Shown one piece after another: positions 1 to 37,451 of a DNA stretch of 37,451 nucleotides (its first letter is position 1; each line of letters begins with the position of its first letter). The notes beneath the pieces are model-generated. The model worked only from the letters and a program-made list of their open reading frames with translations, had not been told where the DNA came from and made no database searches. The stretch is from a virus. The stretch lies in IMG/VR virus record IMGVR_UViG_3300032242_003031, positions 1-37,451 of that record; one strand, given 5' to 3'. The translations under genes were made by a program, and so were the position numbers.

Positions 1-70
1 CCCCGACACCAGCACGCCACCCGCAACCGGCGGCAACGGTAACGGCACAGGCAACGGGACGTTCTCATGA
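1..70 (+). CDS. C-terminal end of a phage protein paralogous to the 36945-37391 gene (partial)
   Basis: The reading frame is open from the left edge and ends with TGA at 68-70, overlapping the next ATG. The visible peptide ends in TPPATGG followed by NG/GT-rich residues and FS. The product at 36945-37391 ends in the same way (STPPATGGGNG...GTLS), and 24 bases are identical between the two ends. The protein body lies outside the window, so no function can be assigned. The Gly/Asn tail may be a flexible linker or an exposed tail on a virion protein. It could be a tandem paralog or a diverged repeat at which assembly stopped. Confidence 0.7.
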   Translation, partial: PDTSTPPATGGNGNGTGNGTFS

Positions 71-255
71 ACTGGGACATCAACTTCATCGCTTTCTTCG
101 TGTTTGGCCTAACCGTCGGCCTGTTCGACGGCTGGCTCTGGATGCAAGGCCGCAAGACCATCTCCGAGCGTGCATGGGGCATCAACCAGCACACCCTGGC
201 GTTCGCTTTCATTTTCGGCCTGCTGGCCGGTCACTTCTTCACGGTGCCAAAATGA
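67..255 (+). CDS. Small two-helix membrane protein, holin candidate
   Basis: This 62-residue protein has two hydrophobic stretches, roughly residues 6-26 and 43-58, separated by a short basic loop (QGRKTISER). Its ATG overlaps the stop of the upstream gene (ATGA), and its own stop overlaps the nuclease start, so it is translationally coupled on both sides. Size and topology fit a small holin or another phage inner-membrane protein, and it sits in a cluster of small membrane proteins upstream of a secreted protein and a protease. No family is recognised, and the holin role is inference from position. Confidence 0.6.
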   Translation: MNWDINFIAFFVFGLTVGLFDGWLWMQGRKTISERAWGINQHTLAFAFIFGLLAGHFFTVPK

Positions 256-611
256 TCACAGTTCCTGAAGTCTCCTACACCTATCACGCCACGGTTTTAC
301 GCGTCGTTGACGGCGACACAGCCGAACTCGATGTGGACCTGGGCTTCGACGTCCACTTCCGCATATCAGTGCGGTTCAAAGGCTACAATGCCCCCGAATT
401 GCACGGCCCGAACAAAGCCCAGGGGCAGGCGGCGAAAGAGGAGTTGACGCAACTTCTCAGTGATCATTCCATCATCATCAAAACCGACAAGCTCTTCAGT
501 CAGAGCTTTGCACGCTACCTTGCAACCGTCTATGCCGGAACGGCCGATGGATGGGTCTCCGTGGCCGAGCACATGACGGCAAAGGGTTTCAACGTCAAGC
601 AGGGGCAGTAA
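252..611 (+). CDS. Staphylococcal-nuclease-like (SNase/thermonuclease) domain protein
   Basis: The 119-residue product is essentially one SNase (OB-fold) domain. Visible hallmarks are VVDGDTAELDVDLG (residues 18-31), an R41...GYNAPE49 block matching the calcium/catalytic Arg and Glu region, and FARYLATVY with R88 matching the second catalytic Arg. The triad therefore looks intact. Such enzymes are calcium-dependent phosphodiesterases that cut DNA and RNA. There is no signal peptide, so it would act in the cytoplasm or be released at lysis. The start overlaps the preceding stop (ATGA). It lies among small membrane proteins, an unusual place for a nuclease. Possible jobs are host DNA breakdown, clearing viscous DNA at lysis, or competitor exclusion. 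Confidence 0.85.
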   Translation: MITVPEVSYTYHATVLRVVDGDTAELDVDLGFDVHFRISVRFKGYNAPELHGPNKAQGQAAKEELTQLLSDHSIIIKTDKLFSQSFARYLATVYAGTADGWVSVAEHMTAKGFNVKQGQ

Positions 612-715
612 GCCCGTTTCAACTGTCAAGTGATCCTTGACACCTCATCGGCCTCGGCGCTCGGTTCGAAGGTTCCACTCGGAACCTGAAAACCTTGTCA
701 CCGAGGCCCTTTCGC
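612..715 (+). promoter_or_regulatory. Structured intergenic region with nested inverted repeats ahead of a small membrane gene
   Basis: Three foldable elements are visible. GTCAAG/CTTGAC flanks a 5-nt loop near 622-638. AGGTTCC/GGAACCT flanks a 4-nt loop near 670-687. An outer pair, GGCCTCGG near 649 and CCGAGGCC near 700, encloses the second hairpin. The outer 3' arm contains the GAGG that would be the ribosome-binding site for the ATG at 716, and it is followed by CCTTTCGC. The structure could be a terminator, or it could hide the ribosome site. There is no gene here. Confidence 0.45.
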
Positions 716-928
716 ATGCCTTCGCCTTATGAAAACCTGTTGAATCAGATCAACCGTACGCAGGCCCGGCACACAATCATTGCCGCACTCAGCGCGGGCG
801 GATTAACCGCGATTGCCGTTCTCTCCGCCGATCTTCCCAAGATCGTCGATGCCACTTCCCCACTCGGAATGGCACTCCTCACCGTCATTGGTTGCGCCCA
901 GTGGTTCTTGAACACGGGTAAAAAGTAA
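716..928 (+). CDS. Small membrane protein with two hydrophobic helices, holin-like
   Basis: From the ATG at 716 the protein has 70 residues: a short polar N-terminus, a hydrophobic stretch at about residues 20-40 (IIAALSAGGLTAIAVL), a second at about 48-65 (LGMALLTVIGCAQWFL), and a basic tail ending GKK. This is the size and layout of many phage holins. A GAGG sequence at 702-705 supports the ATG at 716 over the in-frame TTG at 695. The stop overlaps the next start (TAATG). The family is not recognised, and the holin assignment is inference from topology and neighbourhood. Confidence 0.6.
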   Translation: MPSPYENLLNQINRTQARHTIIAALSAGGLTAIAVLSADLPKIVDATSPLGMALLTVIGCAQWFLNTGKK

Positions 929-1200
929 TGACACCAGGGCACGAATCCCTCTTTCACGATCCGGGACTTCTCACCGCGCCACTTTGGTTCGGATATTCCG
1001 GTTGGACGGTCGCAATTGTTGCGAACCAGCCGGAGGACTCCATCGTGATCGCGCTCATCAAGATCGTGCCAGCCATGTTCGCCGCCACGGCGGGCATCTT
1101 GCAAGTTTTCTATTCGGTCAAGATCAAGCGGGAAAAGCTCGCCGTTGAACGAGAGCTCCGCCTTGAGCGGCTCAAACGCGAATTCCCGGACCCCGAATGA
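928..1200 (+). CDS. Small membrane-anchored protein with charged C-terminal helix
   Basis: The 90-residue product has a hydrophobic region at about residues 40-63 (VIALIKIVPAMFAATAGILQVFY). A strongly charged helical tail follows (KIKREKLAVERELRLERLKRE) that could form a coiled coil in the cytoplasm or periplasm. The start overlaps the upstream stop, and the stop overlaps the following ATG (ATGA). A single membrane helix with a charged coiled tail recalls spanin or Rz-like i-spanins in shape, but no sequence relationship is claimed. It belongs to the run of small membrane genes from 67 to 1505. Confidence 0.55.
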   Translation: MTPGHESLFHDPGLLTAPLWFGYSGWTVAIVANQPEDSIVIALIKIVPAMFAATAGILQVFYSVKIKREKLAVERELRLERLKREFPDPE

Positions 1201-1505
1201 TCATGAACACCATCTCGCCCAGCGAATCAAACGACAACCCGCTCATGACAGGCCGCCCCATGGGTTTTGGCCTCACGTGGATGCTCTTCTGGCCCATCTT
1301 TCAAGTGGTCGCCAAGGCCATGATCCGCAACCTTGTGCCGTACCTGCTCGACAAGCTCCGCCAAGAGCTGCTCACCGGGCAGCCGGCCGCGATCTCGGAT
1401 TCTGAGATCGAATCCCTCATTCAGAGCCAGCACCAAAATCTCAAAGGAACCTACCATGCCCGATACCTTGCCGCTCGACCCGCAAATTCAGACGGCGATC
1501 GATGA
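1197..1505 (+). CDS. Small protein with hydrophobic/amphipathic central helix
   Basis: This 102-residue frame starts at an ATG overlapping the previous stop; a second in-frame ATG lies at 1203. Residues 22-50 (MGFGLTWMLFWPIFQVVAKAMI...) are hydrophobic to amphipathic and could insert in or lie on the membrane. The C-terminal part overlaps the next gene by 50 bases. The last 15 or so residues look like an out-of-frame tail and may be incidental. The function is unknown. It is probably a membrane-associated partner of the neighbouring small membrane proteins. Confidence 0.5.
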   Translation: MIMNTISPSESNDNPLMTGRPMGFGLTWMLFWPIFQVVAKAMIRNLVPYLLDKLRQELLTGQPAAISDSEIESLIQSQHQNLKGTYHARYLAARPANSDGDR

Positions 1506-1677
1506 AATCGCCACGGGCTTTGACACCAAGATTCAAGCCGCGAAAGCCGAAGCCAAGGCGGAAGCCGAAGCCGCCGCTGCCGCCGCTCTTGCCGCGAAGG
1601 ACGCCGAACTCGAAGCCGTGAAAAAAGAGGGGATCCTGGCCGCCTTGGCCGGCGTCAAAAGTCGGCTCGGCATTTAA
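1456..1677 (+). CDS. Short Ala/Glu/Lys-rich coiled-coil protein
   Basis: The product is 73 residues. Residues 24-56 (KIQAAKAEAKAEAEAAAAAALAAKDAELEAVKKEG) are almost pure Ala, Glu and Lys with coiled-coil character, and the C-terminus is short and basic. GGA eight bases upstream supports the ATG at 1456. It overlaps the end of the previous frame. It has no membrane helix and no recognisable enzyme motif. A role as a small oligomeric adaptor is possible, but nothing in the sequence decides it. Confidence 0.55.
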   Translation: MPDTLPLDPQIQTAIDEIATGFDTKIQAAKAEAKAEAEAAAAAALAAKDAELEAVKKEGILAALAGVKSRLGI

Positions 1678-1693
1678 ACTGACAACCGCCGCC

Positions 1694-2242
1694 GTGGTGA
1701 TTTTTATCGTGCGCAAGCCCCTTTTCGCATTCATGGCGTTCTTATTGGCGTCAGGCCCTGCGCCCGAGCCGGCCGCGCCTGATTCCGCCCCTGTCGTCGC
1801 CCAGTCGTTGCCGCCCCTGGCCGACTCATCTTGGGCTTTTACCGACAATGGAACGCTCTACCTGGTCGGCAAGACATCCGGCCAGGTGATCAAAATCAGG
1901 GCGGATAACTCATCGCCCAACATCGAACCCGAGAAGCCTCGGCCGAAGCCTGTGCCGGTTGATAATTTTCAACCTGTCGCGGCCTTTCTTTTCTTCGACG
2001 CGCAACATCTCACGGTCGATCAAGCCGCCATCAAGACGGACTCGAGTCTGAAAGATGCTGCAAGTCGTGCGGGCGTGCCTCTGTTCTGTGCTTTCGCCGA
2101 TGATCCCGACTTCACCGGCCCGACCTGGCAAGCCGCCATCAACCGCACCGGCACGCCGTGCATGGTCTTGCTCGACAAAGCGAACAAGCCAAAAACCGTC
2201 AAGATCAACTCGCGGGCCGACGTGTTGGAGGCTCTCAAATGA
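1694..2242 (+). CDS. Secreted protein with signal peptide and possible thioredoxin-like C-terminal domain
   Basis: The frame runs from GTG at 1694; in-frame GTGs at 1697 and 1709 are alternatives, and the 1709 start gives a compact signal peptide (RKPLFAFMAFLLASG). A Pro/Ala-rich linker follows, then about 85 residues (AAFLFFDAQH...VPLFCAFADDPD...GTPCMVLLD) that read like a thioredoxin-fold core. The cysteines do not form a CxxC pair, so redox activity is doubtful. No good ribosome site is visible. The stop overlaps the protease start (ATGA), so this protein and the C1 protease are probably made together and may both act outside the inner membrane. Confidence 0.55.
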   Translation: MVIFIVRKPLFAFMAFLLASGPAPEPAAPDSAPVVAQSLPPLADSSWAFTDNGTLYLVGKTSGQVIKIRADNSSPNIEPEKPRPKPVPVDNFQPVAAFLFFDAQHLTVDQAAIKTDSSLKDAASRAGVPLFCAFADDPDFTGPTWQAAINRTGTPCMVLLDKANKPKTVKINSRADVLEALK

Positions 2243-3057
2243 ATTTCGACGAAGCGGACATGACAGATCGCTTGATCCGCACCGACGACGGCGTGGAGCG
2301 AAAGCTCTTCTCGTTCCCGACTCATGAATCACTTCTCATGAGTTATGCTCCGGATTTCACCATTCCGGACGTGCCGAAAAGTGATTGGCGCGAGTTTGAG
2401 TACGACACGTCTTGGAAACGAATCGAAGACCAGGGGCAATATGGTGCGTGCGTTGGTCACGGCAGTGGCAACGGCGTTCAATGGGCCCGATGGCTCGCCG
2501 GCATGGGCCGCGACAGGCTCTCGCCTTGGTACCCGTACTCGCTCCTCTGCAACGGCCGCGACGTGGGGGCGAGCCCATATGCCGCCCTTGACTTGCTGAA
2601 AGCACGCGGAACGTGCCCGTTCGACATGGTTCCGTGGGGCACAATCAATCCCCAATGGCTGACTCCAGCCGCCCATGAGTCGGCTAAGCGTTTCCGCGTG
2701 CTGCGCGGGCCCAGAATCACCGGTTTTGATCAACTCATGTCGGCCGTGCAGCTCGGTTTTGTCGTGGTCGGCACGCTGCACGCTGACAACGGAATCAGCA
2801 CTCTTGACCAATACGGCGTGAGCCAGAATCGCCCAGGTGCGCACAACCACTGCATCCTAAAAGGTGTCGGTGCCAAGCGACTTCCAAGCGGCGAATGGGC
2901 CGTGAAGTATGAGAATTCATGGACCGCCGCATGGGGCTCGAGTGGCTTTGCGTGGGGCACGCGGGCGACGTTCGATGGTTCCTATGCCGAAGAGTTCGCC
3001 ATCGCCACGGCGGCGTTCGACCCGGCGACATACACTCCGCCAGTTCGGCTGGCGTGA
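2239..3057 (+). CDS. Papain-family (C1) cysteine protease, candidate lysis enzyme
   Basis: The 272-residue protein carries the papain-type catalytic signature in order. DQGQYGAC gives the oxyanion Gln65 and nucleophile Cys71. NHCILKGVG gives His204, aligning with the DHAV.AVGYG motif of papain. KYENSWTAAWGSSGFAWG gives Asn226 and the NSWG..WG block. There is no long prodomain and no clear signal peptide. Peptide-bond hydrolysis through a thiolate is the expected chemistry. It follows a run of small membrane proteins where a peptidoglycan hydrolase would usually lie, and no lysozyme, amidase or NlpC/P60 gene was seen in the window. A lysin role is therefore plausible but inferred. Alternatives are a virion-associated protease or an anti-host factor. 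Confidence 0.8.
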   Translation: MNFDEADMTDRLIRTDDGVERKLFSFPTHESLLMSYAPDFTIPDVPKSDWREFEYDTSWKRIEDQGQYGACVGHGSGNGVQWARWLAGMGRDRLSPWYPYSLLCNGRDVGASPYAALDLLKARGTCPFDMVPWGTINPQWLTPAAHESAKRFRVLRGPRITGFDQLMSAVQLGFVVVGTLHADNGISTLDQYGVSQNRPGAHNHCILKGVGAKRLPSGEWAVKYENSWTAAWGSSGFAWGTRATFDGSYAEEFAIATAAFDPATYTPPVRLA

Positions 3058-3085
3058 CAGACCGTTCGAACCAAGGACCAAGCCC

Positions 3086-3364
3086 ATGTTTGCTACTTTT
3101 CTCGCTGCCGCACTCATCAGCCAATGCCCAGGCGGCACATGCCCGCCGCAGGCTCAGTTTGTGGCTGTGCCGCAGCTTTTCGTTTTTGTTCCCGCCCAGC
3201 CTGTCCCCGATCAGAAGGAGGTGCAAGTGCTCTCAAAGGAGACTGTCACGGTCACCGAGACCGTGCGAACCACTCAAAAACGAGCTTCCGGCCTGATCGG
3301 GAGGGGGGTGATCCTAAAACCATTGCTCGGGATCAGAGCCGGCCGACAATGCGCAGGCAATTGA
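3086..3364 (+). CDS. Small secreted protein with CPGGTCP motif, unknown function
   Basis: From the ATG at 3086 (AGGA upstream) the product has 92 residues. It starts with a short signal peptide (MFATFLAAALISQ), followed at once by CPGGTCPP, then a valine-rich segment (FVAVPQLFVFVPAQPVP) and a Thr/Val/Lys-rich tail. The paired cysteines suggest a disulfide or metal site outside the cytoplasm. From general familiarity, short secreted proteins with CPGG.CP are common in Planctomycetota. No enzyme domain is visible. It ends the small-protein block, and a terminator follows. Confidence 0.55.
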   Translation: MFATFLAAALISQCPGGTCPPQAQFVAVPQLFVFVPAQPVPDQKEVQVLSKETVTVTETVRTTQKRASGLIGRGVILKPLLGIRAGRQCAGN

Positions 3365-3383
3365 AACTCGGTGCCTTGGGAGA

Positions 3384-3434
3384 GGGGCCGGGCCACCGTC
3401 GCGAGACTGGGGGCCCGGCTCTTTCCGCTTTTAC
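3384..3434 (+). terminator. Rho-independent-type terminator between accessory block and tail genes
   Basis: GCCGGGCC at 3387-3394 pairs with GGCCCGGC at 3412-3419, and two or three extra pairs are possible outward. The downstream strand continues TCTTTCCGCTTTT. The stem is strong and the tail is fairly T-rich but interrupted. It separates the small secreted protein from the tail terminator gene, whose own ribosome site (GGAGG at 3436-3440) lies just after it. Confidence 0.6.
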
Positions 3435-3448
3435 TGGAGGGCTCAATC

Positions 3449-3862
3449 TTGGACATACAAACGCTCATCTTTCGCCGCTGGCAGCTGTGCGTAGAAACGC
3501 CGCTCGGCGTGCCGCTGACCACGTACGAGACCGCAACGGGCATCACGCCGCCCTATGCTTCGGCAGAGTATGCGACGAAGGATATTCCGATCAGTGCGGG
3601 GCGATCTCTTCAGGAGCACACCGTGCGAATCACGGTTTATGCTCCCGACGAGCGAAAAATCGAGGCCGTTTTTATGGCATGCGGCTTGAATTCGACAGTT
3701 CCACTAGGTTTTCACCGCGTCGAGATCGGCGACAAGACTGTCAAAGCCGTCGCCCGAATCACCGACGCGGGCCTGCCGAAGTTCGAGCCCGACCCGTCAC
3801 TCGGCGGTGGTCGGTGCTATTCACGGGTTCTCGTCTTGTTTGTGCGAACGGGGAGTAAGTAG
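3449..3862 (+). CDS. Probable tail terminator / tail completion protein
   Basis: The 137-residue product begins at TTG 3449, chosen because GGAGG lies eight bases upstream; the longer GTG frame from 3371 would run through the terminator hairpin. The composition is mixed alpha/beta with no membrane helix. It sits immediately before the tail tube gene, where siphophages place the tail terminator, the protein that caps the tube and joins it to the head. Segment IPISAGRSLQEHTVRITVYAP is typical of such beta-rich small proteins. The assignment rests mainly on gene order, since the sequence alone is not diagnostic. Confidence 0.5.
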   Translation: MDIQTLIFRRWQLCVETPLGVPLTTYETATGITPPYASAEYATKDIPISAGRSLQEHTVRITVYAPDERKIEAVFMACGLNSTVPLGFHRVEIGDKTVKAVARITDAGLPKFEPDPSLGGGRCYSRVLVLFVRTGSK

Positions 3863-3864
3863 CA

Positions 3865-4254
3865 ATGCCTGATTTGAACTATATCGACGGCTCTTCCGGC
3901 ACGCTCAAGGTCGGAACCACGGAATTCTCGGTGGAATCCTGGAACGGCAAGATCGAAGCCGGCATGAACAGTTATGCCGCCTCGAAAAATGGCGGCTGGG
4001 AAGTGCACCGCAAGAGCTTTAAGAAGTTCACGGGATCCGCCACGATTCTTTATGAGTCCGACAACGGTGCTTACAGCGGCAACGGCCCGATTCCCGGCAA
4101 CACCGTGAATATCTCGCTGATCGCCAACACAAACGCCACCTTCACCGGCAACGTGGTGATTGGCGAGGCCGACTTCAAATGGGACCCGAAGGGCGTCGTT
4201 AAGATCGACATCAGCTTCGGTAACACCGGCCCGATCACAACCACGCCGGCCTGA
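3865..4254 (+). CDS. Major tail tube protein
   Basis: The protein is 129 residues and beta-rich. It begins at ATG 3865, two bases after the preceding stop. The middle (KKFTGSATILYESDNGAYSG, residues about 51-72) and the end (FKWDPKGVVKIDISFGNTGPI) resemble phage tail tube subunits that assemble into hexameric rings around the tape measure. It lies directly between the tail terminator candidate and the G/GT chaperones, the conserved position for the tube gene. It is on the short side for the family but within range. Confidence 0.65.
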   Translation: MPDLNYIDGSSGTLKVGTTEFSVESWNGKIEAGMNSYAASKNGGWEVHRKSFKKFTGSATILYESDNGAYSGNGPIPGNTVNISLIANTNATFTGNVVIGEADFKWDPKGVVKIDISFGNTGPITTTPA

Positions 4255-4293
4255 TTTTCAACCTGATTTTCTCCCTCTTCCCAAGGCAAACCG

Positions 4294-4779
4294 ATGAGCA
4301 GTGCAAACCCCGTTTTGACCACCGTCTTCCCCGTGCCCCGCGAGCTCACACTGGCGGGGCAAGTGGTGCGCGTTGGCCGACTCAAACAGCGGCAGAAAGC
4401 CGAACTCCAAGCGCATCTTGATGCGCTGCCACAGCCGAACGACCGTGTTCGGGCGGCACTTCAAGCTGATGCTGCAGAACGTGGCTATGAATATGTTTGG
4501 CCGTTGCCTCTTGACAAGATCGCGATTTTGCTTGATCTGGATTATCAGGCCCGATATGCGTTCTTGCGAATCGCGCTCAAGCCGTTCAACCTCGGCCTGA
4601 CCGACGACCAGATCAATGAGCTGACCGACAACTGCGACGACGACGGCGAGGTGCTGAATATTCTCTTTGCCGCCTTCGGTGTCGATCCGGCACAGGCCAA
4701 AGCCACTCCCGAGCCGGAGCCGGCCGACCCAAAAAAAGACGAGCCGCCGGCCCTGGGCTCGACTGGGCCCGCGTCCTGA
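4294..4779 (+). CDS. Tail assembly chaperone, unshifted form (lambda gpG-like)
   Basis: This 161-residue protein has a short beta N-terminus (FPVPRELTLAGQVVRVGRLKQRQ), an alpha-helical body, and an acidic Pro/Glu-rich tail (PEPEPADPKKDEPP). It lies between tail tube and tape measure, where siphophages encode the G/GT pair that keeps the tape measure soluble and loads tube subunits. The slippery site CCCAAAAAAAG lies in its tail, 40 bases before its stop, and an in-phase extension is open in the -1 frame. Position, size and frameshift signal together make the call firm despite weak sequence conservation in this family. Confidence 0.8.
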   Translation: MSSANPVLTTVFPVPRELTLAGQVVRVGRLKQRQKAELQAHLDALPQPNDRVRAALQADAAERGYEYVWPLPLDKIAILLDLDYQARYAFLRIALKPFNLGLTDDQINELTDNCDDDGEVLNILFAAFGVDPAQAKATPEPEPADPKKDEPPALGSTGPAS

Positions 4780-5009
4780 TCGACGTTCAACGGGCGACTC
4801 GCTGGTCGCTTGATCAGATCGCAGATCTTGACGACGACCAGCTCTTGTTCTGGTGGACGGGCGGGAAATCGATCGAGCTGAAACACCCGCCCAAACAGGC
4901 CGCCGTGACGATGACGATCGACAAGCGGCTGACCTGGGCGGAGAACATCGCCAAGTTTGAAGCCCTGAAAAAGCAGTTCGCGGAGACGACCAGTGGGCAA
5001 AATCGCTGA
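4294..5009 (+). CDS. Frameshifted tail assembly chaperone (gpGT-like fusion)
   Basis: Slipping back one base at 4728-4737 moves ribosomes into a frame open to TGA at 5007-5009. That adds about 90 residues (beginning RRAAGPGLDWARVLIDVQRA) for a product of about 238 residues. The T part contains LDQIADLDDDQLLFWWTGG and a helical C-terminus. It has no start or ribosome site of its own, which supports expression only as a fusion. The lambda model is that GT binds the tape measure while G binds in excess. The T end overlaps the tape measure start (GTG 4993) by 17 bases, as expected for coupled translation. Confidence 0.8.
4728..4738 (+). promoter_or_regulatory. Programmed -1 ribosomal frameshift site
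   Basis: The run CCCAAAAAAAG contains two overlapping slippery heptamers in the zero frame: C CCA AAA and A AAA AAA. Both tRNAs can re-pair after a -1 slip. A GC-rich stretch with possible stems (GAGCCGCCGGCCCTGGGCTCG) begins about 3 bases downstream and could act as a stimulator. The placement inside the tail chaperone gene is the classic one. Confidence 0.8.
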
Positions 5010-6846
5010 CGCATTCGTTGAAATCGGCGGCCGCGATTCTGCCTTCCGCGAATCGGTTCAGCGGCTCGAAGCGATCATGCATCCCCTGGGCAAGAATGCG
5101 GAGACATTCGCCCGTGCGATGGAATCGGCATCGGACAAGACGGGCGGCGTTTTTAGCGGCGTTCTGAGCGGCGCAGCAACGGCGCTGCGGGTTTATTCGA
5201 CGGTGACGCTTGCCACAAAGGCTTATCACCTGGCTGCCAAGGCGTCCAGCGTGATCAACCCGTTTGGCGGCATCAAGGCAAACGCACTGTCCGTCTTGTC
5301 GTCGGCCTTCTCGGCGCTCAACACGCGATTCGGCAAGGCGGCGATCGCTCTTTTGGCTGTTGCGGCGGCCGCTGCGGTCGCTGTCGCGGCGTTCAAGACG
5401 GTCTCGGCGGGTGTCAGCAGGGCGGCAGATCTGGCCGAACAGGTCGATTTCTCCAAGATCGTCATGGGCCCCGGCTTTGACCAGGCGAGCAAGGCGGCCG
5501 ACGAGTTATCCAATAAGTTCGGCATCCTTCGCAAAGAGACATTGAACGCCTCGACCACCGCCGCGTCGATGGCCAAGAACCTCGGATTCAGCCGCGAAGA
5601 AGCGGTCGGCCTTGGTGTCGATATCGCGAATTTGTCGGCCGACTTGAGCAGCGCAGCGAACACCTCATTTGCCCAGGCCTCGAACGCGATTCAAGCCGTG
5701 TTCCGAGGCGAGTCCGACCCGATCGAACGATTCGGCGTGACAATCACCGAAGCGGCCGTCGAAGCCGAGGCGCTTCGTTCGGGGTTGGCACGCACAAAAG
5801 ATGAGATCGACGGCACGGTCAAGTTTCAGGCCCGATGGAACCTGCTGATCAAGCAAACAGCGGATTCGCAAGGCAACCTGAACAAGACTTCGAGCAGCTT
5901 CGCGAATGTTATGCGGAATGTCAAAGGCCAGGCAGATGAAGCCTTAACCACCATTGGTGAGGCGTTCCTTCCGCTGGCCGGCACTTTTGCTCGGATCGCC
6001 CTGGTTGGCACGACCACTCTTCGGCGACTGGCCGAAGGGTTCAACACGCTCATGACGCCGGTCAAGTTCGTGGCCGACCAGCTCAACAGGGCGTCCGACT
6101 CCATGATGGGCATGGCGGGAATCGACCCGAAAAAGTTCAAACTTTTCGAGGCTGATCCGGCCAAAGCCGAAGCCAAAAAGCTCCAGCGTTTTCAAGATGA
6201 GTTGGCCGCCGAACGCCAGAAAAAAGCCGATCTGGCCGACTTCGAGCTGAAGAAAAAGCACGGACTGCTGACCGACTCGGACAAGGAAAAGGCTGATAAT
6301 CAGGCTCTCGAACAGTTTCAAAAACTCAATCGCGAGACCGAAGCCGCCGCAAAAAAAATGGCCGATCTTCAAGACGAAGAGGCCAAGCTGGTCGAGAAGA
6401 AGTCGGAAAAACAGCGGGATTTTCAGCGTGAACTGGAAAAAACCCATGCGGACGAAAAGCGGCGGATTGACGAGCTGAACGCCGAGGCCGACAAGGCCTC
6501 GCGCCGCAAGGCGGAAGATTTTGCCCTCGAACAGCGGCGACGAGAGGAAGACCGGGCCTCGTCGTTCAATTTCAAAGGCCTGGCCGAGGCCCGCGACATG
6601 ATGTTCACGGCCGCCATTGACAAAGGTCGTGATCAACAACGAGCCGCCGAAGATGCGATGCTTGAAGGCACGCGGAAAAAAGAAGACCTTGCCCAGAATA
6701 TCCACGAAGTGCAAGGCGACGCAGCTCGGCGGCGAGACGAGATGACAGCCGACCAAAAATTGACTGACGCCGGCCTGGCCAAAGAGATCGACCGCGTTGT
6801 CAAAGCTCTCGAAGGTCTCAAGGTCAAATGGAACATGGTGGACTGA
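4993..6846 (+). CDS. Tail tape measure protein
   Basis: The 617-residue protein starts at GTG 4993, overlapping the end of the GT frame. A hydrophobic Ala/Val segment at about residues 112-135 (ALLAVAAAAAVAVAAFKTV) may insert into the host membrane. Residues 200-330 contain a Q/L/F-spaced region (SSSFANVMRNVKGQADEALTTIGEAFLPLAGTFARIAL) typical of tape measures. Residues 390-600 are charged coiled coil, rich in Lys, Glu and Ala. At about 0.15 nm per residue the tail would be near 90 nm, short for a siphovirus. Position after G/GT confirms the call. Confidence 0.9.
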   Translation: MGKIADAFVEIGGRDSAFRESVQRLEAIMHPLGKNAETFARAMESASDKTGGVFSGVLSGAATALRVYSTVTLATKAYHLAAKASSVINPFGGIKANALSVLSSAFSALNTRFGKAAIALLAVAAAAAVAVAAFKTVSAGVSRAADLAEQVDFSKIVMGPGFDQASKAADELSNKFGILRKETLNASTTAASMAKNLGFSREEAVGLGVDIANLSADLSSAANTSFAQASNAIQAVFRGESDPIERFGVTITEAAVEAEALRSGLARTKDEIDGTVKFQARWNLLIKQTADSQGNLNKTSSSFANVMRNVKGQADEALTTIGEAFLPLAGTFARIALVGTTTLRRLAEGFNTLMTPVKFVADQLNRASDSMMGMAGIDPKKFKLFEADPAKAEAKKLQRFQDELAAERQKKADLADFELKKKHGLLTDSDKEKADNQALEQFQKLNRETEAAAKKMADLQDEEAKLVEKKSEKQRDFQRELEKTHADEKRRIDELNAEADKASRRKAEDFALEQRRREEDRASSFNFKGLAEARDMMFTAAIDKGRDQQRAAEDAMLEGTRKKEDLAQNIHEVQGDAARRRDEMTADQKLTDAGLAKEIDRVVKALEGLKVKWNMVD

Positions 6847-6847
6847 C

Positions 6848-7675
6848 ATGCCCGCACCCACGGTGGATTGGAAGTACGTATTCAGCCAATTGCCCGAAGT
6901 CACCGGGTCGTTCGGCTCGCTGACCGCCTCGGCGCTTTTCGAGGTGAACTGGAGCGACCGCAACGCATTCATCAATTCGGCGATGGGCTTGACGAGCGGC
7001 TCGTCAGGCTGGCCCGTGCCGCAAGTGCCTTGGGACTGCCCTTTTCAGCCCGCTTCCGGGCTCTTGTGCAACGGCTTCCGGCTCATGCCGTTTGGCGTCA
7101 AGGATGTCATCAGCCCGACCGACAACACCGTGGAGGGGCACTTTGACAAGGCTCACATCCTGCTCAATTTCGAGCGGCCGCGATATGACTTTGATACCGC
7201 ATCGCCGCAAAATCAGATCGACACCACTCAGCCGATTCTTTGGTGCGAACAGACAATCGAAAGCACGTCGCGAACCGTTTCGCACAAGGCTTGGACTCTT
7301 GAATATATTGGTGCCCCGGCCACCGTCAAACCAGTTGATGTTGCGTTCTTTATTGAATCGCAAGCCGACTACGTTTTGAATTTCCCGTTCGTGCCTTATA
7401 TCCCGTGGAATTATTTGGAGCCATACTTCGGCAAAACCAACGACCGCATCATGTTCAGCAAGCCGGTCGGCACGCTTTGCTTCATGGGGGCGTCGATCAA
7501 AAATGATATTCAGGCCAACGGCATCACCCGCACAAGTTGCGTATTAAGGCTGAGTTATAACTCGCTCGGCTGGAATAAACAGGTCGGGCCGGATGGAAAT
7601 CTCTATGAAGTCAAGTACAAGGGAACAGGGTTAAAACCTTATCCGCCCGCCAATCTTGCGGCGATCTGGAGTTAA
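6848..7675 (+). CDS. Distal tail / tail tip structural protein (probable)
   Basis: The 275-residue protein follows the tape measure after one base, the usual site of the distal tail (Dit) protein that forms the hub joining tube and tip. It is rich in aromatic residues and beta-strand pattern (VPWDCPFQPASGLLCNGFRL; IPWNYLEPYFGKTNDRIMF) with no membrane helix or enzyme motif. Size fits Dit proteins (about 250 residues). No family motif was recognised, so the call is by position. It is tightly linked to the next gene, three bases away. Confidence 0.5.
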   Translation: MPAPTVDWKYVFSQLPEVTGSFGSLTASALFEVNWSDRNAFINSAMGLTSGSSGWPVPQVPWDCPFQPASGLLCNGFRLMPFGVKDVISPTDNTVEGHFDKAHILLNFERPRYDFDTASPQNQIDTTQPILWCEQTIESTSRTVSHKAWTLEYIGAPATVKPVDVAFFIESQADYVLNFPFVPYIPWNYLEPYFGKTNDRIMFSKPVGTLCFMGASIKNDIQANGITRTSCVLRLSYNSLGWNKQVGPDGNLYEVKYKGTGLKPYPPANLAAIWS

Positions 7676-7678
7676 TTC

Positions 7679-8947
7679 ATGGCCGGAAGTGACTTCATTC
7701 AATACGGCACGAGTTTAAAGCGGCTTCGAAAGCATCTCAATAAGATGTATTCGAAGATTCCGTCACAGACCGCAGCACACGGCGCGGAGAGCTCGAACGA
7801 TAACGGGCGATCATCGTTCGCCGTGCATCAAAACGAGCCGTTTTTTATCAAGCTGACCTCGAAGACGGGCTCCACGCCGATCAAATACGGCTGGACATTT
7901 CAAAACCATGATCGGACGACCGATGCGTGGAGTGATGGAGTTGTCACGGGCGACACCACGGCGAACTGGGCCGAGGAACTGAATAATGCGGATTTATCGG
8001 TCACTGACAATAAAAGATATCGGGCGAGATTAAACCCGCAATCAGGCCGGCTGATATTCGAATCGGGCGGCGGCGGAGCGATGACGGCCACGTCGAATTC
8101 CATCATCATGATTTTAGGCACGTTCAACGACTATAAAAACTGTCCTGGCGTGCTTGGTGTCGCGGGTGAACCGCCCAAGGATTCCAGCAATAACTTGTGC
8201 GTGCCTGCGTATGCCTGGGCAGAATATGCGGTGTGCGGCTATCACATGAAAAAGCTGCGCGACATGCGGAGCTTTCCATATTGGGCGACAGGTTTAAATG
8301 GACAATCGGCACCGGCAAACCGGCGATTTTACAACGCTTATTTCGGCGACCCGACGGGCAATTGTCAGGGCGTTCGCTTTCTGGAATATTCGGCCGCAGG
8401 GGGCGTGACATGCTCTTGCCCAAGCTGGCTCAACTCGGTGTCGTGCTTTAAACTCACAGCCAAGTTCGTCTCAACACTCACCGACGTGGCCGGCGATTCA
8501 TGCCCGGCCCAGTTTTACGCTGACATGGCCCCTTACTGGGGGCAGACGGTGTCGGCCACGGTGTGCAACCAGACAGGCTGCCTGTGGAGCGGCACCCTTG
8601 GCCCCTTCGATATTTCAGCCTATTGGCGGGAAATCCCGACCACCGATCCGAGATGCTTTTGGGGACCTGATGACTTTGACCCGTGCAACCCGTGCGACTC
8701 GTTCGGCGACATGGTTGTCTCGGTGAACAAGGGGTATGGTTCGGGCGGCAACATTGCCAACTCCTACACCGGGTTCTACACGATTTTGTCGGCGCTGAAG
8801 GCACTGGTCAACAACTGCGCATCAGGCCCGCTCACGCTGGATTTTGGCCCGAAGGCGAGCCCATGCCCGCAAGTGTTTGAGTGGCTTAAGATCGACTGTT
8901 GCTCGTCCACCGAAGCCAACAACTGCACCGGAACAACCCCGCCATGA
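7679..8947 (+). CDS. Large cysteine-rich tail-associated protein
   Basis: The product is 422 residues. The first 150 are polar and beta-rich. From about residue 155 onward there are some 18 cysteines, several in pairs (GVTCSCPSW, DPCNPC, KIDCCSS). Such density is unusual for a cytoplasmically assembled tail protein and suggests disulfides or metal binding in the mature virion. It lies after the Dit-position gene, so it may be a tail tip or receptor-binding component. No known domain is recognised. Its stop overlaps the next ATG (ATGA), and the next product is also Cys-rich. Confidence 0.6.
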   Translation: MAGSDFIQYGTSLKRLRKHLNKMYSKIPSQTAAHGAESSNDNGRSSFAVHQNEPFFIKLTSKTGSTPIKYGWTFQNHDRTTDAWSDGVVTGDTTANWAEELNNADLSVTDNKRYRARLNPQSGRLIFESGGGGAMTATSNSIIMILGTFNDYKNCPGVLGVAGEPPKDSSNNLCVPAYAWAEYAVCGYHMKKLRDMRSFPYWATGLNGQSAPANRRFYNAYFGDPTGNCQGVRFLEYSAAGGVTCSCPSWLNSVSCFKLTAKFVSTLTDVAGDSCPAQFYADMAPYWGQTVSATVCNQTGCLWSGTLGPFDISAYWREIPTTDPRCFWGPDDFDPCNPCDSFGDMVVSVNKGYGSGGNIANSYTGFYTILSALKALVNNCASGPLTLDFGPKASPCPQVFEWLKIDCCSSTEANNCTGTTPP

Positions 8948-9288
8948 TATGCCAATGCCCTGAGCCGCGACACTGCCCAGCGTGGGGCCGCTTTGTGGTT
9001 TGGGGCGACCTTCAGAGTTGCCAATCAAATGGGCCACCGAACACAAGCCAGGTTAATTACAGCACTCGAAGCGGCGGCATCTCCAGAAGTCGGAATTGCT
9101 CTGATTGCGGCCTCATTGGCAGTCCTGTTATTTCTGCCTCCGGTAAACAGGTTGGCTCTGAGGGCTGCGGATGCACCGCCGCCAGCGTGCCCAGCGGCCT
9201 GCTGTGGTGGCAATGCACCGCTCGAAACAATCTGCCCGTGCGCGAAGATCGGGCCGGGAATTGTGAACTCTTCGAAGAAAGGCAGTGA
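8944..9288 (+). CDS. Small cysteine-rich protein following the tail-tip gene
   Basis: This 114-residue frame starts at an ATG overlapping the previous stop. It carries about nine cysteines: CQCPEPRHCP near the start, CSDC in the middle, CGC later. This matches the Cys-rich style of its upstream neighbour and favours a shared structural role at the tail tip. A competing frame (9029-9292) overlaps most of it and also looks protein-like. The overlapping start makes this frame the better single choice. No family is recognised. Confidence 0.5.
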   Translation: MICQCPEPRHCPAWGRFVVWGDLQSCQSNGPPNTSQVNYSTRSGGISRSRNCSDCGLIGSPVISASGKQVGSEGCGCTAASVPSGLLWWQCTARNNLPVREDRAGNCELFEERQ

Positions 9289-9292
9289 TTGA
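9029..9292 (+). CDS. Overlapping alternative frame with a membrane helix (uncertain)
   Basis: In the second frame across the same DNA, an ATG at 9029 opens an 87-residue product with a basic N-terminus, a clear hydrophobic helix (VGIALIAASLAVLLFL, about residues 23-38) and a Pro/Cys-rich tail (APPPACPAACCGG). Its stop touches the next start. A membrane anchor plus Pro-rich exterior tail recalls nested lysis proteins such as Rz1, but there is no lipobox and no good ribosome site. It may be a chance open frame. Confidence 0.3.
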   Translation: MGHRTQARLITALEAAASPEVGIALIAASLAVLLFLPPVNRLALRAADAPPPACPAACCGGNAPLETICPCAKIGPGIVNSSKKGSD

Positions 9293-9744
9293 TGGCTCTG
9301 AATTCCAGCACGGTAGGCTTTGCGGTGAACATCTCGGCCGCCAAGACCACGGCGAGCGGGTCGGTTTTGACAGCGGCAACGCAGTTTCAGGACGTGCCGA
9401 CGTTCTCAAATGGCACAGCCACGGCCCTGACGGCGACGCACTGCATTGACCAGCCCTTGACCGCCAATGCCACCGCCACCACGCTGGCCAACATGACAAC
9501 CACTCTGGCTGACACGGTGACGCCCTCGGCCTTGAAGTTCCTGCGGATCTCCAACGATGCAGCCAACGCCAACGCCACCGTCACAGCCTCGTTTCTGGGC
9601 TTGTCGGCTTTCCCGATCCAACCAGGCGGAATCTTCGTTTGGGTCACGCCAACCGCCAACGGAGTGGCCTGCAACGGCACTCAAACCATCCAGGCCAACG
9701 GCACGGCGAATCAGACGCTGCGGGTGACGATGCTTGTAAACTGA
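9292..9744 (+). CDS. Beta-rich Ala/Thr/Asn-rich virion protein, last gene of the late operon
   Basis: From ATG 9292 (AAAGG nine bases upstream) the product is 150 residues. It is dominated by Ala, Thr, Asn and Val in alternating patterns typical of beta-sandwich phage decoration or fibre proteins (VGFAVNISAAKTTASGSVLTAATQFQDV; FLRISNDAANANATVTASFLG). There is no signal peptide and no membrane helix. A strong terminator follows 16 bases after the stop, so it closes the rightward late transcript. A role as a small surface or tail-tip protein is inferred from composition and position. Confidence 0.55.
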   Translation: MALNSSTVGFAVNISAAKTTASGSVLTAATQFQDVPTFSNGTATALTATHCIDQPLTANATATTLANMTTTLADTVTPSALKFLRISNDAANANATVTASFLGLSAFPIQPGGIFVWVTPTANGVACNGTQTIQANGTANQTLRVTMLVN

Positions 9745-9759
9745 TACGCTTCAAAGACT

Positions 9760-9794
9760 TTCCGCGAGTCGTTCGGGCTTGCGGAAAATTTTTT
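9760..9794 (+). terminator. Strong Rho-independent terminator ending the late operon
   Basis: TTCCGCGAG at 9760-9768 pairs with CTTGCGGAA at 9778-9786 (nine pairs, one G-T) around a nine-base loop. AATTTTTT follows directly. This is the best intrinsic terminator in the window, and it separates late genes from the promoter at 9816. Confidence 0.85.
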
Positions 9795-9809
9795 CGAAAT
9801 TTTCAGAAT

Positions 9810-9844
9810 AATATCTTGACATGTGATATCTGACGTGCGATATT
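9810..9844 (+). promoter_or_regulatory. Sigma70-type promoter overlapped by GATAT operator-like repeats
   Basis: TTGACA at 9816-9821 is separated by 17 bases from GATATT at 9839-9844, so transcription should start near 9851. Three related hexamers overlap it: AATATC (9810-9815), GATATC (9825-9830) and GATATT (9839-9844), spaced 15 and 14 bases. The first is the reverse complement of the third and the middle one is a palindrome. This looks like repressor half-sites covering -35, spacer and -10. The unit downstream ends in an RHH gene that could bind here. Confidence 0.7.
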
Positions 9845-9910
9845 AGAAGTGTAAGGTTGATCGAGCGATCAGCCGCGAAGGTTGGAAACGCGAAGTTAGG
9901 AGTCAGATTC

Positions 9911-10129
9911 ATGCAAGCCACGATGACCAAGCCAGGCCGAGTCTTCCGCAAGTACAACACGCCAATGAATGCCGACCAGCGTGCCAGCCTGACAAGCCAC
10001 CTGGTTCACAACCGGCAAGCCTTGGCCGGCAAGCTGGAAAATTACAACGTTCGACTTGGCAACCGTCGCTCAGCCCTGCGGCGAGACAATGCCAGAATCG
10101 TTATTCGTCTTGTTTTGGGCATGATCTGA
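9911..10129 (+). CDS. Small basic protein, first gene after the lysogeny-region promoter
   Basis: From ATG 9911 the product has 72 residues; AGGAG at 9898-9902 sits eight bases upstream and excludes the TTG at 9857. It is rich in Arg/Asn, with helices such as ADQRASLTSHLVHNRQALAGKL and ending ARIVIRLVLGMI. It resembles the 66-residue product at 14202-14402: both begin M..TM.K..RV.R, contain RQ.LA, and end in I.LV.G.I. Basic charge suggests nucleic-acid binding, but no fold is recognised. It is probably the first gene transcribed from the 9816 promoter. Confidence 0.65.
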   Translation: MQATMTKPGRVFRKYNTPMNADQRASLTSHLVHNRQALAGKLENYNVRLGNRRSALRRDNARIVIRLVLGMI

Positions 10130-10140
10130 CACCACCACCC

Positions 10141-10158
10141 GCCCCGCTTCGGCGGGGC
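10141..10158 (+). promoter_or_regulatory. Very stable UUCG-tetraloop hairpin upstream of a ribosome site
   Basis: GCCCCGC and GCGGGGC form seven GC pairs closed by TTCG. There is no T-run after it. AGGAG at 10167-10171 and the ATG at 10179 follow. It may act as a transcript stabiliser, partial terminator or attenuator between the first and second genes of this unit. Confidence 0.6.
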
Positions 10159-10178
10159 TATTCACAGGAGTAAGAGAG

Positions 10179-10397
10179 ATGAAGACGGCAAACATCACGC
10201 TCTATGACCGTAAACGCACTGTTTTCTTGACCGAGGGAACCACGCTGCCCAACGGCACAAAGTTGGCTGGCGTGTTTCTATCAGAAGAGGCCGCACGGCT
10301 AGGAGATGGCCACGAAGAGGCGATCATTCACTGGAATCAACTGTGCGAAGAGCATCAGGAAATCGCCATCGCCAACTCTGAAGAAATTTCAGAATAA
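10179..10397 (+). CDS. Small acidic protein, unknown
   Basis: The 72-residue protein starts at ATG 10179 with AGGAG upstream. The N-terminus is beta-like (ANITLYDRKRTVFLTEGTTLPNGTKLAGVF) and the C-terminus is acidic and helical (EEAIIHWNQLCEEHQEIAIANSEEISE). Opposite charge to the preceding basic protein is compatible with pairing between them, but this is speculation. No domain is recognised. It lies in the short unit between the late terminator and the integrase, where lysogeny maintenance or conversion genes are common. Confidence 0.55.
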   Translation: MKTANITLYDRKRTVFLTEGTTLPNGTKLAGVFLSEEAARLGDGHEEAIIHWNQLCEEHQEIAIANSEEISE

Positions 10398-10499
10398 CTT
10401 AATCAACATTTTGCCAGGAGGGCAGAACATGGCCGCATGGACGGTGACACTCTCATTCTTCGGGGTCGGCATCACGCTGGCCCAAACTCCCGAGCAACA

Positions 10500-10697
10500 A
10501 TGCAGCAACCCAAACGAGGCCCAGGGCGACCGCGAACGGTTTCGCCCAAGCCGAAGAAAAAGACCGCCAAGCTCGTCGGCTCGACGCGGTTCCTGGTCTC
10601 GCTCTCCGAGGCCCAGAAGACCAAGCTGGCCGGCCTGGCTCAAGCAAGCGGCATCACCGAAGCCGAGCAGATCCGGCGAATGATCGACGAATACTGA
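10500..10697 (+). CDS. Ribbon-helix-helix protein with N-terminal AT-hook-like motif
   Basis: From ATG 10500 the product is 65 residues. It has KRGPGRPR at residues 5-12 (AT-hook-like), a Lys-rich linker, then STRFLVSLSEAQKTKLAGLAQASGITEAEQIRRMIDEY, a clear RHH fold (strand then two helices). RHH dimers bind operator DNA, so it is a candidate autoregulator of the 9816 promoter. The start is uncertain: an in-frame ATG lies at 10437. A strong AGGAGG at 10416-10421 best fits ATG 10429 in another frame, whose peptide begins like a signal sequence (MAAWTVTLSFFGVGITLAQ). Confidence 0.65.
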   Translation: MQQPKRGPGRPRTVSPKPKKKTAKLVGSTRFLVSLSEAQKTKLAGLAQASGITEAEQIRRMIDEY

Positions 10698-10710
10698 CAA
10701 AACGCTAAGA

Positions 10711-10735
10711 GCCGCCCATCCTGGGCGGCCCTTTC
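10711..10735 (+). terminator. Hairpin terminator after the RHH gene
   Basis: GCCGCCCA at 10711-10718 and TGGGCGGC at 10722-10729 pair around a three-base loop and are followed by CCTTTCGCATTTCG. The T-tract is interrupted. The sequence to 10908 holds no convincing gene; a 33-codon open frame from 10777 lacks a ribosome site. It separates the rightward unit from the converging leftward TM2 gene. Confidence 0.6.
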
Positions 10736-10908
10736 GCATTTCGAATCGAATCAAACTGCCGGTTTCATTTCATTCCATGACCCCCAAAAACATTGAGCCT
10801 CTTATTCTGAGTCATTCGGACTGTTGCAGACGTTGCAACTCCGGCCCGATGCTCCCGGCACTGCCGCCGGTTTGGTGAAGCTTCATTGTACTTGGGGTGT
10901 CAATGCAA

Positions 10909-11445
10909 TCATCGCGGCGGAAATTTCGCATTAAATTCAAGCGTTGTCATGCCGATCATCTTCACACCATCGACGAACGACAGTACCGCAATGATGAGCG
11001 TCGGGAAGAGCAAGAGCACGCCTGGAACCGTGCAGATCAGGTAAATTAGCCCCTTGCGCTGGTCGCCCAGGTAAAACCAATGCACGCCGAACGTGCCGAG
11101 CAGAATCGCCAAGAGCGACGCCGTCAGCTTTCGGTTGTCGTGCCCACCGTGTGCGGCCTGCATTCGCACCACTTCCTGCCGCACCCCGCACTTTGGGCAG
11201 ATCTCGGCCAGCCTTGCGATTGTCTTACCGCAATAATGACAGAATTTGACATCGCGATTGTCGCCCGTCGAGTCGTCGCCGGCCGGCTCAAACGTGCTTT
11301 CGTGGTCCAAGTCGGCAGGCTCGGCCACCACGTTCACCGCCTGGCATCTCGGGCAGTTAATCCGCCGCCCGATCAATTCCGATCGAACGCGAATGCCTGA
11401 ATTGCAACCCGTGCAGACAATCCGAGTTTTCTCGTCGATGCTCAT
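10909..11445 (-). CDS. Membrane protein with two zinc ribbons and a TM2 domain
   Basis: The 178-residue product starts at the ATG ending at 11445, supported by GGAGG seven bases upstream. Two zinc knuckles are visible: C11/C14 with C31/C34, and C69/C72 with C83/C86. Residues 108-165 form a TM2 domain (two helices around FGVHWFYLGDQRKGLIYL with VDGVKMI at the end). The protein is predicted to sit in the inner membrane with zinc ribbons in the cytoplasm. It lies downstream of the integrase on the same strand; a TAGAAT at 11492-11497 could be its own -10. It is not needed for phage growth by family logic, so a lysogenic-conversion or superinfection-exclusion role is inferred. Confidence 0.75.
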   Translation of the reverse strand: MSIDEKTRIVCTGCNSGIRVRSELIGRRINCPRCQAVNVVAEPADLDHESTFEPAGDDSTGDNRDVKFCHYCGKTIARLAEICPKCGVRQEVVRMQAAHGGHDNRKLTASLLAILLGTFGVHWFYLGDQRKGLIYLICTVPGVLLLFPTLIIAVLSFVDGVKMIGMTTLEFNAKFPPR

Positions 11446-11528
11446 CTTGATGCCTCCAATCAACTTACTGGCAACACGTCCAGTGTGACTCATTCTACCC
11501 AATTAAACTCAGCTTTACCTTTTTCGAA

Positions 11529-12608
11529 TTACCCCCCCCCCCCCATCTTAACATCGGGGTGCAATTGTTCGGCAATTCGCAGGATTGAGTCTATGGTTTC
11601 CTTGGCATAACCTTCAGTGGTTCGCGGGCTCGTGTGACGCAACACCTTCTGTGCGGCCGCCATGCCGAGCTTGTCCGCGATCTCTGTGGCCAAGTTGTGC
11701 CGCAACTGGTGCGGATGCCACGGTTGAACACCAGCGCGGATCGCTGCTGTATAGACTGATTTTCGTTGCCAGCCCACGCCCCAGGGGAACCAGCGATCAG
11801 CCCATGTCGTCGGGAAGCACTCGGTCAAGATCTCGACAGCCGGCCGGGGGATGACCACAAAAGTCTCGCCCACGTGAGCGTGCGTTTTGTGCTTTTTCAA
11901 TCGGTAGATCCAATGCTCGCCGGTCATTGTCACGTCTTGTGGACGCATCGCCAGCAGCTCACCAGACCTCATGCCAGTCAGGGCCTGCACTCTGACGGCG
12001 CGGCGAATGTGTTCAGGCAGCTCGACCAGCGTCAGTTCGATTTGAGTGGCAGTCACAGGCTGCACCTTTGGATTGTCGATTGCACCTTCACGGCCTGGTG
12101 CGATTCGTTTCACGGCCTTCAGTCGTTGCCAGACCTCTGGCTGCACGAGTCCTTCTTCCACAGCCCACTGAAAGACACTCACAATCTGAGTCGCCCGACG
12201 GTTCACTGTGGTGCGCACCTGGCCGCGATTGATCAGCGCTTTCCGCACTGCCTTCAAATGGGTCGGCCCGAACTTGTCGGCCAACATGCTGCCCCACAGG
12301 TCAATCGCAGCCTGAACCGCATAAGAAAGGTTCACAGCCTCTTTTGAGCCTTGCCCCTCGTAATGCTCAACCGCATGGGCGAGGAACTTGTGGCCCAGCT
12401 CTTCCACGGTTAGCGGCTTTTGCTCAGTCTCCACCGGCGGAAAACCGCCCGTCGCAGCGATCACTTCACAAAGCTCGTGATAAGCCTGCCAACTCTCCGG
12501 CGAGTTATAAGCACCAGGGAGCAGCCGATAGTTATTGGAAAAGTAGATTCTCGCCCTTCCGGACGCATGTAAGCAGTAACGTGGACGGGAGTTAGATGGT
12601 CGTCCCAT
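11529..12608 (-). CDS. int: Tyrosine site-specific integrase
   Basis: From ATG 12608 the product has 359 residues. The N-terminal part (RPRYCLHASGRARIYFSNNYRLLPGAYNSPESWQAY, quoted as the region at residues 8-43) is the arm-type leader; residues 68-160 are a SAM-like core-binding domain; the catalytic domain follows. Visible catalytic residues are R214 (TGMRSGELLAM), a Lys in LKKHKTHAH, H300..R303 (HPHQLRH), H325 (VLRHTSPRTT) and Y334. It would recombine attP (12713-12754) with a host tRNA gene. The start is uncertain, as ATG 12638, GTG 12653 and TTG 12656 are in frame. The gene ends in four Gly codons formed by a 13-base G run. Confidence 0.93.
   Translation of the reverse strand: MGRPSNSRPRYCLHASGRARIYFSNNYRLLPGAYNSPESWQAYHELCEVIAATGGFPPVETEQKPLTVEELGHKFLAHAVEHYEGQGSKEAVNLSYAVQAAIDLWGSMLADKFGPTHLKAVRKALINRGQVRTTVNRRATQIVSVFQWAVEEGLVQPEVWQRLKAVKRIAPGREGAIDNPKVQPVTATQIELTLVELPEHIRRAVRVQALTGMRSGELLAMRPQDVTMTGEHWIYRLKKHKTHAHVGETFVVIPRPAVEILTECFPTTWADRWFPWGVGWQRKSVYTAAIRAGVQPWHPHQLRHNLATEIADKLGMAAAQKVLRHTSPRTTEGYAKETIDSILRIAEQLHPDVKMGGGG
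11532..11544 (-). repeat. 13-base homopolymer (C on +, G in the integrase message)
   Basis: Thirteen consecutive C residues on the + strand encode the last four Gly codons and the G of the preceding ATG codon of the integrase, right before its stop. Gain or loss of one base would remove the stop from frame and change the C-terminus. Such tracts are prone to slippage in cells and in sequencing, so the exact length is uncertain. Confidence 0.85.
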
Positions 12609-12712
12609 ATCGTCAGAACCGACGATTCTTAGAAACATTTTCGAAAAACTCACCAATTAGACCAGAAACCAATCCTTGAGTTAAATCAATGCTCCGCAGA
12701 GACTTCCGCAAA

Positions 12713-12754
12713 TACACCCGAGTGGATTTGAACCACTGGCCTTTTGCTCCGGAG
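12713..12754 (-). other. attP: attP candidate: 3' half of a tRNA-Arg(CCG) gene
   Basis: Read on the minus strand, 42 bases match canonical tRNA positions 32 to 73: loop CTCCGGA with anticodon CCG, stem GCAAA, variable AGGCC, T-arm AGTGG/TTCAAAT/CCACT, acceptor CGGGTGT and A73. The 5' half of a tRNA is not present: the bases before the loop do not pair with the anticodon stem. This is the pattern of a phage attachment site that restores a host tRNA gene on integration. It sits about 100 bases upstream of the integrase start. Inverted GACTTCCG (12701-12708) and CGGAAGTC (12766-12773) flank it and may be integrase sites. Confidence 0.75.
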
Positions 12755-12871
12755 AATCCGGTTGTCGGAAGTCCAAACCTGACGGGCGTAGCTAACATGA
12801 TGATGCTCTTGGCGTTACAGTCTTTTTAGAGACAAAAGCACTGGTTTACGGGGCACCTGCCGGAGCGGTGG

Positions 12872-13126
12872 TTAGGATGCGGCGTTTTGTTGCACGATCG
12901 CTTCAAGCTGTCGCTCGTATAGTGCAAGACCATCGCCGATCTGCTTGACAACCTTTTCGACTTCGGCCTGAGACAACGAAGCCAGGATCGCGTTCACAAG
13001 AGGCTCTTTCGAAACCTTGCGGCCACGAAACTTAAGCCCTGAGCGGTTACAGGCTTTCTCGATGCTGTACAGCCAACTGTCGATCTCGTCCGAGGTCCGC
13101 ACGTTGATTCGTTCGCGAGTGTCCAT
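12872..13126 (-). CDS. Small RHH-like DNA-binding protein, candidate repressor or excisionase
   Basis: The 84-residue product starts at the ATG ending 13126, with AAGGAGG a few bases upstream, one of the best ribosome sites in the window. The pattern ERINVRTSDEIDSWLYSIEKAC (strand then helix) followed by a basic turn and KEPLVNAILASLSQAEVEKVV suggests an RHH-type fold. It is transcribed leftward from the control region shared with the rightward RHH gene at 13279, and lies upstream of attP and int. This is the position of an immunity repressor or of a directionality factor. No Cys or enzyme motif is present. Confidence 0.6.
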   Translation of the reverse strand: MDTRERINVRTSDEIDSWLYSIEKACNRSGLKFRGRKVSKEPLVNAILASLSQAEVEKVVKQIGDGLALYERQLEAIVQQNAAS

Positions 13127-13163
13127 AGTCCCTCCTTTCCTTCTCTATTATTACAGCAATAAC

Positions 13164-13242
13164 CAAGTAAGAAAAGCGACAAAGTAAATTTTCTTATTCT
13201 TTACACCTTCCACTTGACGTGAAGAGTTTACTTGTTTATTCT
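13164..13242. promoter_or_regulatory. Divergent control region with promoter and AAGTAA repeats
   Basis: Rightward promoter: TTGACG at 13214-13219, 17-base spacer, TATTCT at 13237-13242, followed by the RHH gene at 13279. The AT-rich interval to the leftward gene at 13126 must hold the opposing promoter, but no single pair of boxes stands out. CAAGTAA (13164-13170), AAGTAAA (13182-13188) and the inverse TTTACTTG (13227-13234) recur; the last lies in the spacer of the rightward promoter. These are good operator half-site candidates for one or both RHH proteins. Confidence 0.6.
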
Positions 13243-13278
13243 TGTCTTGTAAGCTATCGCCATGTCAAAGGAGGGCTG

Positions 13279-13446
13279 ATGAGAAAGACAGGGGTCGTCA
13301 AGGTTGATGCCGATGTGCATCGCCTCGTCAAAATTGCTTCGGCGATTTCTGGAAAGAACTGTTCGGAAATTGTCAACGAGGCGTTGGTTGATTGGCTTGA
13401 TAAGAACCAAGTGCAATTCGAGAAAGAGGTCACGAATGCAGGCTGA
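13279..13446 (+). CDS. Short ribbon-helix-helix regulator (Arc/CopG type)
   Basis: The 55-residue protein starts at ATG 13279 with AAAGGAGG upstream. It reads TGVVKVDADVHRLVKIASAISGKNCSEIVNEALVDWLDKN: one strand, then two helices with the G.NCSEIV.EAL turn seen in CopG/Arc-type RHH proteins. It is the first gene rightward from the control region and overlaps the antirepressor start, so the two are translated together. It could be the Cro-like arm of the switch. A toxin-antitoxin role is less likely because the partner is a BRO protein and no toxin is visible. Confidence 0.75.
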   Translation: MRKTGVVKVDADVHRLVKIASAISGKNCSEIVNEALVDWLDKNQVQFEKEVTNAG

Positions 13447-14200
13447 GATTCAAGAATTCGTTTTTCCGGTCACGAATCATGTGACACGGATTGTTGATGT
13501 GAACGGCGAGCCCTGGTGGGTGGCCAAAGATATATGTGAAGTTTTGGGGCTAGGCAATACAGGACAGGTCCTAAGTCGTTTAGATGACGACGAAAAGAAT
13601 ACCATCATTTTAAATGATGGAAATCGCGGCAACCCAAACGCTGCCATTGTCAACGAATCCGGGCTTTACAGTCTGATTTTGTCTAGCCGCAAGCCCGAAG
13701 CAAAAACATTTAAAAAGTGGGTGACAAGCGAAGTCCTCCCCAGCATCCGCAAAACCGGCTCGTACAACACCCAACCCGTCGAGCCCCAACAGTTCCTCAG
13801 CGACCCCGCGAGCCTGCGAGGCCTGCTGCTGAACTACACCGAGAAGGTGATCGCCCTGGAAGCCAAGGTGGCCGAGCAGGCGCCCAAGGTGCACGCCCTG
13901 GAGCGGCTGGAGATGTCCGACGGCTCCATGTGCCCAACCAACGCGGCCAAGGTTCTAAAAGTGCGGCCGAAAGATCTTTTCATGCATCTTCAGGCCAGCA
14001 AGTGGCTTTATAAGCGGCCAGGCACTTCGACCTGGATCGGCTATCAAGACAAGATCCAACTCGGCCTGGTCGAGATGTCCGAGTACACGCAAACCATGCC
14101 CGACGGCACGGAACGTGTGCGGGCCCAGGCACGCATCACCGGCAAGGGGCTCGCCAAACTTTCGTTCGAACTCAACGCGGTTGATTCAAGGGCGAACTGA
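13436..14200 (+). CDS. Phage antirepressor with BRO-N and KilAC domains
   Basis: The 254-residue product has a BRO-N domain at residues 6-110 (WWVAKDICEVLGLGNTGQVL...EVLPSIRKTGSY) and a KilAC/ANT domain at about 150-245 (LERLEMSDGSMCPTNAAKVL...LFMHLQASKWLYKR...ARITGKGLAKL). These proteins counteract phage repressors and bind DNA or repressor. The ATG at 13436 overlaps the RHH stop, with GAGG nearby. A coiled segment (YTEKVIALEAKVAEQAPKVHALE) joins the domains. Its pairing with an RHH regulator suggests it tips the decision toward lytic growth. Confidence 0.88.
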   Translation: MQAEIQEFVFPVTNHVTRIVDVNGEPWWVAKDICEVLGLGNTGQVLSRLDDDEKNTIILNDGNRGNPNAAIVNESGLYSLILSSRKPEAKTFKKWVTSEVLPSIRKTGSYNTQPVEPQQFLSDPASLRGLLLNYTEKVIALEAKVAEQAPKVHALERLEMSDGSMCPTNAAKVLKVRPKDLFMHLQASKWLYKRPGTSTWIGYQDKIQLGLVEMSEYTQTMPDGTERVRAQARITGKGLAKLSFELNAVDSRAN

Positions 14201-14201
14201 C

Positions 14202-14402
14202 ATGCTCCAAACCATGCACAAAACCCGCCGCGTCCGACGCATTACAACCGCCGAGCGGCAGATCATCTATCGCTATCTCACCCGGTGTCGTCAGGTTCTG
14301 GCTGATCCCGATGGCGTCTCCCCGTGCAACCACAAAACGATCCGGCATCTCGAACGGGAAACGGCTCTGGCCGTGATCTACCTGGTTCGAGGCTGGATCT
14401 GA
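14202..14402 (+). CDS. Small Arg-rich protein, paralog candidate of the 9911 gene
   Basis: The 66-residue product begins at ATG 14202, one base after the antirepressor stop. It is strongly basic (MLQTMHKTRRVRRITTAERQ...) and ends ALAVIYLVRGWI. The start (M..TM.K..RV.R), the RQVLA segment and the end parallel the 72-residue product at 9911-10129. Basic charge and operon position suggest DNA or RNA binding, but the fold is unknown. A hairpin terminator candidate follows at 14429. Confidence 0.6.
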   Translation: MLQTMHKTRRVRRITTAERQIIYRYLTRCRQVLADPDGVSPCNHKTIRHLERETALAVIYLVRGWI

Positions 14403-14428
14403 CCGCAACTACAGGGACGGTCGTCCTC

Positions 14429-14451
14429 GGGGGCAAGAGGCCCCCAATTCT
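14429..14451 (+). terminator. Hairpin, possible terminator or attenuator
   Basis: GGGGGC at 14429-14434 pairs with GCCCCC at 14440-14445 around AAGAG, followed by AATTCTT. The T-run is weak. It lies between the switch genes and the recombination genes and may limit early readthrough. Confidence 0.45.
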
Positions 14452-14476
14452 TCACCATGTTCGAAAGGAGTTTCCA

Positions 14477-14680
14477 ATGCCTGCAATCGCAGATCGTAAG
14501 CGGAGTTACGAAATCCAGATCACTCGGGCGAGAGGCGAGGGCTTTGCCGTGCGAAGGATCGGCCCTTACCCCACGCCGCGAGTTGCTGCCCTACGAGCCG
14601 CCCGGGTGCGTTTCCGGCCGGATCAGATCGTAGAAGTCATAAAAACCGCTGAAAACGAGGTCGCTTTACCGTGGTCATGA
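14477..14680 (+). CDS. Small basic protein before the exonuclease gene, unknown
   Basis: The 67-residue protein starts at ATG 14477 with AAAGGAG upstream. It reads as one alpha/beta unit (YEIQITRARGEGFAVRRIGPYPTPRVAALRAARVRFRPDQIVEVIKT) with many Arg. The stop overlaps the exonuclease ATG (ATGA), so the two are translationally coupled. Linkage to exonuclease and RecT suggests a role in recombination, but no domain is recognised. Confidence 0.6.
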   Translation: MPAIADRKRSYEIQITRARGEGFAVRRIGPYPTPRVAALRAARVRFRPDQIVEVIKTAENEVALPWS

Positions 14681-15585
14681 ACAGTATATCACAGGTCCTC
14701 CCGCGTGACATGTACTACGGCTCAGCCGATGTCGCGTCGATTTTGGGCCTTGAAGGTGCCTTCGGGTCGCCCTTTTCCACCTATTGTAAAAAGGTGATGG
14801 GGCAGACCGACCCCGAAAACGACTTCATGCGATGGGGTTCGCGGCTTGAAGACGACCTGCTCGAAGAGTATGGCTCGCACAGTGAAGCCGGCGAGATTAT
14901 CGCGCTCCAAGCCCACTATGCATGCCCCGAATGGCCGAAAGCTCGGGCCACGCTCGATGCTGTCGCCCTGATCGGTGGCGAGTCGGTCGCTGTGGAAGCC
15001 AAGACCTCGGGCGACTGGGACTGGGACGAGGTGCCGCTGCCTTATCTCGCCCAGGTTATGTGGCAACTTGGTTGCGCGGGCCTCACGCGGGCCCATCTTA
15101 TCGTATGGTTCCGCTCGACGTGCAAATCAAAATTATTCACGATCGAGTTTGATCCCGAGCTTTTCAGTCGAATTTTAAAGCATATCCAAGAATTCGATGA
15201 GCAATATGTTCTGACCGGAACGCCGCCCCCGGCCGACGGTCATGCGGCGACAACTGCCGCGCTTAAGAAAATCAAAGGCAATGGCCAGGTGGCTGAAATC
15301 GACCACCTCTCGAACGATGTCGAGCAGCTCGTGCGCATCCGTGCCGAGCTCACGGCGATCAAGGCTCAGGAAGAGGAAGTCACGAACCGAATCAAGGCCG
15401 CCTTGAATCAATGTGAAACCGCAACGGTCGCCGGCTATGTCGTCTGCACATGGAAGATGCAGACCCGCAAAAACTTTGATCACAAAAAGCTCTTGGCAGA
15501 CCATCCGGAGTTTGCCGAGCCGTACACCACCGTTTCCGAGTCCCGCGTTTTCCTCCTCAAGACCCCGAAAGCAACCAAGAAATGA
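14677..15585 (+). CDS. YqaJ-type viral recombinase exonuclease (PD-(D/E)XK)
   Basis: From ATG 14677 the product has 302 residues. The YqaJ/lambda-Exo fold is indicated by MRWGSRLEDDLLEEY (early Glu motif), WPKARATLDAVAL (catalytic Asp), AVEAKTSG (E.K motif) and YLAQVMWQLG (substrate helix). Such enzymes degrade one strand 5' to 3' from double-strand ends, making 3' tails for an annealing protein. The RecT gene overlaps its stop, so the pair forms a phage Red-type recombination system. A helical C-terminal extension (about residues 205-300) includes a coiled segment. The GTG at 14671 is an alternative start. Confidence 0.85.
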   Translation: MNSISQVLPRDMYYGSADVASILGLEGAFGSPFSTYCKKVMGQTDPENDFMRWGSRLEDDLLEEYGSHSEAGEIIALQAHYACPEWPKARATLDAVALIGGESVAVEAKTSGDWDWDEVPLPYLAQVMWQLGCAGLTRAHLIVWFRSTCKSKLFTIEFDPELFSRILKHIQEFDEQYVLTGTPPPADGHAATTAALKKIKGNGQVAEIDHLSNDVEQLVRIRAELTAIKAQEEEVTNRIKAALNQCETATVAGYVVCTWKMQTRKNFDHKKLLADHPEFAEPYTTVSESRVFLLKTPKATKK

Positions 15586-16934
15586 GCACCGTTCAGAACA
15601 ACAACCGGCTGCAATCGGCGATGACCGACCAAAAACGGCAACCGGTCGATCACCCGACGATCGTCAAAATCCAAGCCAAGGCGGCTGAGTTCGCCAAAGC
15701 TATGCCCAAAGTCATGACGCCCGACCGATTCATGCGTGTGGCGATCGGTGCCATCCGCCGCAACCCGAAATTGTTGGAGTGCGACCCGTTGTCGCTCATG
15801 GGTTCGCTTTTGATCGCCGCGCAGCTTGGCCTGGAAGTGAATACGCCGCTCGGTCATTTTTACCTCATTCCGCGATGGAATGGCAAAACCCAGCGCAACG
15901 AGGCTGACGGGCAGATCGGTTACAAAGGCTGGGTGGAACTGTTGAACCGCACTGGAGTTGTCAAAGACTTGATCGCTCATGTCGTCTATGAACGCGATGT
16001 CTTTGATTACTCCCTCGGCGACGACGAGCACATCAACCATAAGCCGGCGATGGGCGACCGAGGTGAGGCGATTGCATTTTACGTGATCGTGAAATTGACC
16101 AACGGCGGCGTGCGTCGCCGCGTGCTTTCGCGGCACGATGTCGAGCAGTATCGCCGCCGATCCAAGTCGGCCAATAACGGCCCCTGGGTGACGGACTATA
16201 ACGCGATGGCCCTGAAAACCACCTTCCTGCGTGAGGTTCCGTGGTTGCCACTTTCACTCGAACTGCGTGAGGCTGTCAGCTATGAGAACGCCATCGAAGC
16301 TCAGGCTAAGGTCGTTTATAAGGAGGGATCGAATCAACTGGATTATGATCTCCCAGATAATTCAACACAGCAGCTCGAATATGCTCCGGCGGAGCCTGCG
16401 GAAGACTATCGTGAGCAGTATCAGCAGCAGCATTCGCCCGAGCCTGAACTGGAGCCTGTGCAAGAGCGGCCGCGGGCACAGCGTCGCCCGGCTCAGCGTG
16501 CCGCAGCTCCGCCGCCATCGTTCGAAGAAGACATCCAAGATGTCGAGCCGCTGCCTGACGCCAAGCCTGCGCCGGCCCCGGCCCCCAAGGTTGACGCGGC
16601 CAACCCTAAAATTGTGCAAGCCGTGGACAGCTGGTTTGCTCAAAGGGCCCAAGAGTTTGAAAAGTGGGGCGTGCAATCGTTTGGCCACCCTGGTGCGCTG
16701 ATGACTCGGATTTATGAGTCTATGCTTGCTGTCGGCCTTGTTCAGCCGGCAGCGGCCGACACATATAACGCCAAGCGTATCGCCCTGGCCAAGCTGAAGC
16801 CATCGTTCCCCGAGCTTTTGGATGTGCTGGAGAAGTATTACGACGCCCTGTTTGTCGAGTTGCAAGCCCAGTACCCGAATTTGAAGGGCGGCGGCGATGC
16901 ACCTTGGCAAGAAGAGCCGGGCTCCAATGGTTAA
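15582..16934 (+). CDS. recT: RecT-family single-strand annealing protein with long C-terminal extension
   Basis: Residues 1-260 match RecT: MTPDRFMRVAIGAIRRNPKL, LGLEVNTPLGHFYLIP, GQIGYKGWVELLNRTG and a final MALKTTFLREV.PWLP region. RecT coats 3' tails and anneals them to complementary strands. Most family members are about 270-300 residues; this one has 450. After the core comes a Pro/Glu/Gln-rich linker (about 265-345), then a helical domain (about 345-440; WFAQRAQEFEKWGVQSFGHPG...FPELLDVLEKYYDALF). The extra domain may recruit SSB, nuclease or replication proteins. The start overlaps the exonuclease stop. Confidence 0.88.
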   Translation: MSTVQNNNRLQSAMTDQKRQPVDHPTIVKIQAKAAEFAKAMPKVMTPDRFMRVAIGAIRRNPKLLECDPLSLMGSLLIAAQLGLEVNTPLGHFYLIPRWNGKTQRNEADGQIGYKGWVELLNRTGVVKDLIAHVVYERDVFDYSLGDDEHINHKPAMGDRGEAIAFYVIVKLTNGGVRRRVLSRHDVEQYRRRSKSANNGPWVTDYNAMALKTTFLREVPWLPLSLELREAVSYENAIEAQAKVVYKEGSNQLDYDLPDNSTQQLEYAPAEPAEDYREQYQQQHSPEPELEPVQERPRAQRRPAQRAAAPPPSFEEDIQDVEPLPDAKPAPAPAPKVDAANPKIVQAVDSWFAQRAQEFEKWGVQSFGHPGALMTRIYESMLAVGLVQPAAADTYNAKRIALAKLKPSFPELLDVLEKYYDALFVELQAQYPNLKGGGDAPWQEEPGSNG

Positions 16935-16949
16935 TTCATAACGAACCAC

Positions 16950-16984
16950 GTCGCACGGATGCGACGCGCGGGCATGGACGCCCG
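16950..16984 (+). promoter_or_regulatory. Two adjacent small hairpins after recT
   Basis: GTCGCA (16950-16955) pairs with TGCGAC (16960-16965) across CGGA, and CGGGC (16969-16973) pairs with GCCCG (16980-16984). There is no T-run. They lie 15-50 bases after the RecT stop and upstream of the CsrA-like gene, whose own product class binds hairpin-loop RNA, although GGA appears only in the first loop. Confidence 0.4.
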
Positions 16985-17043
16985 ATCAGCCACACTTTTC
17001 TACATTGACAACATCGGTACAACTGATCGACAAGGAGGGCGAC

Positions 17044-17265
17044 ATGCTCACGCTGAAATTGCCAAAAAAAGAGCGGGTCCATTTGTTCAAGGATGGCGTC
17101 GAACTGGGCTGGGTTTCACTCTATTGCCCGACAAGCGGCGTTGCAGAAGCGCGGGTCTGTTTTGACTTTGCGCCGGAGATTTTGATTTTACGGTCGTCGC
17201 TACTCGAAAAAGATCCTGCCCTGAAGGCAGAGCTCACATTTCGGACGATCGTTCAGGCCTCTTAA
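17044..17265 (+). CDS. CsrA-like small RNA-binding protein (probable)
   Basis: The 73-residue product starts at ATG 17044 with AAGGAGG upstream. It begins MLTLKLPKKERVHLFKDGVELGWVSL and continues ARVCFDFAPEILILRSSLLEKD, echoing the CsrA plan of MLVL, beta strands and a V.I...AP.E..I.R.E...R segment. CsrA dimers bind GGA-bearing hairpins and control translation. The similarity is partial: the canonical GET/DIVV positions are changed and the C-terminus is longer. If right, a phage-encoded post-transcriptional regulator is implied. An alternative is an unrelated small beta protein. Confidence 0.5.
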   Translation: MLTLKLPKKERVHLFKDGVELGWVSLYCPTSGVAEARVCFDFAPEILILRSSLLEKDPALKAELTFRTIVQAS

Positions 17266-17396
17266 TCACATTTCGTCGTGGTTGTGCCTTGTGGTTGCTG
17301 GAACTCATACACTTGGCGGCCTGGCGGGGAGTTCAAACGCGGCAACGGCGACTCCGCTCACGCGCAATCATCCGGTAGTGATTGCAACCAAACCAA

Positions 17397-17417
17397 ACGC
17401 CCGAGGATCGCGGGCGT
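17397..17417 (+). promoter_or_regulatory. Hairpin in the 17266-17465 intergenic region
   Basis: ACGCCCG and CGGGCGT pair around AGGATCG, a loop containing GGA. The surrounding 200 bases have overlapping open frames without ribosome sites, and I see no convincing gene there. The GGA loop would suit a CsrA-type target next to the CsrA-like gene, which is speculative. Confidence 0.35.
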
Positions 17418-17465
17418 GCCTCGGCCAAACAACCACGACGCTTTCTTCAACTGGAGTTGTTCAAC

Positions 17466-17705
17466 ATGGCGGTAAGAACACACGCGGACAAACGGCGGGC
17501 CTTGCTGGAAAAGCTGCTCGACAAGGCCGCGAAAATGCGGGCGGTTCAAAAGGGCTATTTTGCGACAAAGTCGCCCGGCTTGCTGCACGAGTCGAGAGCG
17601 TTGGAACGAGACCTCGATGCCATTTTACTTGAAATTGCCCAGGTCGAGCGATTGATGGGCGGAGAGGTTTCCGCCCAGGTTTCACTGTTTGACAACGGAG
17701 ATTGA
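17466..17705 (+). CDS. Small helical protein, unknown
   Basis: From ATG 17466 (GGAG about ten bases upstream) the product has 79 residues, mainly helical and charged (ADKRRALLEKLLDKAAKMRAVQKGYFATK, then ALERDLDAILLEIAQVERLMGG), ending QVSLFDNGD. A terminal QxSLF-type peptide resembles short beta-clamp-binding motifs (QL[SD]LF), so clamp binding is possible. No enzyme domain is visible. It lies just upstream of the replication initiator region. Confidence 0.55.
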   Translation: MAVRTHADKRRALLEKLLDKAAKMRAVQKGYFATKSPGLLHESRALERDLDAILLEIAQVERLMGGEVSAQVSLFDNGD

Positions 17706-17706
17706 G

Positions 17707-18093
17707 ATGGCAATGGTAATCACGAAGTATGATCAGAAGCAAATTCTGGCCGATGCACGCGACATGATCAGCAACGGCAAGACGCCAGCGGTCATTCCTT
17801 TGATGCGCCGGCACTTTATTGAAATCACCAAGTCAAATCGCCGCGTGGTGAGCAAGCTGCTTGACGACGCGGGTATTGAGCGGCGACGCTGCCGTCGTGA
17901 TGGCGTCAAAAAAGCCACCAGCCCGAGCGATTTCGGGCAGAAGTATGAAGCCTTGTCGCAAGTCTTTGTCAGCATTTCAGCGGCCAACGACGTTGATCTC
18001 TACCTGGTCGAACGCGCCAAAGCCGGCAACGCGCGGGCGATGCAAATTTTGAAGAAGCTGGTGGATTGCATTTCATGCGACGCGCGCTCATAA
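17707..18093 (+). CDS. Protein of unknown function upstream of the initiator
   Basis: The 128-residue product starts at ATG 17707 (GGAG upstream) and overlaps the initiator start by about 19 bases. It is helical and basic in the middle (SNRRVVSKLLDDAGIERRRCRRDGVKK), with a small C-terminal helical pair. The N-terminal half (QILADARDMISNGKTPAVIPLMRRHFIEITKSNRRVV) could be a helix-turn-helix-like region. No family is recognised. Tight coupling to the initiator suggests a replication-linked role. Confidence 0.55.
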   Translation: MAMVITKYDQKQILADARDMISNGKTPAVIPLMRRHFIEITKSNRRVVSKLLDDAGIERRRCRRDGVKKATSPSDFGQKYEALSQVFVSISAANDVDLYLVERAKAGNARAMQILKKLVDCISCDARS

Positions 18094-19121
18094 ACTTTGA
18101 CCTGACAACGTTTGACTTGAGCGACAACGCTTTTCGGGTCATGGTCTATCTGCTGCTCCACGCCAATAAGGACGGCGACTGCTGGCCGAATTTGAGCACG
18201 ATCGCGGCCCAAACGAGACGTTCGGAACGGTCGTGTGACTTTGCAATTCGCGAATTGAAATCAAAAAAACTGCTCGAGTCACACCGCGACGGCAACCAGG
18301 GCAAAGGCCAGATCCGCTATCGGCTCAACACAGAATCTAGCGCAACCAGTTGCGCTAGGTCAAGCGAAGACCAAGCGCAAAAAACGACAGAACAAGCGCA
18401 ATCAGTTGCGCCAGATCGAGACCGACCTAGCGCAAAAAGTGAAGCGACCAAGCGCAAAAAGTGCACCGACCTAGCGCAAAAAGTGAATCCCCCCCCTACA
18501 ACCCCCCTAATATGTGAACAAGATTTTGAACTAGGGTTAGAACTTAAGCCAGCCAGCAGCGCACGCGAGCCGTTCGAATCTGATCTGGCGATCAGCCTGC
18601 CGACCGAATCGCCGATCGTGATCTTGGCCCGGAAGATCAACGACGTTGCCGAGCGATGGGTTAAATCACATATCCAAACCGGAACCGACGCCGATGATTG
18701 GCGATTAAAAGAAGTTCTGCGTGAAATTATCGCCCGAGGCACGAACGTCAAAAGTGCGAAATATCTTCAGCCCATGTTTGAAGAGCTTCCAGAACAAAAG
18801 CCCGAGCCCCTGGCCAACGCGACAATCTCGACCACAGAGCAGCCCAGACGGATCACCACGAAGGACGGCAAGAAGGTCTTAATCGACGGCGAGTGGCTGA
18901 TTGCAGCATCGGAGCCCATGCCGAACGTCATGCCGCCCAGGCATCAGCCGGATGCTTACGAGCGAATCTTCACCGAATTTTCGAATAAAATCGCCGCTGC
19001 AAAATGGCCGATCGATGCGAAAGGTTTTTGCCTTGACAGACTCGATACAGTGGAACGCACAGGTTCGGCCGAGTCGTACCGCGCTAAGTTGCAATCGATC
19101 TTTGAGAGGGCCGCATCATGA
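18075..19121 (+). CDS. Replication initiator with N-terminal winged-helix domain, carrying the origin inside the gene
   Basis: The 348-residue product starts at ATG 18075. Residues 5-85 (TFDLSDNAFRVMVYLLLHANKDGDCWPNLSTIAAQTRRSERSC..AIRELKSKKLL) match the winged-helix domain at the N-terminus of phage replication proteins, which binds origin DNA. Residues 90-150 are low-complexity and repetitive (AQK, SAK, TKRKK) because this DNA holds the iterons at 18337-18479. The C-terminal half is helical and probably contacts host helicase loader or helicase. The layout parallels lambda O, whose gene contains ori. No polymerase or helicase gene was seen, so host enzymes must be recruited. Confidence 0.75.
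   Translation: MRRALINFDLTTFDLSDNAFRVMVYLLLHANKDGDCWPNLSTIAAQTRRSERSCDFAIRELKSKKLLESHRDGNQGKGQIRYRLNTESSATSCARSSEDQAQKTTEQAQSVAPDRDRPSAKSEATKRKKCTDLAQKVNPPPTTPLICEQDFELGLELKPASSAREPFESDLAISLPTESPIVILARKINDVAERWVKSHIQTGTDADDWRLKEVLREIIARGTNVKSAKYLQPMFEELPEQKPEPLANATISTTEQPRRITTKDGKKVLIDGEWLIAASEPMPNVMPPRHQPDAYERIFTEFSNKIAAAKWPIDAKGFCLDRLDTVERTGSAESYRAKLQSIFERAAS
18337..18479. repeat. ori: Iteron array, likely origin of replication
   Basis: Eight copies of a nonamer close to C(T/A)AGCGCAA occur here: 18337, 18372, 18393, 18427, 18449 and 18471 on the + strand, and inverse copies at 18350-18358 and 18404-18412. The last three share the longer form AGCGCAAAAAGTG and are spaced exactly 22 bases, two helical turns. 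A C-run and an AT-rich stretch (TAATATGTGAACAAGATTTTGAAC) follow at about 18508-18531 and could be the unwinding element. The array sits inside the initiator gene. Confidence 0.8.
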
Positions 19122-19822
19122 CACCGAAAGACATTGCGAACATCGCCATCCGGACCTGTTTTGAGCACTACGGGCACGACGACATGCCGGCGACAGCCGA
19201 ACAGCTTCGCTGGAAGCAACTGGTCGAGCAGTGCCGGCTCAAGGCCCACCAGGTGGACGCGATCCTGTCGGAAATGGCGGCCGAGCACGAGCGATTGAAA
19301 TCAGCCGAGATCTTCCCGATTTTCCAGCGGATTGCCTTTGCCCAGAGCATTGTCGCCAAAGAGCAGCGTGAGGAGCGATCGGGCAAGACGGACTGTGCTT
19401 ATTGCCGAGGGACGGGCTTTGCACCGACGTATAACCCGAACAACCCGCAGCAGACCGTCTCGGTGCTGTGCCTGTGCGGCGAAGGAGTGCGGCAGCAGGA
19501 GCGCATGGCCACGGCGAAGAACCCGGTGAAGATACCGTCGGCCAAGATCGAGTCCGTCACCCGCAATGCCGTTTTCCTGTTTCACCAGCATGAGTCGGAG
19601 CGGCTGGAGCAGTGGCAGAAGGATCGCGGGTTGAATCCTGACCATCGCGACCAGTTCTTCCGGAAGTTTAAATCGATGTACCTGGCCAAGCTGCCGGCCT
19701 TGTTCAAAACCGTGCCGAAGCTGGCCACGAATGCTCAGGTGGGTGGGCTGCCTGCCACGGTGGACGAGCGGGAGTTGCAACTGGCGGCTTATCACAACGG
19801 AGATGAGAGGGGATGGGAATAA
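19118..19822 (+). CDS. Protein with a DnaJ-like zinc motif, coupled to the initiator
   Basis: The 234-residue product overlaps the initiator stop (ATGA). Its first 90 residues are helical (QLRWKQLVEQCRLKAHQVDAILSEMAAEHERLK). Residues 92-120 contain CAYCRGTGF...LCLCGEG, resembling one DnaJ zinc-finger repeat (CxxCxGxG plus CxCG). The remainder is helical and basic. There is no P-loop, so it is not a standard DnaC/lambda P ATPase. By position it may help load helicase or bridge the initiator to host replication proteins. Confidence 0.6.
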   Translation: MTPKDIANIAIRTCFEHYGHDDMPATAEQLRWKQLVEQCRLKAHQVDAILSEMAAEHERLKSAEIFPIFQRIAFAQSIVAKEQREERSGKTDCAYCRGTGFAPTYNPNNPQQTVSVLCLCGEGVRQQERMATAKNPVKIPSAKIESVTRNAVFLFHQHESERLEQWQKDRGLNPDHRDQFFRKFKSMYLAKLPALFKTVPKLATNAQVGGLPATVDERELQLAAYHNGDERGWE

Positions 19823-20061
19823 TGAGAAAACAAATCCAAAGCACCTCGACCAAGTGCAAGCAGGTCAACGGCGTGAACTATCTCGCGGCCCTGGGTTGCC
19901 TGAAGCTCTTGAGCACCGACTACCGCAACCTTCGCCGCATGGCCATTAAATTCAAGTGGCGACAGTTTCAACTGCCCACAAGCCCGATTGTCTATTACGC
20001 AGAAGAAGACGTGATGAAGGTTTTCAACCAGGCCCTTTCGATTGCAGGAGAGAAGAAGTGA
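19822..20061 (+). CDS. Small basic protein, possible DNA-binding
   Basis: The 79-residue product starts at ATG 19822, overlapping the previous stop (TAATG) with GAGGGG about nine bases upstream; ATG 19813 is an alternative. NYLAALGCLKLLSTDYRNLRRMAIKFKWRQFQLPTSPIVYYAEEDVMKVFNQAL has the feel of a MerR/excisionase-type winged helix with a substrate-contacting RQF region, but the match is only by eye. Its stop overlaps the next start (GTGA). Confidence 0.5.
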   Translation: MRKQIQSTSTKCKQVNGVNYLAALGCLKLLSTDYRNLRRMAIKFKWRQFQLPTSPIVYYAEEDVMKVFNQALSIAGEKK

Positions 20062-20246
20062 ATATCATCACCGCACCCACCGTCCACCTGATCGGCAAAC
20101 AGGTCGTTGACGATGCCGAGCTGGGCCGATTTCTTGATAGTCACGATGTCGGCCATTGTCAAAATCATGAGTGCCATTCGGATGGTCCGCTGGCTGGTCG
20201 CCCTGCTGATCGACATGTATCGAGCAATCAGATGGTAAGGAGTTGA
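20058..20246 (+). pseudogene. Truncated ThyX-like N-terminal fragment
   Basis: The 62-residue frame begins at GTG 20058 with GGAG eight bases upstream, coupled to the previous gene. Residues 1-31 (NIITAPTVHLIGKQVVDDAELGRFLDSHDV) strongly recall the N-terminus of phage and bacterial flavin-dependent thymidylate synthases (ThyX), which are normally over 200 residues. After residue 31 the sequence becomes unrelated and ends. No RHR motif or other ThyX catalytic part occurs downstream. It is probably a remnant of a deleted thyX that is still translated. It may also have taken on another role. Confidence 0.5.
20146..20238 (+). CDS. Possible 30-residue membrane peptide overlapping the ThyX stub
   Basis: A second frame at the ThyX break point encodes MSAIVKIMSAIRMVRWLVALLIDMYRAIRW, quoted here as the segment ending VRWLVALLIDMYRAIRW: a basic, hydrophobic single helix. 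It starts exactly where ThyX similarity ends. No good ribosome site is visible. It could be a small membrane peptide or chance. Confidence 0.25.
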   Translation: MSAIVKIMSAIRMVRWLVALLIDMYRAIRW

Positions 20247-20249
20247 GAG

Positions 20250-20765
20250 ATGAGTAAATCACGACCATTCCCACGTCCCAGGGAAAGCTTTGTTTTTGCG
20301 ATGTCAGATTACACGCAAATGAATGTCAGCATTTGGCTGATGAGCCCTGACCGCAAAAAATTAGCCAAGCCGAACCCCCTTGAACTGACGTTTGAGCCAG
20401 TGGATGAATCTGGTTTACAGGAGCCCACGTTCAGAATTGACCGCGAATATGCTCAGCAACTGATGGACGCGCTGTATGCCTCAGGCATGCGTCCATCGCC
20501 TTATCGGGAACCGTTTGACCGGTTGGAGCGAGTTCAAGCCGAACTTGCCGAAATGCGATCCCTGCTGTTTCAGATAAAAATATCGTCGATGCTGGAGCAA
20601 TGCCAGCTAAAACAATCTAACGCATTGGAAGATCAACTTGATGCGGCCATTAAAAATCATGGCGTTGAGTCCGACGAGGCAGAGGCCATCCGGTGCCGCA
20701 TGGACAGCGTGTGGAAACTATTGACGAAAGAGCAACAAAACAAGGTGAAAGGGGTGCAGTCATGA
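20250..20765 (+). CDS. Early protein of unknown function
   Basis: The 171-residue product starts at ATG 20250 with AAGGAG upstream. The first half is beta-rich (NVSIWLMSPDRKKLAKPNPLELTFEPVD) with PTFRIDREYAQQLMDALYASGMRP. The second half is coiled coil (RLERVQAELAEMRSLLFQIKISSMLEQCQLKQSNALEDQLDAAI). The segment FRIDREYAQQLMDALYASGMRPS is reminiscent of a recurring small early phage protein, but I cannot name the family. It is the first gene of a lower-GC block of small coupled genes. Confidence 0.55.
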   Translation: MSKSRPFPRPRESFVFAMSDYTQMNVSIWLMSPDRKKLAKPNPLELTFEPVDESGLQEPTFRIDREYAQQLMDALYASGMRPSPYREPFDRLERVQAELAEMRSLLFQIKISSMLEQCQLKQSNALEDQLDAAIKNHGVESDEAEAIRCRMDSVWKLLTKEQQNKVKGVQS

Positions 20766-20941
20766 TCGGCTTAGAAGACATCGCAGGCATCAGCAGCCCC
20801 GAAGAGGGGCGGGCCGTGGCGTTGGCAATTTACAATCAATTGCTATATGAACGGGACATCTGCTCAATTTGCTTTGAAACTGCGGCGAAATGCGAATGCG
20901 AATGCGAAGAAGACGAGGACGACAATGACCCAGCCAATTGA
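20762..20941 (+). CDS. Small acidic protein with cysteine cluster
   Basis: The 59-residue product overlaps the previous stop (ATGA), with AAAGGGG upstream. It ends DICSICFETAAKCECECEEDEDDNDPAN: five cysteines in CxxC and CxCxC arrangement followed by an acidic tail, suggesting metal binding. The DNA at its end is a short GCGAATGCGAATGC repeat. Function is unknown. Confidence 0.5.
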   Translation: MIGLEDIAGISSPEEGRAVALAIYNQLLYERDICSICFETAAKCECECEEDEDDNDPAN

Positions 20942-21311
20942 AATCACGCCCGCCCTGCTGGCTGAGCTTAAGAGCAAGGCCAATGCGGCCTATGGCGAAA
21001 TCTGGTATGAAAACGTAGATTTTGGATGCGTTTCCGCCAGGGAGGACGATACACGCTCATATCACGTTTTGTCAGATGAGGACGCTCTTCCGGAACACAA
21101 AAGCCACATCGCCGCCGCCAACCCCGCCGTGGTGCTGGCGATGGTGGAGGAAATCGAGCGGTTGCGGGAGTTTGCCAAAAACATTGCGAAAGCGGCTTTT
21201 CAGCTAAACCTGTACCACGAGTGTTGCGATCCTGACGACTGCCGAACTTGTCACCAGTTGCAAGTGGCAAGAGAGTTGGTTGAAAACTATCAGAAAGGCG
21301 GTGCGGAATGA
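20925..21311 (+). CDS. Small early protein with C-terminal CC/CxxC cluster, unknown
   Basis: The 128-residue product starts at ATG 20925 inside the end of the previous gene. The N-terminal two thirds are mixed alpha/beta (ITPALLAELKSKANAAYGEIWYENVDFGCVSAREDD), followed by a helix, then LYHECCDPDDCRTCHQLQVARELV with four cysteines and a His that could bind zinc. The stop overlaps the next ATG. The function is unknown. Confidence 0.5.
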   Translation: MTQPIEITPALLAELKSKANAAYGEIWYENVDFGCVSAREDDTRSYHVLSDEDALPEHKSHIAAANPAVVLAMVEEIERLREFAKNIAKAAFQLNLYHECCDPDDCRTCHQLQVARELVENYQKGGAE

Positions 21312-21592
21312 AATCTTTTTACGTTGGCAACGCGCGAAACATTGTGCTAACGCCAAATGACAATGGCGATTTAGCCGCTGTGGTTGAAGTGATTCTAATC
21401 AACGAAAAAATCAAGTGGACAGCTACAAGCGAAGGGCTTTCTAGGGGCAGCGTTACAGATGAACATCGCTTTCATTCGTCGCCTGCCAGTTTGCGAGAAC
21501 TGGCAAGCCAACTTATTGAGATGGCTGACGACGCTGAAGAGCTTCAAGACAGGGTTTACAAGATGGTAGAAAAGAAAGGCGGTGCGAAATGA
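21308..21592 (+). CDS. Small early protein, unknown
   Basis: The 94-residue product overlaps both neighbours (ATGA junctions). It reads beta-beta-helix: NARNIVLTPNDNGDLAAVVEVILINEKIKWTATSEG, then SLRELASQLIEMADDAEELQDRVYKMVEKK. The end KKGGAK mirrors the QKGGAE end of the upstream gene because the same ribosome-site sequence (GAAAGGCGGTGCG) is reused at both junctions. GC content is lower than in the structural genes. There is no recognised domain. Confidence 0.5.
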   Translation: MKSFYVGNARNIVLTPNDNGDLAAVVEVILINEKIKWTATSEGLSRGSVTDEHRFHSSPASLRELASQLIEMADDAEELQDRVYKMVEKKGGAK

Positions 21593-22074
21593 CGGTGCAA
21601 GAGCAGATTGAGCAGTTGCGGGTCGATATTGCGGCGATTGAAGCTGCAAAAAAGTTGTTTGAGCGAAACGGGCTGACATGGTTTGTTCTCAAAGCAGAAT
21701 TGGACGGTTTAAGAAATAAACTTGCCGACCTTGAGGCGCAGGCGGCTGAAGATGACAAGTGGCGATATGCACGAGCCGGGATCGTTGAAATACAATCACG
21801 CCCGCACATTTTTGCATATTCCACGAATGTTTTGGCATATATTCAGCACTTGATTGACGAAAACAAGCGGCTTGAGGCCGAGCTTGCCAAGAGGCCGGTG
21901 GTGTATGTTTTGCGGCACAGACACACCGGACATCTCAAACTGTACCAGTCGGTTTCCGGCGGTTTCCCCGCATTGCTTACTGCTTCCGAAGTTGACGATC
22001 TCAAGGCAAGAGAGGGATTTGCAGCATTTAACGCCGATTATGAGATCGAGCCTTACACGGGGCAAAAATCATGA
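21589..22074 (+). CDS. Coiled-coil early protein, unknown
   Basis: The 161-residue protein starts with a coiled coil (EQIEQLRVDIAAIEAAKKLFERNG...LKAELDGLRNKLADLEAQAAEDD). A central segment (ARAGIVEIQSRPHIFAYSTNVLAYIQHLIDENKRLEAELAKR) follows, and then a C-terminal beta part (VVYVLRHRHTGHLKLYQSVSGG). It overlaps both neighbours by four bases. It may be an oligomeric accessory or host-modulating protein; nothing specific can be assigned. Confidence 0.5.
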   Translation: MTVQEQIEQLRVDIAAIEAAKKLFERNGLTWFVLKAELDGLRNKLADLEAQAAEDDKWRYARAGIVEIQSRPHIFAYSTNVLAYIQHLIDENKRLEAELAKRPVVYVLRHRHTGHLKLYQSVSGGFPALLTASEVDDLKAREGFAAFNADYEIEPYTGQKS

Positions 22075-22550
22075 AAATCCTCGGAATCGACCCAGGCCCG
22101 AATGAGTCGGGAATCTGTTTGATTGAAAGCGGTAAGCCGCTCAACGTAAAAATACTTCGGTGCGAAAAGCTCAAAAACGACCTTCTCCTGAACCTTCTTT
22201 ACGCGACTTGCTGCTCACACGGTGCGGTAAACGTGGCGATCGAAGGCATGGTTTACCAGGGGCGAGGTTTCGGGCAGGATTCGATTCAAACCTGCTATTT
22301 CATCGGACAAATGCAACTGCTTTTGACTGACAAGGGCATCCCCTGGTCGATCTATTCCCGCCGTGAATACGGCCAATGGTGCGTTGCCGGCGGCCAGCTC
22401 AACGACACCACCCTTCGCGCGGCCCTGGAATCCATCTACGGCAAGAGTGCCAAAAAGGCTGATCCGCTTTACGCTCTTCGCGGGGCCAGCGACAAACGGT
22501 CGGCGTTTGCCCTGGCCAAGTATCACGAGCACAAGCTGGCCAACCCATGA
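22071..22550 (+). CDS. ruvC: RuvC-like Holliday junction resolvase
   Basis: The 159-residue product shows the RNase H-like RuvC signatures: MKILGIDPGPNESGICLI (first catalytic Asp, residue 7), VNVAIEGMVYQG (catalytic Glu) and a late SDKRSAFALAKYHEHK with the terminal Asp. RuvC-type enzymes cut four-way junctions using magnesium. In a phage this serves recombination intermediates and debranching before packaging. Length matches the family (about 155-175). It lies in the early operon with exonuclease and RecT upstream. Confidence 0.82.
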   Translation: MKILGIDPGPNESGICLIESGKPLNVKILRCEKLKNDLLLNLLYATCCSHGAVNVAIEGMVYQGRGFGQDSIQTCYFIGQMQLLLTDKGIPWSIYSRREYGQWCVAGGQLNDTTLRAALESIYGKSAKKADPLYALRGASDKRSAFALAKYHEHKLANP

Positions 22551-22987
22551 TGAACGAGAAAGAAGCCATCGAGCGGCGCATTCAGGTCGTGCAGGCGTTC
22601 CGCAAAACGCACCCGAACCCGAGCGACACTCTCAGCGAAGACGAGCTCGACAGGCTCGCACCCGGCACGGCCAAGGTGTTGCTGCACGGCAAGATGGACA
22701 AGGAACGGTGCGCCTCGCTTCGCAGTGCCGACCCCAAGTGGTCGCGACGTGTTTTGATGCAAGAACGCTACAAGGCGATCAACAACGGCGTTTTGGGTGT
22801 TTGTCACGAGAAAGGCCGATTTAAAGCCACTTTTGAGGATCGTCGCATCGGCACGTTTGGTTCGGCGGTTGAAGCGGCCGAGGCTTACAATCGTGCTGCC
22901 CGCCGAAAATACGGCGACCAAGCCGTCCTCTGCGAAATCGAGGCCGCGAAAAAGCTCGACCGCAGATTCGCAAATTTATCACGTTGA
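22547..22987 (+). CDS. Stand-alone AP2-domain DNA-binding protein
   Basis: The 146-residue product overlaps the resolvase stop; ATG 22550 is an alternative start. Residues 82-125 (GVCHEKGRFKATFEDRRIGTFGSAVEAAEAYNRAARRKYGDQAVL) form an AP2/ERF fold: three strands with an AA..YN.AA helix. In phages AP2 is usually fused to an HNH nuclease, but no HNH motif (paired His/Asn/His with Cys) appears in the first 80 residues. It may be a homing-endonuclease remnant or a DNA-binding regulator. The N-terminal half is helical (DTLSEDELDRLAPGTAKVL). Confidence 0.75.
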   Translation: MMNEKEAIERRIQVVQAFRKTHPNPSDTLSEDELDRLAPGTAKVLLHGKMDKERCASLRSADPKWSRRVLMQERYKAINNGVLGVCHEKGRFKATFEDRRIGTFGSAVEAAEAYNRAARRKYGDQAVLCEIEAAKKLDRRFANLSR

Positions 22988-23038
22988 CAGGTTCGGTAAA
23001 GTAGTTCGCATGATTGGTTCACTGCACGGAGCGACACA

Positions 23039-23242
23039 ATGACCGCGACAAAGGATGCCCGCGACAAGCTGATCTTGCAACTCACCCAGGCTCTCGTCGA
23101 ATTTCTGGATGAGATGAAAAAAGATCCTGCCTGGTTTGAAATCGGCCACGGTGCCGCCCAGGCTGCCTACAAAGCCAATGAAGCCCGGCACGCGGGCCTG
23201 TCGCATTGCTATAAGAACGGCATGACACTCGAAAGGGTTTGA
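23039..23242 (+). CDS. Small helical protein, unknown
   Basis: The 67-residue product starts at ATG 23039 with GGAG nine bases upstream. It reads as helices (ARDKLILQLTQALVEFLDEMKKDPAWFEIGHGAAQAAYKANEARHAGL). A TTGACA at 22984-22989 lies upstream, but no matching -10 is clear, so a promoter here is uncertain. The following gene starts one base after the stop. Confidence 0.5.
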   Translation: MTATKDARDKLILQLTQALVEFLDEMKKDPAWFEIGHGAAQAAYKANEARHAGLSHCYKNGMTLERV

Positions 23243-23243
23243 A

Positions 23244-23663
23244 ATGTTTGAGTTGCAAACGGAGTGGGTGGAAGTGAATCCCGGCTGGTTTTGGCGCGTC
23301 TTTGCGCGGGCCAGAGAGTGGCGACAAATCTCCCAGCATGCGATGAAAATCGAGCGAGTCGGGCCGCACTTCGTGGCGCACTGCTGCGGCGAAACACACG
23401 CGGCACCTTCATTCCGACAAGCCCGGCTCTGGGCCGAAAAACGTCAGACGGAACTCACGGCGAAGCATTTCGGCCAGGCTCAGCTCATCATGAATTCTGT
23501 GATCGTCCACTGCTACGATTGCGGCACCGAAATGCCCCTGGGCGTGAAGTTTAATCCGGTCCGACACGGCGGCAAGCTGGTTTTGAAATGCCCGATGTGT
23601 CATCCGGCAGGCGAGTTTCTGGATATTGCGAGCGAGCGAGACATTCAAGGGGGCGAACAATGA
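23244..23663 (+). CDS. Small protein with C-terminal zinc ribbon
   Basis: The 139-residue product starts at ATG 23244. Residues 1-80 are mixed alpha/beta with HCCGETHAAPSF near residue 46. The last 50 contain VHCYDCGTEMPLG and LVLKCPMCHPAGE, a CxxC...CxxC zinc ribbon. Such ribbons bind nucleic acid or protein. Nothing links it to a known phage function. Its stop overlaps the next start. Confidence 0.55.
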   Translation: MFELQTEWVEVNPGWFWRVFARAREWRQISQHAMKIERVGPHFVAHCCGETHAAPSFRQARLWAEKRQTELTAKHFGQAQLIMNSVIVHCYDCGTEMPLGVKFNPVRHGGKLVLKCPMCHPAGEFLDIASERDIQGGEQ

Positions 23664-23923
23664 CAACCGAACAGACTGAAAAACTCATTCCGAACTGTGT
23701 CGGCCGGCTTGATCCGGTCATGGATGCGGTGCGTGCTGAGGACTGGCACAAGGTGGATGATCTTTGCGTCAAAGAGTGGGAGCGGCTCAACGAAAAGGCA
23801 AGCAAATATGCAAAGCTCTACACTGAATCGCGAGAAAAAGCCAATAGTGTTCGCAATTTCAAACAAGATGTGCTTTGCTCGCCTAATTTCCGTGCTGGCG
23901 TGCTCAAGGAGGCTGGCAAGTGA
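23660..23923 (+). CDS. Small early protein, unknown
   Basis: The 87-residue product starts at ATG 23660 (GGGGGCG upstream). It is charged and helical (DPVMDAVRAEDWHKVDDLCVKEWERLNEKASKYAKLYTESREKANSV), compatible with a small coiled-coil protein. The last codon overlaps the next GTG start. No domain is recognised. Confidence 0.5.
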   Translation: MTTEQTEKLIPNCVGRLDPVMDAVRAEDWHKVDDLCVKEWERLNEKASKYAKLYTESREKANSVRNFKQDVLCSPNFRAGVLKEAGK

Positions 23924-24147
23924 GCGAATATTCGCGGCATATCAGCCGGTTTGATGGTCAATGGATTGGACGATATGGTGACGACTGTGTCAGTTCTTCG
24001 TCGATTTTCGTGGTGGTCGGCTGGGTCAATCGGCATCGGGTGCGGAATAATGAAATTCCGCTCGATATCTGGCATGCCCAGCAACTGCATTGGCGGGTCA
24101 GACCCGCCGAAATCAGCGGGCGACATACTTACGCAACAGCAGTTTGA
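23920..24147 (+). CDS. Small early protein, unknown; competing frame nearby
   Basis: The 75-residue frame begins at GTG 23920, overlapping the previous stop (GTGA). It is Arg/Trp/His-rich (SRFDGQWIGRYGDDCVSSSSIFVVVGWVNRHRVRNNEIPLDIWHAQQL). A second frame, 23951-24163, also stays open and its stop overlaps the next ATG. The overlapping start favours this frame, but the choice is not certain. The function is unknown. Confidence 0.4.
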   Translation: MSEYSRHISRFDGQWIGRYGDDCVSSSSIFVVVGWVNRHRVRNNEIPLDIWHAQQLHWRVRPAEISGRHTYATAV

Positions 24148-24159
24148 CGAGGATAACTC

Positions 24160-24651
24160 ATGAATCACATGCATGCGACAGAGACAGCGGCGAAAATTGC
24201 GGCACTTGAAAGCGAGCTCAAGTCGGCCAGGCAAGAGCTCAGCTCGGCAAAACAGCATAACGCGAATCAAGCCGACTCCATTCGGGCCTTGCAAGAGCAG
24301 ATCGAGGAATTGAAAGAAGAAATCGGCGAGTGCCCCGAATACTACCGCACAAGCCCGATTCATCAGTTCATTGGCTATCAAAAAACGGTTTTGGTGCCGC
24401 TCTTGAAGTGGTTGCAGCTCAATGAAATCGCCATGCATTGCTGCTTGTCAGCGTCCGAACACTATTTCCGGATGGGGCGCAAGACAGACGACACGACGCA
24501 CGACTCCACAGCGGTGATATGGTGGCTGGATGAGGCGCAAAAAGAGTTCATGCCCATGTGGTCCGTGTGGGAAGAACTCATCGTGCCGATGCTGAAGCGC
24601 ATCAGGCCGGACGATGGGCCGATCACGCAGCCGCACGAGGACACCCGATGA
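24160..24651 (+). CDS. Early protein with N-terminal coiled coil, unknown
   Basis: The 163-residue product starts at ATG 24160 with GAGGA upstream. Residues 8-55 form a coiled coil (AKIAALESELKSARQELSSAKQHNANQADSIRALQEQIEELKEEIGE). The rest is Trp-rich and helical (VPLLKWLQLNEIAMHCCLSASEHYF; AVIWWLDEAQKEFMPMWSVWEELIVPML). The stop overlaps the next ATG. The Trp-rich part might contact a host protein; there is no motif to name. Confidence 0.5.
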   Translation: MNHMHATETAAKIAALESELKSARQELSSAKQHNANQADSIRALQEQIEELKEEIGECPEYYRTSPIHQFIGYQKTVLVPLLKWLQLNEIAMHCCLSASEHYFRMGRKTDDTTHDSTAVIWWLDEAQKEFMPMWSVWEELIVPMLKRIRPDDGPITQPHEDTR

Positions 24652-24938
24652 GCTGCACGCAAGACAACGACCACGACATGGACGCCGACGAGCCGCGAGA
24701 GGACGTTTTTTTGACATTCGCGACGACAGATGAAATCATCGCGGAATTGAAAAATCGCGGCAATAATGTGGTTTTGATCACGGACAGGGTCTTGTCCGAA
24801 GAGTGCGGCTCATCGGAATTCGTGACGGTTTGGCATGGTGGATTGTGTCAGGCCCTGGGCATGGTGGAGCGTGCCAAGACGATCATTCTGGACTGCATGG
24901 ATGCGGAGATGGAAGACGGCGAAGAGCTGCACGATTGA
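24648..24938 (+). CDS. Small acidic early protein, unknown
   Basis: The 96-residue product overlaps the previous stop (ATGA). It is acidic at both ends (DNDHDMDADEPRED; DCMDAEMEDGEELHD) around an alpha/beta middle (FLTFATTDEIIAELKNRGNNVVLITDRVL; VTVWHGGLCQALGMVERAKTIIL). Strong negative charge suggests DNA mimicry or binding to a basic host protein as possibilities. A short GGTT/TGTT-rich stretch follows before the sigma region 4 gene. Confidence 0.5.
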   Translation: MSCTQDNDHDMDADEPREDVFLTFATTDEIIAELKNRGNNVVLITDRVLSEECGSSEFVTVWHGGLCQALGMVERAKTIILDCMDAEMEDGEELHD

Positions 24939-24983
24939 CGAAGATGTTGGCCGGTTGGTTGGTTTGTTTGTTGCGGGGTACAT

Positions 24984-25265
24984 GTGGCAGGATACGCGGC
25001 GGGTGTTGGCTTTTATGATGGCGCGGATGCCGAAAGCGATGGCCTGGAGAGCCTGATCCTCAACGAGGACTTGGCCACCCTGCGCGCTGCCATGGCGCGA
25101 TTGAATACGACTCATTCGAAGGTTCTTGCGTGGAAGTTCGGGCTGGATGGCATGCCGCCCAGGTCGTTGGCTCACATCGCAATTCGCATGCGCTGGACGG
25201 TGCAGGAGACGGAACGCCAGATTGAAATTGCAATTGACGAGTTGAGGGGGTCGATCCGTGGCTGA
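24984..25265 (+). CDS. Sigma-70 region 4-like protein, one half of a split sigma factor
   Basis: The 93-residue product from GTG 24984 contains a nearly complete sigma region 4 at residues 30-90: LRAAMARLNTTHSKVLAWKFGLDG, then a helix-turn-helix PRSLAHIAIRMRWTVQETERQIEIAIDELR. This aligns with the REAKVL..RFG...TLEE.....TRERIRQIE..AL.KLR plan of sigma-70. Region 4 recognises the -35 element. The next gene overlaps it by eight bases and encodes region 2, so the pair may act together. Bacillus subtilis SigO-RsoA is a known two-protein sigma. The start is uncertain because no ribosome site is clear. Confidence 0.75.
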   Translation: MAGYAAGVGFYDGADAESDGLESLILNEDLATLRAAMARLNTTHSKVLAWKFGLDGMPPRSLAHIAIRMRWTVQETERQIEIAIDELRGSIRG

Positions 25266-25575
25266 AAAAGAGGTTCAGCGGCTCACAAACCGGCAGAAAC
25301 GCAAAGTAGAAAAATGGCTTGGCGACGCGCATAACATCGCCTTCGACAAAACCCGCACTGGCGAACTGACAGCCGACCAGATCATCGAACGAAAGCGAGT
25401 CGCGGAAGACGCCCTGATTGCTGCGGTGCTTGAATGGCAGGCCGACAAGGGGGCGACATTCCGGACATATCTTTGGCGAAAGATCCAGTGGGCCTTGATC
25501 GACGCACATCGCCGCAGCAAACAGCGCAGGAACCAGCAAATCACGTTTACAGACCTTGAATCGGAGGATGATTGA
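25258..25575 (+). CDS. Sigma-70 region 2-like protein, other half of a split sigma factor
   Basis: The 105-residue product starts at GTG 25258 inside the end of the region 4 gene. Residues 50-88 (EDALIAAVLEWQADKGATFRTYLWRKIQWALIDAHRRSK) follow the region 2 pattern GL..A...FDP.RG.KF.TYA...IR.A..D..R, including the TY aromatic site and the following helix that binds the -10 strand. Regions 1, 3 and 4 are absent. The N-terminal 45 residues are basic. With the upstream region 4 gene it could bind core RNA polymerase and direct it to late promoters; terminase follows 198 bases later. Confidence 0.75.
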   Translation: MAEKEVQRLTNRQKRKVEKWLGDAHNIAFDKTRTGELTADQIIERKRVAEDALIAAVLEWQADKGATFRTYLWRKIQWALIDAHRRSKQRRNQQITFTDLESEDD

Positions 25576-25577
25576 CA

Positions 25578-25739
25578 ATGAAACCGGAAGGCTTTCGGAC
25601 CAAGGAAGAACCCGTGAAACGGCGACACGAAGTCACCCAGATCGACACCGAACAAGTCAAAGAGCTTACGGAAAAGGAGTTGGCCGAGCTTGGGCGACTC
25701 TTTCTGGCGAAACTTCAAGGGAAGCAGTCCGCCCGATAA
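25578..25739 (+). CDS. Very small helical protein before terminase
   Basis: This 53-residue frame starts at ATG 25578, two bases after the previous stop, with GGAGG at 25562-25566. The product is charged and helical (EEPVKRRHEVTQIDTEQVKELTEKELAELGRLFLAKLQ), possibly a short coiled coil. It ends 34 bases before terminase. It is too short for a normal small terminase. It could be an accessory to packaging or to the sigma pair. Confidence 0.6.
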   Translation: MKPEGFRTKEEPVKRRHEVTQIDTEQVKELTEKELAELGRLFLAKLQGKQSAR

Positions 25740-25759
25740 TCGGCGGATATTCGGCGGAT
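25740..25759 (+). repeat. Direct repeat just upstream of terminase
   Basis: TCGGCGGAT occurs at 25740-25748 and 25751-25759, an 11-base period (one helical turn), in the gap before the terminase ATG. It could be a binding site for packaging proteins or a regulator. I did not find the pair elsewhere by eye. Confidence 0.45.
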
Positions 25760-25773
25760 GACAGATGTAAAAC

Positions 25774-27534
25774 ATGAGAGACGAACACGGCCGGTTTACT
25801 CCTGGAAACAAAGCTGGCGTGCTTACCCGATTCAAGGCCGGGAATAATGAAAATCCCAAAGGCCGGCCCAAGAAAAAGCCGATTCGCGACGCCTTGAAGC
25901 GTTTGCTGAACGACATGTCAAACGGCGAGCTTCACGCCGACATGCTCGCCAAGAGGGCTTTTGCGGGTGCGCTGAGCTGGGCGGAAGATGCGATCGACTG
26001 GGCGAAATTTATTCAAACGACCCTTGAAGGCAAGCTCGGCGAAGTGGGTGACGACGAACCGGAGGAGCCCGACACGCCCGACACCGGGCCGGAAACGGGG
26101 GCGGGTGACGTTGTCGAGACGAAGTTAGCCAGTGAGCCGAAGATTCTGCCGAAGCCCGTCACGCCGAAAGCTGGGCGGTTTAATGCGTGGCTCAAACAGG
26201 TGAGCCCCGACCGCGACTGGGACGCCCCGCATTTGCTGCTGCTGCAATCGAAGATTGAGGCGGTGAACAAGGGCGAGATCAGGCGGCTGATTGTGTCGAT
26301 GCCTCCGCGACACGGTAAAAGCGAGCTTTTGTCGATTCATGCCCTGGTGTGGTTGCTCGAACAGAACCCGAAGAGGGAAATCATCTCGGCCGGCTGGGGT
26401 GTTGTTCTGGCCCGAAAGTTTACAAGAAAGGCCCGACAACTGGCGGAACGTGCGGGGCTTGAGTTGTCCAGCAAGGTCGCCAGGGCTGGGCAGTGGGAGA
26501 CCGCCGCAGGGGGCGCGGTGTTTGCGGTCGGTGTCAAGGGCGGTGTTGCCGGCTATGGTGCGGACATCCTGATTGTGGATGACCCGGTGAAGGACATTGC
26601 CGAGGCACAGTCGCCACTACAGCGCGAGCGTGTTTGGGACTGGTTTACGTCTGAGGCGATGACCCGTCTCAGCCCGAATGGTGCCGCGATTGTAATCATG
26701 ACTCGTCGGCACGAAGCCGACCTGATCGGCAGCCTGGTCGAGGGTCGCGACAGTGAGACCGGCGAGACGGTCGAGAGCGAGGACGCCGACCGCTGGGAGT
26801 ATATCGCGCTGCCTGCCATTTCCGAAGGCGAAGGCGACGCCATTGGGCGGGCCGAGGGCGAGGCCTTGTGGCCAACACGGTTCCCGCTCTCGAATCTCAA
26901 GAAAATCCGCGAATCGGTCGGCGCGTGGATTTGGGCGGCCTTGTATCAGCAACGACCGACACCCCGTTCGGGCGGCCTTTTCGCCCAGGAATGGTTTTGC
27001 CATTTCGTGGATGCCGCGCCGGCCGGGCCGGGCGTTCGCTGGGTGCGTTATTGGGACAAAGCCTCGACGGTTGATGGTGGCGACTACACGGTGGGCGTGC
27101 TGATGGCCGAGCACGAGGGCAAGTATTACGTTTGCGACGTTGTGCGGGTGCAGGTTTCGCCCGCTGCCCGACGTGCTTTGCAGCGACAGTGCGCCGAGAC
27201 GGACGCCAAGGGAACGACGCAATGGATCGAACACGAAGGCGGATCGAGTGGCAAAGATGCTGCCGAGCTGGAGGCCCGCGAGCTGGCCGGCTTCTCGGTG
27301 AAGTTCGAGCACCCGACCGGCTCGAAAGAGGTGCGGGCCGACCCGTTTGCGGCCCAGTGCGAGGCAGGCAACGTGATTCTGGTGCGCGGGAAGTGGAATC
27401 GAAAGTACATCGAAGAGCTTTGTCTTTTCCCAAACGGCAAGCACGACGACCAGGTGGACGCAAGCTCGGGTGCGTTCGGCAAGTTGGCCGTGAAGCGGCG
27501 GATCAGGGTTGTAGGGAGCCGGAACGATGACTAA
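25774..27534 (+). CDS. terL: Terminase large subunit with fused N-terminal small-subunit-like (DUF5681-type) domain
   Basis: The 586-residue product starts at ATG 25774. Residues 1-50 (GRFTPGNKAG...FKAGNNENPKGRPKK...ALKRLL) match the PGNKANPNGRP style of DUF5681 proteins found near or as phage small terminases. An acidic Pro-rich linker follows (about 90-115). The ATPase shows Walker A PPRHGKS (177-183) and Walker B ILIVDD (265-270). The nuclease has RYWDKAS...GGDYT and HDDQVDASSGAF with catalytic Asp residues. It cuts and pumps DNA into proheads. No separate small subunit gene is seen, so the fusion may replace it. Confidence 0.92.
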   Translation: MRDEHGRFTPGNKAGVLTRFKAGNNENPKGRPKKKPIRDALKRLLNDMSNGELHADMLAKRAFAGALSWAEDAIDWAKFIQTTLEGKLGEVGDDEPEEPDTPDTGPETGAGDVVETKLASEPKILPKPVTPKAGRFNAWLKQVSPDRDWDAPHLLLLQSKIEAVNKGEIRRLIVSMPPRHGKSELLSIHALVWLLEQNPKREIISAGWGVVLARKFTRKARQLAERAGLELSSKVARAGQWETAAGGAVFAVGVKGGVAGYGADILIVDDPVKDIAEAQSPLQRERVWDWFTSEAMTRLSPNGAAIVIMTRRHEADLIGSLVEGRDSETGETVESEDADRWEYIALPAISEGEGDAIGRAEGEALWPTRFPLSNLKKIRESVGAWIWAALYQQRPTPRSGGLFAQEWFCHFVDAAPAGPGVRWVRYWDKASTVDGGDYTVGVLMAEHEGKYYVCDVVRVQVSPAARRALQRQCAETDAKGTTQWIEHEGGSSGKDAAELEARELAGFSVKFEHPTGSKEVRADPFAAQCEAGNVILVRGKWNRKYIEELCLFPNGKHDDQVDASSGAFGKLAVKRRIRVVGSRNDD

Positions 27535-28795
27535 CGGCAGCGGCGGCGGCGGATATGCGTTCGGCGAGAGCGGCCCGAACCTGAAAATTTATACCGGCCT
27601 TGGTGGCGGCGGAGGCGGCCGCAGCTTCGCTCTTCTGCCCGGTGCCAAGCACGACTGGGAACTCGAAGCCGGCCGGCTTTACCTCAACGATGTCGTTTCC
27701 ATCGCGTGCAACTGGATCGCCGAGAAGATCAATCTTTGCCCTCTCGTTGTTGAAGAAAAACAGACCGACGGGTCGTGGGTGCCGGCTTATGACACCGCAC
27801 TCTCAGATCTGTGGTTCCGCAACAACACGAATTACGACAGTTTCACCCGCGACTTGGCGATGGCACTTTCCATCGTCACGTCCGGCAATGCCTTTTTGTA
27901 CATCGAGCGCGACTCATTCGCGGGCCTGCCGATCGGCCTGCACTGGCTGGACGAACGCTACGTATTCCCGCTTTATCCGCCGACAGGCGAGCGGTATCTC
28001 GACTACTGGCGATACTTGGTGAATGGTCGGGCGCTGAACATCCCGAAAGAGGATGTTTTGCACTTCCGGTGGGGCATTGACCCGCTCAACACCCGGCTTG
28101 GTCTTTCCAGGCTCAAAGCACTCCTACGGCAGATTTGTCTGCTGAATGAGGCGGCCGGCTATTCGGTCTCGATCTTGAAGAATGGCGGCGTTCCTGGGCT
28201 GATCATCACGCCCGAAGAGGCCAACGACGAGCTTTTGGACGACGAGGGCGACGAGATCGAGCACCAGGTCAACCGCATGACGCGGGGCGACAATCGCGGC
28301 AAGACGATCAGCTTGAACCGCCGCATCAAGATCGACACCATCGGCTTTTCGCCCGAGCAAATGGCCTTGGACAAGCTCCCGAACGGGGCGATGCCGATGG
28401 TCTTGGCCGCCATCGGCACCAGCCCTGAAGTGCATGGCCTGCCGAGTGCCACAAAAACTTACGACAACTACAACACCGCGATTCAAGCCGCGTGGCGATC
28501 CGGCGTGATGCCTCTGCTGGGCTTGATTCGCTCGACAGTCGCGCGGCAGTTGATGCCCGAATTCGGGCTCGACCCGCGAAAATACCGCGTCAATCACGAT
28601 TTGTCCCATATCCCGGACCTGGCCGAAAACCTCAACGACAAGCAAAAGCGGGCTCGCGACAATTTTATCGCGGGCGGAATCTCGCTGAATGAGTTCCGCG
28701 CCGAGCTTGGCCGGCCCCCTGAACCACTCTTTGGCGACAAGTTCTTCTGGGAAATCAGCCCGCAGCAACGGGCACAGGTGGTCGGCAATGCTTGA
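27527..28795 (+). CDS. Portal protein (HK97 type)
   Basis: The 422-residue product overlaps terminase by eight bases. After a Gly-rich leader (residues 4-32), LYLNDVVSIACNWIAEKINLCPL, SGNAFLYIERD...GLPIGLHWLD and VLHFRWGIDP fit HK97-type portals, which form the dodecameric ring through which DNA enters. The helical stem/crown region (ENLNDKQKRARDNFIAGGISLNEFRAELGRPP) is near the end. Position between terminase and head protein confirms it. Confidence 0.9.
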   Translation: MTNGSGGGGYAFGESGPNLKIYTGLGGGGGGRSFALLPGAKHDWELEAGRLYLNDVVSIACNWIAEKINLCPLVVEEKQTDGSWVPAYDTALSDLWFRNNTNYDSFTRDLAMALSIVTSGNAFLYIERDSFAGLPIGLHWLDERYVFPLYPPTGERYLDYWRYLVNGRALNIPKEDVLHFRWGIDPLNTRLGLSRLKALLRQICLLNEAAGYSVSILKNGGVPGLIITPEEANDELLDDEGDEIEHQVNRMTRGDNRGKTISLNRRIKIDTIGFSPEQMALDKLPNGAMPMVLAAIGTSPEVHGLPSATKTYDNYNTAIQAAWRSGVMPLLGLIRSTVARQLMPEFGLDPRKYRVNHDLSHIPDLAENLNDKQKRARDNFIAGGISLNEFRAELGRPPEPLFGDKFFWEISPQQRAQVVGNA

Positions 28796-29612
28796 GCCCA
28801 ACGATCACAATCTCCCACTCGGCTCCAAGCTCTACCCGATCCTGGTCGGGAGCTTCAACGCCCAGGCGAAGCTCATCAAAGAGCGTTTGTCGGGCAAGAA
28901 GTCGGTTTTTTACACGCCGACCGAACTCTTGCGGCCGTCAGACAAGGGTTTGCTGGACGAGACAGAGAAGATCGTGCCCGTCATTTCGGCGATATGGGAC
29001 GCCGGAGGCAAGCGGCTTTATCGGTCGATTGGCTTTGACGCAGAACGGTGGCGAGTCAACAACGAATATCTGCGGCGTGCTATCAAAGAGTCTGTTCTGG
29101 ACTTTGCCGCAAGCACGCAGCAGACTTTTCGTGATGATTTCAATTTGAATTATGAGGAAATCAAGGACGAAATTCGTGCTGAAATCGCGGCTGGGCGGCT
29201 TGCTGCCGGCGAGACAACCGATCAATTGACGCGCCGGATTATGCATTATTTTCAGGACACAAACCGCTTCCGCGCTCGTCGGATCGCTCAAACCGAAGCC
29301 GTCAGGGCGCACCACCTCGCCACAGTCTGGTCGGCTCGCGATTCCAAAGTCGTCGTCGGCTGGCAGTGGGTTGAGACTTCGGCAAGCTGCCCGGTATGCC
29401 ACGCCATAGCAACCGACGCCAACAACCCGACAGGACGGCGGATTGTCAGGCTCGGCCAGAATTTCGCCGTGCGCGGCAATAATCCGACATACAAGAATAT
29501 TCAATTCCCGCCGGCTCACCCGTTTTGTCGGTGCACAATCAAGGCGATTCTCGATGCCGCCTATTCGGGCGACTCCAAGCCGATCACCTGGTCGCCGGCC
29601 TGGGCGGCTTAA
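28788..29612 (+). CDS. Minor head / head morphogenesis protein (Mu gpF-like)
   Basis: The 274-residue product starts at ATG 28788, overlapping the portal end. The C-terminal half has the Mu F/SPP1 gp7 signature: FRARRIAQTEAVRAHHLATVWSA, SASCPVCHAIA, then FPPAHPFCRCTI with conserved His and Cys. The N-terminal half is helical. Such proteins associate with portal and assist prohead assembly or DNA entry. The stop is followed by a hairpin before the protease gene. Confidence 0.85.
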   Translation: MLEPNDHNLPLGSKLYPILVGSFNAQAKLIKERLSGKKSVFYTPTELLRPSDKGLLDETEKIVPVISAIWDAGGKRLYRSIGFDAERWRVNNEYLRRAIKESVLDFAASTQQTFRDDFNLNYEEIKDEIRAEIAAGRLAAGETTDQLTRRIMHYFQDTNRFRARRIAQTEAVRAHHLATVWSARDSKVVVGWQWVETSASCPVCHAIATDANNPTGRRIVRLGQNFAVRGNNPTYKNIQFPPAHPFCRCTIKAILDAAYSGDSKPITWSPAWAA

Positions 29613-29640
29613 TTCCGGCACGATAACTCACTTCGAAGGT

Positions 29641-29665
29641 TCCCCCAAAGCATCCAATTGGGGGA
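29641..29665 (+). promoter_or_regulatory. Hairpin covering the protease ribosome site
   Basis: TCCCCCAA (29641-29648) pairs with TTGGGGGA (29658-29665) around a nine-base loop. The 3' arm contains the GGGGGA that lies six bases before the protease GTG (29672). Folding would hide it. It could limit protease synthesis, which must be low relative to capsid protein. Confidence 0.55.
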
Positions 29666-29671
29666 CCAGCC

Positions 29672-30520
29672 GTGCCGCAACTGCTCGAAGTATCAGGCGA
29701 ACTCAAGCGAAAGACCGTGCCGTTTCGGCTTTTGAAGTCGGAATCGGGCGACGTGGGCCAGTTCTCCGGCGTCTGTTCGGTGTTTCATAACGTCGATGCA
29801 TGCCGCGAAATCATCGCGCCGGGCGCGTTCGCCGACACCATTCCGCACTTCCTGTCGGACGGCTTTGTCACCTATGAGCACGACTGGGACGAGCCGATCG
29901 GTCGCCCGACCGCTGCCGAAGAGACTGCCGAAGGATTGCGGGTCACGGGCGAAATCTATCCTGAAATGTTCGAAGCCGCCAGCGTGCTCGCCGGCATGCG
30001 GCGCGGCGTGATCAAACAGATGTCGATCGGGTATTACGTCCGCGACTGCAAAAATCTCAGTTACGACGACACGATCAAGTATTGGGATTCGGTCGGTTAC
30101 GAACCCACGCCCGACGATTACCGCCTTGCCAATGCGGGCGTGGTCCTGCTGACCAACTTGAAGCTCGAAGAAGCTGCCATTTGCATGCGCGGGGCGAACA
30201 ACCAGGCCCGCGTGACGGGTGTCAAGAGTTATCTGAAAACGGTTCTGGGCGAGCTTTTCGGCACCAAGCCGGAAATGCAATCGGCCCAGGATCAAAAACA
30301 TATTGATTTGTTGACAGATCAGATCTGGAAGTCGATTCGGCCCGCGATTCGAGCCGAAGTATCGACGCTTTTGAGCGGCACCAAGGCCGCCGCCAAGCAG
30401 GAAACAGGCTCCGCAAAAGACGCGGCGGCCATATCAAGCACAGCTTCGAGCGCTCTGCTCGAAGCGGAGCGTTTGTTGATTGATCTTGAAGTCGAAGCGG
30501 CCCTGGGGAGGGGCAAATAA
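29672..30520 (+). CDS. Prohead maturation protease (HK97 U35 family)
   Basis: The 282-residue product begins at GTG 29672. Residues 5-180 are the HK97 prohead protease domain: GQFSGVCSVFHNVDACREIIAPGAF, VTYEHDWDEPIGRPTAAEE with the catalytic His, KQMSIGYYV with the catalytic Ser, and LLTNLKLEEAAICMRGANNQA. The C-terminal 90 residues are helical and may act as scaffold. Its job is to remove the capsid delta domain during maturation. Confidence 0.9.
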   Translation: MPQLLEVSGELKRKTVPFRLLKSESGDVGQFSGVCSVFHNVDACREIIAPGAFADTIPHFLSDGFVTYEHDWDEPIGRPTAAEETAEGLRVTGEIYPEMFEAASVLAGMRRGVIKQMSIGYYVRDCKNLSYDDTIKYWDSVGYEPTPDDYRLANAGVVLLTNLKLEEAAICMRGANNQARVTGVKSYLKTVLGELFGTKPEMQSAQDQKHIDLLTDQIWKSIRPAIRAEVSTLLSGTKAAAKQETGSAKDAAAISSTASSALLEAERLLIDLEVEAALGRGK

Positions 30521-30521
30521 C

Positions 30522-31925
30522 GTGGAAGCAACAGCAGAATACTCTTCCTGGGTAAACCAACTTCGCGAAATGCAAGCGGAATCCCGGGACTTGTCAAACC
30601 GCATCGCGGAGGGCACGGCCACTCCCGAGCAAAAGTCAAAGTTTAACACGATCGTTCCGCAGCTTTCCGTGCTGGCGGGGCAGATCAACAATTTTCGCAC
30701 GGCGCAAAGCCTGGCCGAGTTCAAGGCGATGGAAAGCCAGTTGCAACAGTCGCTCTCAACGGCGACCGTGCAAAACACGTCTCGCCCCGGTGCACGGTTT
30801 TTCAACCTTGGTGCCGAAAAGAGCGAAGAAGAAGTTCTGGACCAGAAAACCGTTCACAAGTACGGCAGCCTGGAGCGTGAGCTGGGCACGAAGAAGTACG
30901 AAGCCATTTCGGACTATTCTTACAAGGCCGCTGTGGAAAACGCTCTTCGCTATGGCTGGAGCGGCCTGAACGGCGCGGAACTGAAGGCTCTCGATTCCGG
31001 TGCTGACGAACGCGGTGCTGTGACAGCCCCTGCCGAAGTCATCAACACCATCGTGACGCGATTGAACGCCCCGACGCGGGTCGGTGGAATCGTGCGTGAG
31101 ATCAACACGTCTCGCGATTCGATTCAGTTCTTCCGCAACGCTTACGACTCTGACGACATGTACACCAACACCTTCCGCCGCATCGCGACCGGCTCTCGCC
31201 CGGCCACGGACACGGAAGCGCTGGTGACAAACGCCGGCCAGGTGACGATTGAACCCGTCAAAATTCAGGTTCACACCTACATGATGGTTGGGCAGATCGA
31301 AAACGACCTGCTCATGGACTCGTCTTTCGACTTGATGAGCTGGTTCACGAACGAGATTTCGAAGTCGGCGGCTCAAGACCGCGACAACGACATCATCAAC
31401 GGAACTGGCGTCGGCCAGAACATGGGCGTGATGAATTACGTCGGCACGGGGAACACGTTCTCGGTTTCGACGGTCAACTCCGGCGACGCCAACACGCTCA
31501 CCGTGGCCGGCCTGGCGAACCTGCTCTGGGATCTGCCGGAACAGTATTGCGAAAGCGCCGTGATCACCATGAACCGGACTTATGCCGGAAAGGTGATCGC
31601 TGGCCTTCGTTCCAGCTCGGGTCTGCGGGTTTATGGCGACATGGACGCGGCCAACGGTGCGTCGATGGTCGGTCCGTCGGGTCAAAAGCTCGAAGGATAC
31701 CCGGTCGTTTACAGCTCCAAGATGCCGACCGTCGCGGCCAACAACTACCCGATCCTGTTCTGGGACCCGTCGGCTTACATCAGCCTGACCCGCCAGAACA
31801 TCTCGATCAAGATCTTGGATCAAACACGTGCCAAGCAGAACATGACCGAAATTGTAGCCAAGATTCGCTACGGTGGCGACCTGGTTGAGCCTTACAAGTG
31901 TCGCGCCCAAAAGGTTTCTGCCTGA
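30522..31925 (+). CDS. Major capsid protein (HK97 fold)
   Basis: From GTG 30522 (GGGGAGGGG upstream) the product has 467 residues. Residues 1-90 are helical and charged, the delta domain expected to be cleaved. The rest is the HK97 fold: AVTAPAEVINTIVTRLNAPTRVGGIVREI (N-arm and E-loop region), a long spine helix around SSFDLMSWFTNEISKSAAQDRDNDIINGTG, and a C-terminal WDPSAYISLTRQNISIKILD...RYGGDLVEPYKCRAQKV. Position after protease confirms the role. Confidence 0.93.
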   Translation: MEATAEYSSWVNQLREMQAESRDLSNRIAEGTATPEQKSKFNTIVPQLSVLAGQINNFRTAQSLAEFKAMESQLQQSLSTATVQNTSRPGARFFNLGAEKSEEEVLDQKTVHKYGSLERELGTKKYEAISDYSYKAAVENALRYGWSGLNGAELKALDSGADERGAVTAPAEVINTIVTRLNAPTRVGGIVREINTSRDSIQFFRNAYDSDDMYTNTFRRIATGSRPATDTEALVTNAGQVTIEPVKIQVHTYMMVGQIENDLLMDSSFDLMSWFTNEISKSAAQDRDNDIINGTGVGQNMGVMNYVGTGNTFSVSTVNSGDANTLTVAGLANLLWDLPEQYCESAVITMNRTYAGKVIAGLRSSSGLRVYGDMDAANGASMVGPSGQKLEGYPVVYSSKMPTVAANNYPILFWDPSAYISLTRQNISIKILDQTRAKQNMTEIVAKIRYGGDLVEPYKCRAQKVSA

Positions 31926-31961
31926 TATTGACCGACTCGAAAGGACGGAGGATAGACAGTC

Positions 31962-32420
31962 ATGTTGATGAGTAATTTGCTTTCGACGACGGTCAAGCTG
32001 CAGCGCGTTCTGAACGCGACTGCGGCGGGTACCACCTCGGTAAACACGTCGTCGGTTGACCTTCAAAACAAGGACGGCGCTCGGTTTGTCGTCGCCTTCG
32101 GCACGCTCACTGCGGGCCAGGTTACGTCCGTCAAGCTCCAGGGCTCGACGGACAACTCGACTTTTTCCGACCTGCTCGACCCCGACACCGGCACCGTGAT
32201 CACAAGCGGTGCGCTGGCCGACGGCGACTCGAACAAGGTTGTTTCGCTCGAGGTGTACAAGTGCAAACGCCGCTACGTGCGGGCCGTGGTCGTTCGCGGC
32301 ACGCAAAACGCGGTCATTGACGGTGCCTGGGCGGAGATCCCGCAGCGGAACATGCTGCCCATGACCATCGACACAACTCAGGCAAAAGCCAACGTTGTGA
32401 GCGGCTATTCCTACACCTGA
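31962..32420 (+). CDS. Probable head decoration protein
   Basis: The 152-residue product starts at ATG 31962 with GGACGGAGG upstream, indicating strong translation. It is beta-rich and Thr/Ser/Val-heavy (RFVVAFGTLTAGQVTSVKLQGSTDNSTFSDLLD; RYVRAVVVRGTQNAVIDGAWAE). The ...VKLQGSTDNSTF.DL segment is common in capsid decoration or fibre proteins following the capsid gene. The role is inferred from position and fold. Confidence 0.6.
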   Translation: MLMSNLLSTTVKLQRVLNATAAGTTSVNTSSVDLQNKDGARFVVAFGTLTAGQVTSVKLQGSTDNSTFSDLLDPDTGTVITSGALADGDSNKVVSLEVYKCKRRYVRAVVVRGTQNAVIDGAWAEIPQRNMLPMTIDTTQAKANVVSGYSYT

Positions 32421-32440
32421 TCTGGCGAGATCTTGCCACA

Positions 32441-33016
32441 ATGGCTTCCCTGATCGTTCCTTCGGACCTGCCCGACTCGCTTTCGAGCAGGTCCGATATT
32501 GTTGAAATCATCGTCGCCGTGAGCAAGTTGGCCGAGCAATTCTGCCGGCGAACTTTTTCGCGTGAAGTGAATCGTGTTGAAACGCACTCGGGCGGCGACT
32601 ATTCCGTCCTCTTTCTGCGACTGACTCCGGTCGAATCAATCGCCTCGATCACGCACGATGGGCAAACTGTGTCGGCTTTCATGTTCGACCCGACGTCCGG
32701 CAAAGTGCAGCGCGGTGATGGGCGCGGTCATATCGATTTTGCCGATTGGTTCCCGGCCGGAACCAATAATATCGTGATCACTTACACAGGGGGTTTCGCT
32801 CGAATCCCCGACGAAGTAAAATCAGTGGTGAAAATTGGTGTCGCTAACTATGTTCGGGAGCTCGGCCGCGATGCTGGGCTGAAGTCGGAAAACATCGGTG
32901 GTGAATATAGTTGGGCGGCCAAAGACGACGACGGAGACCCGTACCGCATTTTCGGTAATGCCGGAAAAGCGATTCTGCGAGGCTTCCGGCGATCTGGCAA
33001 AACGGTGATCGGCTGA
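32441..33016 (+). CDS. Head-tail connector (gp6-like)
   Basis: The 191-residue product starts at ATG 32441. It begins SLIVPSDLPDSLSSRSDIVEIIVAVSKLAEQFCRRTFSRE and ends with helices around ARIPDEVKSVVKIGVANYVRELGRD, the helical adaptor pattern of HK97 gp6/SPP1 gp15-type connectors that form a ring under the portal. A beta insertion is in the middle (VESIASITHDGQTVSAFMFD). Position is right after the capsid block. Confidence 0.75.
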   Translation: MASLIVPSDLPDSLSSRSDIVEIIVAVSKLAEQFCRRTFSREVNRVETHSGGDYSVLFLRLTPVESIASITHDGQTVSAFMFDPTSGKVQRGDGRGHIDFADWFPAGTNNIVITYTGGFARIPDEVKSVVKIGVANYVRELGRDAGLKSENIGGEYSWAAKDDDGDPYRIFGNAGKAILRGFRRSGKTVIG

Positions 33017-33018
33017 TC

Positions 33019-33354
33019 ATGGCATTCGAAGACTACCTGACACAAACCTGCAATGTCTTCATTTCGGACAACACCCGCAACAGCGCGGGTGCGGTTCGCG
33101 GCGATGCATTTTTGCCGTTTTTGTCGGGCATCGCGTGCTCGGCTCCGATCCCCCTGGACAACTCCAAGGGCGAAACAGTCGGCCGTGATGGTCTCGTGCT
33201 GGATCACAAGATCCTGATGGCCGGCCCGCGCCGCAGCTTGACGGTTCAACACCAGATTCGAATCGGCTCCCGTCGGTTCGATGTCGATTCCGAGCTCGAC
33301 CAGGTTGGCTTCGGGCGTGTCATCAAAGTCCTTTGCCGAGAGGTGGTGGGCTGA
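33019..33354 (+). CDS. Head-tail adaptor / head closure protein
   Basis: The 111-residue product starts at ATG 33019, two bases after the connector. It is beta-rich (TCNVFISDNTRNSAGAVRGD; HKILMAGPRRSLTVQHQIRIGSRRFDVDSELDQVG) in the style of SPP1 gp16-type head closure proteins. It plugs the connector and meets the tail. The assignment rests on order and size. Its stop overlaps the next ATG. Confidence 0.65.
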   Translation: MAFEDYLTQTCNVFISDNTRNSAGAVRGDAFLPFLSGIACSAPIPLDNSKGETVGRDGLVLDHKILMAGPRRSLTVQHQIRIGSRRFDVDSELDQVGFGRVIKVLCREVVG

Positions 33355-33752
33355 TGTCATTCCAGATCAACGAAGGCGGCATGGCCGAGATTCATGGCGA
33401 CTACATGCGCCGCGTGGATGCGGCGGCCCAGGTGGTCAAGAATGAGATGGTCAGGCTTTTGACCTTGAACGACGGTGCCTCGATGCGGACGTTGGTCGAT
33501 AAGACGACGGGCCGCAAGCGGAAGAGGCTGAAATATGGCGTGCGGCGTTCGAAGCCGGGCGAGAGTCCATACAAGCAGACGGGCATGCTGTCGCAATCAG
33601 TGGCGATCGAGCGGCGGCCGGAAGACTTGACCTGCCGAATCGGCGATGGCGTGTTTTACGGTGCGATTCTTGAACTTGCACTGGACCGCCCGCACATGCG
33701 TCTCGCCTTGGATAACAAGCTGGAAGACGTGGTAAGGATTTTAGGGGGCTGA
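33354..33752 (+). CDS. HK97 gp10-like head-tail / neck protein
   Basis: The 132-residue product starts at ATG 33354 inside the previous stop codon. A helix (YMRRVDAAAQVVKNEMVRLL) is followed by KKRLKYGVRRSKPGESPYKQTGMLSQSVAIERR and a terminal CRIGDGVFYGAILELALDRPHMRLALD, the G..YGA.LE...RPHM.P block of HK97 gp10-like proteins. These join head and tail. The quoted basic loop is unusually Lys/Arg-rich. Confidence 0.75.
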   Translation: MSFQINEGGMAEIHGDYMRRVDAAAQVVKNEMVRLLTLNDGASMRTLVDKTTGRKRKRLKYGVRRSKPGESPYKQTGMLSQSVAIERRPEDLTCRIGDGVFYGAILELALDRPHMRLALDNKLEDVVRILGG

Positions 33753-33754
33753 CC

Positions 33755-34084
33755 ATGACGCCGGGCAATTGGCCGCTGACGATCATTCAGGGGCAGTCAA
33801 AAAAGGTCTCGATCACCTGGAACGGCAAAGACCTGACCGGGTGCACCGTGCGTTATTACGGCAAAAACAGCCCCGCCGACGCTTCGCCGGACTACCTTTT
33901 GACCGACACGAACGGCGGAATTACTTGGCTGACACGCTCGCCAGGCAAGTTCCAGATCAATTACACACCGACGGTGACTGCGAACATTGCCGAGGGGTCG
34001 AGCTATCACTTTTTGTGGGTGGATTTTGCCAACGGCGACAGCTTTCCGCTTTTATCCGGCCCTGTCCAGTGCTCGAAAGGGTGA
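33755..34084 (+). CDS. BppU-like/Ig-like N-terminal-domain baseplate or fibre attachment protein
   Basis: The 109-residue product starts at ATG 33755. The pattern LTIIQGQSKKVSITWNGKDLTGCTVRYYGKN...GGITWLTRSPGKFQINYTPTVTANIAEGSSYHFLWVDFANGDSFPLLSGPVQ is that of small phage beta domains (BppU N-terminal type) that attach fibres: a QG..... strand pair, tG.t.... and final ..G.v. strands. It directly precedes the tail fibre gene and may dock it. Confidence 0.6.
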   Translation: MTPGNWPLTIIQGQSKKVSITWNGKDLTGCTVRYYGKNSPADASPDYLLTDTNGGITWLTRSPGKFQINYTPTVTANIAEGSSYHFLWVDFANGDSFPLLSGPVQCSKG

Positions 34085-34087
34085 TCG

Positions 34088-35446
34088 ATGGCTGACCAGG
34101 TGTTGGTGACGATTGACGGCGACGACGTGACGGTGGTGACGGCGGCTGAGCAGGGCCCGGCCGGGCCGGCTGGGTCGTCAGTTCCAGCCACGCCGAGCTC
34201 GCTGGGCGGGGTGATTGTCGGCAACACTTTGACGGCTGACGCAAACGGCATTTTAAACCTGCCCAACCTGACCACAGCGGGCAGTGCGGGAAATGCAACC
34301 CGAAGCATTATCTTGACGCTTGATGCCCAGGGCCGCGTGTTGTCGGCCACGCCCGTGTTGATCACGCCCGACTGGACGAACGTGACGGGCAAGCCGTTAT
34401 TTGCCACGGTTGCGACCAGCGGCCTTTACAGCGATCTGACGGGACTGCCGAATCTTTCGGTTTATCAACTCCAGTCAACCAACACATGGGCGAACCTGAC
34501 GGGCAAGCCGACTCTGGCCAACGTGGCCACAAGCGGTGCTTATGCTGACTTGAGCGGCACGCCGAACCTGAGCATTTATCAGACGATTGCAACAAACACG
34601 TTTGCAAATTTGAGCGGGGCTCCAAACATGAGCCTGTATTACTTTGCAAACAATCCCACCGGCTTTATCACAAGCTCGGCACTCTCGCCATATCTTCAGT
34701 CAGCCACGGCGGCGGCAACCTACCTGCCAACGGCAAATTTCACGTTCAACAATATTACGGGCAAGCCGACAACGCTTTCAGGTTATGGCATTACAGACGC
34801 TTATGCCAGCAGCAACCCGTCCGGTTTTATCACTGCATCGGCACTGACCACCTACGCTCCGCTGGCCAGCCCCTCGCTAACCGGCACGCCCACGGCCCCA
34901 ACAGCGGCAAACGGCACGGCAACCACGCAACTGGCTACAACCGCATTTGTTGCGGCGGCAATTTCAGGCTATGTGACGGCATCCACAGCCAATAGCACAT
35001 ACGCGCCGATCACAACCACGGTCACGCTGACCGGCGTTCAGACTTTGACAAACAAGACGATCTCGGGGGGCACGCTTTCGGGCTCTACCACGTTTCAAGG
35101 CGATTCTGACCTCTCCGGCTATCTGCTTCAACACGCGGCGGTTTTACCGAAAACGGTATCGGCAACGGCCTACACGCTGACTCAAGCCGATTGCGGTTCA
35201 ACCCTGATCCTAACGGGCACATCGGCTCAGACGATCACCGTGCCAACGGGGCTGATGCGCGGTTATAACGTGACGATCTTTCAGAAGTCAGCATTTTCAT
35301 CGACAATTTCCGCCGCTTCAGGCGTGACTCTTTACGCCAAAAACGGGCTAAAAACGAGCGGGCAAAACGCCTTGATCGGCATCGTGGACACGGGCGATGC
35401 CAACCCGCCAACCGGTTTTGCAGTGGGCGGGGACACCGCCACATGA
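34088..35446 (+). CDS. Tail fibre protein with internal repeats
   Basis: The 452-residue product starts at ATG 34088. A short N-terminal strand region (VLVTIDGDDVTVVTAAEQGPAGPAGSS) ends in a collagen-like GPAGPAG. A 38-residue repeat (W.N.TGKP...VATSG.Y.DL.G.PNLS.Y) begins at residue 96, and TGITDAYA.SNPSGFITASALTTYAPLASPSLTGTPTAPTA with TTQLATTAFV follows, both standard for phage tail fibres. The C-terminal 100 residues (ITVPTGLMRGYNVTIFQKSAFSSTISAASGVTLYAKNG) form a beta head. It would bind host surface. Its stop overlaps the lectin gene start. Confidence 0.85.
   Translation: MADQVLVTIDGDDVTVVTAAEQGPAGPAGSSVPATPSSLGGVIVGNTLTADANGILNLPNLTTAGSAGNATRSIILTLDAQGRVLSATPVLITPDWTNVTGKPLFATVATSGLYSDLTGLPNLSVYQLQSTNTWANLTGKPTLANVATSGAYADLSGTPNLSIYQTIATNTFANLSGAPNMSLYYFANNPTGFITSSALSPYLQSATAAATYLPTANFTFNNITGKPTTLSGYGITDAYASSNPSGFITASALTTYAPLASPSLTGTPTAPTAANGTATTQLATTAFVAAAISGYVTASTANSTYAPITTTVTLTGVQTLTNKTISGGTLSGSTTFQGDSDLSGYLLQHAAVLPKTVSATAYTLTQADCGSTLILTGTSAQTITVPTGLMRGYNVTIFQKSAFSSTISAASGVTLYAKNGLKTSGQNALIGIVDTGDANPPTGFAVGGDTAT
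34373..34645 (+). repeat. 114-base (38-codon) tandem repeat in the tail fibre gene
   Basis: Units begin at 34373, 34487 and 34601, exactly 114 bases apart; the third is partial. Each starts with an aromatic codon then AN/TN and L/V-T/S-G-K/A-P. The period keeps the reading frame, so recombination between units would change fibre length without breaking the gene. Confidence 0.75.
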
Positions 35447-36945
35447 TAGCCCGCCCCGGCACAAGCCCGTTCATTTTCCGCAAGCCTGCCACGGCTTCAA
35501 GCGTGCCTACGCCCACGGTCTATTGGGAAGCTAATTTTGGCGTTGTTACGACCACCAACGGCACAACGGCGGATAGCTCGCCCGTCAGTGGTAACAAGGT
35601 GCTTTCTTGGACTTCCAAGGATGCATCGGCAACGGTAGCCAGTTACGGCACGAACGCAAACAGGCCCACGTACTATGCTCCAACATGGGGCAAGCCTTAC
35701 TTGACATTTGACGGGACGCAAAACCAACGGTTGGAAACGACCGGTTTTGTCTCGACCTTTAATAACGCTCAACAATATACAATGGGGGTTTCGCTGCGCA
35801 CGGCCGCGGCTTATTCAGGCTATCGCAATGAGTCTTATCTCTGGCTGAACAGCACCGGAAACTCGGGTATCTTGCAGGCTGGCCCAAGTGGGGCTGGCTA
35901 CAGCGTGTTTGCAGGCGGTGTCACATACATGGGTGGCACGCGAACCATTGTGTCTTACAGCGGTGAATTGAGCAGTGAAAGTACGTTGTTTGCCTCGTTT
36001 TCAACAACTGCAACCGGATCTACCGCCGCATCATCAATCACAAAGATCTATTTCAATGGCGCCCTGGTGGCCTCCGACACCGCATCCACGGCTACGCCAA
36101 ACTATTGTGACAAGATCATTATTGGTGGCACACAGGACACCAGCAGTTCAAAAACAAAGGACTATTACGGCGTTTATTTATACTCCACCCAATTAAGCGA
36201 TGCACAGGTTGCAACCGTCCACAGTGATATCAGTTCACGACTTTTTACGCTTTCGCTGCCCGTCTCTGGTGCGGCCTTGTGGCTCGATGGCAGCCGCCAG
36301 ACCGGACTTTGGGACACGACCGCACTTGGATCTAATGTCTATTCCAATGGTGGTGCAATCGGGCAGTGGAACGACCTTAGCGGGAATAGCAAAAATGCAA
36401 TAGCTGGAACAACCGCATATAGTTCAACCAATAGGCCAACTTGGAATAGTCCTGCCGTTGGTTTGAACGGGCTTGGAACTTTGAAGTTCAACGGGACTTC
36501 AAACTATATGTTTATTCCAGCCTCAAGCTATTCCGCATACACGCTGTTTATTGTTGCTCAAAACAACGACCTTTCAAACGGGTCGGTTCTTTTGGGGAAA
36601 TCTTCTGGTTCTACAGATTACGTCTTGATGGGTTCTGTTTTTCGTGTTGAGATGACAAGCACATCAGATCAAATAAACACGGCACGAACAAATAACACCG
36701 CATGGAATTATTTGACTTGCAAATATGATGGCAGCAGTGGAACGCCGTATGTCAACGGGGTGATAGGCACTGTAAAAACGGGAATATCAGGATCGACACT
36801 TGATTCAAATTGTATCGGATATTACGCGACAGCAAGCTACATTCTTGACGGTCAAATTGCTGAACTGGTGCTATTCAACAGTGCTTTGAATGACACCGAC
36901 AGGGCATCTGTAGAATCATATCTCAAAGCCAAGTGGGGCCTATAA
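35443..36945 (+). CDS. Receptor-binding-type protein with two LamG/concanavalin-like domains
   Basis: The 500-residue product starts at ATG 35443, overlapping the fibre stop. Two jelly-roll lectin-like domains are visible: about residues 20-270 (VLSWTSKDASATV...YLTFDGTQNQRLET...GVYLYSTQLSDAQVATVHSDI) and about 280-500 (LWLDGSRQTG...IGQWNDLSGN...LKFNGTSNYM...AELVLFNSALNDTDRASVESYLKAKWG). Such domains bind glycans, so this is a good adhesin candidate. The second domain's DNA is clearly lower in GC (about 42% over 36481-36900 by hand count) than its surroundings, suggesting exchange. Confidence 0.8.
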   Translation: MIARPGTSPFIFRKPATASSVPTPTVYWEANFGVVTTTNGTTADSSPVSGNKVLSWTSKDASATVASYGTNANRPTYYAPTWGKPYLTFDGTQNQRLETTGFVSTFNNAQQYTMGVSLRTAAAYSGYRNESYLWLNSTGNSGILQAGPSGAGYSVFAGGVTYMGGTRTIVSYSGELSSESTLFASFSTTATGSTAASSITKIYFNGALVASDTASTATPNYCDKIIIGGTQDTSSSKTKDYYGVYLYSTQLSDAQVATVHSDISSRLFTLSLPVSGAALWLDGSRQTGLWDTTALGSNVYSNGGAIGQWNDLSGNSKNAIAGTTAYSSTNRPTWNSPAVGLNGLGTLKFNGTSNYMFIPASSYSAYTLFIVAQNNDLSNGSVLLGKSSGSTDYVLMGSVFRVEMTSTSDQINTARTNNTAWNYLTCKYDGSSGTPYVNGVIGTVKTGISGSTLDSNCIGYYATASYILDGQIAELVLFNSALNDTDRASVESYLKAKWGL

Positions 36946-37391
36946 TGCAATCGCCCATGTTGATCCACTTCGCAATCACGCCCGACAAAGCCACGGCGTT
37001 TGAGTCCTGCCTTTTCGGCACGCCCACAATAAAACTCCGCGACAAAACCACCGGAGCCGCATGGCTGGGGGCTTCCACAAGCTGGTATCTGGAAACCGAG
37101 CTGACCGACGGCATGGGCCACCGCAAAGCCTGCCTCGCCAGTTTTTCAGCCTGGTACAGCGTCGCGGCCTACAAGCTGCAAACAGGCGTGGTCAATGGCG
37201 TTCCAGTTTTTACGGAATTCGCCGTGCCGATTATCGTGGAAAACAATTGCGGATTGCCAACGCAATCACCGGATCAAGGCTTCGCGGCGTTTCTGGCAGC
37301 TTGCAACCTTGAATTGATCTCCAACAGCAGCACGCCACCCGCAACCGGCGGCGGCAACGGCACAATCTCCGGCAACGGAACGCTCTCATGA
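36945..37391 (+). CDS. Phage protein with Gly/Asn-rich tail, repeated at the left edge
   Basis: The 148-residue product starts at ATG 36945, sharing a base with the lectin stop. It is mixed alpha/beta (MLIHFAITPDKATAFESCLFGTPTIKLRDKTTGAAWLGASTSWYLETELTDGMGHR) with four cysteines, a helical segment (QGFAAFLAACNLELIS), and a STPPATGGGNG...GTLS tail matching the protein end at coordinates 1-70. No domain is recognised. It may be a small tail-associated or chaperone-like protein for the lectin gene. Confidence 0.6.
   Translation: MQSPMLIHFAITPDKATAFESCLFGTPTIKLRDKTTGAAWLGASTSWYLETELTDGMGHRKACLASFSAWYSVAAYKLQTGVVNGVPVFTEFAVPIIVENNCGLPTQSPDQGFAAFLAACNLELISNSSTPPATGGGNGTISGNGTLS
37328..37351 (+). 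repeat. 24-base sequence repeated at the left edge (10-33)
   Basis: These 24 bases (starting CAGCACGCCACCCGC) are identical to positions 10-33. The surrounding 65-70 bases to the shared ATGA stop/start junction are similar but not identical, so this is a paralogous repeat and not a simple end overlap. Confidence 0.85.
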
Positions 37392-37451
37392 CATTCTCTA
37401 AAGCCGCCCGCAACTTCACAATCTTGATGACAATTGCCATCACGCTCTTGA
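37388..37451 (+). CDS. Start of a small membrane or secreted protein (partial)
   Basis: The ATG at 37388 overlaps the previous stop (ATGA) and the frame runs off the right edge after 21 codons: MTFSKAARNFTILMTIAITLL, visible as a basic start and a hydrophobic helix (FTILMTIAITLL). It occupies the same relative place as the membrane protein at 67-255, but the sequences differ. It probably begins another small-membrane-protein unit. It could also be a signal peptide. Confidence 0.6.
   Translation, partial: MTFSKAARNFTILMTIAITLL

Follow-up and report, generated by a model that had tools for sequence, protein, structure and literature searches.

The gene pair and its genomic surroundings

The window, an IMG/VR virus record of 37,451 bases, contains two small genes whose products resemble region 4 and region 2 of sigma factors (Table 1). 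Both reading frames were found where the original prediction had placed them, and the eight-base overlap between them was confirmed. This overlap and the GTG start of the region 2 gene are identical in five of five loci (the window and four IMG/VR contigs); the region 4 gene starts with GTG in the window, where the relatives have ATG at the corresponding codon. The overlap points to translational coupling of the two genes. The distance to the terminase gene, given earlier as 200 bases, was measured as 198 bases from the end of the pair to the terminase start, and this gap holds a conserved ORF of 53 residues, which could encode a partner or an anti-sigma factor. Coding potential backs both sigma ORFs, the 53-residue ORF and the terminase.

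Table 1. Positions of the genes and sequence features discussed in the text (nucleotide positions in the window, except for the helices, which are given in residues).
Feature	Position	Strand	Description
Integrase	11529-12656	-	Located before the pair
Conserved 96-aa gene	24648..24938	+	Directly upstream of the pair, family-less, end of the early operon; homologue in relatives; no Pfam match
Region 4 gene (split sigma half)	24984..25265	+	GTG start, 93 aa
Helices of the region 4 protein	residues 30-38, 42-52, 62-69, 73-92		Helix-turn-helix within 62-92
Shine-Dalgarno-like G-rich run ttgagggggtcgatcc	25242..25257	+	5' of the region 2 start; kept in 5/5 loci
Overlap of both sigma genes	25258..25265	+	8 bases, from the region 2 GTG start to the region 4 TGA stop
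Region 2 gene (split sigma half)	25258..25575	+	GTG start, 105 aa, approximately regions 2.1-2.4
Conserved 53-aa ORF	25578..25739	+	Between the region 2 gene and terminase; homologue in relatives; no convincing Pfam match
Large terminase subunit	25774..27534	+	First clearly late gene; PHROG 38 (1.4e-91); Pfam Terminase_6N, Terminase_6C

The genes before the pair encode an integrase, an anti-repressor, a RecE-like exonuclease, RecT, a replication O-like protein and a RuvC-like resolvase, and those after it encode terminase, portal, head morphogenesis, protease and capsid proteins, followed by tail genes. The phage carrying the pair is temperate, and the claim that overlapping region 4 and region 2 genes stand immediately upstream of the packaging genes of a temperate phage was borne out. 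A second genome (G001, composed of L044 and L045; 38,049 bases) is collinear with the window yet circularly permuted, and terminal repeats of 10–200 bases were found in neither of the two. This fits near-complete genomes derived from circular or headful-packaged DNA. Given this permutation, the late block appears to span the record ends, running from 25774 to the last base and on from the first base to about 10.7 kb, which places the pair at the exact junction of early and late genes.

Some further features of the two genomes were recorded. At its N-terminus the large terminase has a DUF5681-like segment (25774-26000) that scores just under the Pfam cut-off, and a separate small terminase gene was not recognised among the window proteins scanned. 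Within the late block, positions 2239-3054 encode a protein that resembles papain-type (C1) cysteine peptidases and has a weak match to a phage peptidase family (PHROG 16701, 0.006). On the lysogeny side, G001 has several extra predicted ORFs near the integrase (L045, about 23816-29513, minus strand) that are absent from the window.

Similarity of the two proteins to sigma factor domains

Residues 14-88 of the region 4 protein matched region 4 of full-length sigma factors in NCBIfam, with RpoS (3.8e-5) and RpoD/SigA (cyanobacterial RpoD, 1.5e-4) among the families; the RpoS match covers positions 196-268 of a profile of 285, i.e. its C-terminal part. The homologue in a relative also gave a sigma region 4 match (7.9e-4, NCBIfam). 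The Pfam profile Sigma70_r4 had no match to the region 4 protein, and when a profile of the region 4 family was compared with PDB sequences the best match was SigB at 0.09, which is not significant. The AlphaFold model of the protein was obtained with a pLDDT of 74 (from a four-sequence alignment), a short N-terminal segment being of low confidence. All 50 of the Foldseek matches listed for this model in the PDB were sigma factors, and many of these entries consist of a sigma-4 domain on its own. Residues E75, R/K78 and Q79 of the recognition helix are kept across the family and, in the alignment with a solved sigma factor, correspond to E585, R588 and Q589 of sigma-70, which contact the −35 element. 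The NCBIfam and Foldseek comparisons agree with the proposal that the first product is a sigma region 4 with a helix-turn-helix, the other parts of a sigma factor being absent.

Residues ~47-105 of the region 2 protein resemble sigma region 2, with NCBIfam matches to FliA/WhiG (8e-4) and SigI (1e-3) among others; for the homologue in a relative the FliA/WhiG match was 7e-4. Pfam Sigma70_r2 matched with E-values of 0.019 (window) and 0.0051 (relative), at 15–17 bits, which is under the curated cut-off of 24 bits. The sole PDB sequence matched by the region 2 family profile was WhiG (E=9e-4). The AlphaFold model had a pLDDT of 78 (four-sequence alignment), and 48 of the 50 Foldseek matches listed in the PDB were sigma region 2, including the N-terminal domain of SigE (TM 0.8), region 2 of RpoS and of RpoD, and WhiG; the other two, low in the list, were copies of an epitope scaffold. 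Among the viral structures resembling this protein, full-length sigma factors ranked top. The protein retains the F-x-T-Y motif and the following amphipathic helix of FliA/WhiG, and a basic tail comes after the last helix. W433 and W434 of the primary sigma factors are absent, as they are from WhiG. The acidic residues E44 and D51 lie on the helix with which T4 gp55 binds the clamp via E70/D74/E77 (PMC7892883), and they may correspond to residues of this gp55 set. The second product had been read as sigma region 2 with the TY and the basic helix after it, and without the other sigma parts; the NCBIfam and Foldseek results support this.

The Foldseek E-values for both models were all >1e-3, a common outcome with small helical domains; what is telling about these predicted folds is their specificity for sigma factors over the many other helix-turn-helix proteins. 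When ten other small window proteins were compared with the same profile library (NCBIfam), no sigma match was obtained, and a profile comparison of the region 4 protein with the region 2 protein found the two to be unrelated to each other. A second sigma-like gene was detected neither in the window (region 2 and ECF profiles) nor in G001 (ECF profiles), the region 2 gene being the only sigma-like place that region 2/ECF profiles found in these genomes. HTH_16 (PF12645), the RsoA-type profile through which the comparison with SigO-RsoA was made, gave no window match at E≤10. Of the profile matches expected for the pair, those in NCBIfam were obtained with modest scores and those to the less sensitive Pfam models Sigma70_r2 (under cut-off) and Sigma70_r4 (no match) were not, and structure prediction yielded models that resemble sigma domains and not unrelated folds. 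Judged from sequence and predicted structure, the sigma likeness of the gene pair is more than chance because of the profile matches, the predicted folds, the conservation and the purifying selection described below.

Conservation and selection in related phages

Four IMG/VR contigs (L001–L004, one lineage) carry the pair with its 8-base overlap, and the genes that come next are those of the window; the family is small, with five loci in two lineages. The identity between the window and L001–L004 is 53–54% for the region 4 protein, 76–77% for the region 2 protein and 74–75% for the terminase. Ratios of non-synonymous to synonymous substitution (dN/dS, Nei-Gojobori) for the region 4 protein were 0.26–0.29 between the lineages and 0.17 within the lineage of the relatives. 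For the region 2 protein the ratio was ~0.07 against L003 (against L004 synonymous sites were saturated) and 0.04 within the relatives' lineage, and the terminase gave about 0.09 between lineages and 0.09 within that of the relatives. Both sigma genes are under purifying selection. A frameshift within a single sigma gene was considered and ruled out by the reversed domain order and the conservation of both frames.

When IMG/VR was scanned at the peptide level with each protein or with the alignments, only the four contigs came up. A tblastn search of 50,697 phage records gave chance-level matches only, the best one for region 2 (E about 10) lying inside an 11.5-kb hypothetical gene, and a scan of GTDB (84,980 bacterial and archaeal species genomes) yielded no sequence relative of the pair. 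Relatives of the terminase, both viral and genomic, with 31–50% identity were examined as well. Among the viral ones the region 2 gene was found only in the two already-known relatives, and the ORFs upstream of the terminase in five genomic relatives held no such pair. Searches with portal and RecT did not add a member to the family.

Search for late promoters

The original prediction had called for a search for a motif shared upstream of the late genes. Neither phylogenetic footprinting of the gaps nor a scan for the sigma-70 consensus revealed a conserved late-promoter motif or DNA element around the pair or ahead of the late genes. An exact two-block search gave no promoter-like dyad, and no unusually conserved DNA was found within the region 2 gene. 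With two lineages to compare, such tests have little power.

A separate observation was made in the late block, where a long G+C-rich hairpin with a U-rich tract after it (window 3379-3426; L044 about 17281-17330) is nearly unchanged between the window and G001, although the DNA around it has diverged. It lies at the 5' end of a tail-side ORF (3371-3862), its fold has z values of about −2.6 and −2.1, and Rfam had no match to it. The element looks like a terminator or attenuator.

Comparison with known two-protein systems

In B. subtilis, SigO provides sigma 4 and RsoA sigma 2, and the two are encoded in the operon yvrI(sigO)-yvrHa(rsoA) (PMC8103513; PMC10028694); PMC10141391 lists the domains in the opposite assignment, against these two papers. 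The phage pair and SigO-RsoA are alike in that region 4 and region 2 reside on separate small proteins, encoded in one operon with region 4 first. The region-4-first arrangement had been put forward as a reversed and novel order, but it is the known one, because yvrI (sigma 4) precedes yvrHa (sigma 2) in the SigO-RsoA operon (PMC8103513). Unlike the phage pair, SigO-RsoA is a chromosomal stress regulator of oxdC.

A two-protein late sigma factor in a phage is not new either, since functional precedents exist in T4 gp55 with gp33 (PMC2988020) and SPO1 gp34 with gp33 (PMC3601020). T4 gp55 and gp33 have been termed a split sigma (PMC2988020); in this system, as proposed for the window pair, a region 2 homologue sits on the clamp and a second protein on the beta-flap, and late genes are served. 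The likeness of the window's region 2 protein to gp55 as the promoter recognition subunit is one of homology. T4 gp33, however, is structurally unrelated to sigma 4 and does not bind DNA by itself (PMC7892883). The T4 system has a gp33 without the sigma-4 fold and needs a sliding clamp, whereas the corresponding partner in the window is sigma-4-like. SPO1 gp34 and gp33 jointly facilitate late transcription, and the relatives of gp34 have been defined as sigma factors (PMC3601020). Here again two phage proteins act in late transcription, but SPO1 is a lytic Bacillus phage.

In staphylococcal phages the late activator (RinA, Ltr) is the last early gene and lies directly upstream of its promoter (PMC13123087). 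According to the gene map, the window pair likewise forms the last early genes, directly upstream of the packaging genes. RinA and Ltr differ from the pair in being single activators, Ltr acting at a putative sigma-A-type promoter without a bipartite sigma. No RinA or Ltr family was listed for either protein in NCBIfam or PHROGs (E≤10), a result that depends on these libraries containing such models. Tn916 orf7/orf8 was considered as a second split-sigma precedent and set aside, the papers found giving no split-sigma description. The present locus is unusual as a phage pair whose two halves are each a true sigma domain; no description of such a pair was found in the literature searched, which covers a minority of the subscription journals.

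Discussion

Sigma factors are nearly always single proteins; split ones are known from B. subtilis (SigO-RsoA) and, functionally, from T4, whose flap-binding half is no sigma homologue. For the pair described here, the sigma domains, the predicted folds, the co-conservation of the two genes and their position in the genome are matters of observation. We consider the probability somewhat better than even that the two genes encode the halves of one bipartite, SigO-RsoA-like factor of the sigma-70 family for late transcription. The narrower proposal, that the late switch of the phage is a SigO-RsoA-type AND gate, a sigma factor with two obligatory subunits that are each a genuine sigma domain, may with about equal chance be right or wrong.

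We infer partnership of the two proteins, binding to polymerase, promoter use and late timing along the following lines. Expression of the pair would come at the end of the early operon, as with the late activators RinA and Ltr, and translation of region 2 would be coupled to that of region 4, so that both halves would be produced jointly. The region 2 protein would dock on the beta-prime clamp of the host RNA polymerase and open the −10 DNA, and the region 4 protein would dock on the beta-flap tip and read a −35-like element. In this way the pair would replace the host sigma factor, and the late genes just downstream (terminase, portal, capsid and tail) would be transcribed.

The two proteins could instead act separately, the region 4 protein as a RinA/Ltr-like late activator that works on DNA or on the flap beside the host sigma factor, and the region 2 protein as a gp55-like initiation factor. 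T4 gp55 does start basal transcription with its region 2 domain alone (PMC7892883), and the unequal rates of the two genes (dN/dS about 0.27 for region 4 and 0.07 for region 2) would suit separate tasks. Retention of the overlap and constant co-occurrence in five of five loci, however, argue for a joint product, and the two proteins complement each other as parts of one protein family; we regard separate action as unlikely. More improbable still is that the pair serves to shut off the host, as sigma-like decoys on the beta-flap and the beta-prime clamp that displace the host sigma factor and start no transcription. Both predicted folds are core-binding parts of sigma factors, and the pair lies within or beside the early operon, as such decoys might; but the residues for DNA contact are kept, both in the recognition helix of region 4 and among the aromatic and basic residues of regions 2.3–2.4, and the place beside the terminase suits late control better.

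The place just upstream of the large terminase is also the usual one for a small terminase subunit, and none was identified among the window proteins scanned. The region 4-like protein might accordingly be this subunit or another packaging protein, its sigma likeness reflecting a shared helix-turn-helix fold. Against this stand the structural matches listed, all 50 of which are to sigma region 4 and none to other helix-turn-helix proteins, the adjoining gene, which encodes a matching region 2, and the large terminase, which bears its own N-terminal DUF5681-like segment; we give this explanation little credence. The weak profile scores, finally, would be expected if the genes had arisen by decay of a once full-length sigma factor. 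The order of region 4 and then region 2 is impossible to obtain from a simple break of one gene, and in each lineage the two frames remain open, are conserved and evolve under purifying selection; the dN/dS values largely refute decay, and its probability is close to negligible.

Overall, a pair that works like a two-subunit sigma factor, though not necessarily one related by descent to the SigO-RsoA family, is the most likely reading. If this is true, the split of sigma factors arose in viruses too, and a minimal system (93 and 105 residues) would help to define which sigma parts are needed. The pair would then be a model for cooperation between two promoter-reading domains that no covalent linker joins, and it would offer a compact AND gate for engineering. 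It would also form a mechanistic link between the cellular split sigma factors and the T4-type gp55/gp33 system.
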